Source: Planctomycetota bacterium (GTDB lineage: Bacteria; Planctomycetota; Phycisphaerae; Phycisphaerales; SM1A02). Taken from it: a DNA stretch of 64,000 bases. The stretch's first letter is position 1. Every line of letters begins with the position of its first letter. Both the position numbers and the translations under genes were made by a program. The stretch covers positions 21,239 through 85,238 of the forward strand of contig JACZRS010000012.1 of assembly GCA_022574595.1 (NCBI GenBank), read 5' to 3'. Positions 1 through 64,000 of this stretch are shown here, piece by piece. The notes below the pieces were generated by a model. The model did not search any database. It was not told the DNA's origin and saw nothing but the letters and a program-made list of their open reading frames with translations.

Positions 1-414
1 AAGCGGCGGAGAAAAATAGCCCCATTCTATTGACGGATCCCGAATTGTAGCTACTAGTAGATACAGCGATATGTAGGTGATCCAGACCGCAACAATGAGA
101 AAGAAACAAGTGCTGGCAATGATCATTACTGCTAACTTCAACCTACAATGGCATAGACGATCTTTAGTCATGAACCAAATAAGGAAGATCAAAATCCAAA
201 TCCCAAGGAAGCTTACTCCAGAAATGCGCAAAGCCATTTTCACCGGAAATGTGAAAAAATCCGTCAAATCTCTGAATTCTTCATTCACTGCCCATGGACG
301 CAAAACTAATCCGAAAAACATGATGCCGAATATATACGCATAGACCATCGTCATACCAACAAAGATGCTGCGCAAACCAGGTTGGAGAATCATATTGTAA
401 AGTCGTGAAATCAC
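1..414 (-). CDS. Partial multi-pass membrane protein, unknown family (runs off left edge)
   Basis: An open frame on the minus strand runs from a GTG at 414 (or an ATG at 393) to the window edge with no stop, giving about 138 residues. The translation is clearly membrane-like: a hydrophobic stretch at residues about 15-38 (with VYAYIFGIMFFGL), a second at about 60-82 (SFLGIWILIFLIWF) and a third at about 92-122 (IIASTCFFLIVAVWITYISL), joined by short polar loops. It starts about 46 bases after the stop of the alcohol dehydrogenase gene on the same strand, so it may belong to that operon. I do not recognise the family. The plus-strand frame over the same bases reads as low-complexity basic peptide and is taken to be its shadow. 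Confidence 0.55.
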   Translation of the reverse strand, partial: MISRLYNMILQPGLRSIFVGMTMVYAYIFGIMFFGLVLRPWAVNEEFRDLTDFFTFPVKMALRISGVSFLGIWILIFLIWFMTKDRLCHCRLKLAVMIIASTCFFLIVAVWITYISLYLLVATIRDPSIEWGYFSPPL

Positions 415-460
415 GCATGACACCTTGTATTCGTGTAATCCGTATTTACAACTATCAGCA

Positions 461-1555
461 TTAGTTCGGATCTATTATAGCCTTGGTAACTCGAAGTGCT
501 GCTACATCATCTAGGGCTTTTTGGGCGTCTTTTAATTTGTATCTTGAACCTATAATATCTCTGAAGGGAAATTGTTTGTTGTGCTTTCCAAGCATGCGCA
601 AGGCGCTTGCTACGTGATGAAAATCAGTCCCCCACTGGCCTCGAACATCCGCATGCTTGCAGTTTATATCTATATGTGGATTGATTGTGCAAGAGCCAGC
701 ATCAGTGAAATGCCCCGCAATGACATATATTCCGCCATCACGAAGTAAACTAAAGCCTTCAGGCAGAGCATTGGGGTTGCCGCTGGCTTCAATTATTACA
801 TCAGCTCCGCGCCCATTGGTTATATCATTTACTTTTTCGAGTCGGCATTGAGTCGTTTTATCTTCAATTGATAGAACTATATCAGCGCCAAGTGTTAGAG
901 CAAGATCAAGTCTAGTTTTTGGCGCACCAATAACTATGACTATTGCTGCTCCTCTCATAGAAGCAAATGCAGCTGCGCACAATCCGACCGGCCCAGAGCC
1001 TTGGACAATTACAACATCACCCATTTGTAGATCACTTCGCTCTACCGCAGCAAAGCCAGTAAATAGTCCGCAACCTCCGCCGATTAAATCATCACTGTCA
1101 ATTTCATCAGGCAGCTTGAGCACTCTTACGCCAGGTTTTAGATAAATCTGCTGCGACAAGCCTCCGAGTAGACCATCACTTGCCGAATACGTAATTCCAT
1201 ATACGCGTCTGCTGGGACACCTGTTGGGCTGCCTGGCGATAGTGCAGTAATAGCAGGAATTACATATCTCATGCACATCGTAAAAGGTAACAGTATCGCC
1301 AATTGCCAGCTCATTACCTAAAGCATCTTGCGTTAGGTTACGCATTTCAAGAATGCGTCCAACACTTACATGCCCTGGAATAATGGGGTATGGCACACCA
1401 TCGAGTCGGCCTTGCTGTAAATGAACATCTGTGCCACAAACTTCACTTGCGATAGTTTGCAGTAAAATGCTACCATCTTCCAGAACAGGATCAGCAAACT
1501 CGCGAAGCTCGATCGGCTCATTGGGCCCGGGCATTACCGCTGCGGTTACGGTCAT
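461..1555 (-). CDS. Zinc-dependent alcohol dehydrogenase, MDR superfamily
   Basis: This 364-residue protein is a medium-chain zinc-binding NAD(P)-dependent dehydrogenase. Visible are the catalytic-zinc Cys40 in EVCGTDVH and His62 in PGHVSVG, a structural zinc lobe with CNSCYYC followed by a further Cys in NRCPS, and a Rossmann nucleotide-binding motif GSGPVG near residue 185. The usual GHE motif reads GHV here, so the Glu next to the catalytic His is replaced. Length is normal for the family. The start lies 6 bases after the stop of the PLD-family gene, so the two are probably cotranscribed. The substrate cannot be deduced; the sorbitol/threonine dehydrogenase group is the closest general type. 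Confidence 0.85.
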   Translation of the reverse strand: MTVTAAVMPGPNEPIELREFADPVLEDGSILLQTIASEVCGTDVHLQQGRLDGVPYPIIPGHVSVGRILEMRNLTQDALGNELAIGDTVTFYDVHEICNSCYYCTIARQPNRCPSRRVYGITYSASDGLLGGLSQQIYLKPGVRVLKLPDEIDSDDLIGGGCGLFTGFAAVERSDLQMGDVVIVQGSGPVGLCAAAFASMRGAAIVIVIGAPKTRLDLALTLGADIVLSIEDKTTQCRLEKVNDITNGRGADVIIEASGNPNALPEGFSLLRDGGIYVIAGHFTDAGSCTINPHIDINCKHADVRGQWGTDFHHVASALRMLGKHNKQFPFRDIIGSRYKLKDAQKALDDVAALRVTKAIIDPN

Positions 1556-1561
1556 TGTTAT

Positions 1562-2845
1562 TTACGAAACGAAACTGCCCAGTAGTGCAACGCGCTTGGA
1601 CCAGGCATCGGGTTCATCAGAATGTGTGCTGGTTCTTTCGGCATCTGGAGTTGAAACCCATGGGAAGGTATGTATTTGTTCAATTGCGTGTGAATAGCGA
1701 ACCAAATGATCGAATCTGTCTCTAGATTCACTTGTAAGATCAAAGCCAACCACATCAGAAAGCCGGTGTTGCACGGATTCATCGGCGATAGAAACAAAGT
1801 GGTCCGGTGCCGCACACGCCAGAAATCTTGATAGATCAGCCATAGTCACCCCATCGCGCACCATAAGTGGCGACAATGCGTGACGAATTGTCCCGGCTGT
1901 AGGCTCAGCCGCACATCTTCTTATTGCTGTAAAGACCACCTTGGCGTATGCACGATCATCTCGGATAAAAGCCCGGAATCCAGCGCCCGTAACCTTACCC
2001 ATCCATCCTGAAGGGCCGCGCATACCAAAGAGGTTTGTGTTTATTGCAGGGTCTGACCATTTTTCTGGTCCAGTGTTAAAAGCATCGGACCCGAAGTTGA
2101 TTCCTGCAAGCCAACCCTTGGGACCTGTTAGCGATTCGCAAACTTGTTCTTTGCGCCTATTTTGAGTTTCTAGTAGTGCTTTGAAGTAAGTACCCCATTC
2201 ACAATTTCTAAGCTGCTGCCATGACAATGGTGATGCCCAAGTCTCGTGGCCTGGTTTAATCTCGATAACTTGGTCTACACGATGAGAGCTGCCAGTTATA
2301 CTGAGTGTGTGCTGGGCTTTATCCCATTTCTGTCGATGGGTCTTAGCCATCACTTTATCAATTGGCTTGTGATTAATGCAATCTGACCAATCCAGCAGTT
2401 GCAGAATCGTCTCGCCTGCATCATCCTTGCCGTTGAAGGTACTGGATTCGCAAAGCATGGCCGCTTCCAAGTCGTTTGCTATGGACTCTTGAGTAGCATC
2501 GAAACTGCCTACAATTGCCGCGGTCCACCAATCTGTTTCAGAATCAAAGATATATACCTTTGGATGAAACTGCTCTATGTCACGCGCAGCAAATATGCTG
2601 GGGCTAAATACACCAACATTTACACCGGCTTTTTGCAAATGCGCAACATCATCTGCAGATGTAGCAACTGTCAGGTCTGTGGTAATATTTACTTGTGCGC
2701 CTCGCTTTGCCGCTTTACAAAGCCAAAGTGTCAACTTTTCATCACAGAATGCAGCGACAAAAATGTCGATTCGTTCAGCTGTTTCGCAGTAAAGCTTGAG
2801 GTGAGCGCGAATCTGGCGCGGTGACGACAAGAATTGAGTCGGCAT
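1562..2845 (-). CDS. Phospholipase D-superfamily (single HKD motif) protein with an unrecognised C-terminal domain
   Basis: The longest frame starts at 2968, but the ATG at 2845 is preceded at good distance by AAAGGA and the extra 41 residues have no family character, so 2845 is preferred (427 residues). The N-terminal half reads like a PLD-fold nuclease domain. It has one HxK(x)4D motif (HPKVYIFD, near residue 132) followed by GSFDAT in the place of the usual GS.N. A single motif implies a homodimer, as in Nuc- and BfiI-type nucleases. The C-terminal part (about residues 210-427), with WLAGINFGSDAFNTGP and GPSGWMGKVTG, is not recognised. No methyltransferase or helicase is adjacent, so a restriction role is only one possibility; phospholipase or DNA-repair roles remain open. 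Confidence 0.65.
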   Translation of the reverse strand: MPTQFLSSPRQIRAHLKLYCETAERIDIFVAAFCDEKLTLWLCKAAKRGAQVNITTDLTVATSADDVAHLQKAGVNVGVFSPSIFAARDIEQFHPKVYIFDSETDWWTAAIVGSFDATQESIANDLEAAMLCESSTFNGKDDAGETILQLLDWSDCINHKPIDKVMAKTHRQKWDKAQHTLSITGSSHRVDQVIEIKPGHETWASPLSWQQLRNCEWGTYFKALLETQNRRKEQVCESLTGPKGWLAGINFGSDAFNTGPEKWSDPAINTNLFGMRGPSGWMGKVTGAGFRAFIRDDRAYAKVVFTAIRRCAAEPTAGTIRHALSPLMVRDGVTMADLSRFLACAAPDHFVSIADESVQHRLSDVVGFDLTSESRDRFDHLVRYSHAIEQIHTFPWVSTPDAERTSTHSDEPDAWSKRVALLGSFVS

Positions 2846-3328
2846 TTGAGTCCTTTCAGCAGACGACCGCAGAGCGGATTTTGGTTGCCTAGCCAAAAAA
2901 GCCAGGCTAATTACAGCTATCGCGCCATCCTTGGCGACCCATGACCGGGTATTGATCGAATTCGGCATCTGACCACTATTTGCGTGAATCTACGATCTCA
3001 GGCTCAAATGGTAAGCTTTGACAAGCTATAAACTGCAAAATACGAGATTCCTTGCATTTCTAGCTCTCAGATGACCTTGTAAGGCCAATGATGCACTTGG
3101 CAATTGCCGATGTTTCAACCATGGCCCTAGAGCCTGGTAATAGTCCGCTAATCTCCTTATAGGACTAATTTAGACTGTTTTGAGGCAGTATACGCTTCAT
3201 AGTGGCTATTACCCCGCATCCGGTGACACCGCCGGGCCGAATCATTGAGTCGGTAGGTAGCAAGGGCTATTGTTTAGTATTCAGCCGTAAATGCGCGGGA
3301 TAATCCGCCATGAATCGGGGTTTTAGTT
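2846..3328. other. Intergenic region of about 480 bases
   Basis: This region lies between the divergent PLD-family and FlgI-like genes and should hold promoters for both. The left part (2846-2968) is formally open on the minus strand but reads as a non-conserved extension of the PLD-family gene. I see no RNA gene, no strong hairpin and no convincing sigma-70 box pair. Confidence 0.4.
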
Positions 3329-5227
3329 ATGAACGAGTATTTTGCCAATTTTTCGAAGCGATGTATTTTAAGCCTAGTTGGATGTGCTATAGCACTTGCC
3401 GCAATCGGTTGCACGGGCATTGAAAAAGCACCACCAAGACCTAGATCAGCTCGGGTTGACAAATCAAAATTTAAAATTGACGCCCCGCAAGTAATGCGAG
3501 GTACAGTAGCTTCCCAGGCAATTTTGGATGGTTACAGGCCTGTAGTCGTGCATGGATATGGCGTTATTGTGGGCCTAAACGGAACCGGCTCAAGAGATTT
3601 GCCGCCCGATGTGCGATCATACATGATTCAAGAATGTACCAGAAATGGTGTCGGCCAGGAAAGCTCAGGCTATGGCCAAGTGTCTCCTGAGAGATTTCTT
3701 GATTCGATGGATACCGCAGTAGTAATCGTCGAGGCTCTAATCCCACCCGGTGCCTCTGAGGGTACACACTTTGATGTACGAGTAATTGCACATCCTCTTA
3801 CAAGTACTACCAGCCTTGAAGGTGGTCGTCTTTATACAGCAGATTTGCGGCCAGCGCTTGGCCGGAGATTTCCTCCAACTGGTAGCAGGCAAGCATCCGC
3901 TATTGCGCGGGCAAGGGGAGATATATTCATCAATCCATTTGCAGAACCAGGAGCTACTTCAAGGGACACTATCGAGCGTAGAGGAGGTAGAATTCTTGAT
4001 GGTGGCATCTTAACCAAAGACATAAACCTAAAGCTTCGCTTAGCTACGCCAAATCACGCTGCCGTTTCGTATATGCAACAGGCAATTAACACCCGATTTC
4101 CACAAGAACACAATCAGCGAAAAAAGACTGCACATGGCGAATCGGATGAATCGATCGAAATTAATGTCCCCCCTTCATATCATGACTCCACTGAAGAGTT
4201 CATACAACTGCTTATGCACACTTCTATTAGGCAAGTAAGACCGGAATCTATTGCTGGAACTATTAAACGACATCTACTTGCTCACCCATCAACTGCCATT
4301 GCAGCCTCATGGAGATGGCAGGCAATCGGGCCAAGAGCTCTACCTGTTATTCAAGACCTTTATGACTATCCTGAAGAACTCCCACGGCTAGCAGCTCTTA
4401 GGGCTGCGGCCAGGCTAAATGATCCATATGCAGCCCCGCACCTTATAGACATGGCTGAGAAAGGATCTGGGGATGTACGCTTACAAGCTATGGCATTATT
4501 AGCAGATATGGGTTCAAATCCTCTCATAGACAGAACTCTGCACAAACTCCTAAACGATGAAGATGTGGAAATTCGATTGGCTGCCTATGAAGGGCTCTTA
4601 AATCGTGGCGGTCGGTTTATTGATCGAATTTCAGTTGATGGCAAATTCACTATAGATGTAATCGCCTCAGATAAGCCCATGCTTTATGTCACTCAAATTG
4701 GAAGACCTCGCCTTGCTGTCTTTGGTCCTGATCTTAAAATATCCCAGCCAATTTTTGCAAGTGCATGGTCAAACCGCTTCATTGTCAAAGATCTTGATGA
4801 TGAAACCTTGGAAGTCTATTATCGCAGCCCTAATAGCCAAAAAGGCTCTATAACAAAGGCCAGCCCCAACCTTTACGAGTTCCTTTTTTTCCTTGGCCAC
4901 ACCTCCACTGTTACGGATCCGAGGCCAGGATTAGGTTTTAGCTATGGCGAGGCAATGGGATTGATCCACCAAATTTGGAGGCAAGGCTATCTCAAGGCCG
5001 ATTTCAAGGCCGAGCAGGATCGTATTTTGGCTGCAATTATGAGGCAGCGACGTGATATTAGTGAGGATCTGCGACCGGAATTCGTTGATAGAAATGCTGA
5101 AGGCAACCAATCTCCCCTACAGGAGAACCAGCCGGACGATGTAAGTGAGTTGCAGCTATTAGATCCAGTCACACTTGGACAAGAAATTGATCAGCATGTA
5201 CCTAGAAAACCTCGAACACCCAAGTAA
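3329..5227 (+). CDS. FlgI-like (flagellar P-ring family) lipoprotein with HEAT-like repeats
   Basis: A 632-residue predicted lipoprotein. A signal peptide at residues 8-27 ends in the lipobox AIGC with Cys28. Residues about 55-290 carry the FlgI pattern: HGYGVIVGLNGTGSRDLP, AVVIVEALIPPGASEG, FDVRV, SLEGGRLYTADLRP. FlgI is the periplasmic P-ring subunit of the flagellar bushing. Residues about 330-430 then look like HEAT/PBS-type alpha repeats (AALRAAARLNDPYAAPHLI, LQAMALLADMG, EIRLAAYEGLLNRG), which flagellar FlgI lacks. The C-terminal 200 residues are not recognised. No other flagellar gene is in the window, and the next gene, smc, is on the same strand 147 bases away. The FlgI fold may be used here in another envelope ring. 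Confidence 0.75.
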   Translation: MNEYFANFSKRCILSLVGCAIALAAIGCTGIEKAPPRPRSARVDKSKFKIDAPQVMRGTVASQAILDGYRPVVVHGYGVIVGLNGTGSRDLPPDVRSYMIQECTRNGVGQESSGYGQVSPERFLDSMDTAVVIVEALIPPGASEGTHFDVRVIAHPLTSTTSLEGGRLYTADLRPALGRRFPPTGSRQASAIARARGDIFINPFAEPGATSRDTIERRGGRILDGGILTKDINLKLRLATPNHAAVSYMQQAINTRFPQEHNQRKKTAHGESDESIEINVPPSYHDSTEEFIQLLMHTSIRQVRPESIAGTIKRHLLAHPSTAIAASWRWQAIGPRALPVIQDLYDYPEELPRLAALRAAARLNDPYAAPHLIDMAEKGSGDVRLQAMALLADMGSNPLIDRTLHKLLNDEDVEIRLAAYEGLLNRGGRFIDRISVDGKFTIDVIASDKPMLYVTQIGRPRLAVFGPDLKISQPIFASAWSNRFIVKDLDDETLEVYYRSPNSQKGSITKASPNLYEFLFFLGHTSTVTDPRPGLGFSYGEAMGLIHQIWRQGYLKADFKAEQDRILAAIMRQRRDISEDLRPEFVDRNAEGNQSPLQENQPDDVSELQLLDPVTLGQEIDQHVPRKPRTPK

Positions 5228-5374
5228 AAAGAGATTCAACTAGCAGATAAACGCCCAGCAAAACCTGACCTAAGATTACTTCCCTTAAGCATACTTACGT
5301 ACGTACGCTTTTCATCAATAGTTTTTTACGTTGATTAGACACAAGCCGGCAACGACAGGAGGTCACCGCCGCAT

Positions 5375-8300
5375 ATGCGTCTCGCCAAGATTCAAATAGC
5401 TGGATTCAAGTCCTTTGCCGACCCAATGGAGTTCAGCTTTGATGCGCCCATTACAGGTATCGTCGGACCCAACGGCTGCGGCAAGTCCAATGTAGTTGAT
5501 GCTCTTAGGTGGGTTCTAGGCGAGAGATCAGCTAAGAGTCTGCGCGGCGAAGCAATGATGGATGTCATCTTTGCAGGCTCAGCTAACCGTAAACCACTAG
5601 GTGCAGCAAGCGTAACGCTTACATTTGAAAACCCCATAGTAAATCCCCAGGAAACGGACCCCGCTCAAAGAAGAACTCTTGAAGTTGATACTGAGCAAGT
5701 AGATGTTACTCGCCGTCTCTATCGCGATGGAAATAGTGAATACAGAATCAACGGACGTAAGTGCCGCCTTAAAGATGTAAAAGAACTCTTTATGGATACC
5801 GGCATCGGTTCCAATGCTTACTCGATTATCGAACAAGGTCGAGTCGATGCCATGCTTACCGCCAATCCCGCTCAGCGAAGAGTTATCTTCGAAGAAGCAG
5901 CGGGTATTGCGAAGTTCAAATCACGAAAGATCGAAGCCCAGCGCAGGCTTGAGCGAACTGAAATAAACCTGGTAAGAGTTCGTGAACAGCTCCAGCAAAC
6001 GGAAAAGCGTTTGCGCATCGTTAAACGTCAAGCTGCTAAAGCCCGAAGATTCCGTGAATTAGATACTCGATATAGTGAACTGCGAGTTGATTTAGCGCTT
6101 GATCTATATCACGACTTACAAAAAGAACAAGCTTCGATCAACCAGCAGCTGGAAGCTCTGGAGATTAAACGCCAATCTTTCACATCAGAACTTCAGGAAC
6201 TTGAAGATCAAAAGCAAACCTCAGAGATCTCGAGGCACGATCTTCGAAATGAACTACATGAACTGGAACAAGAACAGGTTGGCCTGATTGCAACCCAAAA
6301 ACATGCGGGGCAAAGACGTATATTTATTGAACGCAACCTTACAGAAGCTAAAGAACAAATCTCTTTTGATCGAACTCGAGTTGCAGAATTAAACGGACGT
6401 ATAGAAACTCTATCACAGCAACTTGAAGATGCACAATTACGCATAGAACAAAGCGATAAAAAAGTTGAACTAGCAGAGAAAAATGTAAGCGACAGTGGAG
6501 ACGAATGGAATCGATTGCAGGAACTACTTGTAACTGCTCAAGAAGAAGAAGAAAAAATTCGTGAATCTGCCAACCGCACTCAGCACCAAAGAGCGCAGCT
6601 TGGCGCACGAGTTGAATCATTAGACGGTCGGCTTAAAGGACTAACCGAACAAACAGAGAAATTGGCGTCAAGAGCCGAATCTTTAGCTAAGGAATTAGAA
6701 GAAGCCAAGACGCAGCACCAACAAGCTGTTGAGGCCAACCAAGCAGGCCAAGAAGAAGTTGATCGACTTGATGCGCAGCTTCAAGAGCACGAATTGGCTG
6801 CTAATGAACTCGGTGATAAAGAAGCATCACTCTCACAGCAAATTGCTGACTTGCGCCATGAGCTTGCTGGACTTGATTCGCGCAGGCATCTTCTTCAAGA
6901 GATGCTCCAGGCACGCGAAGGTCTAACCAACGCTGTTAGAACTATTCTGGATAATTCCCAGCAATTTTCCAGTGTGAAAGGTCTGCTTGCAGATTCCATT
7001 GATACTGATCGAACAAATGCACCATTGATCGAAGCAGCATTAGGATCAAATATCGATCTGCTTCTCGTTGAAGATCAGCCGGCCGTAGAGAGCCTTAAGA
7101 GAAGTTTGCGTGATGAAAATGGAACGGTTCGTTTCATCGCTCAGGAAATAACAGATAATAATTATCAATCTGATCACATTTCACAACAATTCCCTGAATG
7201 GGCAACTCCAATACTATCGTTAATCCGTGTTCAGCCACACGCAAAGGATGCACTGGAAAGATTACTGGGTAAGACACTTGTTGTGCCGGATATTGGCGCA
7301 GCAATGTTGCTGGCATCAGGACTATTTGCGGATTGGCGCTTTGTAACTAAAGCCTGTGATGTCATAGAAGTTGATGGCAGAATTACTATTAAGTGTAACG
7401 GAGCTACTTCGTCAAGCGGTGGCTGGTTATCTCGACGTGCCGAACAAGCGGAATTAACAAGAAGGTGCCGTGAGCTTCAAGATGGTATCGAGTCATTTAC
7501 CAGTGAGCTAAGCAAACTGCAGGCTCTATCTGAGCAGGCTCAACAGCGTCAAGATCAAGTGACGGATTCCTTGCACGCTGCTAGACGTGAAGTAATACAG
7601 ACGCAGTACCAAGCTCAAAGAAATGCCAACGAAATGGCACGTATTGAACGCGAATGTACTGGTTTAGAAGCTGAGCATGTGGAACTTTCTCAGCGAATAG
7701 CTCAACTCAGTGAAGAACGAGCTGAAATTTGTGAGATGATTAAAGAATTTGATCGCAAAGTAGATGAGCTAAATAAAGCTGCTGTAAGCGCAAGGCAGCA
7801 CTTGCAAATAGTCTCTAACCAATGTCAAACCGCACAAGAAAGACTAACGGCTGCCCGCGTTGAACTAGGACAGACTTCTGAGCAAGCGGATGCTACCAAG
7901 CGAGAAAAGCGACATATAGAATTGGCAGTGGAAGAAACTAAACGCCAACGTGATATCTCCCATGAATATCTATTATCACGTAACTCGCAGGTTCAGCAAT
8001 ATGAAGCTGGCATTGCCGAGGCGTTAGCGGATATCGCAAGTGCTGATAAGCGCCAAGCGGAAGTGCAAATTGCCATCGTGCAGCTAACACAGCAAATCCA
8101 AGAGTCAGCTCAACTGGTTGAGCAAGCGGCAATTCAATTAAATGAAGCCCGCAGTAAGGCAGCTAAGCTCGATCGTGAATATCATGCTGCTCAAATATCT
8201 CAGCGCGAACTCGAAGTTAAGCTCGAATCACTCGAAGAGCGAACTTTACAAGATCTTGAACTCGATCTTACCCTGGAATATCCACAACACCAGGAGCTGC

Positions 8301-9154
8301 GCAACAAAGATGACTTTGTGCAGATTGATCGTGATGCAGTCCAATCGGAAATCGATGGGCTAAGACAAGATTTGCGTAAACTTGGTAACGTCAACATAGA
8401 TGCGATAGATGAAGAATCAATGCTCGAGGAGCGCAATTTTGATTTGGCTGCTCAGGTTGAAGATATTGATGACGCTAAGAAGCAGCTAGATTCACTAATC
8501 GAAAATCTTGACGTTACAAGTCGTAAGTTGTTTGAAGAGACTTTCAATAAGATCAAGGAGAACTTTGCAGGCCCCAAAGGCATGTTCCGCAATCTCTTTG
8601 GTGGTGGTAGTGCTGATCTGATGCTAATTGCGGATGAAAGTGGGAATATTGATTGGCTCGAATCGGGCATTGAAATCAAAGCTAAGCCGCCGGGCAAAGA
8701 GCCGCGTGTAATCAGCCAACTTTCAGGTGGCGAAAAATCGCTCACCGCAGTTGCGCTTCTCATGGCCATCTTCAAGTCCAAACCATCACCATTTTGTATT
8801 CTTGACGAGGTAGATGCTGCACTTGATGAAGCTAACGTCGAACGCTTCTGTAATGCGCTTACTCCATTTTTAAATGAATGTCATTTCATAATTATCACGC
8901 ACCATAAACGAACCATGCAAACTTGTGATTTCCTCTACGGCATAACCATGCAGGAACGTGGTGTATCCAAACAAGTTTCCGTTAAACTCGAACAAGTTAG
9001 TGCTGATGGTACAATTGATGCTGTTGTGAATGATAAATTGGATGAGATTGCACCAACTACAAGCAACGGTAAAGCTGAAAAAGTACGTGAATCGATTATT
9101 GAAGCTAAACCGGTTGCTACTCCGATCAAGTCTGAAACTGCCTCAAGAGACTAA
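5375..9154 (+). CDS. smc: Chromosome segregation ATPase SMC
   Basis: This 1259-residue protein is the bacterial SMC subunit of the Smc-ScpAB condensin, which organises and segregates the chromosome. Visible are the N-terminal Walker [10 protein letters not shown] (residues 31-39), a first long coiled coil (about 165-505), a hinge domain around 520-680 ([21 protein letters not shown]-like), a second coiled coil to about 1020, the ABC signature LSGGEKS (about 1116) and Walker [17 protein letters not shown] (about 1141). A polar tail of about 50 residues follows the ATPase head. The start at 5375 is preceded by an excellent AGGAGGT. The length is slightly above the usual 1150-1200 residues. No scpA or scpB is in view. 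Confidence 0.97.
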
Positions 9155-9167
9155 AAGATCTCCATCG

Positions 9168-10025
9168 TTATTTATTACAACAATTAGTCGCAAAAGCGCA
9201 AAGCTCATCTAGCAGCAATTGAAACTCTGGGCTGGGATCCTGGTCATTTGGCAGTGGGTTTGGCGTATTAAATACATGATCACCACCTGCAATTCTAAGA
9301 ATCTTCGCGTCATCATGTGCAGCATTAACAATTTTCTCAGCCGATTCAACCGGTACTGTGGGATCATCTTCACCGTGAATTACCAGTAGCGGACATGTGA
9401 TACTGCCTACTAATGCCAGTAAATCGTGAGCTATTGGATCTTCTTGTTGCTCAGTTAGTGCTATCTTACCAACCCGCAAATCCTGGCCGGTTCGAGATGA
9501 GGGCGAAACAATGAAGCCATCTTCAAGTAGCTGCTTCACTGCTTCAGGTGGAAGATTTAGACATTGACAAGGAGCCGCTGCAGTCACAACGCCTGCTGGT
9601 TGAGTGAATGTTGAATCATTAGCATATCGACCCGCAGTTAGCAGCACCGACACCCCACCGCGCGAATGCCCAAATATAACATAAGGCAATTTACCGCCCG
9701 CCAAACGGCCATCGGTTATGGCTTCAATAACCGCTCGACAATCAAAGACCTGTTTGTTCCACGTATCACGTTCAAAAAGATCAGTTCGCTCAAACGTAGC
9801 GATATTGTTCGTCATACCCGAGTGGCTGAAGTTAAAGCGATGCGCAATAAACCCCTCTACCGCTGCTGTTTGAGCAATCCGCGGAAACATGCCATAATCT
9901 TTATACCCCTTAAAACCATGCGCGATGACAACTACTCCGCGCGCATCCTCATCAGGCAAATGCACATTACCAAGAATCTCCTGCCCATCCGCCCCCGGAA
10001 GTGTCCAATGTTGGTTACTTGACAT
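9168..10025 (-). CDS. Alpha/beta hydrolase (dienelactone hydrolase/S9-like)
   Basis: A 285-residue cytoplasmic serine hydrolase with the alpha/beta fold. The oxyanion strand VVIAHGFKGYKD, the nucleophile elbow GHSRGG (Ser121), an acid in GEDDPTVPVE (Asp near 223) and a catalytic His in GGDHVF are all visible. AGAGGAG lies 6 bases before the ATG. It is convergent with smc, only 13 bases separating the two stops. Similar proteins are annotated as hydrolases linked to OsmC or as acyl esterases; the substrate is unknown. Confidence 0.85.
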   Translation of the reverse strand: MSSNQHWTLPGADGQEILGNVHLPDEDARGVVVIAHGFKGYKDYGMFPRIAQTAAVEGFIAHRFNFSHSGMTNNIATFERTDLFERDTWNKQVFDCRAVIEAITDGRLAGGKLPYVIFGHSRGGVSVLLTAGRYANDSTFTQPAGVVTAAAPCQCLNLPPEAVKQLLEDGFIVSPSSRTGQDLRVGKIALTEQQEDPIAHDLLALVGSITCPLLVIHGEDDPTVPVESAEKIVNAAHDDAKILRIAGGDHVFNTPNPLPNDQDPSPEFQLLLDELCAFATNCCNK

Positions 10026-10159
10026 GTAAACTCCTCTACATCAAATGCAACAATTCAGTTGCACAAGCATAGCGAATTAACATGAATTGGGTACAAAGCA
10101 GAACATGCATCATTTTAGGCATTAGGGCAAGTACCTTTGTGCATCCGATTTGAGGGTGG

Positions 10160-10251
10160 GTGCCATGCACAGCGAGTCTTCGAGTCGTGCGTGCAGTTGG
10201 TGTGACAAACTTAAATGCACTGACAACTCGAAGACTCGCTGTCAGTGGCAC
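10160..10251. repeat. Long inverted repeat A (hairpin with 26-base arms)
   Basis: The left arm at 10160-10185 (starting GTGCCATGCACAGCGAG) is the reverse complement of the right arm at 10226-10251, except for a three-base block, with a core of 17 exactly paired bases around AGCGAGTCTTCGAGT. About 40 bases separate the arms. The unit resembles the paired GTGGCA...TGCCAC elements common in planctomycete intergenic DNA and could fold as RNA or act as a mobile palindrome. Confidence 0.75.
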
Positions 10252-10269
10252 CGGAGACTCAATTCTTCA

Positions 10270-10357
10270 GTGGCATGGGCGTCTCGCCCGTGCGGGTTTG
10301 CCTTTTAAGATTTACTTTTAAAACAAATCATGTGCACGGGCGGGACGCCCGTGCCAC
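10270..10357. repeat. Long inverted repeat B (GTGGCATGGGCGTCTCGCC type)
   Basis: The arms at 10270-10293 and 10334-10357 are 24 bases each and pair with two mismatches. Each arm is itself nearly palindromic (GGGCG.C.CGCCC). A decayed relative with the same arm sequence and similar spacing lies at 52979-53040, so this is a dispersed element and not a local hairpin. It follows inverted repeat A directly. Confidence 0.75.
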
Positions 10358-10610
10358 CATGAAGGACGCGGCCGGCGGTCGCGGCTTTATAGCTCGGAAT
10401 AACCTTAAAATTACCGGACTTGCCTAATCCCCCATGCCTCCTAAAACTGCACGACAATCCGCCTCTAGGGCTTACAATCAGCTACAAATCATGGCATCCC
10501 CTAGGTCAGTCGATCTCTTATTAGGGAATATCAAAGGTCTATAAAAGCGGTTTAAAGCAGATCCCTAAACTCTGCGCTTTGACAATTACCTTTGAAAACA
10601 GGTGAGATTG

Positions 10611-12725
10611 ATGATTGTCGGCGCAATGACAGATAATCTTCCAGCTATGGTTCTTGCTATCAGCGTGTTGCTATTGGCAGTACTGTTGATATTTGCACCG
10701 TCGCCAAGACGCATTCTCCCCCGCATTCCCAGATGGCTTCTTATTATTGGCATGATGCTGGTATTGCCTTGGATTATATTTACTGGAATTGAGGGCAAAG
10801 ATTTACCCAATACGCTGGGCTTGGCTTTGGATCTTGCAAGACAGTTTGAGGTAATCAGCTATATTACCTTTGCCGGCCTTGCCTGCACTTTCTTAGGTAT
10901 TATTGGATCCATCACGGGACATTCGCGCCCTAATCAAAAACCAATTAAAGAAGAACGACGCAAAGCTAATAATGTAGGAAAATTAATCGGCAAGCAATCG
11001 AATAAGGAACTTGTCAATGCTTTGCTGCGAAGCTCGCCAAACGGAATGATGGTTCTAAGGCCTATTCGTGATAAGGAAAATGGGCTTGTCGACTTTGAGT
11101 GTTGGTTAGCTAACCCCGCAGCTGAACAAATACTTGGCAAACCCCATTCACATCTACTTAGCACGCCAATACTCGAATTATTTCCCTGTGTAAAAACCAA
11201 CGGCTTATTCGACCTTGCATGTAGCGTGATCAAAACCGGCTTACCAATGGATGAGCAACGAGAAGGCGTACAAGGCAACATAAAATCTTGGTACCACATC
11301 AATGCGGTCAAGCATGCAAGCGGCTTAGCCGTAACAATTGCTGATATTTCAGTTCGTAAACGCTTGGAACATGACCTGCGTCATGCCGCTCGACATGATG
11401 CACTTACGGGCTTGCCCAACCGCGCACTTTTCAAGAAGCGACTGGAACAAGCCGTACATCGAACCAGACGCCAGAGTGATTACAAATTTGCGGTTCTGTT
11501 CATTGATTTTGATCGATTTAAAGAAGTAAACGACCGTTTAGGACATGATGTCGGAGACGAACTATTAAAAAGTATCGCTGATAGATTAAGAGCTAACTTA
11601 CGCGCTATCGATTCTGTTGTAAGTGAATCTGGAGGTCATCTACCAGCCCGCCTTGGTGGCGATGAATTTGTCATTCTCCTAGATGGAATTCAGGAATTGC
11701 ACAACGCAGAAATTGTTGCTGAACGATTAAGGCTGGATCTTGCGGAAGCTCATCGCATTGGTGGAAAGCTTGTAACCTCTACTGCAAGTATTGGTATTGT
11801 GACAAGCGATGGCGAATATTCTAACGCCGATGACGTTATGCGCAATGCTGATAAAGCTATGTACCGCGCCAAGGTCGAAGGACGATCTCGGTGTGTGGTG
11901 TTTGATGAGAAAATGCATAGCGCAATGGCTACGGAAGTGGCCTTGGAAAAAGAATTGCAACAAGCTGTGGATAGCGGCGCTTTTATCTTGGAATATCAAC
12001 CAATAGTCTCATTACAGTCTGGCAGAATAGCGGGATTCGAAGCTCTTATTCGTTGGCCACACCCGCAACGTGGAATTGTCCTGCCCGATGATTTTATAAA
12101 TTTAGCAGTGCAGCTTGGTCTAATGAAAACAATCGGCCGATGGGTATTGCGCAACGCCTGTCTGGCATTACATGATTGGAGCCAAAAAGTTCCAGCTGCT
12201 TTACCTCTGACAATGAGCGTTAATATCTCTAATCAAGAGTTGTTGCAACCTGACTTGATTGAAATTCTCACAAACACAATCAAGGAAACCAACATAGAGC
12301 CTTCGGCACTTAGATTAGATTTGTCCGAAAATCTGTTTACCAGCTGGCCTGAAGAAATCGGAGAAATCCTTTCCAAACTTAAAGACCTTGGCGTAACGCT
12401 AGCCGTAGATGATTTCGGTGCTGAGCATTCTTCGCTCAATCTTCTCGATAGCTACGGTTTGGATAGCTTGAAAATCGATGGTTGTTTCTTGACAAACTAT
12501 ACCAAAGCCAACAATAGATCGGCAATGCTCCGATCCATTGTCGATCTAGCGCATAATTTGAAGATGTCTGTAGTAGCGGAAGGCGTGGAAACCGAAGATC
12601 AATTGAGCCTCTTACAAAAACTAGGTTGTGACTATGGCCAGGGGTGGATCTTCTCAGAACCGGTTAGTGCAGATAAAGCTGTTGATCTTCTCAGCCGCGA
12701 TGCGGGCATGAGGCTTGCGAGCTAG
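10611..12725 (+). CDS. PAS-GGDEF-EAL protein (cyclic-di-GMP turnover), membrane anchored
   Basis: A frame exists from GTG 10602, but AGGTGA precedes the ATG at 10611 by six bases, so 10611 is chosen (704 residues). Three hydrophobic segments fill residues 5-100 and should anchor it in the inner membrane. A PAS-like region spans about 135-245. The GGDEF domain has an intact RLGGDEF (G349) and should make c-di-GMP; its inhibitory RxxD (RAID) is displaced by an insertion of about ten residues, so normal product inhibition is doubtful. The EAL domain has FEALIRW (E477), SVNISNQEL, AVDDFGA and AEGVETEDQ, so phosphodiesterase activity is also plausible. Alone in its transcription unit. Confidence 0.93.
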   Translation: MIVGAMTDNLPAMVLAISVLLLAVLLIFAPSPRRILPRIPRWLLIIGMMLVLPWIIFTGIEGKDLPNTLGLALDLARQFEVISYITFAGLACTFLGIIGSITGHSRPNQKPIKEERRKANNVGKLIGKQSNKELVNALLRSSPNGMMVLRPIRDKENGLVDFECWLANPAAEQILGKPHSHLLSTPILELFPCVKTNGLFDLACSVIKTGLPMDEQREGVQGNIKSWYHINAVKHASGLAVTIADISVRKRLEHDLRHAARHDALTGLPNRALFKKRLEQAVHRTRRQSDYKFAVLFIDFDRFKEVNDRLGHDVGDELLKSIADRLRANLRAIDSVVSESGGHLPARLGGDEFVILLDGIQELHNAEIVAERLRLDLAEAHRIGGKLVTSTASIGIVTSDGEYSNADDVMRNADKAMYRAKVEGRSRCVVFDEKMHSAMATEVALEKELQQAVDSGAFILEYQPIVSLQSGRIAGFEALIRWPHPQRGIVLPDDFINLAVQLGLMKTIGRWVLRNACLALHDWSQKVPAALPLTMSVNISNQELLQPDLIEILTNTIKETNIEPSALRLDLSENLFTSWPEEIGEILSKLKDLGVTLAVDDFGAEHSSLNLLDSYGLDSLKIDGCFLTNYTKANNRSAMLRSIVDLAHNLKMSVVAEGVETEDQLSLLQKLGCDYGQGWIFSEPVSADKAVDLLSRDAGMRLAS

Positions 12726-13068
12726 CTAGGTCCAGTCTTGTAGCCAAATCATCTCTTTTCAGGCAATATTAGGCCGAGTAACAGGCCTAGTAGACAAATT
12801 TTGTTGCTTGACAGTGCTACTTTTTGATATCAAAAAGGGCTTTTGTCAGCTTTTATATCATTATATACAAGAATTATATCTTGCATATCCAATTGCTTTC
12901 AAGTAGCCTTAGCTTATCCAAGGCCTATGGGTTCTAGTTACCCAATAGGAGAGTAGATTAGTGAGGGCATTTCGCACAATTTTTGCTTTGTTATTAATTG
13001 ACAAGGAGGGTCATTAGCTTGTGCGCTGCGCTCTTTTAAAGGAGATTTGTCAAGAAGGAGTTATTCAA
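12726..13068. other. Intergenic/leader region with a perfect palindrome and a possible leader peptide
   Basis: An 18-base perfect palindrome CTTTTTGATATCAAAAAG lies at 12820-12837; it could be an operator, as it lacks the GC stem of a terminator. Further on, GTG at 12961 with AGGAG eight bases before it opens an 18-codon frame (MRAFRTIFALLLIDKEGH, stop at 13017). This ends right at a second Shine-Dalgarno site (AAGGAGG at 13002-13008), which is followed by GTG 13021 in frame with the next gene. The coding status of the leader is unproven. Confidence 0.3.
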
Positions 13069-14253
13069 ATGATTGGACAAAGAATGCGAGGTCAAGCCTC
13101 GCGCAATTCGAAGCGATCGTACATCAGTTCGATTACTTCAATAGTTGCAATGCTTGTTGTGGGGCAAGTTGCTTCCGCACAGTACATTTCAGATTTCGAA
13201 GCACCATTGTATACAGCAACCGCTAATGGAGACATCATCACAGGACAAGATGGTTTCTACATCCCTGTGGTAGATAGCCAACATGGCCTGGTATACACAT
13301 ATGTAGGCAATGCCTTGAGCCTGCCACAAAATCCAAGAGGTGGACTTCAGTTTGCTGGTGTAACTGGAGGTGACACGGCCCTTCCAGTGCCATTTGCTCG
13401 TGCGCAGAGAGATATACCTTATGGCGATGACGGCGGCGGAGGCGGTAGTAATTGCTGTGAAGGCCACGGCGGACTAGGTTGCGACGATCAAGCTTGTCAA
13501 GATGCCGTGTGTGGTGCTGATGCATTCTGCTGCGAGACAGAATGGGATGATATCTGTGCTGGCTTAGCTATAGATCTCTGCGGCAAACTCTGCGCCGGCG
13601 CCGGCGGTGGTATATGGACTGTCACCTTTGACATTGCTGCAACATTCATCGGCCAGCTTCCATCATCACAGAATATTGGTAGCTTCTCTACTCAAGTATT
13701 CCCTACTGCAGCTACTTTTATTGCGCTGGCGCGATGGACTGATCCGGTAACTGCTGCGAATTGGAATGCGGATTACGTTTGGTACGATTCGGCTGGTACT
13801 CAGCTTCTTGAGCAAGTAAATGATCCTGGATTCCAAAATCTGCAAACCGAGCATTGGTATCGTTGGTCTACAACCTTTGATCTCGATACAAATCAAATTA
13901 CTGAAGTTGCACTTACTGATATAACCACGAACACTACCGTCACAAATAACCCGGTAGGTCGTTATCTAGTGGGTGGATCTGGCGGAGCTCCTGAACCAAC
14001 CGGATTCAGACTCTTCGGCGGCACTAATGCCGTTGGAGCTGCAGGTAATACGCTTGCGTTCGACAATATCAATATCGCGACTCCAGTAGATTGTCCATGG
14101 GACTTGGACGGCTCTGGTGCAGTCGGTACCAACGATTTGCTGCTTCTCTTCGCATTTTGGGGCCAAGTGGGCGTCCCCGCCGATTTTGATGGCGGAGGTG
14201 TAGGAACCAGCGACCTGTTGATATTGTTCGCAAATTGGGGGCTTTGCCCATAA
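13069..14253 (+). CDS. Secreted protein with Cys-rich insert and C-terminal dockerin-like repeats
   Basis: The ATG at 13069 has AAGGAG eight bases upstream and gives a signal peptide ([11 protein letters not shown] before QY); a frame from GTG 13021 with its own AAGGAGG is the alternative. The mature protein of about 365 residues has a Gly-rich linker, then a Cys-rich block ([30 protein letters not shown]) of a kind common in Phycisphaerae exoproteins. A beta-rich, concanavalin-like region follows. The end is a pair of dockerin-like repeats ([20 protein letters not shown] and [20 protein letters not shown]) with Asp/Gly calcium-loop spacing. It is probably exported to the cell surface or medium; no enzyme motif is seen. 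Confidence 0.85.
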
Positions 14254-14300
14254 ATATAGCAGGAGGTTAAATACTTAACATATTGGCAACGTTTTATATA

Positions 14301-14337
14301 AAAAAGGACCATTCGAGCAATTCGATTGGTCCTTTTT
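14301..14337. terminator. Bidirectional intrinsic terminator
   Basis: AAAAAGGACCA and TGGTCCTTTTT pair around a partly paired TTCGA-rich loop. The stem has A and T runs on its flanks, so it can stop transcription of the plus-strand gene ending at 14253 and of the minus-strand gene ending at 14386. Confidence 0.85.
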
Positions 14338-14385
14338 ATTATTCAGCTTTGCCAAACGTGTTAAGAATCACAATACCCGCTTAAC

Positions 14386-15177
14386 CTACGGACATGGCCC
14401 CCAGTTGGCGAATAAGATGAGAAGGTCGCTGGTTCCCACAGCACCGCTTTCATCAAAGTCGGCTGGTCCTGCTGTACCCCATTGAGCAAAGAGTTCAAGA
14501 AGATCACCCGTACCAACCGCGCCCGTGCCATCGAGATCCCACGGGCAAGCTACCTCGCCTTTGACGATCTGGACCCAGTCGCAACATGGAAAGAAATCGG
14601 GAATCGTTATGTAGTTTGGAAAGCCGCATGGCTCCGAGCGGACGTATGTGGGTTCGGTTTCCCCGGCGGCGTTCATGCCAGGTACGACAGCACCGTCAGT
14701 GTGGGCCGGGTAGTCCAGCTCGACGACCAGCGTCTCGCCTGCTTTGATCAGTATAGGCCTTGAAAACTCAATCTGGAAGAGTTCAAGGAATGTCCCAACG
14801 GGGATGATGAAGGGCTCGGATGCGAGCAGGACAAGGTCCAGATCGGGGTGCGTGGGTGGGCAACCATCGATGTCAATGTAGATGTTGACGGCAGCGGAAA
14901 GATCGGACCCCGTGTTGATCTCAATCCCGAGGTCGATGCAGTACACATTGAAAGACTCGTCACTTGGCACATAGCAGCGCGCGAAGGAGTGCTCGACCGT
15001 GATCCCACCAGATTGGCATGCGATTCCTCCGCCTTCCTCGATTTCGAGGCTGACACTCTGTGTGAGCTCAAGGTCACCGCAGTCCTGGGCGTGTGCCGGA
15101 GTGATGCTTGTCCCGCCAATGATGCAGAAACTAATCGCAGCAATCGTCGGGATTGTGAAGTTTGACTTGATCCACAT
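14386..15177 (-). CDS. Secreted protein with C-terminal dockerin-like repeats
   Basis: A 263-residue exported protein. AAGGAGG stands just before the ATG; the signal peptide (AAISFCIIGGTSITPAHA) is cut before QDCGD. Eight or so Cys residues in the mature part suggest disulfides. The middle looks like a beta-sandwich (FLELFQIEFSRPILIKAGE, VVELDYPAHTDG), and the end repeats CPWDLDGTGAVGTGDLLELF and [20 protein letters not shown], the same type as the convergent neighbour. Its DNA is visibly more GC-rich than the genes around it, especially in the third codon position, hinting at a different history. Function unknown; possibly a surface adhesin or scaffold. Confidence 0.85.
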   Translation of the reverse strand: MWIKSNFTIPTIAAISFCIIGGTSITPAHAQDCGDLELTQSVSLEIEEGGGIACQSGGITVEHSFARCYVPSDESFNVYCIDLGIEINTGSDLSAAVNIYIDIDGCPPTHPDLDLVLLASEPFIIPVGTFLELFQIEFSRPILIKAGETLVVELDYPAHTDGAVVPGMNAAGETEPTYVRSEPCGFPNYITIPDFFPCCDWVQIVKGEVACPWDLDGTGAVGTGDLLELFAQWGTAGPADFDESGAVGTSDLLILFANWGPCP

Positions 15178-15355
15178 GGCTGAGCCTCCTTAAGGTAGAG
15201 GCCGCACAATGGTAGCGCCTGCGGCAGGTCTATCAACGCCCCCGGAGACAGGTGTTACCCAAGCAACCGCCGCCATACTAACGCGCTGGCCTGGTATATG
15301 GAAGGTTTCTCAGCAAAGGCGGTGATTTGGAGGGGATTTCCACTACAATACCCTT

Positions 15356-15454
15356 ATGCCCAGGCAGAAACGCGAATTACCGCTTTGGTGCTGGTGGGTG
15401 ATCGCAGTTGCATTTATAGCGATAGCTGTGTTTCTTGCTAGGCCGGTGTGGTGA
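15356..15454 (+). CDS. Possible small single-pass membrane peptide (32 aa)
   Basis: ATG 15356 to TGA 15454 encodes a basic start (MPRQKRELP), a hydrophobic span WVIAVAFIAIAVFLA and a short tail. That layout is typical of real small membrane proteins, and it lies 18 bases before another small gene on the same strand. The only purine-rich site (GGAGGGG at 15330-15336) is about 19 bases upstream of the ATG, too far for a normal ribosome binding site, so the call is tentative. Confidence 0.3.
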   Translation: MPRQKRELPLWCWWVIAVAFIAIAVFLARPVW

Positions 15455-15472
15455 CGACTCAGGGCGTCCTCA

Positions 15473-15700
15473 ATGCAGTACACTGCTGTTATGGTTGATG
15501 TTTGTGCCAATGAGACTCTTGACGCACTAGCCCACACTTGCAACCCGCAAGTAGTTACTTTCCGGTTTGAATCGGGCAGATACCAATTAGATGCGATTGA
15601 CCTGGATACCTTTGAGCAATACACGATCCACGCTGACAATCTGATGGATGCTGTTGTAGCTTTGGGTGAGCAGATCGGGATTGATTGGGAAGATATTTGA
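15473..15700 (+). CDS. Small conserved-looking protein of unknown function (75 aa)
   Basis: An acidic 75-residue protein with alternating hydrophobic pattern (VVTFRFESGRYQLDAIDLDT, NLMDAVVALGEQIGIDWEDI) that reads as a compact alpha/beta fold and not as random translation. No strong Shine-Dalgarno site is seen. I do not recognise a family. It follows the possible small membrane peptide and precedes a frameshifted membrane gene. Confidence 0.5.
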   Translation: MQYTAVMVDVCANETLDALAHTCNPQVVTFRFESGRYQLDAIDLDTFEQYTIHADNLMDAVVALGEQIGIDWEDI

Positions 15701-15749
15701 GGCGTGCTGCATACTGGCCGGTATTAGTCAGCATGATACACTACAAAGT

Positions 15750-16258
15750 ATGGAATATATTAAGGTATTAGCATTGGCGGATTGGGCTGCAAGTATTCCA
15801 CCACTCTTGGGAGTCGTCATCGGTGGTCTATTAGCCTATCTGATTCAGAGTGCGCAATACAAGAGAGATCGCCGTGGGCTGGAGCAGTTCGCATTTATGC
15901 AACAACTGAACATAAGACACTATTACTTAATATGGCGTATAGTTCGCTTGACAAGAAGGTTCCAAACAAAGAATTTGAATTACTAATAGCTACAGATATT
16001 CGTGACCAGAGTTACGCGATAATCGATGCTAGAATGAATGAGGAAACTGCGTTTGGGATAATAATGGTTACAGACATCAACAAGGACCGTGTTGAGCGAG
16101 CCCAACACATTCGGAAGATGATCTATGCAGATGATGCCAGCGCTAGCGATGGCCCGACGCCGGAACTGTTAGAAGCGAAAGAAGAAGTAATAGTAAAGCA
16201 AAGAGAGGCTTTGTCTGAATTCCTGACTAAAATTGCAGCAGAGTTGTCACCACACTAG
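15750..16258 (+). pseudogene. Frameshifted gene for a small membrane-anchored coiled-coil protein
   Basis: From ATG 15750 the first frame gives a hydrophobic anchor (PPLLGVVIGGLLAYLI) followed by a basic, then helical stretch (QYKRDRRGLEQFAFMQQLNI) and stops at 15986. The second frame, open from before 15782 to 16258, reads as random until about 15920 and then as a plausible continuation (NKEFELLIATDIRDQSYAII, ELLEAKEEVIVKQREALSEF). A single +1/-1 shift near 15915-15940 would join the two into a protein of about 168 residues, with an N-terminal anchor and a cytoplasmic helical domain. It is either a recently broken gene or a sequencing/assembly error. Confidence 0.55.
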
Positions 16259-16352
16259 GATAAACCAATCCACCAAACCTTTGAGCTAGGCTCTCCCATC
16301 CCTTTTCATCCAATGACTCTAAGTATTGTTGCCGCTCGGCTCTTGTTGCCAT
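16227..16352 (-). CDS. Possible small protein or gene remnant (41 aa)
   Basis: ATG at 16352 on the minus strand is preceded by AAAGGAT at good distance and opens 41 codons beginning MATRAERQQYLESLDEKGWE, a charged helical sequence with gene-like character. The end overlaps the 3' end of the frameshifted plus-strand gene by about 30 bases, and the last dozen residues look less natural, so this may be the first part of a truncated longer gene. Confidence 0.3.
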   Translation of the reverse strand: MATRAERQQYLESLDEKGWESLAQRFGGLVYPSVVTTLLQF

Positions 16353-16675
16353 TGGTTGTATCCTTTTTGTGTCCTTGTGTCCCGGTATGGCCCGAAATAC
16401 CATTAAGCCTTTTATATCCTTACAGGCAATAGGTTTATAGCTTGTGTCCTTATGGCCCGCTGGGTTGCCAGGAGTTTATTTTTTACGAAGATAAATGAGA
16501 CAACAAGTTAATGGTGTCCTGTTAAAAATCCTAAAGACCCCTAGTATAAAGCGCCGGGCCTTAAAGATAGAATATGAGGATAAATCGTGGTAGATTATGC
16601 AGGGGTTGTGCGTAGACTGATAGCTACTTTGGCAAGTGCTTGCTAAGTACAACCCAAATGAGCGGAAAACCTCCC
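16259..16675. other. Gene-poor stretch upstream of tRNA-Ser
   Basis: Apart from the possible small minus-strand ORF, I see no gene in this 417-base stretch. It should contain the tRNA promoter; an AT-rich segment lies around 16555-16590 but no clear box pair. The minus-strand frame crossing it runs antisense through the tRNA and is not credible. Confidence 0.4.
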
Positions 16676-16764
16676 GGACAGGTGGCCGAGCGGCTGAAGG
16701 CACCGGTTTGCTAAACCGGCGTAGGGAGCAATCTCTACCGCGGGTTCGAATCCCGCCCTGTCCG
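16676..16764 (+). tRNA. tRNA-Ser (anticodon GCT)
   Basis: An 89-base class II tRNA. The acceptor stem GGACAGG pairs with CCTGTCC at the end, followed by discriminator G; CCA is not encoded. The D arm GCCGAGCGGCTGAAGGC, anticodon stem-loop CCGGT-TTGCTAA-ACCGG with anticodon GCT (reads AGC/AGU), a long variable arm (GTAGGGAGCAATCTCTAC, typical of Ser tRNAs) and T arm CGGGTTCGAATCCCG are all intact. A T-run follows the gene. Confidence 0.97.
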
Positions 16765-17393
16765 CTTTTTATTTTTTGGGGAAAAAACAGCATATTTTGC
16801 CCAAATATATTTGAGGCCAAAAAAACGGAATTTGCTAGAAAATTGACGACTAAGCTCAATTGAGCTTGGACATAACTCCGTCCACTCCCTTGGCTAAGAA
16901 ATATTGAGACATATAGCTTTTGCAATGTGTTAACTGCTAGGCCTTATTCGCATGCAATTTGCCAATTTGAGCAGAGGCTTATCCCTTTAAAAATAGCATA
17001 AAAAGCCGCTCAAGTGCTTGTAATAGCGATACTTGTGTCTAGCGTTTCTATGCTGGCACTATCAATAAAAGCCTTCGAGCTTTTAGATAATTCACTGCTA
17101 TACCCCTTCAAAACCAGACTCAAAGAGGCCTGATAGAAACCTCCAAGAGCAATAATTCTGGTGTTGGGTTGGCGGTTTTCAGCATTATCAATGTGATAAA
17201 TTAACCAAATACTTGGCCTCATCAAGGCAACCGGCAAATACCGCGCCACGGAAATTTTTTAAAAAACCCTATATTTGTAGTGTGAAGTGCTTGTCTAACA
17301 GCCGATAGACGGCTACATTCTCGCGCAGACACGGAAGGTATGTGGCTCCGCAAGGTTGAACAATTAACACCACTAACGAAAGGATTCATAACT
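16765..17393. other. Intergenic region between tRNA-Ser and the HU gene
   Basis: No supported gene in about 630 bases. The open frames here lack family features and have unnatural composition. The last 130 bases carry an AT-rich run (TTTTTTAAAAAACCCTATATT near 17256-17276) followed by the leader of the HU gene. Confidence 0.4.
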
Positions 17394-17723
17394 ATGGCAA
17401 CCGCAACTAAGTCAAAGGCAGGCAAAGCTAGAACCAAGTCTCAAATTATCGGTGAAATCTCAGAGCAAACCGAACTTAGCCGAAGTGAGGTCACAGATGT
17501 ATTTGAAGCAATGGCTTCACTGATCAAGAAAGATATTGGCAAACGAGGCCCCGGAACTTTTACAGTTCCAGGTCTTATGAAGATTCGCGTTGTACGTAAG
17601 CCTGCAACAAAAGCGCGCAAAGGCATCAACCCCTTCACAGGTGAAGAGATGATGTTCAAAGCTAAACCAGCACGCAACGTAGTAAAAATTGGTGCACTTA
17701 AGCGCCTTAAAGAAATGGCATAA
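17394..17723 (+). CDS. HU/IHF-family nucleoid DNA-binding protein
   Basis: The frame is open from 17340, but AAAGGAT precedes the ATG at 17394 and the protein then starts with a Lys/Ala-rich tail (MATATKSKAGKARTKSQ), giving 109 residues. The HU fold follows: helical dimerisation part (IIGEISEQTELSRSEVTDVF), beta arm with the GINPFTGEEM tip (HU usually has NPxTGE) and C-terminal helix GALKRLKEMA. HU dimers bend and compact DNA. The short basic N-terminal tail is known in planctomycete HU homologues. A strong terminator follows about 100 bases downstream. Confidence 0.95.
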   Translation: MATATKSKAGKARTKSQIIGEISEQTELSRSEVTDVFEAMASLIKKDIGKRGPGTFTVPGLMKIRVVRKPATKARKGINPFTGEEMMFKAKPARNVVKIGALKRLKEMA

Positions 17724-17826
17724 TAATAATCCTCACCTCTATGAAATGGTGAGACTGAGTAACGAAAGATGGACGCGGAGTGTGATTGAACATCGGTAAC
17801 GATTTCACCTGACTCCTCAAAGAACT

Positions 17827-17867
17827 AACGCCGCTGAACGCTAACAGCATTCAGCGGCGTTGTTTTT
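17827..17867 (+). terminator. Intrinsic terminator after the HU gene
   Basis: AACGCCGCTGAA pairs with TTCAGCGGCGTT over 12 bases with an 11-base loop and is followed by GTTTTTG. It lies about 100 bases after the HU stop codon. Confidence 0.9.
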
Positions 17868-18015
17868 GCTTATAGATAATCCATAAATCAAATAATAATC
17901 TAAAAGCAATGGAATAGATGTATTCGTGCAGTGTCTCCCAATTGATCGACAAAGTATGCATCGCCAATGGGGCGGCGCGACAAGTGTTGAATAAGGATTC
18001 TGCTGGAGATTTACA

Positions 18016-18477
18016 ATGTTTTCACGATTAACTTCACAGGATCACTCCGCGTCGAAACGCAAACATAAATGGACAATAGGCGCGTGGGTGATGGGTATTT
18101 TATTTCTAAGCGCAGCCGCACCGGCATTGGCCAACGATAGTGCCAGCCCCAAGTCTGGTGGCTACAGACAAGTTCAAAATATCGAGCATTATCATGGAAA
18201 TGGTAATTACCGTAGTCGAAGCCAACGCCAATTTGAGAGGGGAATGCAAGCAGGCCTGAGAGATGGGAGGCATGATGGTTACGATGATGGAATGTACGGG
18301 CATGGATATCATCCCAAGCCAGCCTTTGGTAGCCGCAATAGATCCAGGTCATTCCAAAAAGGCTATCGTCGAGGCTACCGCAGAGCCTATGAATCTGCAT
18401 TTCATAGGGGCCAACACCAGCGACAGCATGATCGACAGCACAGACGCAGACGCTGGATATGGAGCTTTGACTGGTAA
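18016..18477 (+). CDS. Small secreted Arg/His/Gly-rich protein
   Basis: A 153-residue protein with GGAGA just before its ATG. After a basic start there is a signal-like segment (GAWVMGILFLSAAAPALA, cut before NDSAS). The mature part is unusually basic and has periodic aromatic/Gly helices: FERGMQAGLRDGRHDGYDDG, then FQKGYRRGYRRAYESAFHRG, ending in HRRRRWIWSFDW. Such YxxGYxxG repeats occur in small envelope proteins of unknown role. It is monocistronic; murQ follows 94 bases later. Confidence 0.7.
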   Translation: MFSRLTSQDHSASKRKHKWTIGAWVMGILFLSAAAPALANDSASPKSGGYRQVQNIEHYHGNGNYRSRSQRQFERGMQAGLRDGRHDGYDDGMYGHGYHPKPAFGSRNRSRSFQKGYRRGYRRAYESAFHRGQHQRQHDRQHRRRRWIWSFDW

Positions 18478-18571
18478 TGATCTTGAGGCAAATCAATTTT
18501 AACCAAATAGACAGCCGTGGACGCAAGTCTGCGGTTTGTCTTTATTGCCAACTTTGCGTTACGCTTGTCAT

Positions 18572-19480
18572 ATGCAATTGCCCACAGACCGAGGTCACGT
18601 ACAAACCGAACAGCGCAATAGGGGCTCAATGGAGTTAGATGCGCTTGACTCGCGAGAGTGTGTCGAGCTTATGATTGAAGATCACAAGCTTGTTTCAGAT
18701 GCTTTGCTAGCTGTAAGCGAATCACTTGCCTCACTTATAGATTCTCTGTCTGAAAGATTTAACAAAGGCGGACGAATAATTTATATCGGTGCAGGTACAT
18801 CCGGTCGTCTTGGGGTGTTGGACGCTTCAGAATGCCCCCCGACTTTTCAAAGCGATCCAGACAGAATCATCGGCCTGATAGCAGGCGGCGACGCAGCACT
18901 TCGTAAGTCATCTGAATCAGCTGAGGATGATGCCAGCGGCTCAATGCCAGAGCTTACCAAACTAAAACTAACCACAAACGACACACTAATAGGCTTAGCA
19001 GCTGGCGGGACCACTCCTTACGTTCTGGGCGCAATCAAAATCGCAAAGTCCATGGGCGCACACACAGCTTTGATAACTTGCGCACAGCCAAAGAACAAAC
19101 CAGATAACTGCGATCATCTAATTGTCCTTGAAACTGGACCAGAATTGCTAACTGGTTCAACTCGTCTAAAAGCGGGAACAGCAACTAAGCTAGCGCTTAA
19201 CATCATTACTACAACACTCTTTGTTCAGCTTGGAAAAGTCTACAGCAACTTAATGGTCGATCTACGAGCAACCAACGCCAAACTAACTGATCGCGCAATT
19301 CGCATTCTGATCGAGCTTTGCCCGGATCTTTGCCGGCAAAGCGCCCAGGCCGTGCTCCAAAAAGCCAACGGCAACCTAAAAATAGCAATCGTTATGCGCC
19401 AACTAAATGTGACAATGCCTCAAGCCCAAGATCTTCTAAATGAACATAATGGTGTGCTGCGATCCATAATCGAACCATAA
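18572..19480 (+). CDS. murQ: N-acetylmuramic acid 6-phosphate etherase
   Basis: MurQ splits the lactyl ether of MurNAc-6-phosphate to give GlcNAc-6-phosphate and lactate, a step of peptidoglycan recycling. The frame is open from 18536, but family starts resemble MQLPTDRGHVQTEQRN, so ATG 18572 is chosen (302 residues, normal). Visible are the start motif TEQRN, SIS sugar-phosphate site GAGTSGRLGVLDASECPPTF containing the first catalytic Glu, LIAGGDAALRKSSESAEDD with the second, and LKAGTATKLALNIITT. Its stop abuts the stop of the convergent sulfotransferase gene. No PTS or anhydro-MurNAc kinase gene is nearby. Confidence 0.95.
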   Translation: MQLPTDRGHVQTEQRNRGSMELDALDSRECVELMIEDHKLVSDALLAVSESLASLIDSLSERFNKGGRIIYIGAGTSGRLGVLDASECPPTFQSDPDRIIGLIAGGDAALRKSSESAEDDASGSMPELTKLKLTTNDTLIGLAAGGTTPYVLGAIKIAKSMGAHTALITCAQPKNKPDNCDHLIVLETGPELLTGSTRLKAGTATKLALNIITTTLFVQLGKVYSNLMVDLRATNAKLTDRAIRILIELCPDLCRQSAQAVLQKANGNLKIAIVMRQLNVTMPQAQDLLNEHNGVLRSIIEP

Positions 19481-20353
19481 TCATATTTCGTAATCTAGAT
19501 CCCTAAGCAGAGGTGCCATTTCCTCTGTTGCTTCATTCATTTGCTGATCGGTCAGATTTGCCTCGGCCTTTGAAGCACGAGACGGATCAATTTGTCCAGA
19601 TGCATATTCAATCATAGCAGGACAGGTATCTAACTCAGCGAACTCAATCATTTGCGAAACCACTTGCTCAGGATCTTTCATCAGATTTTCATAACGGAAT
19701 TCAGTATAGTTCTCACTAGGAAGTGCTCTTCCATCACGAATAGAAGCCTCTACAGAAGCGCACCACTGCTTTGCGGCAATGATATGTGGTGACAATTCAA
19801 GCCACTGTTTGTACTGAGCCGGCTTTACACCCCAATACGTCGCACGTTTTTTTAACACCATTGTGCGCCAAGCGGTTTGGAAAAATAATGGCAAGGATGC
19901 TGGCCATTCCCACAATGATGTTTCTTTTATCCGGGCAATAATCCTGGATCTATCAGGATTCACGGATTGCATCCTGAACATTGAGCCTACAACTGCCCTT
20001 CCATCGCGCAGCATGTTAATGATCTTGCAATCCGGATATAGCGCATGAATAAAAGGTATTCGTAGGCAATTGCTCGGAGTCTTTTCAGCAAAACGAGACT
20101 TATTATGATCTTCAACAAATCGACAAAAACGCTTATCTATGTAGCGAGCGATCGCAGGTGTAAGATCATTGGCGTTTAGTTCATGATGTGATCTATAAGC
20201 GTGACCATGCATCCAGATAGGCCTGGGCTCGATCCAATACGCAACATCGGGGTGATGCGAAAATATTTCACCAAGCATTGATGTGCCTGATCTGCCTGTT
20301 CCTAGCAAAATAATGGGCTTGCGCAGCTTTGTGGGTGGTAGCGAAGTTGTCAT
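19481..20353 (-). CDS. Sulfotransferase family protein
   Basis: A 290-residue PAPS-dependent sulfotransferase-like protein. The 5'-phosphosulfate loop LLGTGRSGTSMLGEIFSHHP (residues about 16-35) and the 3'-phosphate motif NMLRDGRAVVGSMFR (about 113) are both present. Family members transfer sulfate from PAPS to sugars, lipids or proteins, and planctomycetes carry many of them. The acceptor is not predictable. Only 5 bases separate it from the upstream dipeptidyl peptidase gene on the same strand, so it is the last gene of the peptidase operon. Confidence 0.85.
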   Translation of the reverse strand: MTTSLPPTKLRKPIILLGTGRSGTSMLGEIFSHHPDVAYWIEPRPIWMHGHAYRSHHELNANDLTPAIARYIDKRFCRFVEDHNKSRFAEKTPSNCLRIPFIHALYPDCKIINMLRDGRAVVGSMFRMQSVNPDRSRIIARIKETSLWEWPASLPLFFQTAWRTMVLKKRATYWGVKPAQYKQWLELSPHIIAAKQWCASVEASIRDGRALPSENYTEFRYENLMKDPEQVVSQMIEFAELDTCPAMIEYASGQIDPSRASKAEANLTDQQMNEATEEMAPLLRDLDYEI

Positions 20354-20358
20354 TGATT

Positions 20359-22452
20359 CTAGCCTGCGTTCTTCATTGCCTTATCAATATCAACAATTAA
20401 ATGGTCGCAAAAGAATTCCCAGCGAATTGCGTTTGCGGGTCCGCCAATTCCGTGCGCACTATTGGGAAAGAACATCATCGAAAATGACTTGCCGGCTTTT
20501 TGGAACTTGTCTACTAGCTGCCAGGAATTGTTTGGATGAACATTGTCATCTATCATGCCATGTAGAAGCAGCAATTTGCCTTTTAGTTGATCCGCAAACG
20601 TTAAGCAGGAACCTTGCTCATAGCCTTGTGAATTTTCCTCAGGAGTGCGCATAAACCTCTCTGTATAGATCGTGTCGTAATTTCGCCAATCTGTAACGGG
20701 AGAGCTCGCAACTGCTACGTGAAATACATCAGGGTGCTTTACGATCGCAAGCGCTGACATATAACCGCCATAAGAGTGGCCGAAGATCCCAACATGATCA
20801 CCGTCAATATAAGGCCGCTCTGTTAGATATTTAACGCCCGCAACCTGATCATCCAAATCAACTGTTCCGAGTTTAAGATATGCTGCTGATTCAAAGGCTT
20901 TGCCTCGTCCGCCCGTACCACGGTTATCAATTACCGCTATTACATATCCAAATTCGCAGTAGGCATAGGCAGCTTTGAAAGTATTACGCACACGCTGTGA
21001 AAGTGGCCCGCCATACACATCAATGATGAGCGGATACTTACGCTCCGGATCAAAGTTCGATGGTTTATATAAAACTCCATAGAGCTTGGTTTTACCATCC
21101 GCAGCCATGCACTCAAACATCTCCGGCACAGTCAGGCCGGTCTCTTGAAGTTGCGTTGAATCACTTACACCAAGCGTTGCCAATCTTTGACCTTCAATAG
21201 AAAATAGTGCAGTGGTTGGGGGAACTTCTGTTGTTTCATAAGTTGCAACGAATGTTTGTAGGTCCGGCGAAAGCCAAATGCGATGGTTTGCGGATTGTTT
21301 AGTAAGTCGAGTTTGTCCAATTCCATCAAGACCGACGCGGTGCAATTGCGCATTTAGCGGATGCGAATCGCTATACGCCATGTAATACATAATGCCGTTT
21401 TCTTCATCGATTTTCAGAATGTTCCCAGCTGGGTAATTGCCATGCGTAAGAGTCTTTAACAGTCGGCCATCTAGATTTCTAAGCTCGTACTGCTTGTAAC
21501 CGGTTTTTTCAGTTTCCCAAATGAAGGTTTGCTGATCTTTTAGGAATTTGATGTAGGGGCTGTTGCGCTGCCAGGTTTCTTGAGTTTCGGTTAGGACAAC
21601 TCTGCTGTAACCGGTATCGAGATCCGCAGCCATAAGCTCCAATACGTTCTGATGACGATTGGTTTTGTTGTAAAGCAACAATGAACCATCCGGTGAATAA
21701 CGCACTTGATAGATGTATTGCTCTGCATCATCACCAGTATCAACTTTAATTTTCTTCTTTGTGGCTAGATCATAGATCCACAAAGTGGCAATCGGGTTAT
21801 TTTCACCCGGCTTGGGATAACCTTCTACTGCACTATCGGTATGTAATTTCGTAAGTCCCTTTGTGATAAAGAAATCTATTACTTGGGTTTCATCAAGCTC
21901 GTAGTAAGCTAACTTTGTTGAATCAGGCGACCACCACATAGCTGTATTTTGTGATAGCTCTTCACCATAAACCCAGCTTGCTTTTGCGAATCTGTGTTTG
22001 CGAGTTCCTGCGGTTGTCACATTAATCCGCTGTGGATCATCTTCATCTACTTTTTCTATTACAAGATTCCAGTCAACACTACGTGCAATCCAATTCCCAT
22101 CTGGTGAAGTTTCACTATTACGCTGCCTGCCTCGCCCTGGCCCCCTTCTTCGCTGCCGAGCGTTTGGTCCACCTCTTTCTTCACTTGCTGTTTCTGCATC
22201 ACTCTTTGTAATTTCACGAGTATTGATATCGATTTTGAAATTCTCGCCGCTGCGCACATATTGCATGGTTGAGCCATCGTCGCTCCATTTGATCTTGCTG
22301 ATTCGCCCACCCTTTACAAGTTGATTCATCGAGCTGCGGATGAGTTTATAGCTATCGTATCCCGGTAAAGTTTCAAACCTATCCTGGGCAAGCGCCAGTG
22401 GAGACACAATTAAGATTACTAGAGCCCATGTGATGCAAATTGTGCTTTTCAT
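20359..22452 (-). CDS. Dipeptidyl peptidase IV-type serine peptidase (S9B), secreted
   Basis: ATG 22452, with AGAGGT upstream, gives a signal peptide (CITWALVILIVSPLALA before QDRFE) and a 697-residue protein; the longer frame to 22485 adds a non-signal prefix. Residues about 60-450 form the DPP-IV beta propeller, including WVYGEELSQNTAMWWSPDST, the Glu-containing segment that binds the substrate amino terminus in DPP-IV. The hydrolase domain has GHSYGGYM (Ser560), HGMIDDNVH (Asp) and SAHGIGG (His). It should cut Xaa-Pro dipeptides from peptides in the periplasm. It lies 10 bases after the M28 peptidase gene. Confidence 0.93.
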   Translation of the reverse strand: MKSTICITWALVILIVSPLALAQDRFETLPGYDSYKLIRSSMNQLVKGGRISKIKWSDDGSTMQYVRSGENFKIDINTREITKSDAETASEERGGPNARQRRRGPGRGRQRNSETSPDGNWIARSVDWNLVIEKVDEDDPQRINVTTAGTRKHRFAKASWVYGEELSQNTAMWWSPDSTKLAYYELDETQVIDFFITKGLTKLHTDSAVEGYPKPGENNPIATLWIYDLATKKKIKVDTGDDAEQYIYQVRYSPDGSLLLYNKTNRHQNVLELMAADLDTGYSRVVLTETQETWQRNSPYIKFLKDQQTFIWETEKTGYKQYELRNLDGRLLKTLTHGNYPAGNILKIDEENGIMYYMAYSDSHPLNAQLHRVGLDGIGQTRLTKQSANHRIWLSPDLQTFVATYETTEVPPTTALFSIEGQRLATLGVSDSTQLQETGLTVPEMFECMAADGKTKLYGVLYKPSNFDPERKYPLIIDVYGGPLSQRVRNTFKAAYAYCEFGYVIAVIDNRGTGGRGKAFESAAYLKLGTVDLDDQVAGVKYLTERPYIDGDHVGIFGHSYGGYMSALAIVKHPDVFHVAVASSPVTDWRNYDTIYTERFMRTPEENSQGYEQGSCLTFADQLKGKLLLLHGMIDDNVHPNNSWQLVDKFQKAGKSFSMMFFPNSAHGIGGPANAIRWEFFCDHLIVDIDKAMKNAG

Positions 22453-22462
22453 TGATACCTCT

Positions 22463-23824
22463 TTATTCGCGGCCGGCACCGGCAAACATTACCGGCGAAC
22501 GATGTCCATCTTTATCGTACGCTCGTACTCCGAAGAACCAATTATCCTTGGATAGAACACTTATATATTCATTGGTATTGCCTACATCAATTACATTATC
22601 CCACAGATGGCTTGTCGTGTCACGATAAACTACTTCATAACCCGCAACATCCGGCTCTGGGCTTGACTCCCATCTGATGGTAGTGCTGTTTGCCAATCCA
22701 CTTGTAATGAGTCTTACTTTAGTAGGTATCGACGGCGAATTGGCCAAGCTGTATAGAACAGCACCGTTTAAGCGAGTTACATCTGCCAAGTAGTTTTCAT
22801 CAACGAATTCCGCAACATCACCATAAGGCCGTCCATCAATCATCCTTATATTTTGATGTTGGCGATCATAACTTTCATATAGCTCTGTAAAACGTACCGC
22901 AGCAAAGCCTTCACGATTAAAGGAAGTATGATCTCCACCACGCAGGAAACGATCGGCACGGTTGATAAGCCAAGGCTTGACTGTCGTGTTATAGCGTTTG
23001 GCAATGTCATCTATGTAGCGTGCAAGTTGACGCGATGGTGAATCGTTTTCCCCGCCTAGTCTACTTATCATTTGCTTTTGATCATCGGTAGCGTTGCGCG
23101 GCACAGCTTCGCTAAATACTCGAACACGTTTATTATCAAATCGCCCATCAGGTCCATTGGGATCGCCAATGATGTCATTGCTAAGTGCGCCTTGGATATT
23201 CCAGTTATTTTCGACTGCTGTCGTTACGAACCAAGTTGCACCGTATAGGCCTTGCTCTTCGCCAGCGGTCATTAGAAAAACGGTCGTTGAATCGCAAGGT
23301 CTAGTAGAGAAAACACGGGCGAGTTCCAACACTGCAGCAGTTCCCGACCCATCATCATCTGCGCCCGGCGCATCTCCCTCAGCATCCATACCATCACCGT
23401 TCCGCGAATCATAATGGCCTAATACGACATACATACGATCCCTAGCCTCGGGCATTATGCCGGGGATGATCATTACTACGTTTACAATTTCTGTCTCATC
23501 AGGAATGCGCCTAGATGGCAACTGTTTGTGTCGCATCAGCTCAACGGTAATATCAGTTCTGCCGGACGAGTCTGCAATTGACTGAAGCTCATCGCGCAAC
23601 CAGCGTCGTGCAGCACCAATACCTCGAACATCGGATGTGGTATCTGATAATGTGTGCCTTGTGCCAAAACCTGCAAGTCGATCTATGGTCGTTCGTAGAT
23701 GTTCTGGTGAAACCGCCTGGATAACGCCATCGACTGTTGTTTGCTTTGCTGGTTTAGATTGACCAAAGCAGCAGCAGGTCAAAGTGATTACTAGTAGGAC
23801 TCGTATTGGAATGTAAATAGTCAT
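22463..23824 (-). CDS. M28-family zinc aminopeptidase, secreted, with C-terminal Fn3-like domain
   Basis: ATG 23824 has GGAG ten bases upstream and gives a signal segment PIRVLLVITLTCCCFG; a prefix to 23911 is open but unnatural. The peptidase has the M28 zinc ligands GHYDS (His), GADDDGSG (bridging Asp), TAGEEQG (catalytic Glu and ligand), LSNDIIGD (Asp) and GGDHTSF (His). The last 100 residues (TTIRWESSPEPDVAGYEVVY, FFGVRAYDKDGHRSP) look like a fibronectin type III domain. It probably acts with the DPP-IV gene 10 bases downstream in peptide breakdown outside the inner membrane. Confidence 0.93.
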   Translation of the reverse strand: MTIYIPIRVLLVITLTCCCFGQSKPAKQTTVDGVIQAVSPEHLRTTIDRLAGFGTRHTLSDTTSDVRGIGAARRWLRDELQSIADSSGRTDITVELMRHKQLPSRRIPDETEIVNVVMIIPGIMPEARDRMYVVLGHYDSRNGDGMDAEGDAPGADDDGSGTAAVLELARVFSTRPCDSTTVFLMTAGEEQGLYGATWFVTTAVENNWNIQGALSNDIIGDPNGPDGRFDNKRVRVFSEAVPRNATDDQKQMISRLGGENDSPSRQLARYIDDIAKRYNTTVKPWLINRADRFLRGGDHTSFNREGFAAVRFTELYESYDRQHQNIRMIDGRPYGDVAEFVDENYLADVTRLNGAVLYSLANSPSIPTKVRLITSGLANSTTIRWESSPEPDVAGYEVVYRDTTSHLWDNVIDVGNTNEYISVLSKDNWFFGVRAYDKDGHRSPVMFAGAGRE

Positions 23825-23930
23825 GATTCGCTTGCTCCATGCTGAGGCTTGGTAATGCATTGCATCAATTGTAGAGGCTGTTGTGTGAATTGCACGTGTT
23901 AGCTGCCACAATACCTCTTCTAAATATGAA

Positions 23931-23961
23931 AGAACCCTATGGATTGCTATCCATAGGCGTC
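23931..23961. repeat. Inverted repeat C, left copy
   Basis: These 31 bases (containing CCTATGGATTGCTATCCATAGG) are the exact reverse complement of 24923-24953 (32 bases if the next outer base is counted). Each copy is itself a hairpin with nine-base arms. The pair frames the PfkB gene. Confidence 0.9.
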
Positions 23962-23977
23962 GGGGGGAGGGGGATTG

Positions 23978-24892
23978 CTATCCCACCCTTGCTGCCGCTT
24001 GGAATCTTTTTAGGCGGTCGTTTATGTCATCAATAGTAAGATTGCGCAGGCGTTCCAGGCCGAAGGCTTCTATTGTGAAGCTGGCGGTTATTGTCCCCCA
24101 TGCCAGTGCGGTTTGGATAGATTGAAAATCAGTTTTATCCTTTGATGCAAGGTATCCCATGAATCCTCCTGCGAAACTATCGCCTGCTCCGGTGGGATCG
24201 ACAACATATTCGAGCGACAAAGGATAAGCGGGGAGAACTGCAACACCATCTTGGTGAACGAGGATTGCGCCATGCTCACCTTTTTTAACTGTAACAAAGC
24301 TCGGACCCATTTCGAGAATTTTGCGCGCTGCTGAAACTGGATTGCTCTGATCGGTTAGTTGTTCTGCTTCTTCGTAATTTAGAGCCAGACCATCTACTTT
24401 CGCAAGTAACGCAACCAATTCATCACGAGCTATGTTGATCCAAAGATCCATCGTATCAGCAACCGCTAATTTGCGCTTGGGAAAATGACTAAGCAATTCC
24501 ATCTGCACGGTTGGATGAGTATTGGCAAGGAAAATGTATTCACTATCCTTATACTTATCAGGGATCTTTGGGGGAGCTTCTTCAACTACGCCCAGGTTTG
24601 TGTAGAGCGTCTCACGCTGATTCATATCATCAAGGTATCTGCCACCCCAGGCGAAAGTTTTTGAATCAGGCCGTGTTTCTAGTCCTTCGAGACAGATGTT
24701 TTCAAAGCTGTTTAGGATTTGGCGATGCTCCTCCGGCCAATCTCCGCCCACCGCTGCAACTATGCGGACTTTTGTGAGCAATGAGGCTGCGGCTGCGAAA
24801 TAAGCACACGACCCACCAGAGACGCCCTCAGCCTTGCCTGTGGGTGTGTGAACGGTGTCGATCCCGATTGTTCCAGTAACGATTAAAGACAT
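23978..24892 (-). CDS. PfkB-family carbohydrate/nucleoside kinase
   Basis: ATG 24892 (MSLIVTGTIGIDTVHTP) is the family-like start and gives 304 residues; the frame to 25063 is translated repeat DNA. Visible are the N-terminal GGSCAYFAAAASLL sugar-binding region and the C-terminal PfkB signature DPTGAGDSFAGGFMGYL with the catalytic Asp. ATP and a sugar or nucleoside are the expected substrates; planctomycete homologues are often labelled ribokinase-like or adenosine kinase-like. No ribosome binding site is seen; TATACT lies 8 bases before the ATG, so a leaderless transcript is possible. Perfect inverted repeats flank the gene. Confidence 0.9.
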   Translation of the reverse strand: MSLIVTGTIGIDTVHTPTGKAEGVSGGSCAYFAAAASLLTKVRIVAAVGGDWPEEHRQILNSFENICLEGLETRPDSKTFAWGGRYLDDMNQRETLYTNLGVVEEAPPKIPDKYKDSEYIFLANTHPTVQMELLSHFPKRKLAVADTMDLWINIARDELVALLAKVDGLALNYEEAEQLTDQSNPVSAARKILEMGPSFVTVKKGEHGAILVHQDGVAVLPAYPLSLEYVVDPTGAGDSFAGGFMGYLASKDKTDFQSIQTALAWGTITASFTIEAFGLERLRNLTIDDINDRLKRFQAAARVG

Positions 24893-24922
24893 AGGCGGAG
24901 AGTATAATGGAAGACGGCCCCT

Positions 24923-24953
24923 GACGCCTATGGATAGCAATCCATAGGGTTCT
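24923..24953. repeat. Inverted repeat C, right copy
   Basis: Exact reverse complement of 23931-23961, lying 30 bases before the PfkB start codon. The two copies and the gene together span about 1.02 kb, like a small mobile cassette or two independent palindrome insertions in opposite orientation. Confidence 0.9.
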
Positions 24954-24978
24954 TCAAAATAAATCAAGTACATAAACC

Positions 24979-25063
24979 CGTTTAGCGGCGGGTCTCTCGT
25001 CCCGGCGAGTCCGCCTAAGCGGATCTGCCTGTGGCATGATCGCCTATGCAGACCGGACCGCAT
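24979..25063 (+). repeat. Dispersed 85-base repeat D, copy 1
   Basis: CGTTTAGCGGCGGGTCTCTC... to ...GACCGGACCGCAT matches 59682-59766 in the same orientation with roughly one mismatch in eight. It contains two small palindromes (CGGCGAGTCCGCC and the GCGGATC/GATCGC region). Confidence 0.85.
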
Positions 25064-25121
25064 TGGGGAATTCTCATGTTCTTAACATTAGAACAAGAAA
25101 ATCGTGTGATCATTTCGAATG

Positions 25122-26534
25122 CTATTGTTTGGCCATTAAACCCAGAAACTTGTCGAGATTCGCTTCACCATCAATACCCATAATCAACTCGCGCAGTTGT
25201 TTGCATCGCTCCTCCCCCACTACGTCCTTGCCTAGTGCAGTGAACTTTTCTGCGATCTCATCTTCGGTCATGGGGTCGCGTGGATCGCCTTTTGGAACAT
25301 CGACGCGCTGCTGATGTTGATTGCCATCATTAAGCGTGATAGTCACCTGGCTGGGCTGGAATTTTGGGAATAACGATTCAAATTCATCGTTAGGGACAAC
25401 TTTGATCTTGTCCATTATGGGGATAAGCGCGGGGTCATCGATGCGTGACTGCTTGAATTGAAGTGGTGTAACCATTCCATCAACCAGGCCAACCGCAAGG
25501 GAATATGGCAACGAATGGTCCGCGGTTTCCTTGCTTGTTGGACGATATTTTGCGGGGTCGCCCAGGATGTCAGCTGCGCGTGCGATTACTTCGACTTTGA
25601 TCTCACTGACATCATCCGCATTTATATTGTGTTCTTTAACGATCTTCATCATTGCGGTAAGCGGCGCATGGGAGAGCGCTTCAATTGGAAAAGATTTCAT
25701 GCCGCAATCTAAGATTTTATAGTGGTCGCTTGTCGCACAAGGCAGAATATCTGTGAGTTTATTTAGATCCCAATCGTGGCCGAAGACATGCGTTAAGCCT
25801 TCCTTGCCATCAATAATATGTTCAGGGCCGGAGTACCCTCTGCCAGCGAGCAATGCTGCTTCAACCCCGCTGCGCGTGGCCATGGGATCGACGGTGTTTT
25901 TCATATTTGTCAATTTGCCCGCGGTGACTGCGCCTAAACTACACGAATGTGATGCGCTGATTCCGATCGCATGTTGAATTTGATCCGCTGAAAGATTTAG
26001 TAACCGCCCAGCAACGACTGGCGAAACGAAAGCTGTTAGTGTTGCGTGATGCCAACCATATTCACGAATTCCTGGAAGTCCCGCTTCGCAGAAACGCATT
26101 TCAAGTTCGTGGCCGATTACTGTCCCAAGAATTAAATCCTTGCCGCTGAGGTTATTCATTTCGCAGATAGATAGTGCTGCTGGGATTATATCGCTGGGGT
26201 GTGATGGATCCTGCTTCCAGTAAATATCATTGTAATCCATCGCCCGAATCATTAACGAGTTAATAAACGCAGCTTCAACGGGATTAGTCTTAAAACCATC
26301 GACCAGGCAAGTACAAAGTGGCGAACCCCCCATTTGCTTCGCATGCTCTATCGCGATTTGTAAATCGTGCTGCTGTGAGCCACCCAAGGCACAACCAAAA
26401 CTATCAAAGAGATATAGCTTTGCGGAATGGATCGCTTCAACAGAGAGCTTTTCGTAAGTAAGTTCACTTGCCCATTTGGCAAGGGCATAAGAAACAAAAT
26501 CGGTGTTGTTCTTAGTGGTATCGTGGCCGCCCAT
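25122..26534 (-). CDS. MmgE/PrpD family protein (2-methylcitrate dehydratase-like)
   Basis: A 470-residue member of the MmgE/PrpD family, which includes 2-methylcitrate dehydratase, cis-aconitate decarboxylase and iminodisuccinate epimerase. Family features are the helical start (YALAKWASELTYEKLSVEAI), LYLFDSFGCALGGS, MDYNDIYWKQDPSHPSDIIP, GISASHSCSLGAVTAGKLTN and the MKSFPIEALSHAPL lid segment. The exact reaction is not deducible; methylcitrate or aconitate chemistry is plausible because isocitrate-type dehydrogenase, aconitase-like and citryl-CoA lyase-like genes follow within 15 kb. No prpB or prpC partner is adjacent. It starts with ATG 26534, transcribed away from the lipoprotein gene. 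Confidence 0.88.
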   Translation of the reverse strand: MGGHDTTKNNTDFVSYALAKWASELTYEKLSVEAIHSAKLYLFDSFGCALGGSQQHDLQIAIEHAKQMGGSPLCTCLVDGFKTNPVEAAFINSLMIRAMDYNDIYWKQDPSHPSDIIPAALSICEMNNLSGKDLILGTVIGHELEMRFCEAGLPGIREYGWHHATLTAFVSPVVAGRLLNLSADQIQHAIGISASHSCSLGAVTAGKLTNMKNTVDPMATRSGVEAALLAGRGYSGPEHIIDGKEGLTHVFGHDWDLNKLTDILPCATSDHYKILDCGMKSFPIEALSHAPLTAMMKIVKEHNINADDVSEIKVEVIARAADILGDPAKYRPTSKETADHSLPYSLAVGLVDGMVTPLQFKQSRIDDPALIPIMDKIKVVPNDEFESLFPKFQPSQVTITLNDGNQHQQRVDVPKGDPRDPMTEDEIAEKFTALGKDVVGEERCKQLRELIMGIDGEANLDKFLGLMAKQ

Positions 26535-26721
26535 TTTTGGCTTCTCTTTCGCGATAAATAGTATTTACTGTTCAGTGGCTGACATATTTAGCGAACTAGC
26601 CTTAAATACATCAAGACTATTCTTTCGCCGCTCAAGCTGTTAGAGTATATTCATTAGGGATTATTGTGCGAGTCAGATTGTAATATTCTTGCTAGTTTGC
26701 TTTAAGCCTATTTGAACGCTC

Positions 26722-27345
26722 ATGTCAATCAAGTGGTTCATTACGATGTCTTTATTGTTCAGCATCTGCGGATGTAGACACGATAACTTTCATCGACACC
26801 GAATTAATACATGGGGCAGGCACTACTATGATCGCACAAAAGACTACAACAACACCGATTCCATCTTTGACCTCGACGGACTCGTTGAACTATTTGGAGC
26901 GGAATTCAACACTCCCACACCATTTTTTCTGAACGATTCAGGTTCGATCAATTGCGCAATGGTTCCGTTTGGCAATATTACATATGCGGTCTCGCAACCC
27001 ATATTTATCGGTTCGTTCAATAATAAAACATTCGGCTTGGAGTTTTATATCCGTGTAGTTGGCGAGTATTCGTATGAGAACGATCTGTCGATCTCACTCC
27101 TATACGATCAGCAAAGGAATTTACTTTCGATCACCTATCGATCTGAACGATTTGAATCGGCTAGTGCTTACCAGTTTTGGGTAAGTGGATATCCACCAGA
27201 TGCATCAGAACTGCTAGGCCGCGAATTAAGAAGGAGGTTGCGCCGACATTTGCCAAATGATGGCGGGGATCACTGGGGGATGATGCCAAACTTTGCGGAG
27301 AAGTTTGTGATTGCTGTTGATAACCATGTAGATCGCAAGCGTTGA
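26722..27345 (+). CDS. Hypothetical small lipoprotein (207 aa)
   Basis: The protein begins with a short basic and hydrophobic signal (KWFITMSLLFSICGC) whose ICGC could be a lipobox with Cys18. The mature part is rich in Asn, Asp, Arg and Tyr, with a beta-like middle (KTFGLEFYIRVVGEYSYEND, LSISLLYDQQRNLLSITY) and a basic RRRLRRHLP segment near residue 175. I do not recognise a family. It is monocistronic and convergent with the next dehydrogenase gene. Confidence 0.6.
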   Translation: MSIKWFITMSLLFSICGCRHDNFHRHRINTWGRHYYDRTKDYNNTDSIFDLDGLVELFGAEFNTPTPFFLNDSGSINCAMVPFGNITYAVSQPIFIGSFNNKTFGLEFYIRVVGEYSYENDLSISLLYDQQRNLLSITYRSERFESASAYQFWVSGYPPDASELLGRELRRRLRRHLPNDGGDHWGMMPNFAEKFVIAVDNHVDRKR

Positions 27346-27393
27346 AAATTAGTTATTATCGCCAAGCGTGAGTTGCACGATTGTACTTTGTCA

Positions 27394-28533
27394 CTATGTG
27401 GTAACTCCCGCCGATTGTGAAACAATCCTTGCGATTTCCTCAGCCACTTCCAGTGTGGTGTTGCTTAAACCCACATCGTAAGTACCTATCTTGTGGTCTT
27501 TTATAACCTTTGCGATTGCGTTATCCAGTTTGGTTGCTAGTTCGTCTTCTTTGAGCCAATCGAACATTAGCTTGACAGTAAATAGCATGGCCATGGGGTT
27601 TACTTTGTACATCCCATCATATTTCGGAGCTGAACCGTGGGTTGGTTCAAAGACTGCGTAGTCATCGCCGATGTTTGCAGAGGATGCGAATCCGAGACCG
27701 CCTATAAGACCTGCGCATAGATCTGAAAGAATGTCGCCGAACATATTTTCTGCCACCAGCACATCGTAATTCTGTGGGTTTTTAATCATCCACATGCAAA
27801 TCGCATCGATGTTGGCTTCCCAAAGTGGGATATTGGGATAATCCTTTGCTACGTCCCTTGCAACGCGCGTCATCAAGCCACCAGTTTCGCGCAGAACGTT
27901 GGGCTTTTCGACAAGCGTTACGCTTTTACGATTATGAGTTTTGGCATACTCAAAGGCCTGGCGACAAATTGATTCGCAGCCTTGCTTTGACATTATTCGT
28001 GTTGAGAGCGCGACATTTTCCAAACCCTTATCTTTCCACTTAACCATTTTGGGATTATCGCACATTGCAGTGTAGACTTTTTCTGGTAGTGGGAACCACT
28101 CGACTCCGCCATACATTCCCTCGGTGTTTTCACGAAATACCACAAGATCGATATCATCACGATAGTTCAGCGGATTGCCGGGGTAAGCTTTGCATGGGCG
28201 AAGGTTGGTGTGCAGATTAAATAGTTGGCGCAGTCTTACGATTGGGCTGAAGTAAACTAAGCCTTTATCACGCAGCTCTGGTGCAAGTTCTTCATCAGCT
28301 TCATCGCGCGGCTTGGAGGTGATGGCACCGAACAGCGCGCAATCTGTTTGCTTTAGAATATCGATAGTGCGTTGAGGCAGCGGATCGCCTTCCTTGCACC
28401 AGAAATCCCAACCGATATCCGCTGGAATATACTCAGCATCAAATTTCAAAGCATCAAGGACAATGCGCGCAGCTTCCATGACATCGTTTCCGACACCATC
28501 GCCAGGCATCCAGGCAATTTTATATTTTGGCAT
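27394..28533 (-). CDS. Isocitrate/homoisocitrate/isopropylmalate dehydrogenase family enzyme
   Basis: The family start MPKYKIAWMPGDG fixes ATG 28533 (379 residues); the frame to 28668 is not conserved. It is a beta-decarboxylating NAD(P) dehydrogenase: substrate Arg motif SPIVRLRQLFNLHTNLRP, Tyr in RENTEGMYGG, Lys in LVEKPNVLRE, metal-binding Asp in NMFGDILSDLCAGL and cofactor loop EPTHGSAPKYDG. The residue three before the LRxxxxLxxNLRP block is Val, whereas Thermus homoisocitrate dehydrogenase has the Arg needed for isocitrate use, so isocitrate is not assured. It sits 1.3 kb from a homoaconitase-like gene on the same strand, which makes homoisocitrate or isocitrate the best guesses. Confidence 0.88.
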   Translation of the reverse strand: MPKYKIAWMPGDGVGNDVMEAARIVLDALKFDAEYIPADIGWDFWCKEGDPLPQRTIDILKQTDCALFGAITSKPRDEADEELAPELRDKGLVYFSPIVRLRQLFNLHTNLRPCKAYPGNPLNYRDDIDLVVFRENTEGMYGGVEWFPLPEKVYTAMCDNPKMVKWKDKGLENVALSTRIMSKQGCESICRQAFEYAKTHNRKSVTLVEKPNVLRETGGLMTRVARDVAKDYPNIPLWEANIDAICMWMIKNPQNYDVLVAENMFGDILSDLCAGLIGGLGFASSANIGDDYAVFEPTHGSAPKYDGMYKVNPMAMLFTVKLMFDWLKEDELATKLDNAIAKVIKDHKIGTYDVGLSNTTLEVAEEIARIVSQSAGVTT

Positions 28534-28643
28534 ATTTAAGAGTGAATGGAGATCAATAGAGGTAGAATGAATTACAATTAAACAACGGCTGAGAGTATAG
28601 CAGGTTGCTGACAATTGTTTTAAGGCTGCAATACACCTAACTA

Positions 28644-29516
28644 ATGAGCAAAACTGACTTTCAATCATTGTGGGATTACAACGATGCAGCAGGTTCGGAA
28701 GCTAAATTTCGAATGCTGCTGGCAGAGACATCAGCGGAAACGGATAAATCCTTTCACGCAGAGGTGCTAACACAGATTGCGCGAGCGCAGGGGTTGCAGC
28801 GGAAGTTTGATGAGGCACATGCAATACTCGATCAAGCCCAGACAATGATTAGAGAAGATATGTATGGGCCGCAGGTGCGTATGTTATTAGAACGAGGCCG
28901 AGTGTTTAATTCTTCTGGTAGTAAAGATAAGGCCAAGCCGTTATTTGTTGAGGCCTGGGAGTTAGCATCACACAATGGCCTTGATGGATTAGCAGTTGAT
29001 GCAGCACACATGATCGCGATTGTTGAAGATGCTGAAGAAGCCTTTAAGTGGAATCAAAAGGCTCTTGATCTTGCAAACTCTTCGGCGGAACCTGATGCAA
29101 AGCGATGGAAGGGATCACTTTGCAACAATATCGGCTGGACGCATCATGGTAATGGTGATTTTGATACAGCTCTTAAATATTTTCAGCAGGCATTAGATCA
29201 TCGCATAGATCAAGGCAAGGTTGAGGAAACTAGAATGGCGCAATGGTGTGTTGCGCGATGTTTAAGATCGCTTGGCCGAGTTGAAGAAGCTCTATCGAAA
29301 CAAAGGGAATTAGAGAAAGAGACAGCGAATATTAAAAAACCTGATGGATATATTCCTGAAGAGATTGCAGAGTGTTTGTATGAGCTGGGGAGAGTAGATG
29401 AAGCCAGGCCGTATTTTCGCCGCGCGCATGAACTGCTATCAAAGGATTCGTGGTTATGTGAGAACGAACCAAAGCGGATTGAGCGGTTGAAGGAATTGGG
29501 TAGTGCTAAGCAATAA
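28644..29516 (+). CDS. Tetratricopeptide-repeat protein
   Basis: A 290-residue cytoplasmic protein built from about six TPR-like helix pairs: AQGLQRKFDEAHAILDQAQT, DKAKPLFVEAWELA, NNIGWTHHGNGDFDTALKYF, CLRSLGRVEEALSKQRELEK and CLYELGRVDEARPYFRRAHE. No catalytic or DNA-binding domain is present, so it is a protein-protein adaptor. It is divergent from the dehydrogenase gene (about 110 bases between starts) and overlaps the convergent zinc-finger gene by 11 bases. No Shine-Dalgarno site is evident. Confidence 0.85.
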   Translation: MSKTDFQSLWDYNDAAGSEAKFRMLLAETSAETDKSFHAEVLTQIARAQGLQRKFDEAHAILDQAQTMIREDMYGPQVRMLLERGRVFNSSGSKDKAKPLFVEAWELASHNGLDGLAVDAAHMIAIVEDAEEAFKWNQKALDLANSSAEPDAKRWKGSLCNNIGWTHHGNGDFDTALKYFQQALDHRIDQGKVEETRMAQWCVARCLRSLGRVEEALSKQRELEKETANIKKPDGYIPEEIAECLYELGRVDEARPYFRRAHELLSKDSWLCENEPKRIERLKELGSAKQ

Positions 29517-29814
29517 TCATGCCCGCTATGAATCCGGTTGCGAAATCATTGTTGCCGGTGCTGTTAACTGCATTCTGTAGAAGCAACAGCTCCCCTTCAT
29601 CAAGCCAATGCCCGTTGCAGGTTGGGCACTTGTCAACTATGACATTGCAAATGATCTTCTTTTGCATTTGCGATCCATCAACAGGACAAACGCGAGCTTC
29701 CTCACGCTCAATCTGCAATTTCAATTCGCAGCCTTGACACGTTGGCAGCCCCTCGACTTTATTGCGTGTACTTTCTGTTCCGCAGCGAACGCACTTGCTT
29801 TTGAATAAACCCAT
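29506..29814 (-). CDS. Zinc-ribbon (TFIIB-like zf) protein
   Basis: A 102-residue protein with AGGGA before its ATG. It has two Cys pairs in the first part (CVRCGTES, CQGCELK) and a zf-TFIIB motif CPVDGSQMQKK...DKCPTCNGHWLDEGEL, a signature of a small widespread bacterial family of unknown function. The C-terminus ends in a short hydrophobic run (FATGFIAGMIIA). It lies 39 bases after the homoaconitase-like gene on the same strand and may be cotranscribed with it. Confidence 0.85.
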   Translation of the reverse strand: MGLFKSKCVRCGTESTRNKVEGLPTCQGCELKLQIEREEARVCPVDGSQMQKKIICNVIVDKCPTCNGHWLDEGELLLLQNAVNSTGNNDFATGFIAGMIIA

Positions 29815-29853
29815 GTTGATTCCCTAAATATGAAGTTAGATTTTGTCTCATCA

Positions 29854-31953
29854 TTATAGGCGCTGTTTGACCATTGCCTCCACGCCGCCGCTAACGATTA
29901 GTTCCTGTGCGACGGTACTTAGTGGCGAGAAGACGTATTTTTTATCCTGCATAGTTATCATTGATGCAGCGAAATCGATAGAAATCTCCGGGCCGGGGAT
30001 AGTAGCTTTACTACCCTCTCCCTTCAGGCTCCCCTCTCCCCTTGGGAGAGGGGTTGGGGTCTCCATAGGCGACTCGCCTGGCCGAGGTGAGGGTCTTTCA
30101 TCTTCTTTTTGTGCTTTTCGACCAGATTTAACTTCCGAAGAACCCTCACCCGTCTCGCTGCGCGAGCCACCCTCTCCCAAGGGGAGAGGGGAAGAATACT
30201 GAGCAAGAAGTGCATCGTACAACTCCGGGCTTTCCATCACCAAGAAACCATTATTAAAAGCGTTGCGTTTATATGTTTGACTAAATGATGCTGCTATCAC
30301 ACATTGGATTCCTCGAAGTCTTAAGCAGGTTGCTGCTTGTTCACGTGATGAACCTGTGCCGAAGTTTCGGCCTGCGATGATGATGTCCCCTTTCTGCGCT
30401 ATCTCATTAAAGTTGGGATCGTAGTTGGCCATGGAAGCAGCAGCCATTTCATTTTCACTAACATCATCGCGGTAAGTCAGTTTGCCTGAATATATGCCAT
30501 CTGTATTTAGATTATCAACTGGTAATAGCAGTGACCTACCAACCATTGTTCGTGGGAATTCATCTAATATTTTAACGATGCCTGCATCACGTTTTAGTTC
30601 GTTAACTTTTATTGAAAAATTCGGTTTAGTGTTTTCGTATTCGTGTGGCGAACATATGTAGCCAGCAAGCGCAGACGCAGCTACAACTGCGGGGCTACCT
30701 AAATACGCTTTGGCATCGCGTGAACCCATGCGTCCCTTGAAGTTGCGATTTGTTGCGCTGATGCAAACCTCACCCGGCTGAAGTGTGCCGCGCCCCAGAC
30801 CTATACATGGCCCACAACCGCTGGGTAAAGGTATGGCACCTGCATCGATCAAACTCTGCCAATCGCCGTTTGTTTCCGCTTGGGCTTGTACATCTGCCGA
30901 TGCAGCCGCTACGTAAAATTCCACTCCTTGTGCAACGCTTTTTCCTTTAACAATTGCCGCCGCCTCAGCGAGGTCTTCCAAACGAGCATTAACACAGCTC
31001 AGCAAGTAAGCCTTATTGATCCTTACCTTTTGCTCTTGTATATCCGGTAAAGCGTGCATTACTTTTACATGGTCCGGACCCGAAACATGCGGAATTACTG
31101 TTGTAATATCGAGAGTTAGCTCTACTGCATATTGAGCGCCGGAATCAGCTTCTAATTTATCAGTGAGCCAATCATCTATATCAGTTCGGGAGTAACGTGG
31201 TGTGTTCTTAGAAGCTAAATAATCCGCTCGGCCATAGAGATAATCACGCAACACTTCATCGAAGGGAAACACGCCGCCCAGCGCCCCCCACTCGGTTGTC
31301 ATGTTGGCGATGCTTAAGCGTTGATCCATTGATAGGTTGGCAATGCCATCACCAGTAAATTCGACAATCATGTTTAGAACTTCATCGTTATTGAATAAGC
31401 CGCACAGGGCTATGATTATGTCTTTACCCACCACGCCCGGAAGTAACTGCCCGCTTAGCTTTACCTGGGCAATTAGGGGGATCTGCCACCACGTTTGGCC
31501 GGTGGCCCAGATGCAGGCTGCATCGGTACGGACAACTGGCGTGCCTAGTGCTGCAACTGCGCCATAAAGATTCGAATGTGAATCACTACCAACAACCAAA
31601 CTACCGGGCGTAACGTAACCTTGCTCGACCATGACCTGGTGGCTGATACCTGTTCCGGGCGGATAGAAATCTATGCCATGCTTCTTGGCAAACGCTTCGA
31701 TCTTTGCGTACTTAGCAAGATTTTCCGGCGAAGTGTTTTGTATATCGTGATCGATAGCAAATACCGGCTGGGTTGGATCATGAATCTTTGTCGCACCAAT
31801 ATTGGCAAACTTGCCCATCACCGCAGAAGTGTTGTCGTGAGTCATGATGTGCTTGGGTTTTATATTTACAAAATCGCCTGTGTAAACAAGCTGGCCAGCA
31901 TCAAGCCCAGTAGCGAAACAAGTAGCAATTTTTTCAACAAGTGTTTGTGGCAT
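29854..31953 (-). CDS. Single-chain homoaconitase (Lys4-like)/aconitase-family hydratase with an in-frame repeat insertion
   Basis: A 699-residue hydro-lyase with large and small aconitase domains in one chain, in the order LeuC-LeuD. It strongly recalls fungal homoaconitase Lys4: IWATGQTWWQIP, ALCGLFNNDEVLN, IANMTTEWGALGGVFP, LPSGCGPCIGLG, SATNRNFKGRMGS, DNLNTDGIYSGKLTYRDDV and GTGSSREQAATCLRLRG. The cluster Cys residues are in LLSCVNARLED and SGCGPC. Residues about 588-648 (from SPLPLGEGG through TPLPRGEGS) are translated palindromic repeat, inserted in frame near the end of the small domain. Without them it is about 639 residues. Substrate may be homoaconitate/homocitrate or aconitate/citrate. 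A membrane-protein gene lies 12 bases upstream. Confidence 0.9.
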   Translation of the reverse strand: MPQTLVEKIATCFATGLDAGQLVYTGDFVNIKPKHIMTHDNTSAVMGKFANIGATKIHDPTQPVFAIDHDIQNTSPENLAKYAKIEAFAKKHGIDFYPPGTGISHQVMVEQGYVTPGSLVVGSDSHSNLYGAVAALGTPVVRTDAACIWATGQTWWQIPLIAQVKLSGQLLPGVVGKDIIIALCGLFNNDEVLNMIVEFTGDGIANLSMDQRLSIANMTTEWGALGGVFPFDEVLRDYLYGRADYLASKNTPRYSRTDIDDWLTDKLEADSGAQYAVELTLDITTVIPHVSGPDHVKVMHALPDIQEQKVRINKAYLLSCVNARLEDLAEAAAIVKGKSVAQGVEFYVAAASADVQAQAETNGDWQSLIDAGAIPLPSGCGPCIGLGRGTLQPGEVCISATNRNFKGRMGSRDAKAYLGSPAVVAASALAGYICSPHEYENTKPNFSIKVNELKRDAGIVKILDEFPRTMVGRSLLLPVDNLNTDGIYSGKLTYRDDVSENEMAAASMANYDPNFNEIAQKGDIIIAGRNFGTGSSREQAATCLRLRGIQCVIAASFSQTYKRNAFNNGFLVMESPELYDALLAQYSSPLPLGEGGSRSETGEGSSEVKSGRKAQKEDERPSPRPGESPMETPTPLPRGEGSLKGEGSKATIPGPEISIDFAASMITMQDKKYVFSPLSTVAQELIVSGGVEAMVKQRL
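30013..30191. repeat. Palindromic repeat element E inserted in a coding region
   Basis: CCCCTCTCCCCTTGGGAGAGGG at 30031-30052 recurs exactly, inverted, at 30170-30191, with about 117 bases between. Its core resembles the CCCTCTCCC...GGGAGAGGG element at 36239-36262. The segment contains 13 bases (GTCTCCATAGGCG, 30059-30071) shared in reverse with dispersed repeat D copy 2. It keeps the homoaconitase-like frame open for about 60 codons. Confidence 0.85.
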
Positions 31954-31965
31954 AAATCTAATGTA

Positions 31966-32901
31966 TCAAACCTTAACAGAAGGCGACAGTTCAGAATCTT
32001 GCTCCATTAATTCCAATCGTGGATTGGGATGCATCCAACGCTGCCAAAGCCTTATAAATTCCGGATCACGGACGCTTTCGAACATAAAATCATAATCTTT
32101 GGTTGGGCCAAGCAATCGAACATAAAGTGTTCCCAGTGGTCTATTCTTCTTCATGCGCAACAAAATAATTGAATCTGCTATCGTCCATTTTTGTTTACGC
32201 TTATGTGAACTCACCCAACCCAGGCCTACCAACAACGAACGATATTCATTTCTTATGAAAGGTAATCTCTCACGCAAGATTGATATGTTTGGTAATAAAA
32301 ACACAATAATGTAGATGACAAATGCAGCAGAAAGCCAACTTCCTTTTATGGCGCTATAAGTGAGAATAACAGTCATAAAAACAATCACTAAAGTGAAATG
32401 TTTATCTTTCATGGGCATACTTGATTGCAGCAATTCCTGCTCAAGCAATTCATCGTGAAGTTCGATTGATTGGATCTCATCTTGCAATAATGGATCAACT
32501 AAGGCCTTTATGCTGGGCAATTGATCTTTAGCCAACCCTCCTTTGGTTTCACTAATTGTTCGATCAATTATTTCCAGAACTTCCGTAGATTCATCAGATG
32601 TGAGGTTACTTGCGCCAAAGCTGATTGACTTGAGGCGCTTGCGTTCCAGTCTTTGATTATTAATTATAAATAAATATAAATAAACAATCTGAATAAAGAT
32701 GGCGCATCCCATTATTGCAAATGAAGTGTTTTTATCTGTTGGAATAGGTAATAGCAGAATTACTGGGATTGCGATAATTAGAAAGAAAAACAAATTTAAA
32801 GTTGTACGCATAGTGGAGCTGATAGCCCGAGGAACTGGTGCAAAGAGTATCTGCTGCTCTTCTACCATCACTACGGTTTCATTGCCCTCAGCTTGCCCCA
32901 T
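31966..32901 (-). CDS. Hypothetical membrane protein (311 aa)
   Basis: Two pairs of membrane segments (about residues 33-52 LNLFFFLIIAIPVILLLPI, 63-82 GCAIFIQIVYLYLFII, and 175-210 LVIVFMTVILTYSAI, AAFVIYIIVFLLPNI) flank a charged cytoplasmic region. The C-terminal 90 residues are soluble and contain WVSSHKRKQKWTIADSIIL and FIRLWQRWMHPNP. I recognise no family. TATACT stands six bases before the ATG, which fits a leaderless transcript. The stop is 12 bases before the homoaconitase-like start, so they are probably cotranscribed. Confidence 0.65.
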   Translation of the reverse strand: MGQAEGNETVVMVEEQQILFAPVPRAISSTMRTTLNLFFFLIIAIPVILLLPIPTDKNTSFAIMGCAIFIQIVYLYLFIINNQRLERKRLKSISFGASNLTSDESTEVLEIIDRTISETKGGLAKDQLPSIKALVDPLLQDEIQSIELHDELLEQELLQSSMPMKDKHFTLVIVFMTVILTYSAIKGSWLSAAFVIYIIVFLLPNISILRERLPFIRNEYRSLLVGLGWVSSHKRKQKWTIADSIILLRMKKNRPLGTLYVRLLGPTKDYDFMFESVRDPEFIRLWQRWMHPNPRLELMEQDSELSPSVKV

Positions 32902-32985
32902 GTGTTAAGTATAGCAGAACACATAATGGATAACCATCCACTTAATGAAGTATTTGCGCAAGTGATATTATTGAACTGTTGACTC

Positions 32986-33516
32986 TTACGCTACTATTGG
33001 TCGGCCCATTGGTTGGGTGGAATCTACCGGCTGCTGCTGCATCAGATTATGATGTCTGTGCTGCTGATTATCGTGAATACCTCGGATAATCATCAGGATC
33101 ACTATCGAAAGCGGAATGTCGATTATATCCGAAACAAGCATTACAGTTGATGCGTTTGAGAGTTGATCGAAACTGCTCGCGTTAAATGACATTCTGGTAG
33201 CAGCTTGTCCGGTGAATTGTGATAAAAGCCAAAGCGCCCACCAAGCTGGGACTAATGCTGATACTGTCTGGACTTGCCATGACTCTTTAATGTTGGGTGT
33301 ACTAGCCTGCCAAATCTCTTTCATCACCATAAACGGTTTGAAGACATTCATAATGGGTATAAAGAACCAGCCCACGCTCCAGCCTGGAGTGTATTTCATA
33401 TCATCTGCGCCTAGGCAGCGAGCGTTAGAATTAGCTCGATATATCCAGCAGCAGAAAATTACCATGAGTGGCATAAGTAAACCAAGTCGAAGCAGCGCAA
33501 TGAATCCTTGTCTCAA
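32986..33516 (-). CDS. DUF4328-type membrane protein, apparently truncated at the N-terminus
   Basis: The sequence has the DUF4328 signature: RQGFIALLRLGLL, a membrane helix, YTPGWSVGWFFIPIMNVFKP and MVMKEIWQAS, then further helices near 95 and 140. Family members usually have another membrane helix before the (E)LRQ motif. Here the frame reads ASELRQG directly after a TAA, so that helix is missing and the only start is a TTG at 33516, 14 bases from the divergent purU frame. It is either a 5'-truncated remnant or an unusually short version. Confidence 0.6.
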   Translation of the reverse strand: MRQGFIALLRLGLLMPLMVIFCCWIYRANSNARCLGADDMKYTPGWSVGWFFIPIMNVFKPFMVMKEIWQASTPNIKESWQVQTVSALVPAWWALWLLSQFTGQAATRMSFNASSFDQLSNASTVMLVSDIIDIPLSIVILMIIRGIHDNQQHRHHNLMQQQPVDSTQPMGRPIVA

Positions 33517-33530
33517 TTCGCTGGCTTAGC

Positions 33531-34415
33531 ATGCCGATAATCTCGATTATGGCTAGGCAATCTCCATGTAGTGCATCTCTGTTAATTGCATGTCCCGATG
33601 CACGCGGAATCGTTGCGGCTGTATCTGGCTTCATTGCTGAACATGGCGGGAATTTGCTGGCATCAGATCAACATACGGATTTACAGCATGGTGAATTTTT
33701 TATGCGCGCAAACTTCGAGTTGCATGATTGTGATCTTGATCGCAGCAGTTTTGACGTAGCGTGGAAACCTCTGGCAAATCGCTTTAACATGAATTGGCAC
33801 GTTCATTGGAGTGAAGATATAAAGCGCATGGCCATAATGGTTGGTAAGCAAGCGCATTGCTTGCAAGATCTAATTTGGCGCTGCAAGGCAGGTGAGCTGA
33901 ATGTACAAATCCCCATGATAATTAGTAATCACAAGACACTTGAATCGATAGCCACTGATGCAGGGATTGAGTTTTATCACTGCCCGATTGAAGATGGTGA
34001 AAAGGAAGTGCAGCAGAATAAGATTAAGAGCATAATCAACAAAGCGAATATCGATCTTGTGGTGCTTGCTCGTTATATGCAGATTCTTTCACCAGAGTTT
34101 CTTGATGGATTCGAGGATCGAATCATAAACATCCACCACAGCTTCCTGCCCGCATTTGCCGGCGGAGATCCCTATCGCCAAGCTTATGATCGTGGCGTGA
34201 AGATCATTGGGGCGACCAGCCATTATGTAACTGATGATTTAGATGATGGCCCGATCATTACGCAAGAAGTTGTGGATGTAAGCCATCGCGATTCGGTTGA
34301 TGATTTAAGACGCAAAGGCCGCGATTTGGAGCGGACAGTCTTAGCCCGTGCGGTCAGATATCACGTGCAGGATAAGATTCTGGTAAGCCAAAATAAGACT
34401 GTTGTGTTTGAATAG
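33531..34415 (+). CDS. purU: Formyltetrahydrofolate deformylase
   Basis: PurU hydrolyses 10-formyl-tetrahydrofolate to formate and tetrahydrofolate, balancing one-carbon units. The 294-residue protein has an N-terminal ACT regulatory domain (LLIACPDARGIVAAVSGFI, GGNLLASDQHTD) and a formyl-transferase-type catalytic domain with INIHHSFLPAF (Asn and His of the active site), GATSHYVTDDLDDGPIITQE (catalytic Asp) and the C-terminal DLERTVLARAVRYH. Starts at 33531 or at the inner ATG 33549 are both possible; no clear Shine-Dalgarno site distinguishes them. Histidine breakdown can feed formyl groups into this pool, and hut genes lie downstream in the window. Confidence 0.95.
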   Translation: MPIISIMARQSPCSASLLIACPDARGIVAAVSGFIAEHGGNLLASDQHTDLQHGEFFMRANFELHDCDLDRSSFDVAWKPLANRFNMNWHVHWSEDIKRMAIMVGKQAHCLQDLIWRCKAGELNVQIPMIISNHKTLESIATDAGIEFYHCPIEDGEKEVQQNKIKSIINKANIDLVVLARYMQILSPEFLDGFEDRIINIHHSFLPAFAGGDPYRQAYDRGVKIIGATSHYVTDDLDDGPIITQEVVDVSHRDSVDDLRRKGRDLERTVLARAVRYHVQDKILVSQNKTVVFE

Positions 34416-34417
34416 AA

Positions 34418-35494
34418 TCACTTGATAGATCGCAATTTGGGCAGAGGCTCCAGGCCGAGTGATTTGCGGTATTTGTTTTGTGCTGCGATCCATCCAGTAC
34501 TGGGTGCCAGCACTTGGCTTATGCCATCCGCATATTGAACACTGTAATTCCCATCTCGACTAGGTACCAAGCATAGCCCAATAATGATTTTGGGATCTTG
34601 CTTATCGTAGAGGTCAAATCGTCGACTAAGCACAAGGTCGCCTACGACTTCCCATTCACCTTTGATTGGATTCTGTTTAGCTTCGAGCCAAAGCTGTTCG
34701 TATGTTGCAGTTCCATCAACGAACTCCTGCAGCGATAGCGATCCAATTGTAATATCTTCAAGCGCTGTATCCGAACCTTCTACTAGTAAGAATTCGGCTG
34801 AAAAATAGTTCTCCACAACTAACAACTTTATCGAAGGGGGTGGCGGATTGTCTATTAGATAAATTACCAAGGCTTTGTGTGATGCACTAAGTGTAGAACT
34901 GCTATCTGCCCACCATCGAAATGATTCATATCTGCGAGCTTGTGATAAATATGATCGTGTTAACATAACACACCAAAGACTCATGAGGATTGTCCAAATC
35001 ACAACATTCATAGTGCGATATTCTTTTTTAGCAGATTTAATACCTGTCCACGCAATTGCACCTCCACCAAAAAGGCAAATAAGAAAAAGAAATCCTGGAG
35101 GTGATTTAGGTCTTCCCGCAAGTGATGGCAATATAAAATATGCGCTACCTATAAAGAAGAAGATCAGAAGTATAAGAATGCGAAATGCAAAATTTGTCGC
35201 TTTGTTATTGATTAACTTTCCTTGGATGCTCTTGCGAATAGCTATTTGCGAATCATCATCAATTAGTGGCACAACTGTTACGGATGCCCAATCGATTATC
35301 TGATCACAACCGGGACAATTCTTGTCAATCGGTCCCGGTTTATATGGGCCTAGCTTTTGTTGACAATTTGTGCAGAGAAATGCGACATGTTTTGAGTTGA
35401 ATCGCCAATCTCTTACATCAAATTCTTCGCCACACTCGGGGCAGCGCGGCTGACGCAGATTCCAAATTGGATATTCGCATTTGATGCACTTCAT
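34418..35494 (-). CDS. Membrane protein with N-terminal zinc ribbons
   Basis: A 358-residue protein starting with three CxxC zinc ribbons: CIKCEYPIWNLRQPRCPECG, FLCTNCQQ and KNCPGCDQIID. Three membrane helices follow at about residues 100-120 (FAFRILILLIFFFIGSAYFI), 132-150 and 162-180 (VVIWTILMSLWCVML). A soluble C-terminal domain of about 160 residues ends it. This plan of zinc ribbon, helices and extracytoplasmic domain is common in planctomycete genomes with no known role. It is convergent with purU with 2 bases between stops. Confidence 0.7.
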   Translation of the reverse strand: MKCIKCEYPIWNLRQPRCPECGEEFDVRDWRFNSKHVAFLCTNCQQKLGPYKPGPIDKNCPGCDQIIDWASVTVVPLIDDDSQIAIRKSIQGKLINNKATNFAFRILILLIFFFIGSAYFILPSLAGRPKSPPGFLFLICLFGGGAIAWTGIKSAKKEYRTMNVVIWTILMSLWCVMLTRSYLSQARRYESFRWWADSSSTLSASHKALVIYLIDNPPPPSIKLLVVENYFSAEFLLVEGSDTALEDITIGSLSLQEFVDGTATYEQLWLEAKQNPIKGEWEVVGDLVLSRRFDLYDKQDPKIIIGLCLVPSRDGNYSVQYADGISQVLAPSTGWIAAQNKYRKSLGLEPLPKLRSIK

Positions 35495-35568
35495 ATAAAT
35501 ATGGTATACGAGAGGGATAGGCGGAAGGTTCGCATGGAAGCGTAAGTGATTATGTATTTATGCGTCTA

Positions 35569-35596
35569 GGCGCAGCCCGCTTAAGCGGGCGGCGCC
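35569..35596. repeat. Palindromic repeat F, copy 1
   Basis: GGCGCAGCCCGCTTAAGCGG plus GCGGCGCC forms a near-perfect 28-base palindrome centred on CTTAAG. It matches 58008-58035 at 27 of 28 positions. Confidence 0.85.
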
Positions 35597-35611
35597 GGTT
35601 GTGATTAATCA

Positions 35612-36190
35612 CTATTTTGTTGCTTGTTTGCCCAGGTACTTCGCGATGTCGAAGTCTACGAAATCCGCGTGATGGAATATTATTGATTCAATTGATCGTT
35701 GAACCTTGTCGCCTTCGTGTGAGTGGGTTGCGATTATGTGCATTACTTCAGGTGGGACATCGTGCTTAAAACAAAGACCAACACCTGAAAATGGATGACG
35801 TAGTGCTTCGCCGTAGGAGCCTTTTATTACGTTGCCTGATGAATCTTTATCGAACTCCAGCATTTTGCCCACATCAGCTAATAGCGCACCTGCGATTAGA
35901 TAATCACGATTGATTGGCACGCGATCGCCAAAGACTGAGTTTAGTACATCTGCGATTGCAATACATTGTTTGACACATGAGTTTAGGTGTTCAACGAAGC
36001 GCATATCGATATCGCCTGCTAGTAGGGTGAATTTGATTTGGCGCATTTCGTCGAAGGTCCAGCCTTTGCCGCCGCAGCCGGTAGTTATGGATTCGTTCCA
36101 TACTGCTGCGACTTTATTGCGTAGGGATTCATCGGTAATGGCCATGATTTCGGGGAAGAGAATGGCGATTTCTTTTGTTGTGTGTGTCAT
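35612..36190 (-). CDS. HD-domain-like protein (possible metal-site loss)
   Basis: A 192-residue helical protein resembling HD/HDIG phosphohydrolases: FVEHLNSCVKQCIAIADVL, AGALLADVGKMLEF, HPFSGVGLCFKHDVPPEVMH and IIATHSHEGD. In the usual HDxGK motif the His is replaced by Ala (LADVGK), which would remove a metal ligand, although the other His residues remain. Homologues act on nucleotides or cyclic dinucleotides; activity here is uncertain. It is the last gene of the run beginning with the SucC-like gene, separated from the GNAT gene by 79 bases that contain palindromic repeat DNA. Confidence 0.75.
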   Translation of the reverse strand: MTHTTKEIAILFPEIMAITDESLRNKVAAVWNESITTGCGGKGWTFDEMRQIKFTLLAGDIDMRFVEHLNSCVKQCIAIADVLNSVFGDRVPINRDYLIAGALLADVGKMLEFDKDSSGNVIKGSYGEALRHPFSGVGLCFKHDVPPEVMHIIATHSHEGDKVQRSIESIIFHHADFVDFDIAKYLGKQATK

Positions 36191-36238
36191 GGTTTTGTGT
36201 GGAATTTATTTGAATGAATTAAGAACCCTCACCCCTAG

Positions 36239-36262
36239 CCCCTCTCCCAGGGGGAGAGGGGG
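36239..36262. repeat. Palindromic repeat E, short copy
   Basis: CCCCTCTCCCAGGGGGAGAG followed by GGGG is a palindrome of the same CCCTCTCCC/GGGAGAGGG type as the element inside the homoaconitase-like gene. It is preceded by AGAACCCTCACCCCTAGC, the same lead sequence type as at 30139-30152. It separates the GNAT and HD genes and might also attenuate transcription. Confidence 0.8.
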
Positions 36263-36269
36263 ATAAGAG

Positions 36270-36815
36270 TTAAGAATCGTATTGATCTCGTGTTATTGCG
36301 TAGATTGCTAGATCTTGATATTCACCATCCTTCATTACGTGCTGCCTTAGTGTACCTTCGTAGCTCATACCCATTTTCTGCATTACTTTACCAGACTGTG
36401 GGTTTTTAGTCATGTGGTGAGAGTGAATACGATTGAGTTCGAGCATCTTAAAACCATAATTCAGAATTTCGCGAGCTGCTTCTGTGCAGTAACCTTTATT
36501 CCAATAAGGTTTACCGATCCAATACCCCATTTCTGCGTGTGCATGTTTACGCTTTATTCCTAAACCAATGGCACCTATTAGCTTGCCAGTTTCACTAAGT
36601 ATAATGGCAAATGTTATAGCTTTCCCCTCATCGTAAAATGGTTTGTGCTTGGAGATCCAATTCTCAGCTTCACCATCGGGATAAGGATGTGGGATATTTA
36701 GTGTCGTAGCAGCGATTTCTCTTTCGCTAACTAAAGGGCGCACCTCCGCAACATCATCCAGCGTAAACGGCCGAAGTGTTAATCGATCAGTTTGTAACGC
36801 AGGTTGATCTTCCAT
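36270..36815 (-). CDS. GNAT acetyltransferase, RimJ/RimL type
   Basis: A 181-residue N-acetyltransferase: start motif TDRLTLRPFTLDDVAEV, central strand IGAIGLGIKRKHAHAEMGYW, acetyl-CoA-binding turn GKPYWNKGYCTEA, and C-terminal NPQSGKVMQKMGMSYEGTLR. RimJ/RimL members acetylate protein N-termini, antibiotics or amino acids; the substrate is not evident. It starts 3 bases after the citryl-CoA-lyase-like gene, so it is cotranscribed with that operon. Confidence 0.88.
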   Translation of the reverse strand: MEDQPALQTDRLTLRPFTLDDVAEVRPLVSEREIAATTLNIPHPYPDGEAENWISKHKPFYDEGKAITFAIILSETGKLIGAIGLGIKRKHAHAEMGYWIGKPYWNKGYCTEAAREILNYGFKMLELNRIHSHHMTKNPQSGKVMQKMGMSYEGTLRQHVMKDGEYQDLAIYAITRDQYDS

Positions 36816-36818
36816 GGC

Positions 36819-37616
36819 TTATATCTTGTCAGCAACAGATCGCGCAGCTGGACCATCATAAGAATGATTAATCGGATCAATTCGCCTCATAGGTTTTTGG
36901 CGAGTTTTTTCTTCATGCACATGCGCAACAAGACCCGGCACACGCGCAATCATGAACAAACCGTTCATCATAGATGGATCGAACCCGAGGTCCGCAAGGA
37001 TGGCCCCCATTGCGCCATCAACATTGATTGGCAGACTCTTTCCCGCAGCTTCAAAGGCTTGCTCGACCTGCGTTGCAGCTTTTATATGTGCGCCGTTAAC
37101 GCCTGCTTGATCTGCTAAATCAAAAAGTCGCTTAGTCCGGGGGTCATTTGTATGTATGCGATGACCGAAGCCGGACATTCGCTGACCGCTTGCTTTTATT
37201 TCTTCAAGCACAACTTTAGTAGCAAGATCAAGAGATTCATTTGAATCATGGCAGCGCTTGACGATCATGGCTAACTGCCGCGCACACTTTTCAATTGCTC
37301 CGCCATGAAATTCGTTGATGCTGGAGATCCCTGCTGCTACTGATGCGCTTAATGCTGCGCCGGTTGAGGCCACGGTTCTGGCTGCTAATGCCGATGGTGG
37401 TGTTGCGCCATGATCTATACTTGCAACTAACATTGCTTCCATTAATTTACCAACCGCTTGGCTGGGTAATTCTCCACGAAGAATCAAATATACAGCCTGA
37501 CCGAACGAAACATTACCCATCAATTCCGCAATGTCGTAGCCGCGCACACGAACGTAGTTAGGCACAGCTTCGGTGATTGCAGTGGTCCAGGCGTTAGTTG
37601 TATTTGAATCGCTCAT
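36819..37616 (-). CDS. Citryl-CoA lyase-like protein (citrate synthase fold, ATP-citrate-lyase C-terminal domain type)
   Basis: At 265 residues it is too short for citrate synthase (about 370-430) but matches citryl-CoA lyase and the C-terminal domain of ATP-citrate lyase. Supporting motifs are IDHGATPPSALAARTVAS, SSINEFHGGAIEKC (first His), SGFGHRIHTNDPRTKRLF (second His), LPINVDGAMGAILADLG (Asp) and MNGLFMIARVPGLVAHVHEE, close to the ATP-citrate lyase pattern NVDG...LNG.F...R..G...H. The expected reaction is splitting citryl-CoA to oxaloacetate and acetyl-CoA, or the reverse. It follows SucD-like and SucC-like genes by 18 bases, the order expected for a split citrate-cleavage system. A homologous acyl-CoA substrate is possible. 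Confidence 0.82.
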   Translation of the reverse strand: MSDSNTTNAWTTAITEAVPNYVRVRGYDIAELMGNVSFGQAVYLILRGELPSQAVGKLMEAMLVASIDHGATPPSALAARTVASTGAALSASVAAGISSINEFHGGAIEKCARQLAMIVKRCHDSNESLDLATKVVLEEIKASGQRMSGFGHRIHTNDPRTKRLFDLADQAGVNGAHIKAATQVEQAFEAAGKSLPINVDGAMGAILADLGFDPSMMNGLFMIARVPGLVAHVHEEKTRQKPMRRIDPINHSYDGPAARSVADKI

Positions 37617-37634
37617 TGCTCTATCATATATATT

Positions 37635-38561
37635 TTATAATGCTGACGCTTGAAGTTTATCAATAGCATCAAGAACTGCTTGTGGCAAATCGCCGAAGGA
37701 AGGCACCACTGTTGCCCCTGCATCTTTTAATGCGCTAACTTTGCCCTGGTGTGTACCTCTGCCGTGTTCGATGATTGCACCTGCATGGGAAAAACGCGTT
37801 CCTTCTTTAGCTGCTGCACCACCAATATAAGCGATAATGGGCTTGGTGATCTTCCCATCACTTGCCAGTTGGGCTAAGCGTTCTTCCTGTGATCCGCCGA
37901 TTTCGCCAAAGATTACGATTGCATCGGTTTCGGGGTCTTGCTGAAACATCTCAGCCACATCGGGGATAGGCAGACCAATGACCGAATCGCCACCAACGTG
38001 AACTAAGGTGCTGATCCCAATGCCAGCCCTACTTAGGTAATATCCACATGAACTTGTCATTCCCCCACTTCTTGAAATTACCCCAACAGTCCTTCCGGGG
38101 GTTGGTTCATTAAACCATTGGCGCGCAGCATCCGCCCGACCGCCGATCATTCCGATTAGCGCTTTACCTGGACTTAGCACGCCGAGCGTGTTTGGGCCGA
38201 TGAATGTTGCGTTATGTTCTTTGCCTACAGCTGCGATTTTCATTGCATCCCATAGAGGTACACGATCGGGAACGAGCAGCAAGAGTTTTACTCCCGCCTC
38301 AATTGCTTCTATCGAAGCGTTCTTTACTAATTTCGCTGGAACAAAGACGACGGATATATCTATCTGGCCTATTTCTTTAATCGCTTCAGAAACCTTATCA
38401 AAGACCGGCACACCTTCTACATCCTGACCACCTTTGCCCGGAGTGCAGCCTGCAACAACATTGGTTCCAAACTCGCGCATAAGTTTGGTTCGCGCACGGC
38501 CTTCGCGGCCGGTGATGCCTTGGACTAATACGCGTTTGGTTTGGTTGATGATTATTGACAT
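37635..38561 (-). CDS. SucD-like acid-CoA ligase alpha subunit (succinyl-/citryl-CoA synthetase small subunit)
   Basis: A 308-residue CoA-binding subunit. Visible are the CoA Rossmann part ([38 protein letters not shown]), [40 protein letters not shown] and the phospho-His site RFSHAGAII. It pairs with the SucC-like gene, whose stop it overlaps by 10 bases. Succinyl-CoA synthetase is the default reading. The attached lyase-like gene, and motifs in the partner subunit, favour a citryl-CoA synthetase small subunit as in Hydrogenobacter CcsB. Confidence 0.85.
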
Positions 38562-40117
38562 GGAAGAAAGGGGTCAGGGGTCAGGAGTCGGGAGTCAGGG
38601 TCAAGACCAGAAATTGGTAAATCAACGAATACTACGGGGGTTGCGTTTCTTCGACATTCTATTTCTAGTGCAATCATTTCGGAGTCTTTGTTTGCAAGAT
38701 CCTCTTCGCTTACAGTTGTGATGGGTTTGGAGTTGTCATTTAGAGTTAGTAGTTCACTGCTATTAGATACTACAAATGTTGATGTTTGTTCATTACAGTT
38801 TTTGTGATCGATCCAGACTGTTCCGCCCTCTATTGCAAAGCTATACGATTTATCATTACCTACAAAGTCAGGTATGTTTCGAGCGGGTGCAGTCCATGAC
38901 CTTGATCCATTAGCTGTTACTAATTCAGCAAAACGCTTAGCAATGAACGCTGGAGTGTCATCCTTTTTATATCCCTCGATAGTTGTGGGAAGATTCTTGC
39001 AACCATCCTGGAGAATCTCGACTGCTCGGTCTTCACTATTACCGCCGAGTCTTATTACTGCGGGGATCGCAAGTTGTAATTCCCAGAACGCTTTTGCCAA
39101 GCCATAAGCGGAGTGATACTGCTCCTGGCTTGCAACGCCTGAGCCGGAACCGAAATAGCCCACTAGATTCGGCTGCGCCAGGATGATGCGCGCAGCTCGA
39201 TATACTTTTGCTGCGGAGGGATTGCCTGAAGTATCACAAAAGTTTGCCAGTGTGAAGCCGATACTGCTAACTGCGTCCATTGACATCATTGACCCCCCAC
39301 CGCCTGCTCCGTGAAAACCGATCAATCCCTTTGACGACTTTTCCTCATCCGTTGGCAGCTGCGCAAAATAAAACGTACCACGATGGTCCGCTTGTTCCAC
39401 ATCGTAAGCAATTCGCTCAAGCTTAGTTGGCGGATGATCTAACTCACGCGCAATCTCAATCCCAAGTTCTGGATGGCGAAACACTGCATAATCATCAATT
39501 GTCATTCGGCAATCCGCAGCAACGATCTCTCCTTGCTTGGTTGTCACCAATGGATTCACTTCAAGTGAGCGAGCTTCACATTGCTTTGCTGCATCCACGA
39601 TTTTCCCAATTGCATCAATCAAAGCATCGTGATTTGCTGCATCAATTGGCGAGTCAACTAGAACCTTGCGGACTGTTTCGCTATCAACGCCATATTCTAA
39701 ATCAATAGGAATCACCGCAACTGTATCAGCGCGATCTTCAATTCCCGAACCACCTTTAGCATCAAGCAGTAGCATGGGCGCCTGTTTTGCGTCATCTATT
39801 GCTATCGAAACAAATAGCTCATCTTTAATATCGATTGCCTGTTCGACAAGTATTTCGCATACAGGAAAGTTGCCGAACTTCATTTCGAGAAGTTTTTCCG
39901 CTATTTGCTTAGCTTGCCCCGGCGAATCTGCGAATTGGATCCCACCTTTAGCAGCTCGTCCAGTAATCCAAGCCTGGACTTTTATAATAACCTTGGCGGC
40001 GATTTCCTCAGCGATGCTTGATGCTTCTGATGCGGTTTGCGCAGCTTTACCTAAAGGCACTTTTATGCCGAATCGACTTAATACTGCTTTAGCTTGGTAT
40101 TCGTGTAGCCTCGCCAC
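38552..40117 (-). CDS. SucC-like ATP-grasp acid-CoA ligase beta subunit (citryl-/succinyl-CoA synthetase large subunit) with extended tail
   Basis: The GTG start at 40117 has TAGGA seven bases upstream. The 521 residues begin with the ATP-grasp start [20 protein letters not shown] and carry [20 protein letters not shown] and [10 protein letters not shown]. The ligase part has [37 protein letters not shown] and [13 protein letters not shown], which look more like the citrate-binding region of ATP-citrate lyase/citryl-CoA synthetase than SucC. SucC ends near residue 390; here about 100 extra residues follow, the last 20 ([17 protein letters not shown]) being translated short direct repeats. It overlaps the SucD-like start by 10 bases. 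Confidence 0.85.
38571..38606. repeat. Short direct repeats in the SucC-like 3' end
   Basis: GGGTCAGGGGTCAGGAGTCG followed by GGAGTCAGGGTC is a run of degenerate GGGTCAG/GGAGTC units of 6-8 bases. It encodes the last residues of the SucC-like protein and lies just before the SucD-like start codon in transcription order. Confidence 0.75.
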
Positions 40118-40129
40118 GGGTATTCCTAT

Positions 40130-40975
40130 TTACAATTTCTGCGGCACAGAAGCTGCACTAGCTTGACTCGTTTCATCTTGTTCGTGGTGAAGGAAAGATC
40201 TCGCCCAACCTAACCCCATCGATACGCCCATCAAAGCGCCCGCAGCATAATCAATCGGTAAAGGCATACTCAGCGCTGGGATTGTCTCTTGGATAAATGC
40301 AGATTCGATATTTGTGCCAACTACATAGGCACCATACACGTGGCCAACTGCGCCAACAAGGCACGCGGTTGCGAAAATAAGCTTTGGCTGTGTATTAGGA
40401 GCAATTAATCTCGACGCCAAACCTGCGAGCATGCAACCAAAAAATGTAGCTGCGAGAGTTTGGCCGCGCAATTCAGATGTTGCAATAAACCAAACAATCG
40501 GGAGCATTATTAATGCAGCTGCTGCACTAAGAAATAACGACTTGGTTTTATTGTAATCATCTTCAGGCGGATCAATATCTTCTAAAGGCCCAGCGATTTT
40601 ATAAACCACGTATGTACTAAGCAAAACTAGAACTGAAAAAATCACCGTTTCAACTGCTAGAAACATAAGCGAGCCATTTGCAAATGCAAGATCCCCAATG
40701 GAGCCAAATCTAAAGGCTAAGGCGCCAAGACCTGCTCCAACAATAAATAGTCCTACCAGGGCGTTGGTTAGTCTGCCGACTATTGCTCCAACGATAGTTG
40801 CTCCCATCAGGCCAAGGCTGACAGCTATTACTGCTGCAGCTGGCGATTGAGCTTGGAGCAGGGTGGGGCCTATGGTTCCACGTGGTGAGATTGTGAAGGA
40901 GATAGCCGCAACACAGGCTGCCGCCGCTGCAACGACTCCTAATACAAACACAATATGTCTTTTCCAACCGGTCAT
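40130..40975 (-). CDS. Hypothetical multi-pass membrane protein
   Basis: Starting at ATG 40975 (MTGWKRHIVFVLG) the protein has 281 residues and about seven hydrophobic segments, including IVFVLGVVAAAAACVAAISF, AVIAVSLGLMGATIVGAIVG, ALVGLFIVGAGLGALAF, FLAVETVIFSVLVLLSTYVV and AAAALIMLPIVWFIATS. A short charged tail (FLHHEQDETSQASAASVPQKL region) ends it. The frame is open to 41056, but that start would leave only 18 bases to the divergent hutH start codon. I recognise no family. The stop is 12 bases before the SucC-like start, so it may lead that operon. Confidence 0.65.
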   Translation of the reverse strand: MTGWKRHIVFVLGVVAAAAACVAAISFTISPRGTIGPTLLQAQSPAAAVIAVSLGLMGATIVGAIVGRLTNALVGLFIVGAGLGALAFRFGSIGDLAFANGSLMFLAVETVIFSVLVLLSTYVVYKIAGPLEDIDPPEDDYNKTKSLFLSAAAALIMLPIVWFIATSELRGQTLAATFFGCMLAGLASRLIAPNTQPKLIFATACLVGAVGHVYGAYVVGTNIESAFIQETIPALSMPLPIDYAAGALMGVSMGLGWARSFLHHEQDETSQASAASVPQKL

Positions 40976-41074
40976 GGTGTCATTGGTACTCGCTAGAGGC
41001 CTAAATCGCAACTGGGATATCGGTTCAGTACCCCGTCTGGCTGCAAGGCTCCACATATAATAGATAGGTTGGCT

Positions 41075-42613
41075 ATGGTATCACCCATGTCAGACAAGCC
41101 TCTCAAACTAGATTCTCAGTCACTATCACTTACGGAAGTTGTGCAGGTTGCTCGCAATGCCAAGAAGGTCACGCTCGGTGACACAGCAATCGCAGCAATC
41201 AGCAAAGCCCAACAAATAGTTTCACAATTTGCCCGCAAGCAGCATCCAGTTTATGGACTAAATACCGGATTCGGATCCCTCTCACACGTTCGAATCGAAC
41301 CTGATGAGATTATTGCAGTGCAAAGGAATCTAATTCGCTCACATGCAGCTGGTGTGGGCGAGCCTCTTGCGGATGATGTGGTGCGCGCCATGCTGCTTAT
41401 TCTTGCAGCAAGTTTGGCGCGAGGCAGATCTGGAGTTAGAACTCAGCTCGTCGAAGCGATAATAAATTTACTTAATCACAACATAATTCCTGTTGTTCCC
41501 TCACGTGGCTCGGTTGGAGCATCGGGCGATTTAGCGCCACTGGCTCATGCAGCATTAGTTTTAATTGGTGAAGGCGAGGCCAAAGTTAATGGTAAGGTTT
41601 GCTCTGGTGCGGATGCGCTTAAAGCGGCTGGCCTAGAAAAAATCACATTACAAGCCAAAGAAGGCTTAGCACTAATCAACGGCACACATTTAATGTGCGC
41701 AATCGGCGTGCTGGGACTATGTGACGTAGAAGCTCTATCAACTGCGGCAATCGCAGCAGCAGCTATGGCAATTGATGCATGCCGTGGCACTGATGTATCG
41801 TTAGATGAACGATTGCACGCAGTTCGTGGGCAAATTGGACAGATGCGCGTTGCAGCGTGGCTTAAAAAACAGTTAGCTGGTTCACAAATTATTGAGGATC
41901 ACAAGGTCGATGATCCACGTGTACAGGATCCATATTGTTTGCGTGCTGCGCCACAGGTTTTGGGAGCTGCGTTTGATACGATCGACTATGTGCGCGATAT
42001 ATTTAAGCGCGAACTTGGGGCGGTTACAGACAATCCGCTCGTCTTTGCTGATGCTGATGGTGACAGTAAGATTGTCTCCGGCGGTAATTTCCATGGAATG
42101 CCCCTAGCGATTGCTTTAGATTCACTTACAATTGCATTATGTCATATCGCAGGAATTGCAGAACGCCGCATTAACTGGCTGCTAACCGCATCTGATAGTG
42201 AAAACCCTGTCAATATCTATCTCAGCCCTCAGCCGGGGCTACATAGCGGGTTGATGATTACTCAGTATACCGCTGCTGCGTGTTGTAACGAGATCCAAAC
42301 TCTCGCCACACCTGCAAGTGTCGCTAACATTCCTACATCAGCAGGCATTGAGGATTACAACTCATATGGAGTAACATCAGCCCATCAAGCGCGAACAGCA
42401 ATCGACCTGGCAACCAATGTTATCGCAATCGAATTACTGGTAATGGCTGAGGCAATGGAATATCAACGACCACTATTAAGCGGAGCAGGTGTTGAGCGTA
42501 CACATGAACTGGTACGATCAGTTGTCCCAAGACTAACTGAAGATAGACCACCAGCCCCAGATATTGCTGCTATTGCAAAGTTGATTCAAAAAGGATTGTT
42601 CATCACAATATAA
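41075..42613 (+). CDS. hutH: Histidine ammonia-lyase
   Basis: HutH removes ammonia from L-histidine to give urocanate, the first step of histidine degradation. The protein (about 512 residues) has the autocatalytic MIO triad Ala-Ser-Gly in SVGASGDLAPLAH near residue 150, the Tyr loop YGLNTGFGSLS, QRNLIRSHAAGVGE, and DNPLVFADADGDSKIVSGGN. A TTG at 41069 and ATGs at 41075 and 41087 are candidate starts. A consensus TATAAT at 41056-41061 would place transcription start near 41068, favouring 41075 and a nearly leaderless message, though no matching -35 box is seen. The kinase gene follows 2 bases after its stop. Confidence 0.95.
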   Translation: MVSPMSDKPLKLDSQSLSLTEVVQVARNAKKVTLGDTAIAAISKAQQIVSQFARKQHPVYGLNTGFGSLSHVRIEPDEIIAVQRNLIRSHAAGVGEPLADDVVRAMLLILAASLARGRSGVRTQLVEAIINLLNHNIIPVVPSRGSVGASGDLAPLAHAALVLIGEGEAKVNGKVCSGADALKAAGLEKITLQAKEGLALINGTHLMCAIGVLGLCDVEALSTAAIAAAAMAIDACRGTDVSLDERLHAVRGQIGQMRVAAWLKKQLAGSQIIEDHKVDDPRVQDPYCLRAAPQVLGAAFDTIDYVRDIFKRELGAVTDNPLVFADADGDSKIVSGGNFHGMPLAIALDSLTIALCHIAGIAERRINWLLTASDSENPVNIYLSPQPGLHSGLMITQYTAAACCNEIQTLATPASVANIPTSAGIEDYNSYGVTSAHQARTAIDLATNVIAIELLVMAEAMEYQRPLLSGAGVERTHELVRSVVPRLTEDRPPAPDIAAIAKLIQKGLFITI

Positions 42614-42615
42614 TC

Positions 42616-45345
42616 ATGACCACCCCTGGAAGTAAAATTGGTCCCTATGAAATAACCCGTGAGATTGGACGCGGGGGGATGGGCGTAGTTTATCTTGCGC
42701 GCGATACCAAGCTTGATCGTGATGTGGCGATAAAGTGTCTGCCGGATGAGTTGGCGGATGATGCGGATCGACTGGCGAGGTTCGAGCGCGAAGCGAAACT
42801 TTTAGCATCACTAAATCATCCAAACATCGCAACAATCCACGGCTTGGAAGAAGTGGATGGCAAGCGATATCTGGTGCTTGAATATATCGAAGGCGAAACG
42901 CTTGAAGAAAGATTGCGTAAAGGCGCGATCCCAGTTGATGAGGTACTGGTCATTGCCTGTCAAATCGCGGAGGCGATCGAAGCAGCGCACAGCAAAGGGA
43001 TCATTCACCGCGATCTAAAACCTGCGAATATAAAATTTACGGCTGATGAGCATGTGAAGGTACTCGATTTTGGGCTAGCCAAAGCGTTGGATGATCAAGC
43101 ACACACAGAAAGCGAGATAGCCAACTCTCCCACCATCATTGCAGATCATAGTCCTACTCTAGCTGGTGTTGTACTTGGAACTGCGGGGTATCTATCACCG
43201 GAGCAAGCACGAGGCAAACCAGTTGATAAACGCTGTGACATTTTTGCCTTTGGTTGCATACTTTACGAAATGCTATGCGGAAAGTGTCTATTTGCTGGCG
43301 ACACGGTCTCTGATTCAATAGGAGCGACTCTGCACAAGGAACCAGACTGGGATGCGGTGAAGTCAAATGTTCCTTCGACAATTCATTTACTCTTGCATCG
43401 CTGTTTAGCTAAGGATCGAAACCTTCGTTTACAATCGATCGGTGATGCCCGAGTAGAATTACAGGATGTAGCTGGCGCTGAAAATGTACTGGGTTCAAGC
43501 GTTACCCAAACACGACATAAAAATCTATTACTTGTCGCTCTACCTTGGGTTGTGTGCGGCATTTTAGCTATTTTCCTTCTTAGTACCCTCATTCCCAGAA
43601 GTAATGATGTATCTGTCAAGCCACTTCAAATAACCAAACGAATAATCACCCTTCCGCAAGGCACAAGCATTAATTGGCGTGGCACGAAGGACACATGGAG
43701 CAAGATTGGTTTCTCACAACTTCTCGCCATCTCGCGCGACGGCCGCAGAATCATCCAGACTGTACAAAAGGGCCGGCGCACAAGCCTATATCTCAAGGAT
43801 GATGGTGATTACGCGCCTAAAGAAATACCAGGAACAGAAGGAGCGCGAGGAGCCTTCTTCTCTCCTGATGGGCAGTGGATTGGCTTCTCGGCAGAGATCC
43901 AAGCCCAATCCATACTATTGAAAGTGCGACTGCCCGGCGGTGTTCCTCAGCCAATCTGCGTGGTTAACACTCCTGCGTTCGATGCCACGTGGCTTGACGA
44001 CAATTCAATTGTATTTTCTACCGATCTCGGCTTGCGACGAATCTCCGCAGATGGTGGCGAGATAGAGGAATTGACTCGGGTCGATATTTCCGGTGGTGAG
44101 CGAGGACATCACTTCCCCCACATCATTCCAAATACAGACACAGTAGTCTTTACTCTAGTTGATGAATCCGGCCAGCATGCAGCACTCATCTCACTTGCGG
44201 ACAAAAAGATAACCATCATCAAACCCAACGCCACGAATGCGCGCTTCTCAGAAACGGGCCATTTAGTATATGCACGAAAGGGCGAATTGCTGGCAACGCC
44301 CTATAACCCGGACGACCCGTTATCGATTGGGACCGAAGTGCCCATAGCCCGTGAGGTACAGACAACACCGGGCCAAGGTGGCGCGATAGTGCATCTCTTT
44401 GCCACATCGCAAACTGGTGTGCTCATCTACGCGCCCCGAGCAGATCCACCGGAGCCTGATGCATTAGTCTGGGTCGATCACCAAGGCAACGAGGAGCCGA
44501 TCGTCTCAGGAGATGGACTTTGGATGCACCAACGTCTTTCGCCTAATGGCGATGCCATATTACTCAACCGACTAATGAGTGATGGCATGTTTGACCTATA
44601 CATTTACGACTTTAAGAGCGATCAAATCAACTGGCTTACGGAAACTGGCCAAGTGTACGATGCGGAATGGTCGCCTAATGGAAGCAAAGTGTGTTTCAAT
44701 ACACTCGAGTCATACGGTCGGTCATTGAAGATGAGATCCACGGATCGAAGTGGACCTGCACTCACGGTCTTTGAAGGCTCGGTCTCTCGCCCGCATTTTT
44801 GTCAATGGTCGGCTATCGATTCGACACTGGTTTTCTTCGACCGCTCATCGATCCGAGGTGTGTGGATGTCAACGTCCGAGGATGGTAGATGGCCGCCCTT
44901 ACGCGAGGTGATCAACACGCCTCTTCGTGAGGCTTGGGCGCAGATCTCACCCGATGGTAAGCTGATCGCCTATGTAGGATTCGGCAAGGAAGGTCGCGAT
45001 GTTTACGTACAGAATTATCCGGAGCGCGTGAAACTCTTGAGGGTCTCCCAGGACGGTGGTGGTGAGCCGCGATGGGCGCCTGATTCGCGCACGCTTTACT
45101 TCAGAGAGTTAGGTAAGATTTACAAAGCGAAAATCGTAACTGATCCAATTATAAATGTGGATGATCTAATTACAATGCCATTCGAGGATGTGTATGATTC
45201 CGCAGCGAGCGGCCACCAGCATTACGATCTCTCATTAGACGGAACGAAGTTCCTAATGGTCAAGCATGGCCGTCGTTATAGACCGAACACGGTGCATGTA
45301 ATCGAATACTGGCCGTTATTGCTGAGTGAGGACAAAACACCTTGA
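42616..45345 (+). CDS. Membrane Ser/Thr protein kinase with TolB/WD40-like propeller (kinase 1)
   Basis: A 909-residue Hanks-type kinase. The N-terminal kinase domain (about 8-270) has the Gly loop IGRGGMGVVYLARD, Lys in DVAIKCLP, the catalytic HRDLKPANIKF (HRD at 131-133), LDFGLAKA and GTAGYLSPEQARG, so it should be active. A single membrane helix (LLLVALPWVVCGILAIFLLS, about 295-320) places the kinase inside and the remaining 580 residues outside. That part has repeated FSPDG, WSPNGSKV, ISPDGKLIAYVG and WAPDSRTLYF motifs of a TolB-like beta propeller. Translation is probably coupled to hutH, whose stop lies 2 bases before the ATG, and to kinase 2. Confidence 0.93.
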   Translation: MTTPGSKIGPYEITREIGRGGMGVVYLARDTKLDRDVAIKCLPDELADDADRLARFEREAKLLASLNHPNIATIHGLEEVDGKRYLVLEYIEGETLEERLRKGAIPVDEVLVIACQIAEAIEAAHSKGIIHRDLKPANIKFTADEHVKVLDFGLAKALDDQAHTESEIANSPTIIADHSPTLAGVVLGTAGYLSPEQARGKPVDKRCDIFAFGCILYEMLCGKCLFAGDTVSDSIGATLHKEPDWDAVKSNVPSTIHLLLHRCLAKDRNLRLQSIGDARVELQDVAGAENVLGSSVTQTRHKNLLLVALPWVVCGILAIFLLSTLIPRSNDVSVKPLQITKRIITLPQGTSINWRGTKDTWSKIGFSQLLAISRDGRRIIQTVQKGRRTSLYLKDDGDYAPKEIPGTEGARGAFFSPDGQWIGFSAEIQAQSILLKVRLPGGVPQPICVVNTPAFDATWLDDNSIVFSTDLGLRRISADGGEIEELTRVDISGGERGHHFPHIIPNTDTVVFTLVDESGQHAALISLADKKITIIKPNATNARFSETGHLVYARKGELLATPYNPDDPLSIGTEVPIAREVQTTPGQGGAIVHLFATSQTGVLIYAPRADPPEPDALVWVDHQGNEEPIVSGDGLWMHQRLSPNGDAILLNRLMSDGMFDLYIYDFKSDQINWLTETGQVYDAEWSPNGSKVCFNTLESYGRSLKMRSTDRSGPALTVFEGSVSRPHFCQWSAIDSTLVFFDRSSIRGVWMSTSEDGRWPPLREVINTPLREAWAQISPDGKLIAYVGFGKEGRDVYVQNYPERVKLLRVSQDGGGEPRWAPDSRTLYFRELGKIYKAKIVTDPIINVDDLITMPFEDVYDSAASGHQHYDLSLDGTKFLMVKHGRRYRPNTVHVIEYWPLLLSEDKTP

Positions 45346-48122
45346 CAGGAATCACCCCCAGCAGTCAAATCGGCCCCTACACCATTACCCGCGAGATCGG
45401 TCGCGGTGGTATGGGTGTGGTCTACCTTGCGCGCGATACCAAGCTCGATCGAGATGTGGCGATCAAATGTCTGCCGGATGATTTGTCAGATGATGCCGAT
45501 CGACTGGCACGCTTTGAGCGAGAAGCGAAATTACTTGCATCTTTGAATCATCCGAATGTCGCAACTATCCACGGTCTAGAAGAAGTCGATGGTAAGCGAT
45601 ACCTGATCCTCGAATATGTTGAAGGTGAAACGCTTGAAGAAAGATTGCGTAAAGGCGCAATCCCTGTTGATGAAGCGTTGATCATTGCACTGCAGATTGC
45701 CGAAGCAATCGAGGCCGCTCACGAAAAGGGCGTCATTCACCGCGACCTGAAACCAGCGAATATCAAATTTACAGCTGATGAACACGTGAAGGTGCTCGAT
45801 TTTGGGCTGGCCAAAGCGATCGTCGATGAAACATCTACCGCAAGCGAACTTGCACACTCCCCCACGATCATTGCTGGTGGCAGTCCGACACTTGCAGGGG
45901 TGGTTCTCGGCACTGCGGGTTATCTCTCACCCGAACAGGCACGTGGCCAGTCTGTCGATAAGCGAACAGATATTTTCAGCTTCGGCTGCGTGTTGTATGA
46001 AATGCTTACCGGCGCGCGGCTTTTTATTGGTGAGACGGTAAGCGATACTATTGCCTCGACGCTCAAGGTCGAGCCGGTCTGGGCTGAACTACCCGCTGAC
46101 ACACCGCCTACGATTCACCTGCTACTGCGGCGCTGTCTGGCTAAGGATCACAAGCGCCGGCTACAAGACATCGGCTCGGCCCGCGTGGAGATAGTGGAGG
46201 CGATTGCCGATCCCACCGGCACCTCGCTGTCGCTTGCCATGAGCGCATTGCAGGCAGTGGATGCGCGGGCTGGAATTTCCCCAAAGCGGATGGCGTGGAT
46301 AGCCGTGTTGCTGATCATGTTGACTGCTCTGCTGACAGTGGCTGTGATGTTACAAATTCGCGATACGCCCGATCCTAAAATCGAGCATTATTCGATCGTC
46401 ATCCCCCACCGCCCCTCGTTCTTTGCCTCGTTCCTCCCTACGCTGGCGATTTCCCCCGATGGCTCGACGATCGCATTTGCCGGGCGCAACGAGAACAACG
46501 ACAACCAGATATTTCTCCGCCGTCGCGACAGCGCGGAAGCGATTCCAATGAGCGGCACTCTCGGCGGAAGCCTCCCCCGTTTCTCGCCCAATGGGAAATG
46601 GATCTCCAACATAACGAATGACTCGATCCACAGGAACTCAACCCGAGGCGGACCGGCCACGATCATCTGCGAGGCAACACGATCGCCCGGCCAAGCCTGG
46701 CTGGGCAATGACCGGATCGTGTTCTGCACCTTCGACGATGGCAAGTCATGGGTCGTCCCCGCCGGGGGCGGTACACCGGTGCAGTTTGTTCCTGACAAAG
46801 CTCTGCCTGAGTTCGCCGCCCTGAGCTGGCCAGAAGTCTTACCCGGCGGGGGCGCTGTGCTATTCGCTATGCACCGATTGGACAGCAACGAACAGCGTTC
46901 GATCATGGTCTACGACATTGCTTCTGGCCTTGTGACTACACTCATCAAAAAAGGAACATACCCACGCTATGCAAAGTCGGGACATTTGCTTTATGTGCAT
47001 GATGGCACGCTCATGGCGGTGCCATTCGACACCTCTACGCTCAAGGAGACGGGGTCATCGACGCCTGTCCGATCGGACTTTAAGGTGACGAGCTTTGCAG
47101 GTGCTTCCGACTTCGCAATCGCGGATGATGGAACACTGATCGCCCTGACTGACAAAGAAGTGCCCGGCCTAGTGCCAACCCGGATCGATCTCAAAGGCGT
47201 CTCGCAACCGGCAACTCGCCACACGCAACCCTTCAGGAAGATTTGTCTCGCCCCCGATGGAACCAAAGCGGCGGTGACCATCGCCGAGGACGCTGTCATC
47301 GAGACTAGCATATGGCTCTTGGACTTCGAGCGGGATCTTCTGACGCTGCTGACCCCGGAATATGGCAATCAGCACTACCCAATCTTTTCGCCGGACAGTC
47401 ATTGGTTGTATTACACACAATGGATATCTGGTCGCATACAATTCGATGGCCTTTACCGACGACGAGTGGACGGCTCGGGTGAACCGGAAAAGCTAGAGAT
47501 TAAGATGGACAAATCGCTTGATGAGTTGCGGATTCTCCTTGACAACTTTAGCCCGGATGGGCGAATTCTGTATCTCTCGATCTCCAGTGAACCTTTCAAG
47601 GGGAACGATGTCGCGTCAATGGACATGTATACATTGTCGCTGGATGGAGAACTCAAGCTCGAACCCCTGATTGCCACACCAGCCAACGAAGGCTTTGCAG
47701 CCCCTTCACCTGACGGTAGGTGGCTGGCTTACAGCTCCGATGTATCCGGCGTCCACCAGGTCTACATTCGCCCCATCAATGGACGAGGAGCACGAGTACC
47801 GGTCTCACGGGACGGTGGTCAGGCTCCCGTCTGGTCACGGGACGGGACGATGCTGTATTTCCGCTCTGAATCGCGCATGATCAGCGCCGCCAAGCTTATA
47901 GTCAATGACTCTAAGGATGACACTCTCACGCTGAAAGTCAGCGAAATTACCCCTCTTTTTCCCTACATCTCACCGCAGCAAACATTCGATCTTTACCCGG
48001 ACGGTGAGCATTTCCTTATGCTAACCAGCGCGACAAGCGAAGGGGAGGAGCGTACGGAGATCCGGATCACGCTGAACTTCTTCGAGGAACTCAAACAACT
48101 AGCGCCAACTGGTAAGGATTAA
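45342..48122 (+). CDS. Membrane Ser/Thr protein kinase with TolB/WD40-like propeller (kinase 2, tandem paralogue)
   Basis: A 926-residue paralogue of kinase 1. It starts at a TTG that overlaps the TGA of kinase 1 (TTGA), and the N-terminus aligns with kinase 1 from SSQIGPYTITREIGRGGMG onward, supporting that start. The kinase domain is nearly the same (IHRDLKPANIKF, LDFGLAKAI, GTAGYLSPEQARGQS), and the DNA of the first 750 bases is also very alike. The extracytoplasmic part after the helix (AWIAVLLIMLTALLTVAVML) is a different propeller (LAISPDGSTIAFAGR, FSPDSHWLYYT, PSPDGRWLAYSSD). From about 46.1 kb the DNA becomes GC-rich. The same operon with a different sensor suggests duplication followed by sensor replacement. 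Confidence 0.93.
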   Translation: MTGITPSSQIGPYTITREIGRGGMGVVYLARDTKLDRDVAIKCLPDDLSDDADRLARFEREAKLLASLNHPNVATIHGLEEVDGKRYLILEYVEGETLEERLRKGAIPVDEALIIALQIAEAIEAAHEKGVIHRDLKPANIKFTADEHVKVLDFGLAKAIVDETSTASELAHSPTIIAGGSPTLAGVVLGTAGYLSPEQARGQSVDKRTDIFSFGCVLYEMLTGARLFIGETVSDTIASTLKVEPVWAELPADTPPTIHLLLRRCLAKDHKRRLQDIGSARVEIVEAIADPTGTSLSLAMSALQAVDARAGISPKRMAWIAVLLIMLTALLTVAVMLQIRDTPDPKIEHYSIVIPHRPSFFASFLPTLAISPDGSTIAFAGRNENNDNQIFLRRRDSAEAIPMSGTLGGSLPRFSPNGKWISNITNDSIHRNSTRGGPATIICEATRSPGQAWLGNDRIVFCTFDDGKSWVVPAGGGTPVQFVPDKALPEFAALSWPEVLPGGGAVLFAMHRLDSNEQRSIMVYDIASGLVTTLIKKGTYPRYAKSGHLLYVHDGTLMAVPFDTSTLKETGSSTPVRSDFKVTSFAGASDFAIADDGTLIALTDKEVPGLVPTRIDLKGVSQPATRHTQPFRKICLAPDGTKAAVTIAEDAVIETSIWLLDFERDLLTLLTPEYGNQHYPIFSPDSHWLYYTQWISGRIQFDGLYRRRVDGSGEPEKLEIKMDKSLDELRILLDNFSPDGRILYLSISSEPFKGNDVASMDMYTLSLDGELKLEPLIATPANEGFAAPSPDGRWLAYSSDVSGVHQVYIRPINGRGARVPVSRDGGQAPVWSRDGTMLYFRSESRMISAAKLIVNDSKDDTLTLKVSEITPLFPYISPQQTFDLYPDGEHFLMLTSATSEGEERTEIRITLNFFEELKQLAPTGKD

Positions 48123-48192
48123 ACTACAAACCTCTTCATGACGCAACGACCAGCCTGCCAGGAGCTCTGCATTGGCACCGAGCGTAATCGCT

Positions 48193-49575
48193 TTAGCTTC
48201 GCGCTGCAAGAAATTCCACGACGTCGATTTTGCCTATGATGCCGATTACCTCTTCGTTATCAACAACTACCGCAACATTATCTTCATCAAAGACTTCCTG
48301 AACCTTTGATAGAGGATCGTTGACGCTGACTTTTCCCATTAAAGGCTTAGCGGCTTTGACAACTTCATCATCAGCTGAGCAGCGACCTGATACCAGACTC
48401 TGAAGCAGATCAACTTCGTGGATCATCATCTGCGGTCCGCCGTTTACCCGAGTTACCGGCATCTGCGAAATACCTAACTCATTCATTCGATGCGCAACAT
48501 TTGCGAGCGTTTCCTTCGGATCTGCAAACACTACGCGCATTTCCTTAGTTTTAAGTACTTCACGAACAGTACCCAGGCGTTCATCTATGCCAAGGTATCC
48601 CATATCCTTCATCCATTCATCATCAAAGCACTTGCTCAAATATCGATCTCCCGAATCAGCGAGCAGACACACAACCAGCTTGCCCGGGCCTAGTTCAATT
48701 GCAACCTCAAGGGCACCATGTAATGCTGTACCGGTACTGCCGCCACAGAAGATACCTTCTTCGCGTGCCAATCTTCGTGCTGTAATAAAGGATTCCTTAT
48801 CAGAAACATTGCGCACTTCATCAATCACTGAAAAGTCCAGAGTGCCCACCATAAAATCGTGGCCGATCCCTTCCACGCGATAAATGCCCGGTTCTTCGTG
48901 CTTGCCGGTCTGGTGCATGTCTTTATAAATACTTCCATGAGGATCGGGACAGACGATTTTTATTTCTCGCCCAGCTTCCTTGGCTTTTTCCTTTAGATAT
49001 TTGCCCGCACCTGAAATAGTCCCGCCGGTTCCAATACCTCCTATTAGAGCGTCGAGCTTGCCATCGGTATCTTCCCAGATTTCAGGGCCGGTTGTCAGAT
49101 AGTGCGCTTCGGGGTTGGCCATGTTGTAATATTGATCTGTGTAGAACCCGCCTGAGGTTTCTTTAGTAATCCTCTTTGCCACCATCACATAACTATCAGG
49201 ATGATCATGATCCAGATCAGTGCGGGTGATGATTACTTCAGCACCATAAGCTTTGAGCATGTCGATCTTTTCTTTGCTCATCTTGTCGGGCATTGTGAAA
49301 ATACAGTGATAGCCTTTTACCGCACAAGCCATGGCTAAACCCAAACCAGTATTACCTGATGTGCTTTCAATGATGGTTGAGCCGGGGCCGATCAGATCGT
49401 TCTCTTCAGCGCGGCGAAGCATATGGATAGCCATACGATCCTTAACAGAGCCAGCAGGATTCATCTGTTCCATCTTCACTAACACCCGCGCACTTTTAGT
49501 TTCATCAACTAGGCGGTTGAGTCTAACCAGCGGTGTGTGGCCAATGAGATCGAGAATTGTTTCAGCAAACTTCAT
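48193..49575 (-). CDS. Cystathionine beta-synthase (PLP domain plus two CBS domains)
   Basis: A 460-residue enzyme that joins serine (or an activated serine) to homocysteine, or makes cysteine. The PLP fold has the Schiff-base Lys45 in NPAGSVKDRM, STSGNTGLGLA for substrate carboxylate binding, and GIGTGGTISGAGKYLKE for the cofactor phosphate. Residues 325-460 are a pair of CBS domains (FADPKETLANVAHRMNELGI, KVSVNDPLSKVQEVFDEDNV), which separate it from plain cysteine synthase CysK and suggest regulation by an adenosyl ligand. It is convergent with kinase 2. No cystathionine gamma-lyase is in view. Confidence 0.93.
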   Translation of the reverse strand: MKFAETILDLIGHTPLVRLNRLVDETKSARVLVKMEQMNPAGSVKDRMAIHMLRRAEENDLIGPGSTIIESTSGNTGLGLAMACAVKGYHCIFTMPDKMSKEKIDMLKAYGAEVIITRTDLDHDHPDSYVMVAKRITKETSGGFYTDQYYNMANPEAHYLTTGPEIWEDTDGKLDALIGGIGTGGTISGAGKYLKEKAKEAGREIKIVCPDPHGSIYKDMHQTGKHEEPGIYRVEGIGHDFMVGTLDFSVIDEVRNVSDKESFITARRLAREEGIFCGGSTGTALHGALEVAIELGPGKLVVCLLADSGDRYLSKCFDDEWMKDMGYLGIDERLGTVREVLKTKEMRVVFADPKETLANVAHRMNELGISQMPVTRVNGGPQMMIHEVDLLQSLVSGRCSADDEVVKAAKPLMGKVSVNDPLSKVQEVFDEDNVAVVVDNEEVIGIIGKIDVVEFLAARS

Positions 49576-49715
49576 ATTTCTTTACGCTCCCAGCCTGTTA
49601 GCTAAAATGCCTATTGCGGGCATATTCTAGGGTAGGCTGATATCTTAACGCGGGTATATTCCAACATAGACATCGGCAGGATTCATTGGCTCATGCAGGG
49701 GCCTTTAACCATGGA

Positions 49716-49748
49716 AAAACCCACGATTCTTTCGCCGTGGGTTTTTTT
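49716..49748. terminator. Intrinsic terminator
   Basis: AAAACCCACG pairs with CGTGGGTTTT around a ten-base loop, with T-runs on both strands. It lies 37 bases beyond the stop of the minus-strand VOC gene, and is therefore likely to end that transcript before the cystathionine beta-synthase promoter. Confidence 0.85.
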
Positions 49749-49785
49749 ATCTGTTCAGTTTAGTTTTCAAGAGCAGACAGTTTGG

Positions 49786-50166
49786 TCAGGTGCTTTTATA
49801 CAAGCCGATCGCTGCACCGGTTGGATCAATGATGACCGAAAACCGCCCCATATTGGGAATATCCGTAGGCTGAACACAGACGTTTGCGCCAAGACCCTTG
49901 GCTTTTTCGGTGCTGGCATCAACATCATCAACCGTAACGTACGAAAGCCAACTCGTTGGCACATGCTCTTCGGGCTTTTTCATCATGCCCGCACAGTCCT
50001 TGCCTCCATTAGTGTAGATGGTGTATGTGCCATTGGGGCCCATATCCATCTCCTTGGATTCCCATCCAAATAACTGCGAGTAGAAACTCTTAGCAGCATC
50101 AACATCGCCGGTCATCAATTCGTTCCAACAAAACGTACTAGTCATAGAGGCTGTCTCTGTAGTCAT
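49786..50166 (-). CDS. VOC/glyoxalase-superfamily protein
   Basis: ATG 50166 with AAAGGA upstream gives 126 residues; the longer frame to 50220 adds a poor-looking prefix. The two beta-alpha-beta-beta-beta modules of the vicinal-oxygen-chelate fold are visible: FCWNELMTGDVDAAKSFYSQ, LFGWESKEMDMG, then SYVTVDDVDASTEKAKGLGA and RFSVIIDPTGAAIGLYKS. It resembles the group near mycobacterial antigen CFP30B and many 'glyoxalase/bleomycin resistance' entries. Reaction unknown. Confidence 0.88.
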   Translation of the reverse strand: MTTETASMTSTFCWNELMTGDVDAAKSFYSQLFGWESKEMDMGPNGTYTIYTNGGKDCAGMMKKPEEHVPTSWLSYVTVDDVDASTEKAKGLGANVCVQPTDIPNMGRFSVIIDPTGAAIGLYKST

Positions 50167-50310
50167 TTCTTTGTCCTTTCTTCTGAACAAGTCTGGTGTG
50201 AGGGTTTGATTGAATAGCATGATATCACATTAATGCAATTGGTGCATATTGACCCATTCAAGATATCTTGTTGACAAATGTGTAAACTCCACTATTGAGG
50301 AGCCAAAGTG

Positions 50311-51987
50311 ATGTCCAGCGTAAATACACCGCCCGCCAGATCTCGAAAAATTTCAGCCCCGCGTGGTAATAAGAAAATCTGCAAGACCTGGCAGGCAGAA
50401 GCGGCCATGCGCATGCTTATGAATAATCTCGACCCCGAGGTTGCGGAGAAACCTGAGGAATTAGTTGTCTATGGTGGGCGTGGTCAAGCAGCTCGCTCTT
50501 GGGAAGCATTTGATGCGATTGTTGAGCAATTAATAAAACTTGAGCCGGATGAGACGCTGCTGGTTCAATCGGGTAAGCCCGTTGGTGTTTGTAAGACCAC
50601 GGTTGATTCGCCGAGGGTTTTGATCGCAAATAGCAATCTTGTTCCTCATTGGGCCACACAAGAACATTTCGATGAGCTTGTAGCCAAGGGTTTAATAATG
50701 TTCGGCCAAATGACGGCTGGGTCGTGGATATATATTGGCACGCAAGGAATCCTACAAGGGACTTACGAAACATTCGCAGAATGTGCACGCCAACACTTTG
50801 GGGGATCACTAAAGGGGCGATTAGTAGTAACTGCTGGCTGCGGCGGGATGGGTGGCGCGCAGCCACTATCTGTAACAATGAACGAAGGCGTATGTTTGAT
50901 TGCGGATATGTGTGTTGAGCGATTAGATAAACGCATAAAAGATAGATATCTCGATGTAGTTCTTCACGATTTAGATGAAGCGATTGGAAGAGCGGTTGAA
51001 GCTAAAAAAGCGGGAGAATCGGTTTCGATAGGTTGGCTTGGTAACGCGGTCGATTTGCTGGAAGCGTTAATTGCACAAGATGTGATTCCTGATGTGCTGA
51101 CCGATCAAACTTCAGCTCACGATCCACTTAATGGTTATTACCCACAGGGTTTATCGCGCGAAGAAGCCGACGCTTTGCGGCTTCGCGACACCGCTGAATA
51201 TGTTCGCCTATCTACCAACTCTATGACCCGACACGTTGAATTGATGATTCAATTAAAGGGTAAAGGTGCAGAGACATTTGATTATGGCAACAACATTCGT
51301 CAACGCGCGCTTGATAACGGTCTAGAAAATGCCTTTGATTTTCCCGGGTTTGTTCCTGCGTATATTCGGCCACAGTTTTGTCTTGGGCGCGGGCCCTTTC
51401 GTTGGGTAGCGCTTTCGGGTGATCCCGCTGATATTGCAGCAACGGATGAAGCTTTACTAGAACTATTTCCAAATAATGAGCCGCTGCACCGCTGGATAAC
51501 CATGGCGCAGAAGCACGTTACATTTCAGGGTTTACCCGCACGCATTTGTTGGCTCGGTCTTGGTGAACGTGATAAAGCGGGTCTTAAATTCAACGAAATG
51601 GTTGCAAAGGGAATAGTAAAAGCACCCATCGTAATCGGGCGCGATCATCTTGATTGTGGTTCAGTCGCATCACCAAACCGTGAAACCGAGGGAATGCTTG
51701 ATGGCTCCGATGCCATAAGCGATTGGCCGCTCCTTAACGCCATGGTCAATGTCGCAAGCGGAGCAAGTTGGGTCAGCTTCCATCATGGCGGAGGTGTAGG
51801 AATAGGTTTCGCGCAACATGCAGGGCAAGTCGTGGTCTGCGATGGAACCCCCGAAGCAGGTGAACGAATAAAGCGCGTATTAACCAATGACCCACTAATG
51901 GGCATTTTCAGACACGTTGATGCGGGTTATGAGGATGCGAAGAAATGCGCCGATGATCATGATGTGGACATTCCAATGGGAGATTGA
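50311..51987 (+). CDS. hutU: Urocanate hydratase
   Basis: HutU converts urocanate to imidazolonepropionate, step two of histidine degradation, using tightly bound NAD as electrophile. The 558-residue protein has all landmarks: [105 protein letters not shown] and [20 protein letters not shown]. The start ATG 50311 is set by GAGGAG eight bases upstream; a GTG three bases earlier is in frame. TTGACA at 50271 may be part of its promoter. It lies 7.7 kb from hutH, not in a compact hut operon. Confidence 0.97.
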
Positions 51988-52084
51988 ATTACGAATTCAT
52001 ATATCCCCCGTTTAGCGGGTGACGCGAAGCGTCCCTTCTTCGCATACATGAAATAACGTACGCTATCTTTACATTTTACAATAA

Positions 52085-52102
52085 CGCGAAGCCGCAAGCG
52101 GC
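52085..52102 (-). repeat. Short repeat G, copy 1
   Basis: GCGAAGCCGCAAGCGGCT is the reverse complement of almost all of 53071-53088 and 53576-53593, and its first 17 bases recur inside hutI at 54116-54132. It contains the hairpin GCCGC-AA-GCGGC. Confidence 0.8.
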
Positions 52103-52126
52103 TGAGGATTATGTACAATATAAACC

Positions 52127-52963
52127 ATGACTAATGGACCACCTGCTGCTGACAACTGGCGAACGCGTTTGCATGAGATCATCTTCGAAGCGGATACACC
52201 TGCGGGCAAGATATTCGATATCGCATTGCTAATTGCGATTCTGCTTAGCGTCCTTGTGGTGATGCTCGAAAGTGTCAAAGATATAAAAACCTCTTACACA
52301 ACGCTATTGACCACAGCGGAGTGGGTGTTCACGATTTTATTTACAATCGAATATGTGCTGCGCTTAATCTGTGTGCGAAAAGCTCATCGTTATGCACTGA
52401 GTTTCTTCGGGATCGTTGATCTGCTAGCAGTATTACCAATGTATCTTGCTCTAGTACTTGGTGGCGGCGCTTATTCGCTGATGGTTATTCGCTTGCTGAG
52501 GCTGCTACGCATTTTTAGAATTCTAAAATTAGCTCGATATCTAAGTGAAGCTGATGTGCTAAAACAGGCGGTGTTGGTAAGTCGCGCCAAGATTACGGTG
52601 TTTCTTGGCACAGTTTTGATCGTGGTCATGATCATGGGTTCTGCAATGTATGTTGTTGAGAATCTCCCCAAAGATGTAGAAAGTGAATTCACTTCCATCC
52701 CCCAAAGTGTGTATTGGGCAGTTGTAACCATGACGACCGTTGGTTATGGCGACATGACGCCACATACAACATTAGGGAAAATGTTAACTGTCATCATCAC
52801 GCTTTTAGGATATACAATGATCATCATCCCCACGGGGATAATCTCAGCCGAGCTTGCCAAAAGGCATAGTAAACCGATTACTACTCAATCCTGCCCCGAC
52901 TGTTTGCGTGAGGGGCACGATGCTGACGCTACCCACTGTAAATACTGCGGCGAACCCCTCTAG
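52127..52963 (+). CDS. Voltage-gated-type potassium channel with C-terminal zinc ribbon
   Basis: A 278-residue six-helix channel. S1 (IALLIAILLSVLVVML), S2, S3 (FGIVDLLAVLPMYLAL), an Arg-rich S4 sensor (VIRLLRLLRIFRILKLARYL), S5 and the pore are visible; the selectivity filter TVGYGD (204-209) is consensus for K+. The final 35 residues form a zinc ribbon, CPDCLREGHDADATHCKYCG. That domain is not part of classical Kch/KvAP channels and would lie in the cytoplasm. No RCK/TrkA domain is present. It stands alone between hutU and repeat DNA. Confidence 0.93.
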   Translation: MTNGPPAADNWRTRLHEIIFEADTPAGKIFDIALLIAILLSVLVVMLESVKDIKTSYTTLLTTAEWVFTILFTIEYVLRLICVRKAHRYALSFFGIVDLLAVLPMYLALVLGGGAYSLMVIRLLRLLRIFRILKLARYLSEADVLKQAVLVSRAKITVFLGTVLIVVMIMGSAMYVVENLPKDVESEFTSIPQSVYWAVVTMTTVGYGDMTPHTTLGKMLTVIITLLGYTMIIIPTGIISAELAKRHSKPITTQSCPDCLREGHDADATHCKYCGEPL

Positions 52964-52978
52964 CCGCTGGCGCATCCA

Positions 52979-53040
52979 GTGGAACGGGCGTCTCGCCTGT
53001 TCGAATTATTAAACATGCACGGCCGAGACTGTCGCGCCAC
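52979..53040. repeat. Decayed copy of inverted repeat B
   Basis: The left arm GTGGAACGGGCGTCTCGCCT (52979 on) resembles the left arm at 10270, and the right arm GCACGGCCGAGACTGTCGCG (53017 on) its partner, with similar outer ends (GTGG and CCAC). Arm pairing is now imperfect. Confidence 0.65.
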
Positions 53041-53070
53041 TTTCACTGATCAAAGATCAGTGAATCTCCA

Positions 53071-53088
53071 GCCGCTTGCGGCTTCGCG
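53071..53088 (+). repeat. Short repeat G, copy 2
   Basis: GCCGCTTGCGGCTTCGCG, preceded by TCTCCA. The same unit with preceding CTCCA and a similar downstream half (..CA/GA.CGAT/AATCGC) recurs at 53576-53593. Confidence 0.8.
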
Positions 53089-53104
53089 TAAACAATCGCA
53101 TGAA

Positions 53105-53488
53105 TTAAGACGCACTTGTGCGCAGAGCCGGCAGCATGAGCAAGACAATCTGGACAATACTGAGCAGTGTACCGAAGGGGAGATACCACAAGCCGAGTAT
53201 TGCACACAGCAACATACCAGTCCACGCCCATGATAACTTGAGTATGAAGCAGACGATGACCACAATCCAGGCAATTCCAAGGATCAGATGAATGCACTTC
53301 ATCAAGATTGAGCGCGGCTCGATGCCGATAGCGGATACCACTTTCGACCACGGCCCGAGTTGACCTTGGTATTGCCCTGATTTTGGTGTGACATAGTCGC
53401 CGAGGATGAGAGCGTGCCCACCGTCGTAGGCAAGCCAGCCTCCTTCAATTATTGCCAGCAACACTACAATCCAACTAAGCCAGTGCAT
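53105..53488 (-). CDS. Hypothetical small membrane protein (127 aa)
   Basis: AGGAGAG precedes the ATG. Four hydrophobic segments (WLSWIVVLLAIIEGGWLAYD, LGIAWIVVIVCFIL, WTGMLLCAILGLWYLPFG, LSIVQIVLLMLPAL) fill most of the 127 residues, with one loop of about 35 residues containing GGHALILGDYVTPKSGQYQG. I recognise no family. It is monocistronic, with repeat G copies on both sides, and opposite in direction to the K+ channel and hutI. Confidence 0.65.
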   Translation of the reverse strand: MHWLSWIVVLLAIIEGGWLAYDGGHALILGDYVTPKSGQYQGQLGPWSKVVSAIGIEPRSILMKCIHLILGIAWIVVIVCFILKLSWAWTGMLLCAILGLWYLPFGTLLSIVQIVLLMLPALRTSAS

Positions 53489-53575
53489 GATGATTCTCTC
53501 CTAAAAATTCCGCAGGCCATAACGCAGGCGTGGGAATTGTAGTCAATGGATGGTATTTGTTGCAATCTAGCTCCA

Positions 53576-53593
53576 GCCGCTTGCGGCTTCGCG
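53576..53593 (+). repeat. Short repeat G, copy 3 (overlaps possible hutI upstream frame)
   Basis: GCCGCTTGCGGCTTCGCG occurs here 15 bases before the preferred hutI start. The hutI frame is open through it (SSSSRLRLRADD), which explains the unnatural N-terminal prefix of the longest frame. Confidence 0.8.
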
Positions 53594-53607
53594 CAGACGA
53601 TCGCCAT

Positions 53608-54846
53608 GTGCGTTACATTAACAATATCGAACAAATAACCATCACTAACGCACGCATTCTTACTCTTAGCGGGCCGGACCAGCCTCGCCGTGGGGAGGAT
53701 CTGCAAAATCTTGGCGTTATTGAACGTGGTTTTGTGCGGATCGAGGATGGCAAGATTGTGGAAGTTGGTGAGGGCGAATATCGTTCCGCTTCTGAATCGG
53801 ATGAGATTATCGATGCGGCTGGCTGTGTTTTAATGCCAGCTTTTGTTGACTGTCATACACACGCTTGCTGGGCGGGTGATCGCTTTGATGAGTTTGAGAT
53901 GAAACTCAAGGGAGTATCTTATTTAGACATTCTTAATTCCGGGGGCGGGATTATGTCGACAGTTCGAGCTGTTCGCGGTGCTTCTCAAGAAGAGCTTACT
54001 GAAAATTTGATCAAGCGACTTGAGCGTATGGCTGCGCTGGGAACGGGAACGGTTGAGGTTAAATCTGGGTATGGGTTGAGGACTGTGGATGAGCTGAAGA
54101 TGTTGCGCGCTTATAGCGAAGCCGCAAGCGGCGTTGAGCAAACAATAATTCCCACGTTTCTTGGCGCACATGCGCTTGATTCTGAGAATCCCAACTTCGT
54201 TGAAGAAACAATCAATGAAACGCTACCGGCTGTTGTTGCTGAATTTCCTGGTATTGTTTGTGACGCATATTGCGAAGAAGGTGCATGGTCACTTAACGAT
54301 TGCAAGCAATTATTTGAAAAAGCCCAAACGCTGGGCTGCCCGCTTCGTGTTCATGCAGACCAATTTAATTCGCTGGGCATGACTAAACTCGCAGTTGATA
54401 TGAAGGCAATCAGCGTCGATCATCTTGAAGCAACAACGGATGATGATCTTAAATATCTAGCATCAAGTAAAACCATCGGCGTAGCTCTGCCTGCTTGCGG
54501 CTTTCACCTTGATGATAGATACGCACCTGCACGCAAATTCATTGATGCAGGCGGGGCATTAGCGATAGCTACTAACTACAATCCAGGCTCAGCCCCCACA
54601 CCATCGATGCCATTTGTTATCGCTTTAGCCTGCCGCAAATTAGGCTTGAATCCAGCCGAGGCGATTGCTGCATCGACGATAAATGCCGCCTGTGTGCTGG
54701 GCCTGCAAGATCATTTAGGCTCAATACAAGAGGGCAAAAGGGCGGACCTTCAGCTATTGAATTTCACTGATGAGCGAGAGTTAGGCTATGAATTTGCCTC
54801 GATCGGTCCTCGATTGATGCTGATAAATGGGGCCACTATTCAGTAA
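53608..54846 (+). CDS. hutI: Imidazolonepropionase
   Basis: HutI opens the imidazolone ring to formiminoglutamate, step three of histidine degradation. It is an amidohydrolase with one metal: DCHTHACWAGDRFDEFEMKL carries the HxH pair, HADQFNSLG and DHLEATTDDD further ligands, and the C-terminal part has NPGSAPTPSMPFVIALACRK. The frame is open from 53530, but the first 26 residues are translated repeat; GTG 53608 gives a 412-residue protein of normal length, without a clear Shine-Dalgarno site. The segment YSEAASGVEQ near residue 170 is encoded by a copy of repeat G (54116-54132). hutG or hutF is not in the window. Confidence 0.93.
   Translation: MRYINNIEQITITNARILTLSGPDQPRRGEDLQNLGVIERGFVRIEDGKIVEVGEGEYRSASESDEIIDAAGCVLMPAFVDCHTHACWAGDRFDEFEMKLKGVSYLDILNSGGGIMSTVRAVRGASQEELTENLIKRLERMAALGTGTVEVKSGYGLRTVDELKMLRAYSEAASGVEQTIIPTFLGAHALDSENPNFVEETINETLPAVVAEFPGIVCDAYCEEGAWSLNDCKQLFEKAQTLGCPLRVHADQFNSLGMTKLAVDMKAISVDHLEATTDDDLKYLASSKTIGVALPACGFHLDDRYAPARKFIDAGGALAIATNYNPGSAPTPSMPFVIALACRKLGLNPAEAIAASTINAACVLGLQDHLGSIQEGKRADLQLLNFTDERELGYEFASIGPRLMLINGATIQ
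54116..54132 (-). repeat. Short repeat G, copy 4, inside hutI
   Basis: The 17 bases GCGAAGCCGCAAGCGGC within the hutI coding region are identical to part of 52085-52102 and encode SEAAS in frame. Confidence 0.7.
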
Positions 54847-54897
54847 TTGACCAAAGCACAGTTTGACGAATCGCCGATACCCTCTACGATTTAATAA

Positions 54898-55713
54898 ATG
54901 ATCGCTACTGCTCAACATGATATAGATGGTGCATACGCAGCCGCCCAATGCGTAGTCGAGGTACATCGCGACCTGGCAGACTTTCTACGCGCTGGCTTAA
55001 CCCTTGCAGAAATTGATCGGTTCGCAGCCGAAACGCTTTCTAAGCTTGATTGCAAGAGCGCATTTTTACGCTATCAAATGCGCGGCTACCCCCCATTTCC
55101 AAGCCACGCCTGCCTATCGGTTAATGAGTGCGTTGTCCATGGCACACACATTATGAATGATGATCCAATAAAAAGTGGTGACATATTAAAAATAGACATC
55201 GGCGTGTTTCATAATGGCTGGGTGGGCGATGCCGCGTGGACTTATGCTATCGAAGGAACTTCAGAAGAAGCGCTAAAGCTCATGCGCTGTGGACGTGAAT
55301 CACTTTTTAGAGGTATTGCGGCAATGCAAGCGGGTCGGCCTCTAATCGATTGGGCCAAGGCTGTGCAGAATTATGTTGAAGGTGAATGTGGTTTTCATCT
55401 TATTCGTGGTTTAGGTGGACATGGTTATGGACGCAAGCTCCATGGCCCACCCTTTGTGTCAAATGTCGTACCTACTCACCCACGCGAGTGGCCTGACGCT
55501 TGGGCGACTTTCAAGCCCGGGATGTTGCTTGCGGTCGAGCCTATGGTGGCAATTGGTACTGGTGATATCAAATCGGGCGAGCGTGAGTGGCCTATACATA
55601 CCGCTGACGGATCGCTGTCAGTTCATTATGAAGCTGATGTGCTGATTACTGTAGATGGTCCTCGTGACCTGACAGAAGGATTGGATCAGCTACCAGACAT
55701 CGTTGGCTTATAG
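54898..55713 (+). CDS. map: Methionine aminopeptidase, type I
   Basis: Map removes the initiator Met from nascent proteins. The 271-residue protein has the five metal ligands: Asp in ILKIDIGVFHNGW, Asp in GDAAWTYAI, His in GGHGYGRKLHG, Glu in LAVEPMVAIG and Glu in HYEADVLIT; the His before the active site is in ACLSVNECVVHGTH. Length is type I. No ribosome binding site is visible before ATG 54898. It is not next to ribosomal genes, and may be a second, accessory Map. It lies 52 bases after hutI on the same strand. Confidence 0.95.
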   Translation: MIATAQHDIDGAYAAAQCVVEVHRDLADFLRAGLTLAEIDRFAAETLSKLDCKSAFLRYQMRGYPPFPSHACLSVNECVVHGTHIMNDDPIKSGDILKIDIGVFHNGWVGDAAWTYAIEGTSEEALKLMRCGRESLFRGIAAMQAGRPLIDWAKAVQNYVEGECGFHLIRGLGGHGYGRKLHGPPFVSNVVPTHPREWPDAWATFKPGMLLAVEPMVAIGTGDIKSGEREWPIHTADGSLSVHYEADVLITVDGPRDLTEGLDQLPDIVGL

Positions 55714-55832
55714 ATCTTTATAATTAATAAATTATGTATTAACAGTTATTCTTGCGGGCTGTATGATTGGCGAAAGAATTTTTTGTTGCATATTTTTGCA
55801 CTCACAAATGTAATTGATTTCAGGAGCCCCCC

Positions 55833-57968
55833 ATGCGCATTAAGCAATCACAGTTGTTCCTAGCTTTTTTAACGATATTTGTAGCAGCAGGAACTGTACT
55901 TTCTCAGCAAACGACTTATCCCGCAACCAAACGTGTTGATCATTTTGATGAATACTTCGGCGAAAAAGTACACGATCCATATCGTTGGCTGGAAGGTGAT
56001 GCGCACGAATCAGAGGAAGTCGCTGCGTGGGTAGAAGCCCAGAACAAGGTTACGTTCGACTATCTTAAAAGTATCCCACAACGCCAAGCGATACATCAAC
56101 GCCTAACCGAGCTTTGGAATTACGAAAAAATATCTGCGCCATTTATCGCAGGTGATAGATATTACTTTACCAAAAACGATGGCTTACAAAATCATTCGGT
56201 GGTTTACATGATGAACTCTCTGAGTGATGAACCTCGTGTACTATTTGATCCCAACAAATGGTCCGAGGATGGAACCGTTGCACTGGGGGGAATGGCATTT
56301 AGTGATGATGGCAAGCATGTTGCGTATGGCACTTCAGAAGGCGGCTCAGATTGGCGCACCTGGAAGGTAAGAAATATCCAAACCGGAGAGGATCTTGTGG
56401 ATGAATTAAAGTGGATCAAATTTTCTTCGCCAGCTTGGACAATCGATGGCAAGGGATTTTTCTATTCGAGGTATGCAGCCCCTGAAGAAGGAACCGCATT
56501 TGTAAGTGTAAATGAGTTCCAAAAACTCTACTACCATCGAATAGGTACTGAACAAGCTAAAGATGTACTGGTTTACGAAAATCAAACTGAACCAAAATGG
56601 GGGTTCGGCCCGGAGGTTACCGAAGATGGGCGCTATCTAATTGTAACAATTTGGAAGGGTACAGGAGATAAATATCGTGTGATGTATAAGGATCTGCATG
56701 AACCATTCAGCATGATGCGGCACCTTATTAGAGAATTCGCAAATGAATATACGTTTTTATCAAACGATGGCCCAGTGTTTTTCTTCCGCACAGATCTTAA
56801 TGCTCCAAAAAGACGCGTAATTGCAATCGATATAAGAGAGCCACAAAAGGAACATTGGAAGGAAATCATCAGCGAGTCGGATGACACACTAAACGGAGTG
56901 TCGCTGGTTGGAGATATGTTCATCGCTTCCTATTTACAGGATGCAAAAAGTGCTGTGCGTATATTTGATATGCAGGGAAAGTTTCTTCGAGATGTGCATC
57001 TGCCTGGAATCGGCTCTTCATATGGCTTCGGCGGTAAGCGCAAACATACCGAAACATTTTATGGCTTCTCAAGCTTTGCCATCCCGCCCAGCACGTACCG
57101 CTATGACATAAAAACTGGTAAGAGTACGCTACTGAATCGCGCCAATGTGGATATGAACCCCAGCGATTACATAACCACGCAAAAGTTCTATACCTCCAAG
57201 GATGGAACTCGCGTGCCCATGTTTATTACACATAAAAAAGGCATCAAGCTCGACGGAACCAATCCCACCCTGCTATATGCTTATGGTGGATTTAATATCT
57301 CTATTACGCCACGCTTTTCAATTACTCGTTTGGCATGGATGGAAATGGGTGGCGTTTATGCGGTCGCAAATATCCGAGGTGGTGGAGAGTACGGTGAACA
57401 ATGGCACCAAGCCGGTACCAAACTAAATAAACAAAACGTATTTGATGATTTTATCGCAGCCGCTGAATGGTTAATTGATAATAAATATACAAACCCTAGC
57501 AAGCTTGCGATACAAGGTGGTAGTAACGGCGGATTGCTGGTTGGTGCTTGTATGGCCCAGAGGCCTGATCTTTATGGCGCGTGTCTGCCGGCAGTTGGCG
57601 TTATGGACATGCTGCGCTTTCATAAGTTTACGATTGGTTGGGCCTGGGTTGATGATTATGGATCATCAGATGATCCCGAGCAGTACAAGGCATTGCGAGC
57701 TTATTCGCCTTATCACAACCTTACGCCAAGCGTTGCTTATCCGCCGACGCTGGTTACCACAGCTGACTTTGATGATCGCGTTGTGCCTGGTCATAGTTTC
57801 AAATTTGCTTCTGCGCTTCAATATGCACAGGCAGGCGATGCGCCTGTTCTTATTCGAATTGAAACCAAGGCCGGTCACGGTGCAGGCAAACCCACAACTA
57901 AGCGCATCGAAGAAGCCGCGGACCTGTGGGCGTTCCTGGTAAAATCGCTGGGTATGGATGTGGATTGA
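55833..57968 (+). CDS. Prolyl oligopeptidase (S9A), exported
   Basis: CAGGAG lies just before the ATG. A signal peptide (FLAFLTIFVAAGTVLS) precedes QQTTYPATKRVDHFDEYFG, the usual S9A start. The propeller domain spans about 80-430. The peptidase domain has YGGFNISITPRFSI, GGGEYGEQWH, GGSNGGLL (Ser564), DFDDRVVPGHSFK (Asp) and KAGHGAGKPT (His). It cuts short peptides after proline in the periplasm. It is the third proline-related or aminopeptidase-type exported peptidase of the window, after the DPP-IV/M28 pair. Confidence 0.95.
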   Translation: MRIKQSQLFLAFLTIFVAAGTVLSQQTTYPATKRVDHFDEYFGEKVHDPYRWLEGDAHESEEVAAWVEAQNKVTFDYLKSIPQRQAIHQRLTELWNYEKISAPFIAGDRYYFTKNDGLQNHSVVYMMNSLSDEPRVLFDPNKWSEDGTVALGGMAFSDDGKHVAYGTSEGGSDWRTWKVRNIQTGEDLVDELKWIKFSSPAWTIDGKGFFYSRYAAPEEGTAFVSVNEFQKLYYHRIGTEQAKDVLVYENQTEPKWGFGPEVTEDGRYLIVTIWKGTGDKYRVMYKDLHEPFSMMRHLIREFANEYTFLSNDGPVFFFRTDLNAPKRRVIAIDIREPQKEHWKEIISESDDTLNGVSLVGDMFIASYLQDAKSAVRIFDMQGKFLRDVHLPGIGSSYGFGGKRKHTETFYGFSSFAIPPSTYRYDIKTGKSTLLNRANVDMNPSDYITTQKFYTSKDGTRVPMFITHKKGIKLDGTNPTLLYAYGGFNISITPRFSITRLAWMEMGGVYAVANIRGGGEYGEQWHQAGTKLNKQNVFDDFIAAAEWLIDNKYTNPSKLAIQGGSNGGLLVGACMAQRPDLYGACLPAVGVMDMLRFHKFTIGWAWVDDYGSSDDPEQYKALRAYSPYHNLTPSVAYPPTLVTTADFDDRVVPGHSFKFASALQYAQAGDAPVLIRIETKAGHGAGKPTTKRIEEAADLWAFLVKSLGMDVD

Positions 57969-58007
57969 GCGCTCAGTGGCGCCGCCCGTTTAAGCTGAAC
58001 GGTTAAT

Positions 58008-58035
58008 GGCGCTGCCCGCTTAAGCGGGCGGCGCC
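58008..58035. repeat. Palindromic repeat F, copy 2 (with a partial tandem copy before it)
   Basis: GGCGCTGCCCGCTTAAGCGG plus GCGGCGCC differs at one base from 35569-35596. A partial copy (GGCGCCGCCCGTTTAAGC) lies at 57979-57996 directly after the prolyl oligopeptidase gene. It could also end transcription of that gene, but has no T-run. Confidence 0.85.
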
Positions 58036-58114
58036 GTGTAACTTACTAATAACAAGTGACTAACGCCTGTTTTTACCGCTTTATCGAGGAGTTAATCAAG
58101 CCGATAAGCGATGC

Positions 58115-59545
58115 GTGGAGCAGTATGATCTAATCTGTATAGGGTGCGGGCCGGCTGGTGAAAAAGCTGCTACGCAGGCTAGCTACTTCGGGCATCGTGT
58201 GGCAATTATCGAGCGCGAACCGCAGCCGGGCGGCGCTATGGTCAATACTGGCACCATCCCATCTAAAGTATTGCGCGAAACCGCTCTACTTTGTTCTGCA
58301 TTTCGCCGCAGGCCAATACCGGGTATGGATTATAACATCGACACAAAGTCTTCCATGACCAAATTCATGGCAAGGCGACATCTAGCAGAAATGCAAGAAC
58401 ACGATCGTATTGAGCAATCAATAGATCGCCACAACATTGCAGTGTATCGAGGGTTTGGTCGCATTATCGATCCTAATACCGTTCAGATTGAAGACCCTCT
58501 TGGCGCGCACATTACGATCTATGGTAAGAACATTCTAATCGCAACAGGCTCATCGCCAGTTCAACCGGATCACATTCCCTTTGATCACCCTCGAGTTGTG
58601 GATGCGGATGGTGTACTTGATTTAGAGCACATGCCTAGCTCGATGATCGTAGTTGGCGGCGGAGTAATTGGTTGTGAATATGCATGTACGTTTGGTGAAA
58701 TTGGGGTGAATGTAACGCTGATCGAACCTAGGCCTGAGATTTTGCCGTTTCTTGATATTGAGTGCCGCGACCTGTTAATTAAAGCAATGCGCCAAGAGGA
58801 AATTGATGTTCGACTTGGAAACGCAGTAAACACGGTTACAGCAAACGATGATTGCGTAAAGGTACAATGCGCAGATGGTGATGAATTGGAAGCTGATGTA
58901 CTGCTATGGGCAGCAGGGCGCAGCAGCAATACGCAGGGTATTGGCCTTGAAGAAATTGGAGTTGAGCTGGGGAACCGAGGCTTGGTGATGGTTAACGAAT
59001 TTTACCAAACCAATGTGCCAAGCATTTATGCTGCTGGTGATGTCATTGGTTTCCCCGCTCTGGCATCAACTTCGATGGAACAAGGACGAATCGCAGCATG
59101 TCACATGTTTAATTTAGACTTCAAACGAAGCCTATCAAAAACAATGCCTATTGGATTATTTACCATCCCTGCCGTTTCCATGGTGGGACTTACTGAAGCG
59201 CAAGCTCTTGAAAAGGGATATAACGTTGTAGTAGGTCGTGCGAATTATCGAACCAATGCTCGGGGTAGGATGTTGGGGGATTATCAAGGCCTTGTGAAAT
59301 GTGTATTTGATCGAAATACACATTCGCTACTGGGCGCAACAATTATTGGTGAACATGCAATAGAGATGATTCACCTAGCGCAATGTGTTATGATACAAAA
59401 TGTTGGCATTGAGTATTTCATCGATGTGTGTTTTAACTACCCATCTCTATGTGAGCTATACAAATACGCAGCTTACGATGCGCTGCAAACAATCGCTAAG
59501 AACGACAAACAAGACGAAGCAACCACAAGTCGAGCAGTGGCATAG
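58115..59545 (+). CDS. sthA: Soluble pyridine nucleotide transhydrogenase (SthA type)
   Basis: SthA exchanges hydride between NADPH and NAD+ using FAD. The 476-residue flavoprotein has the FAD motif CIGCGPAGEKAATQA, the SthA-type GGAMVNTGTIPSKVLRE (the redox Cys pair of lipoamide dehydrogenase is absent, as expected), the NAD(P) motif VVGGGVIGCEYACTFGEIG and YAAGDVIGFPALASTSMEQG. The dimer interface includes NYPSLCELYKYAAYDAL. The start is a GTG at 58115; the nearest AGGAG is 24 bases away, so the start is not certain. Flanked by repeats on both sides. Confidence 0.93.
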   Translation: MEQYDLICIGCGPAGEKAATQASYFGHRVAIIEREPQPGGAMVNTGTIPSKVLRETALLCSAFRRRPIPGMDYNIDTKSSMTKFMARRHLAEMQEHDRIEQSIDRHNIAVYRGFGRIIDPNTVQIEDPLGAHITIYGKNILIATGSSPVQPDHIPFDHPRVVDADGVLDLEHMPSSMIVVGGGVIGCEYACTFGEIGVNVTLIEPRPEILPFLDIECRDLLIKAMRQEEIDVRLGNAVNTVTANDDCVKVQCADGDELEADVLLWAAGRSSNTQGIGLEEIGVELGNRGLVMVNEFYQTNVPSIYAAGDVIGFPALASTSMEQGRIAACHMFNLDFKRSLSKTMPIGLFTIPAVSMVGLTEAQALEKGYNVVVGRANYRTNARGRMLGDYQGLVKCVFDRNTHSLLGATIIGEHAIEMIHLAQCVMIQNVGIEYFIDVCFNYPSLCELYKYAAYDALQTIAKNDKQDEATTSRAVA

Positions 59546-59681
59546 AGGTTTGGCCGCAGGGCTTGACCCTGCGTAGCATTGGCGAACCGCTCCGATACTA
59601 TCGAGGGCTTATTCTAATGTTCTTAAGAATTTGAGAATAAGAATCCGCGTACCGAGGCAAAATACAATCGTCGTTAGCAAA

Positions 59682-59766
59682 CGTTTAGCGGTGGGCCTCT
59701 CGCCTCGGCGAGTCCGCCATAGGCGGATCTGCCTGAGGCATGATCGCCTATGGAGACCGGACCACA
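59682..59766 (+). repeat. Dispersed 85-base repeat D, copy 2
   Basis: CGTTTAGCGGTGGGCCTCTC... to ...GACCGGACCACAT, same orientation as 24979-25063. The internal CCGCCATAGGCGG palindrome is intact here. It lies between the convergent sthA and hpnE genes. Confidence 0.85.
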
Positions 59767-59792
59767 TGTATAGATGCACGGATATCTGGCGT

Positions 59793-61193
59793 TTAGCGCA
59801 GTCCAAGCAGCCGTGCAAGAAAGCTTGGCGGTACATCTGCAACAACACCGCCTTGACCTGTTATTTGTAATGCAGCTGCGTAACCGCTACGTACTGCACC
59901 TTCCATAGTGGCAGGCCAACCGGTATCACACCAATCTCCCGCTAGAAACAGATTCTTAATACCACCCCCACCAACTCCAACGTAGCCTGCTGCTGCACTT
60001 GGACGGTAATTTTCTATCTCAGGAGTAGCAGCAAACGTAGCTCGTTTTTCCTTAATTGACCTCGCTTGATTTGGCTCAATGCCAATTGATTTTGGTAAAG
60101 CGCGATGAATATCTTCCATCACACACTTAACAATCTCTTGCTCGGTTAGCTCCATCCAACTATCCGCAGCACTGATTACCGCATGTAGATGCTGCCTTGA
60201 TTGATCATCGGTGCCTTTGTTAAAAAGCCATTGCACACCACTATCAGCAATCACAAGATGAGGTAGATCCATGACTTGCTGGTCGAACCAAAGGTGTACG
60301 CCGAGGATTGGACTGGTTTGGAATCGGTCCAGTGCTTGCAATCTATTGTCCGCAGCTTTAATTGTGTGTGATACAAGTTTTTCTAAGCGATCAGGCGGCA
60401 CTGCTGCGATCACCGCTGAGGCTTCGACAAAATCACTACTTGTAACTACGCCTGTTACACGCGAACCATCAAACGAGATTGCCTTGGCGGAAGTTGAAAA
60501 GTGAATTTCGCCACCCACCGCTTCGATTGACTTTTCTACTGTCGAGTAAAGTTCAACCAACGGCACAGTTGCCAATCCCATGGTGTACGACCAACGATTT
60601 GCAAGAAAACCCTGCTGAAAAACTTGAATAGCGTGAGCAGCACTGACGCGTTTAACATCCAAATTGCACGCACTAGTTATGACAACATTCCAGAATTTAC
60701 TAATCGTAGAATCATCTTGTTTGCAATACTTAAGGAATTCAATAAAAGTACGATCACGCCAATTGTAACGTCCTTTACTACCTAGTCGAATGATGCGCCA
60801 AGTCGCCTTTTTGATTTGTTTGCGTTCTTTTGCATTAAGAAAGCGCATTTTTGTAAAAGAACGCGCTAGGTGAAGTGGAGCAGGCAAACGATTGGCTTTA
60901 ACACGATCAATTTCACCGTTGGATAATGTCCAGTAAAGTTCTTTGTGCCACTGAATCGTGTCAATCACACCAAGGCGGTCATATAGATCGATAAGATTTG
61001 TGCAGCATCCCATTAGTACGTGCTGACAATTATCTATCAGTTGGTTATTGCGTGGATCGACGACGCTGGTAGCACGCCCGCCCAGCATTTTCCTGCTTTC
61101 GATAATTATAGGTTGATAGTCCGCATCCGCCAGTTGTAAAGCGGCTGCAATACCCGCCAAACCCCCACCAACAATTGCTACCCTAGGTCTCAA
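59793..61193 (-). CDS. hpnE: Hydroxysqualene dehydroxylase / squalene-associated FAD desaturase HpnE
   Basis: HpnE reduces hydroxysqualene to squalene, the third step of the bacterial HpnCDE route. The 466-residue flavoprotein has the FAD Rossmann motif VAIVGGGLAGIAAALQLADA at its start, GGRATSVVDPRNN, and the C-terminal FAD contact LFLAGDWCDTGWPATMEGAV. The start is a TTG overlapping the hpnD stop (TTGA), so translation is coupled. Phytoene-desaturase-like proteins are similar, but the operon settles the name. Confidence 0.93.
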   Translation of the reverse strand: MRPRVAIVGGGLAGIAAALQLADADYQPIIIESRKMLGGRATSVVDPRNNQLIDNCQHVLMGCCTNLIDLYDRLGVIDTIQWHKELYWTLSNGEIDRVKANRLPAPLHLARSFTKMRFLNAKERKQIKKATWRIIRLGSKGRYNWRDRTFIEFLKYCKQDDSTISKFWNVVITSACNLDVKRVSAAHAIQVFQQGFLANRWSYTMGLATVPLVELYSTVEKSIEAVGGEIHFSTSAKAISFDGSRVTGVVTSSDFVEASAVIAAVPPDRLEKLVSHTIKAADNRLQALDRFQTSPILGVHLWFDQQVMDLPHLVIADSGVQWLFNKGTDDQSRQHLHAVISAADSWMELTEQEIVKCVMEDIHRALPKSIGIEPNQARSIKEKRATFAATPEIENYRPSAAAGYVGVGGGGIKNLFLAGDWCDTGWPATMEGAVRSGYAAALQITGQGGVVADVPPSFLARLLGLR

Positions 61194-62089
61194 TGGGAGC
61201 CATTTCTTGTTACTACGCCACCAAATTTAGCCCTGAAAGCGATCATACCTTTGTGCCAGGCACCTAAGCGAACTCTTTTGCTTTCAATAATTTGAGCTGG
61301 CTGACGCTGAATTTTCCTAAGCAATGATCGGTAAATTGTGGTCATGGCCCAAAGCGCTGGCCTACATGAAGGTGTGATCATTTGGTCCAGGGCTTTTGAA
61401 CGATCATAGTAGGATTTTGCTCGTTGCACCTGTTCATCAATAAACTGTCTGCACTTATCCGGCTGCGACCAATCACGAAGCTGCTGCGGCGATAATTTAG
61501 CAGCAGCGAAATCCTCAGCGGGAAGATAAATCCTCCCAACATCATAATCTTCCTTGTAATCGCGCAGAATATTCGTCAGCTGAAAAGCTATGCCACGATG
61601 GATTGCAAGCTCGGGAGCTGCTTGATCGGTGTACCCCCAAATACTTATGCAAACTAAACCCACAGAAGAAGCAACGCGATAACAATACTCATGCAATTGC
61701 TCGAAACTCTCATATTGCCTGCCTGCTAGATCATCGATTTGCCCATCGAGCATCGCATGAAGCATCTGTGGCTGAACGTCAAAACTCTGAGCTATATCTG
61801 CAAGGGCAATCCACATTGGATCATCATCATCCACTTCATTTCCTGCTAGCGCTGTATCTGTATTAGCGCGGAAAGTCTCGATTTGCTCCATACATTGTCT
61901 TGAATCATCACTTGCATCATCAACAAGATCATCGGCGCATCTCATCCATGCATAAATTGTAAATAGTGCGGATCGCTGGGGCTGGGGTGCGAGCTTCAAG
62001 CCATAGTAAAAATTCCGCGCCCGCTTCTTGGTAATCTCGCCACAATATCGCAGGGCTTGGGAGATTGGCATTTGCTGAGTACTAGTCAT
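61190..62089 (-). CDS. hpnD: Presqualene diphosphate synthase HpnD
   Basis: HpnD condenses two farnesyl diphosphates to presqualene diphosphate. The trans-isoprenyl diphosphate synthase fold shows KRARNFYYGLKLAP, the first Asp-rich motif CADDLVDDASDD, DLAGRQYESFEQLHEYCYRV and the second motif RDYKEDYDVGRIYLPAEDF. ATG 62089 fits the family start; the frame opens at 62113 within hpnC. It overlaps hpnC by 8 bases and hpnE by 4. Confidence 0.93.
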   Translation of the reverse strand: MTSTQQMPISQALRYCGEITKKRARNFYYGLKLAPQPQRSALFTIYAWMRCADDLVDDASDDSRQCMEQIETFRANTDTALAGNEVDDDDPMWIALADIAQSFDVQPQMLHAMLDGQIDDLAGRQYESFEQLHEYCYRVASSVGLVCISIWGYTDQAAPELAIHRGIAFQLTNILRDYKEDYDVGRIYLPAEDFAAAKLSPQQLRDWSQPDKCRQFIDEQVQRAKSYYDRSKALDQMITPSCRPALWAMTTIYRSLLRKIQRQPAQIIESKRVRLGAWHKGMIAFRAKFGGVVTRNGSH

Positions 62090-63044
62090 TGCTTCGCCCG
62101 TTATTGCTTGCAAATTTGGAACTTAGCCAAGCTTTCATAATGAGCGCTAGTTTAGTCGTTTTGCCTATCTTAGGTCGATGCAGGACTGTTTCGTAGTTCC
62201 AAAGCTCAATTAAGCGTAATACACGGTGTCCGCCTGAGGCTAAGAGACCAACCACAGGTCGAGTGTCGCTACTTAGTTTCGCCAGGAGTTTCTGGCCTTG
62301 CTCAAAGAGTGGCCAGGTTTTCTCTACGCAAGCCTTTATTAGCAATCGTGATTCGCCAAGGAATGTTCTATCAACCGCATACCCTTGTTGTGCAGATTGC
62401 GTAAGTCTGCGCTCAAAGTCATCGATCTTGATCATATTTCTTGGTATGTAGATTCGATCGCGACCAAGGATATCTCGCTTTACATCCTGCCAATGGTTTG
62501 CCAATTGAAGTGCAGTGCAGATTTTGTCACTGAGGCTGAATAATTCTTCAGTGCGGGGCTCGCCCGAAATCATCAGGACCAGTCTTCCGACGGGATCTGC
62601 GCTTAGCTTGCAGTAGTTGATAAGCTGATCCCAATTTTCGTAACGTGTAACACTTTGGTCTTGCTCAAAGGCTGTAATTAGGTTTTCAAAAAGTTCTTTG
62701 GGCAAATTGTGGCGATCGATTGTTGGCGTTAGTGCTACAAAGACCGGATGTCGTGGGTTACCTTCAAAGCAATCATCAAGCTCTTGCCTCCACCACTTAA
62801 GCAGCTCAAGGGATTTTTCAGGCGAATCAACTTCATCACCAAGATCATCTGCCCATCGACAAAAAGCGTAAACAGCTCCGAAATCGTTTCTTAGGTTACG
62901 TGGAACCAAACCACTAAGTACTGTAAAATTCTCATAATGCTTGCGCGAGAGCTTGCGGCACCATTGCCGAGCTTGATCGACAGTCATCGATTCGCATCGT
63001 AATGGGCCATTGAGTTCGAGTTGTTTGATTGTGCTTGCGGTCAT
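62082..63044 (-). CDS. hpnC: Hydroxysqualene synthase HpnC
   Basis: HpnC converts presqualene diphosphate to hydroxysqualene. The protein has KHYENFTVLSGLVPRNLRND, the Asp-rich motif FCRWADDLGDEVDSPE, NYCKLSADPVGRLVLMI and the second motif NHWQDVKRDILGRDRIYIPR. ATG 63044 (MTASTIKQLELNG) is taken; the frame extends to 63089. No Shine-Dalgarno site is seen. It is the first gene of the hpnC-hpnD-hpnE operon and is divergent from ispH, 120 bases away. Squalene-hopene cyclase is not in the window. Confidence 0.92.
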   Translation of the reverse strand: MTASTIKQLELNGPLRCESMTVDQARQWCRKLSRKHYENFTVLSGLVPRNLRNDFGAVYAFCRWADDLGDEVDSPEKSLELLKWWRQELDDCFEGNPRHPVFVALTPTIDRHNLPKELFENLITAFEQDQSVTRYENWDQLINYCKLSADPVGRLVLMISGEPRTEELFSLSDKICTALQLANHWQDVKRDILGRDRIYIPRNMIKIDDFERRLTQSAQQGYAVDRTFLGESRLLIKACVEKTWPLFEQGQKLLAKLSSDTRPVVGLLASGGHRVLRLIELWNYETVLHRPKIGKTTKLALIMKAWLSSKFASNNGRSND

Positions 63045-63164
63045 ATAGGTGTAGTAACGGCTTTTTGAGAGCACTAATGTACTACCCAAAGTGCAGCAAG
63101 GCCAGAGCAGCCTTAATTTTGCTACCGTGCTATGATTAGGGTCTTTAGTCGAGTCTTATCCAAC

Positions 63165-64000
63165 ATGCGAATTTTACTAGCTAATCCAAGAGGTTTCTGT
63201 GCAGGCGTTTATATGGCAATAGACGTTGTAGATCAGCTTTTGGAGATCTACCCGGATAATCCAATATATGTATATCATGAGATAGTACACAACAAGCACG
63301 TTGTAGAGAGATTCCGCAAAAGACAGGTGAAATTTGTGGATTCGATTGAGGAGGTACCGATTGGATCACTCGTGGTATTTAGCGCTCATGGCGTAAGCCC
63401 TGAGGTCCGCAAACAATCCAAATTAAGAAATCTGACAGCAATCGACGCTACATGTCCATTAGTTACTAAGGTCCATATCGAAGCAATCCGCTATGCGGAA
63501 AAGGGCTATCAGATTCTGCTCATTGGTCATGCAGACCATCAAGAAATTATTGGAACGCGAGGCGAGGCACCAGATGCGATACAGGTTGTGTCGTCCACAG
63601 ATCAGATTCCCAAGCTTCATATCGATGATCCAAATAAGTTAGTTTATTTGACGCAGACGACATTAGGCGTGGATGATGCATCAGCAATAATTACTGCTCT
63701 ACGCAAAGCTTTCCCGAACATCAAAGATCCTCCAAGCGATGACATTTGTTATGCGACAACTAACCGCCAGAAGGCTGTTCGCGCAATTGCACCGGAGTGC
63801 GATTTGGTATTGGTTATTGGTTCAAAGAACAGTTCTAATTCCGTTCGCTTAACAGAAATTGCACATGCCATAGGAACACCAGCGTATTTGATTGATGATG
63901 CAACTGAACTTGAAGAAAAATGGTTTGTAGATGTAAAGACAACACTTATAACAGCTGGCGCTAGTGCGCCCGAAGATTTGTTGCGTGAAGTAATATTACA
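63165..64000 (+). CDS. ispH: 4-Hydroxy-3-methylbut-2-enyl diphosphate reductase (partial, runs off right edge)
   Basis: IspH (LytB) makes IPP and DMAPP in the last step of the MEP pathway with an iron-sulfur cluster. From ATG 63165 the 278 visible residues begin MRILLANPRGFCAGVYMAID and carry the three cluster Cys residues (Cys12, Cys97 in DATCPLVTKVH, Cys195 in DDICYATTNRQ), FSAHGVSPEVR and IGSKNSSNSVRLTEIA. The usual GHxxHPE reads GHADHQE. No stop is reached before the window end; normal length is 300-320 residues. It is divergent from the squalene operon whose precursors it supplies. Confidence 0.97.
   Translation, partial: MRILLANPRGFCAGVYMAIDVVDQLLEIYPDNPIYVYHEIVHNKHVVERFRKRQVKFVDSIEEVPIGSLVVFSAHGVSPEVRKQSKLRNLTAIDATCPLVTKVHIEAIRYAEKGYQILLIGHADHQEIIGTRGEAPDAIQVVSSTDQIPKLHIDDPNKLVYLTQTTLGVDDASAIITALRKAFPNIKDPPSDDICYATTNRQKAVRAIAPECDLVLVIGSKNSSNSVRLTEIAHAIGTPAYLIDDATELEEKWFVDVKTTLITAGASAPEDLLREVIL

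Follow-up and report, generated by a model that had tools for sequence, protein, structure and literature searches.

An in-frame, REPIN-like palindromic repeat in a homoaconitase loop of a Planctomycetota bacterium, with related copies in other conserved genes

Introduction

Work by Ogata in 2000 and 2002 reportedly placed the Rickettsia palindromic elements (RPEs) both between genes and in frame in housekeeping genes. Two later papers, in the parts that deal with them, present RPEs as dispersed palindromes that enter unrelated genes in frame (PMC10969869, PMC3733652). MITEs have likewise been published in frame (excerpts of PMC10969869), and REPs that keep the frame of the ORF they occupy were described for several phyla (Di Nocera et al. 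2013, main text of PMC3733652), including REPs at about the same recB site in two Xanthomonas species (PMC3733652). REPINs, by the account in the relevant sections of PMC8049555, consist of two inverted units with conserved ends, separated by a short and highly diverse spacer, which together form one hairpin. Short mobile repeats of bacteria are often modelled as destroying the genes they hit, and in the model of that paper, as its excerpts have it, a REPIN copied into a gene destroys the gene (PMC8049555).

Here, we describe a palindromic segment within a homoaconitase gene of a Planctomycetota bacterium, located in a stretch of 64 kb (hereafter, the window: the whole stretch of DNA that was analysed). 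Its anatomy, copy number, in-frame placement, position in a loop, shared site in three MAGs and recurrence elsewhere are documented directly below.

Results

The host gene and its inserted loop

The segment (30013-30191) lies inside the homoaconitase gene and adds some 60 residues to a loop of the C-terminal domain; the coordinates of all features are collected in Table 1. In the translation of the window, the reading frame is uninterrupted across the entire 699-aa ORF, the product of which matches TIGR00139 with 754 bits (cut-off 530) and the Pfam domains Aconitase (residues 31-431) and Aconitase_C (residues 458-576). A sequence-only reading of this DNA had claimed a palindromic repeat in frame within an enzyme; the open ORF, the TIGR00139 match and the occurrence of the insert in two further MAGs (see below) bear this out.

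The structure was modelled with AlphaFold2 from an alignment of 47 sequences (mean pLDDT 86), and the nearest solved structures are aconitases and subunits of homoaconitase or isopropylmalate isomerase. The insert is placed between a helix (residues 576-586) and a strand (652-660) of the predicted structure, and the sole stretch with a pLDDT below 50, residues 590-647, corresponds almost exactly to the limits 30013-30191 that had been read from the letters. The model thus predicts an ordinary fold on which the insert stands out as a disordered loop. Its residues are of low complexity, rich in Ser, Gly, Pro and Glu; SSPLPLGEGGSR is a peptide within its predicted translation.

Table 1. Features of the homoaconitase locus and of a further family-1 unit in the window (positions as in the window).
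Feature	Position	Strand	Basis
Fused homoaconitase-type hydro-lyase, 699 aa, host of the insert	29854..31953	-	ORF, Pfam, TIGR00139
Partial repeat of hairpin arm, ~18 nt, 6 codons (limits approximate)	30011..30028	-	Repeat spacing of 18, alignment
Inserted loop, codons 590-647, predicted disordered	30013..30186	-	Orthologue comparison and pLDDT < 50
Perfect inverted-repeat arm 1, 23 nt	30030..30052		Repeat search
Family-1 unit B with extra module of ~27 nt, inverted relative to unit A	30032..30093	-	Repeat match, alignment
Spacer between units A and B, 49 nt, diverged	30094..30142		Alignment with B63T3L11
Family-1 unit A: CCCTCACC + 19-nt module + CCCTCTCCC NNN GGGAGAGGG	30143..30190	+	Pattern search
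Perfect inverted-repeat arm 2, 23 nt	30170..30192		Repeat search
Further family-1 unit, taken as intergenic	36226..36260	+	Pattern search

Anatomy of the insert

What we have termed the family-1 unit consists of CCCTCACC, a variable stretch and then CCCTCTCCC-NNN-GGGAGAGGG. Two perfect inverted arms stand 117 nt apart in the insert (Table 1); inverted repeats had been noticed here and are indeed perfect, with the correction that they measure 23 rather than 22 nt. Since each arm folds back on its own into a hairpin (9-bp stem, 3-nt loop), the homoaconitase "palindrome" is made of two hairpin units in opposite orientation. On the coding strand, unit A precedes unit B and is read in reverse. The unit B region matches a copy on contig 17 of the same genome at 96% over 70 nt, and its module of ~27 nt is common to other copies of that genome and absent from both related MAGs, from which the partial repeat near 30011-30028 is also missing.

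The RNA of positions 29990-30200 (insert and short flanks, coding strand) folds at -107.2 kcal/mol (z = -6.4), units A and B pairing into a single long hairpin. Two inverted units, a short and diverse spacer, conserved ends and a joint hairpin, the features by which REPINs are recognised, are all found in the insert. An Rfam search with the insert returned no family at gathering score; its three hits, with E values of up to 1, were far below.

A typical family-1 unit leaves five of the six frames open and shuffled versions also average 5.0, so frame openness is no special property of the unit. The flank beside the unit head varies by genome (AAGA in G000, the genome that holds the window; TG in its relative G003), and no fixed terminal tag was found in the flanks of family-1 units, nor was a target duplication recognised by eye in those listed. 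The foot of the hairpin reads CTAG, CCAA, CCAG and others in the unit listings.

Distribution and conservation among orthologues

The nearest named homoaconitase orthologues come from metagenome-assembled Planctomycetota, many of them labelled Phycisphaerales, which makes that order the most likely source of the window. Eighty were considered, of which 77 reach the loop (L048, L115 and L117 stop before it). Two of the 77 have this two-unit insert, read in the same frame: L039 (isolate B63T3L11; the same contig as G036/L010) and L040 (isolate B2T1B10). A comparison with orthologues had been proposed in the sequence-only reading, and as run here it finds the family-1 insert absent from the other 75; among these, L058 and L076 have a different palindrome in the loop, and L042 has a few extra residues with no recognised palindrome. 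The picture is the same in a second alignment, made of 24 loci (that of G000 and 23 others, partly from the same genomes), and the length of the loop varies a little among the orthologues. An assembly artefact was rejected as unlikely: two other MAGs carry the insert in frame at the same place.

All three MAGs keep an open frame even as the net insert lengths differ by whole codons, which speaks for translation of the insert. In B2T1B10, the hairpin arm of unit B is incomplete. Before the insert, 484 of 590 residues are identical between our homoaconitase and that of B63T3L11, and 214 of those 484 keep their codon. With unit limits that were set after seeing the alignment, the same codon as in B63T3L11 is found at 28 of 32 places in the units and at 229 of 518 in both flanks (Fisher p = 1.4e-6); the figures for B2T1B10 are 25 of 30 and 229 of 518. 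The two isolates are too similar to each other for such a test. A blind scan of third positions (666 windows in total) gave unit A 19 of 19 codons against B63T3L11 and windows more than 19 codons away at most 16. Within the spacer, 3 of 13 aligned residues are identical to B63T3L11.

The units thus keep their DNA sequence while the spacer drifts, which we read, on these alignments, as a sign that the hairpins are either under continuing selection as nucleic acid or repaired by other copies. The 19-nt module of unit A occurs once among the strict copies of G000 and once among those of G036; such scarcity would make repair from other copies harder for unit A, a similar module in the more distant G040 notwithstanding.

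Family-1 copies across genomes

The family-1 core pattern, with up to two mismatches allowed, has 57 matches in the 4.09 Mb (31 contigs) of G000 and none in the reversed control, more than chance would give; the earlier remark had likened the core of the segment to intergenic repeats elsewhere. One such relative lies in the window itself (36226-36260), flanked by the minus-strand ORFs 35612-36190 and 36270-36815. A 118-aa plus-strand ORF over this unit (35910-36266), mostly antisense to the former of the two, is taken as spurious.

Strict units number 31 in G000, 7 in G036, 96 in G003, 13 in G009 and 0 in G030 (control, 0), yet G030 has one core in frame in its CstA-like gene. Most loci of G000 contain a single unit, and most family-1 copies are located outside recognised genes. 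Throughout the phylum, the distribution is patchy: strict units occur in 22 of 294 sampled Planctomycetota genomes (control, 0), with the highest count, 160 copies, in G204. Partial matches, covering 18-33% of the query, were obtained on 8 of 72,556 plasmid records (Azospirillum, Sphingobium, Xanthomonas and Pseudanabaena).

In-frame copies in other conserved genes

We examined 52 distinct cores at 45 loci of G000 (two of 47 regions, L178 and L180, are without a core). A count of coding copies, also suggested in the sequence-only reading, was made for the cores of this one genome: 8 of the 52 are inside conserved proteins, in frame, in five genes. Two are in homoaconitase, one each in a CstA-like transporter, Gnd (6-phosphogluconate dehydrogenase) and an MnmE-like GTPase, and three in a TlyA-like rRNA methyltransferase. 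The NCBIfam matches behind the names CstA-, MnmE- and TlyA-like score under the curated cut-offs. When aligned with relatives, the copies in the four genes other than homoaconitase each fall in a variable loop. Across unrelated genes, the in-frame copies are read in several frames and in both orientations.

The Gnd copy of G000 sits in a loop of about normal length, and G003 Gnd has another copy in the loop matching that site (PHPQPLSQRERG). A complete unit occurs in frame at a different loop of G036 Gnd (KEKSPHPSPLPGGEGIREA); it is absent from the other 11 Gnd rows of the alignment (G000 and ten relatives) and looks like a fresh insertion. The MnmE-like and TlyA-like proteins of G036 have shorter, degenerate versions of the peptide in the same loops, and these sequences suggest that in-frame copies, with age, degrade to ordinary loops.

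Forty ORFs over units in G003, G009 and G036 were given to Pfam, and a copy was considered interior in these relatives if domain matches lay on both sides of the unit or spanned it, or by orthologue alignment. Interior copies were found at 3 of 6 loci in G036 (homoaconitase, Gnd and KsgA), at 4 of 12 loci in G009 (RarA, aldehyde dehydrogenase, PurL and IleRS) and at 9 of 62 examined loci in G003 (Gnd, dihydrolipoamide acyltransferase, Lhr helicase, PutA, an IMS-family polymerase, QueG, a carbon-nitrogen hydrolase, a B12-binding/MeaB fusion and a histone-deacetylase-like enzyme). As G000 and G036 share a single homoaconitase insertion, that event enters the counts of both genomes, and the G003 loci represent 62 of 73 clusters, with overlapping regions L302/L303, L318/L319 and L356/L357. 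The G003 dihydrolipoamide acyltransferase has a unit pair in each of two interdomain linkers, and the Lhr helicase has three units between two domains.

Some of the counted cases are less firm: for QueG (L334) and IMS (L331), the domain match starts inside the profile just after the insert, and for PutA (L327) and aldehyde dehydrogenase (L360), the second matched stretch is assumed to lie past the insert. ORFs with units and no domain match (e.g., L305, L359, L367) were not counted as genes, nor were those where the unit is near an end or lies outside the matched domain (L173, L174, L340, L363, L369). Left out of the firm counts were L309 (an aconitase, with the unit past the matched domain), L319, L349, L356 and L368 (an MFS match below cut-off).

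A second palindrome family

The inserts that L058 and L076, from two other lineages, have in the homoaconitase loop contain GCACAGGCG AGA CGCCTGTGC and GCACGGGCG TCC CGCCCGTGC. This family 2 has 24 copies in G000, 28 in the genome that holds L076 and 13 in G036; G003 has 31, including the copy at its homoaconitase insert, and neither G009 nor the control has any. Judged by these sequences, at least two families have used the one homoaconitase loop, probably in three separate events. A family-2 palindrome is also in frame in the N-terminal domain of a B12-dependent ribonucleotide reductase of G000.

Y1 transposases and valyl-tRNA synthetase

No clear case of a Y1 gene beside a family-1 unit was found at 37 Y1 loci with flanks of up to 1.5 kb (seven in G000 and 30 of the 60 Y1_Tnp matches in six relatives); the only one with family-1 matches, two weak ones at ~1.3 kb, was L386. 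On contig 21 of G000, three family-2 copies surround a Y1 match located in frame inside valyl-tRNA synthetase (ValS). The ORF has 1267 codons and scores 995 bits as valine--tRNA ligase (cut-off 704), and its residues 476-610 match the RAYT equivalog NF047646 with 95.9 bits (cut-off 80). Aligned with the Thermus ValS (1gax), the query jumps from 404 to 650 where the structure passes from 363 to 377. A similar RAYT (89.8 bits) is found at the same site in the ValS of G036, which stays below the ValS cut-off (484 bits) because the gene is cut by the contig end. Between G000 and G036, 105 of 154 residues are identical in the embedded RAYT and 393 of 583 in the remaining ValS; third positions are identical at 70 of 154 and 211 of 583, respectively. 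Both RAYTs keep the HUH motif and stand among family-2 palindromes. Being as conserved as the remaining ValS, the RAYT seems to be under selection as a protein.

A different Y1 domain occupies the same site in the ValS of G009 and G044 (936 and 1001 bits, above the cut-off), which represent two other genera. The two versions share 70 of 157 residues, lie between SRDREGA and PLPHGRGS peptides and have motifs (NHVH/DHVH and YVxxxQ) that, by eye, resemble class 3 as outlined in the excerpts of PMC6006769. The two peptides perhaps mark a third palindrome family. In all, Y1_Tnp was searched in seven genomes, four of which (G000, G036, G009, G044) carry one in ValS. There was no Y1 match in a frame longer than 353 aa in G003, G204 and G324, hence the arrangement of a transposase within ValS is not general. 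On a wider view, complete transposase genes would have docked in frame at this ValS loop more than once, somewhat like the use that inteins make of essential proteins, though no splicing would be involved. Among the matches listed from the open-access literature (subscription papers are mostly outside its scope), no paper on a RAYT inside ValS was found.

Discussion

We consider it very likely that the segment is a non-autonomous mobile repeat of the REPIN type that landed in a permissive loop of homoaconitase and is translated there, the enzyme still working. A hairpin unit would have multiplied in the genome, and two inverted copies of it would have formed the REPIN-type repeat; by analogy with REPINs, the copies may spread as single-stranded hairpins via a Y1 (HUH) transposase. 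The insertion into the permissive surface loop would have occurred in a common ancestor of at least three sampled lineages. By its length and its lack of stop codons, the insert kept the frame, and we propose that for this reason it is translated as ~60 disordered residues; it would not be removed afterwards, and homoaconitase would be active with it. The hairpins would then be kept as nucleic acid, by continuing selection or by repair between copies, and in-frame copies, once old, would decay to ordinary loops.

Arms of 23 nt in inverted orientation and a length of ~160 nt would also suit a classical MITE, that is, a deleted IS of the DDE-transposase type with terminal inverted repeats, moved by a resident IS and in frame by chance, and in-frame MITEs have been published (excerpts of PMC10969869). 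However, most loci of G000 hold a single unit, lone units are found in the Gnd and CstA-like genes, the arms are themselves hairpins and no target duplication was recognised by eye in the listed flanks, all of which make a MITE improbable. The great stability of the insert RNA (-107 kcal/mol, z -6.4) and the upkeep of the hairpins at the DNA level could suggest that the insert exists in the DNA and not in the protein, with ribosome bypassing or RNA removal aided by the stable hairpin. If it were skipped, there would be no need for a frame that stays open in three MAGs despite spacer drift and length changes; moreover, the unrelated genes that harbour family 1 read it in various frames and in either orientation, and no Rfam family reached its gathering score with the insert (the three hits being far below). 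We give such skipping very little credence.

A further reading, in which the hairpin now regulates homoaconitase as part of its mRNA and the peptide is a by-product, has in its favour the strong conservation of codons in the units (28 of 32, against 229 of 518) and the pairing of both units into one long hairpin. Against this stand the presence of family 1 in unrelated genes, the lack of part of the unit B hairpin arm in B2T1B10 and the 75 of 77 named orthologues that do without the insert. Homogenisation with other copies could bring about equal conservation, though the module of unit A is scarce. On balance, regulatory co-option appears unlikely, if still worth keeping in mind. The ordinary growth of a disordered, low-complexity loop might be thought of in view of the low-complexity residues and the slight variation in loop length among orthologues, but the DNA in question is a genome-wide repeat with the exact hairpin anatomy in both units; we take this option to be refuted by the copy number of family 1. 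An intein or an intron was likewise rejected as the identity of the insert.

As a mobile repeat of the REPIN type, the segment suggests that mobile DNA can here add protein segments rather than destroy genes. The in-frame copies of family 1, which occur in several genera, include a fresh-looking one (G036 Gnd), one conserved between genera (homoaconitase) and eroded-looking ones. The idea of selfish DNA as a source of new protein segments is now directly testable, given that the loops, the empty orthologues and the order of events are available. A wider proposition is that in these planctomycetes mobile DNA regularly resides in conserved and essential genes, as translated REPIN-like loops and also as a RAYT, serving at least one family, that is expressed and inherited within ValS; for us, the case for and against it is evenly balanced. 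The RAYT in ValS hints at how a genome might retain a transposase.

Family 1 is likened to the RPEs by behaviour and placement, not by sequence. It is a multi-copy palindromic repeat, dispersed, intergenic and also in frame in conserved, unrelated housekeeping genes, where it adds tens of residues that are absent from orthologues. It differs from the RPEs in that it belongs to another phylum and is built of two separately dispersed hairpin units. The sequence-only reading had supposed that this genome has an analogue of the RPEs. Copies that are numerous, mostly outside recognisable genes and in frame in five conserved genes agree with that. The repeat is nevertheless an inverted pair of units, REPIN-like, instead of one palindrome; it is not private to the genome, as the 22 of 294 sampled Planctomycetota genomes attest; and in-frame REPs outside Rickettsia were already in print (main text of PMC3733652). 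Thus amended, the evidence supports the analogy to RPEs, with the Planctomycetota repeat as a REPIN-like variant.

In anatomy, the homoaconitase insert resembles the REPINs, with conserved ends and a diverse spacer (as REPINs are described in the excerpts of PMC8049555). Unlike with REPINs, no RAYT could be tied to family 1 at the 37 Y1 loci, and contrary to the model in those excerpts of PMC8049555, several family-1 copies are tolerated in frame. Family-2 palindromes that flank a RAYT (NF047646) in G000 recall the Y1/RAYT systems presented in parts of PMC6006769, with the difference that this RAYT is in frame inside valyl-tRNA synthetase. With the intragenic REPs of PMC3733652, as the main text depicts them, family 1 has in common short, frequently dimeric hairpin repeats that leave the frame of their ORFs intact. 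The families in that text have a GTAG or CGTC foot; family 1 has neither tag and so falls outside the GTAG and CGTC REP superfamilies as defined there. This separation follows the main-text description, and family 1 may overlap one of the families listed in that paper (PMC3733652). A further difference from the account in that main text is that interior copies of family 1 were checked against domains or orthologues, and that one is conserved between genera. Among the matches listed from the open-access literature, with subscription papers mostly outside, there was no paper on family 1 (its DNA core, its peptides or a planctomycete REP/MITE). New here are the planctomycete family itself, its copies in housekeeping genes as checked against domains and orthologues, the persistence of a copy between genera with conservation at the nucleotide level and the entry of different families into one and the same loop.

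Transposase domains and palindromes within coding sequences

In four genera, represented by the source genome of the window and the related Planctomycetota genomes G036, G009 and G044, valyl-tRNA synthetase (ValS) carries a Y1/HUH transposase in frame at one and the same site. The embedded transposase is a RAYT (REP-associated Y1 transposase) in the source genome and G036, where it lies amid palindromes of family 2, the second palindrome family, or the peptides of these, but the site is occupied by a different, class-3-like Y1 domain in G009 and G044. Another loop of the G009 synthetase contains two weak in-frame matches resembling the dispersed hairpin unit of family 1 (L386, near 2980 and 3051), apparently a diverged pair.

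The source genome also encodes a B12-dependent ribonucleotide reductase whose N-terminal domain contains an in-frame family-2 palindrome; to judge by the peptides, this insert is probably a pair. The dihydrolipoamide acyltransferase of G003 has two interdomain linkers, each with one pair of family-1 units.

Coding and single palindromic loci
Feature	Coordinates	Strand	Flanking ORFs
ValS with RAYT, source genome contig 21	L438:1601-5401 (also L426)	-	
ValS with RAYT, G036	L435:2-2836	+	
ValS with class-3-like Y1 domain, G009	L436:1182-5216	+	
ValS with class-3-like Y1 domain, G044	L437:617-4465	-	
B12-dependent ribonucleotide reductase with family-2 palindrome, source genome contig 18	L424:3-2072	-	
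Dihydrolipoamide acyltransferase with family-1 pairs, G003	L311:952-2478	-	
Single family-2 palindrome, GCACGGGCGGGACGCCCGTGC	window 10334-10354		9168-10025 and 10602-12725

Hairpins upstream of small genes and a sister repeat

Tandem family-1 hairpins immediately precede three similar small genes of the source genome (L144, L157 and L166), whose proteins begin with MAKTKKKRKK or similar, as if hairpins and gene had been copied as one. The sequence that directly flanks the head of the unit on its outer side is usually AAGA in the source genome and usually TG in G003, and may be a lineage-specific tag. A sister repeat, with hairpins of the form CCCCCTCCC...GGGAGGGGG, occurs at L158 and L187 of the source genome; at L187, an ORF named by eye as dehydrogenase-like ends C-terminally in PSLPGRGLGGG.
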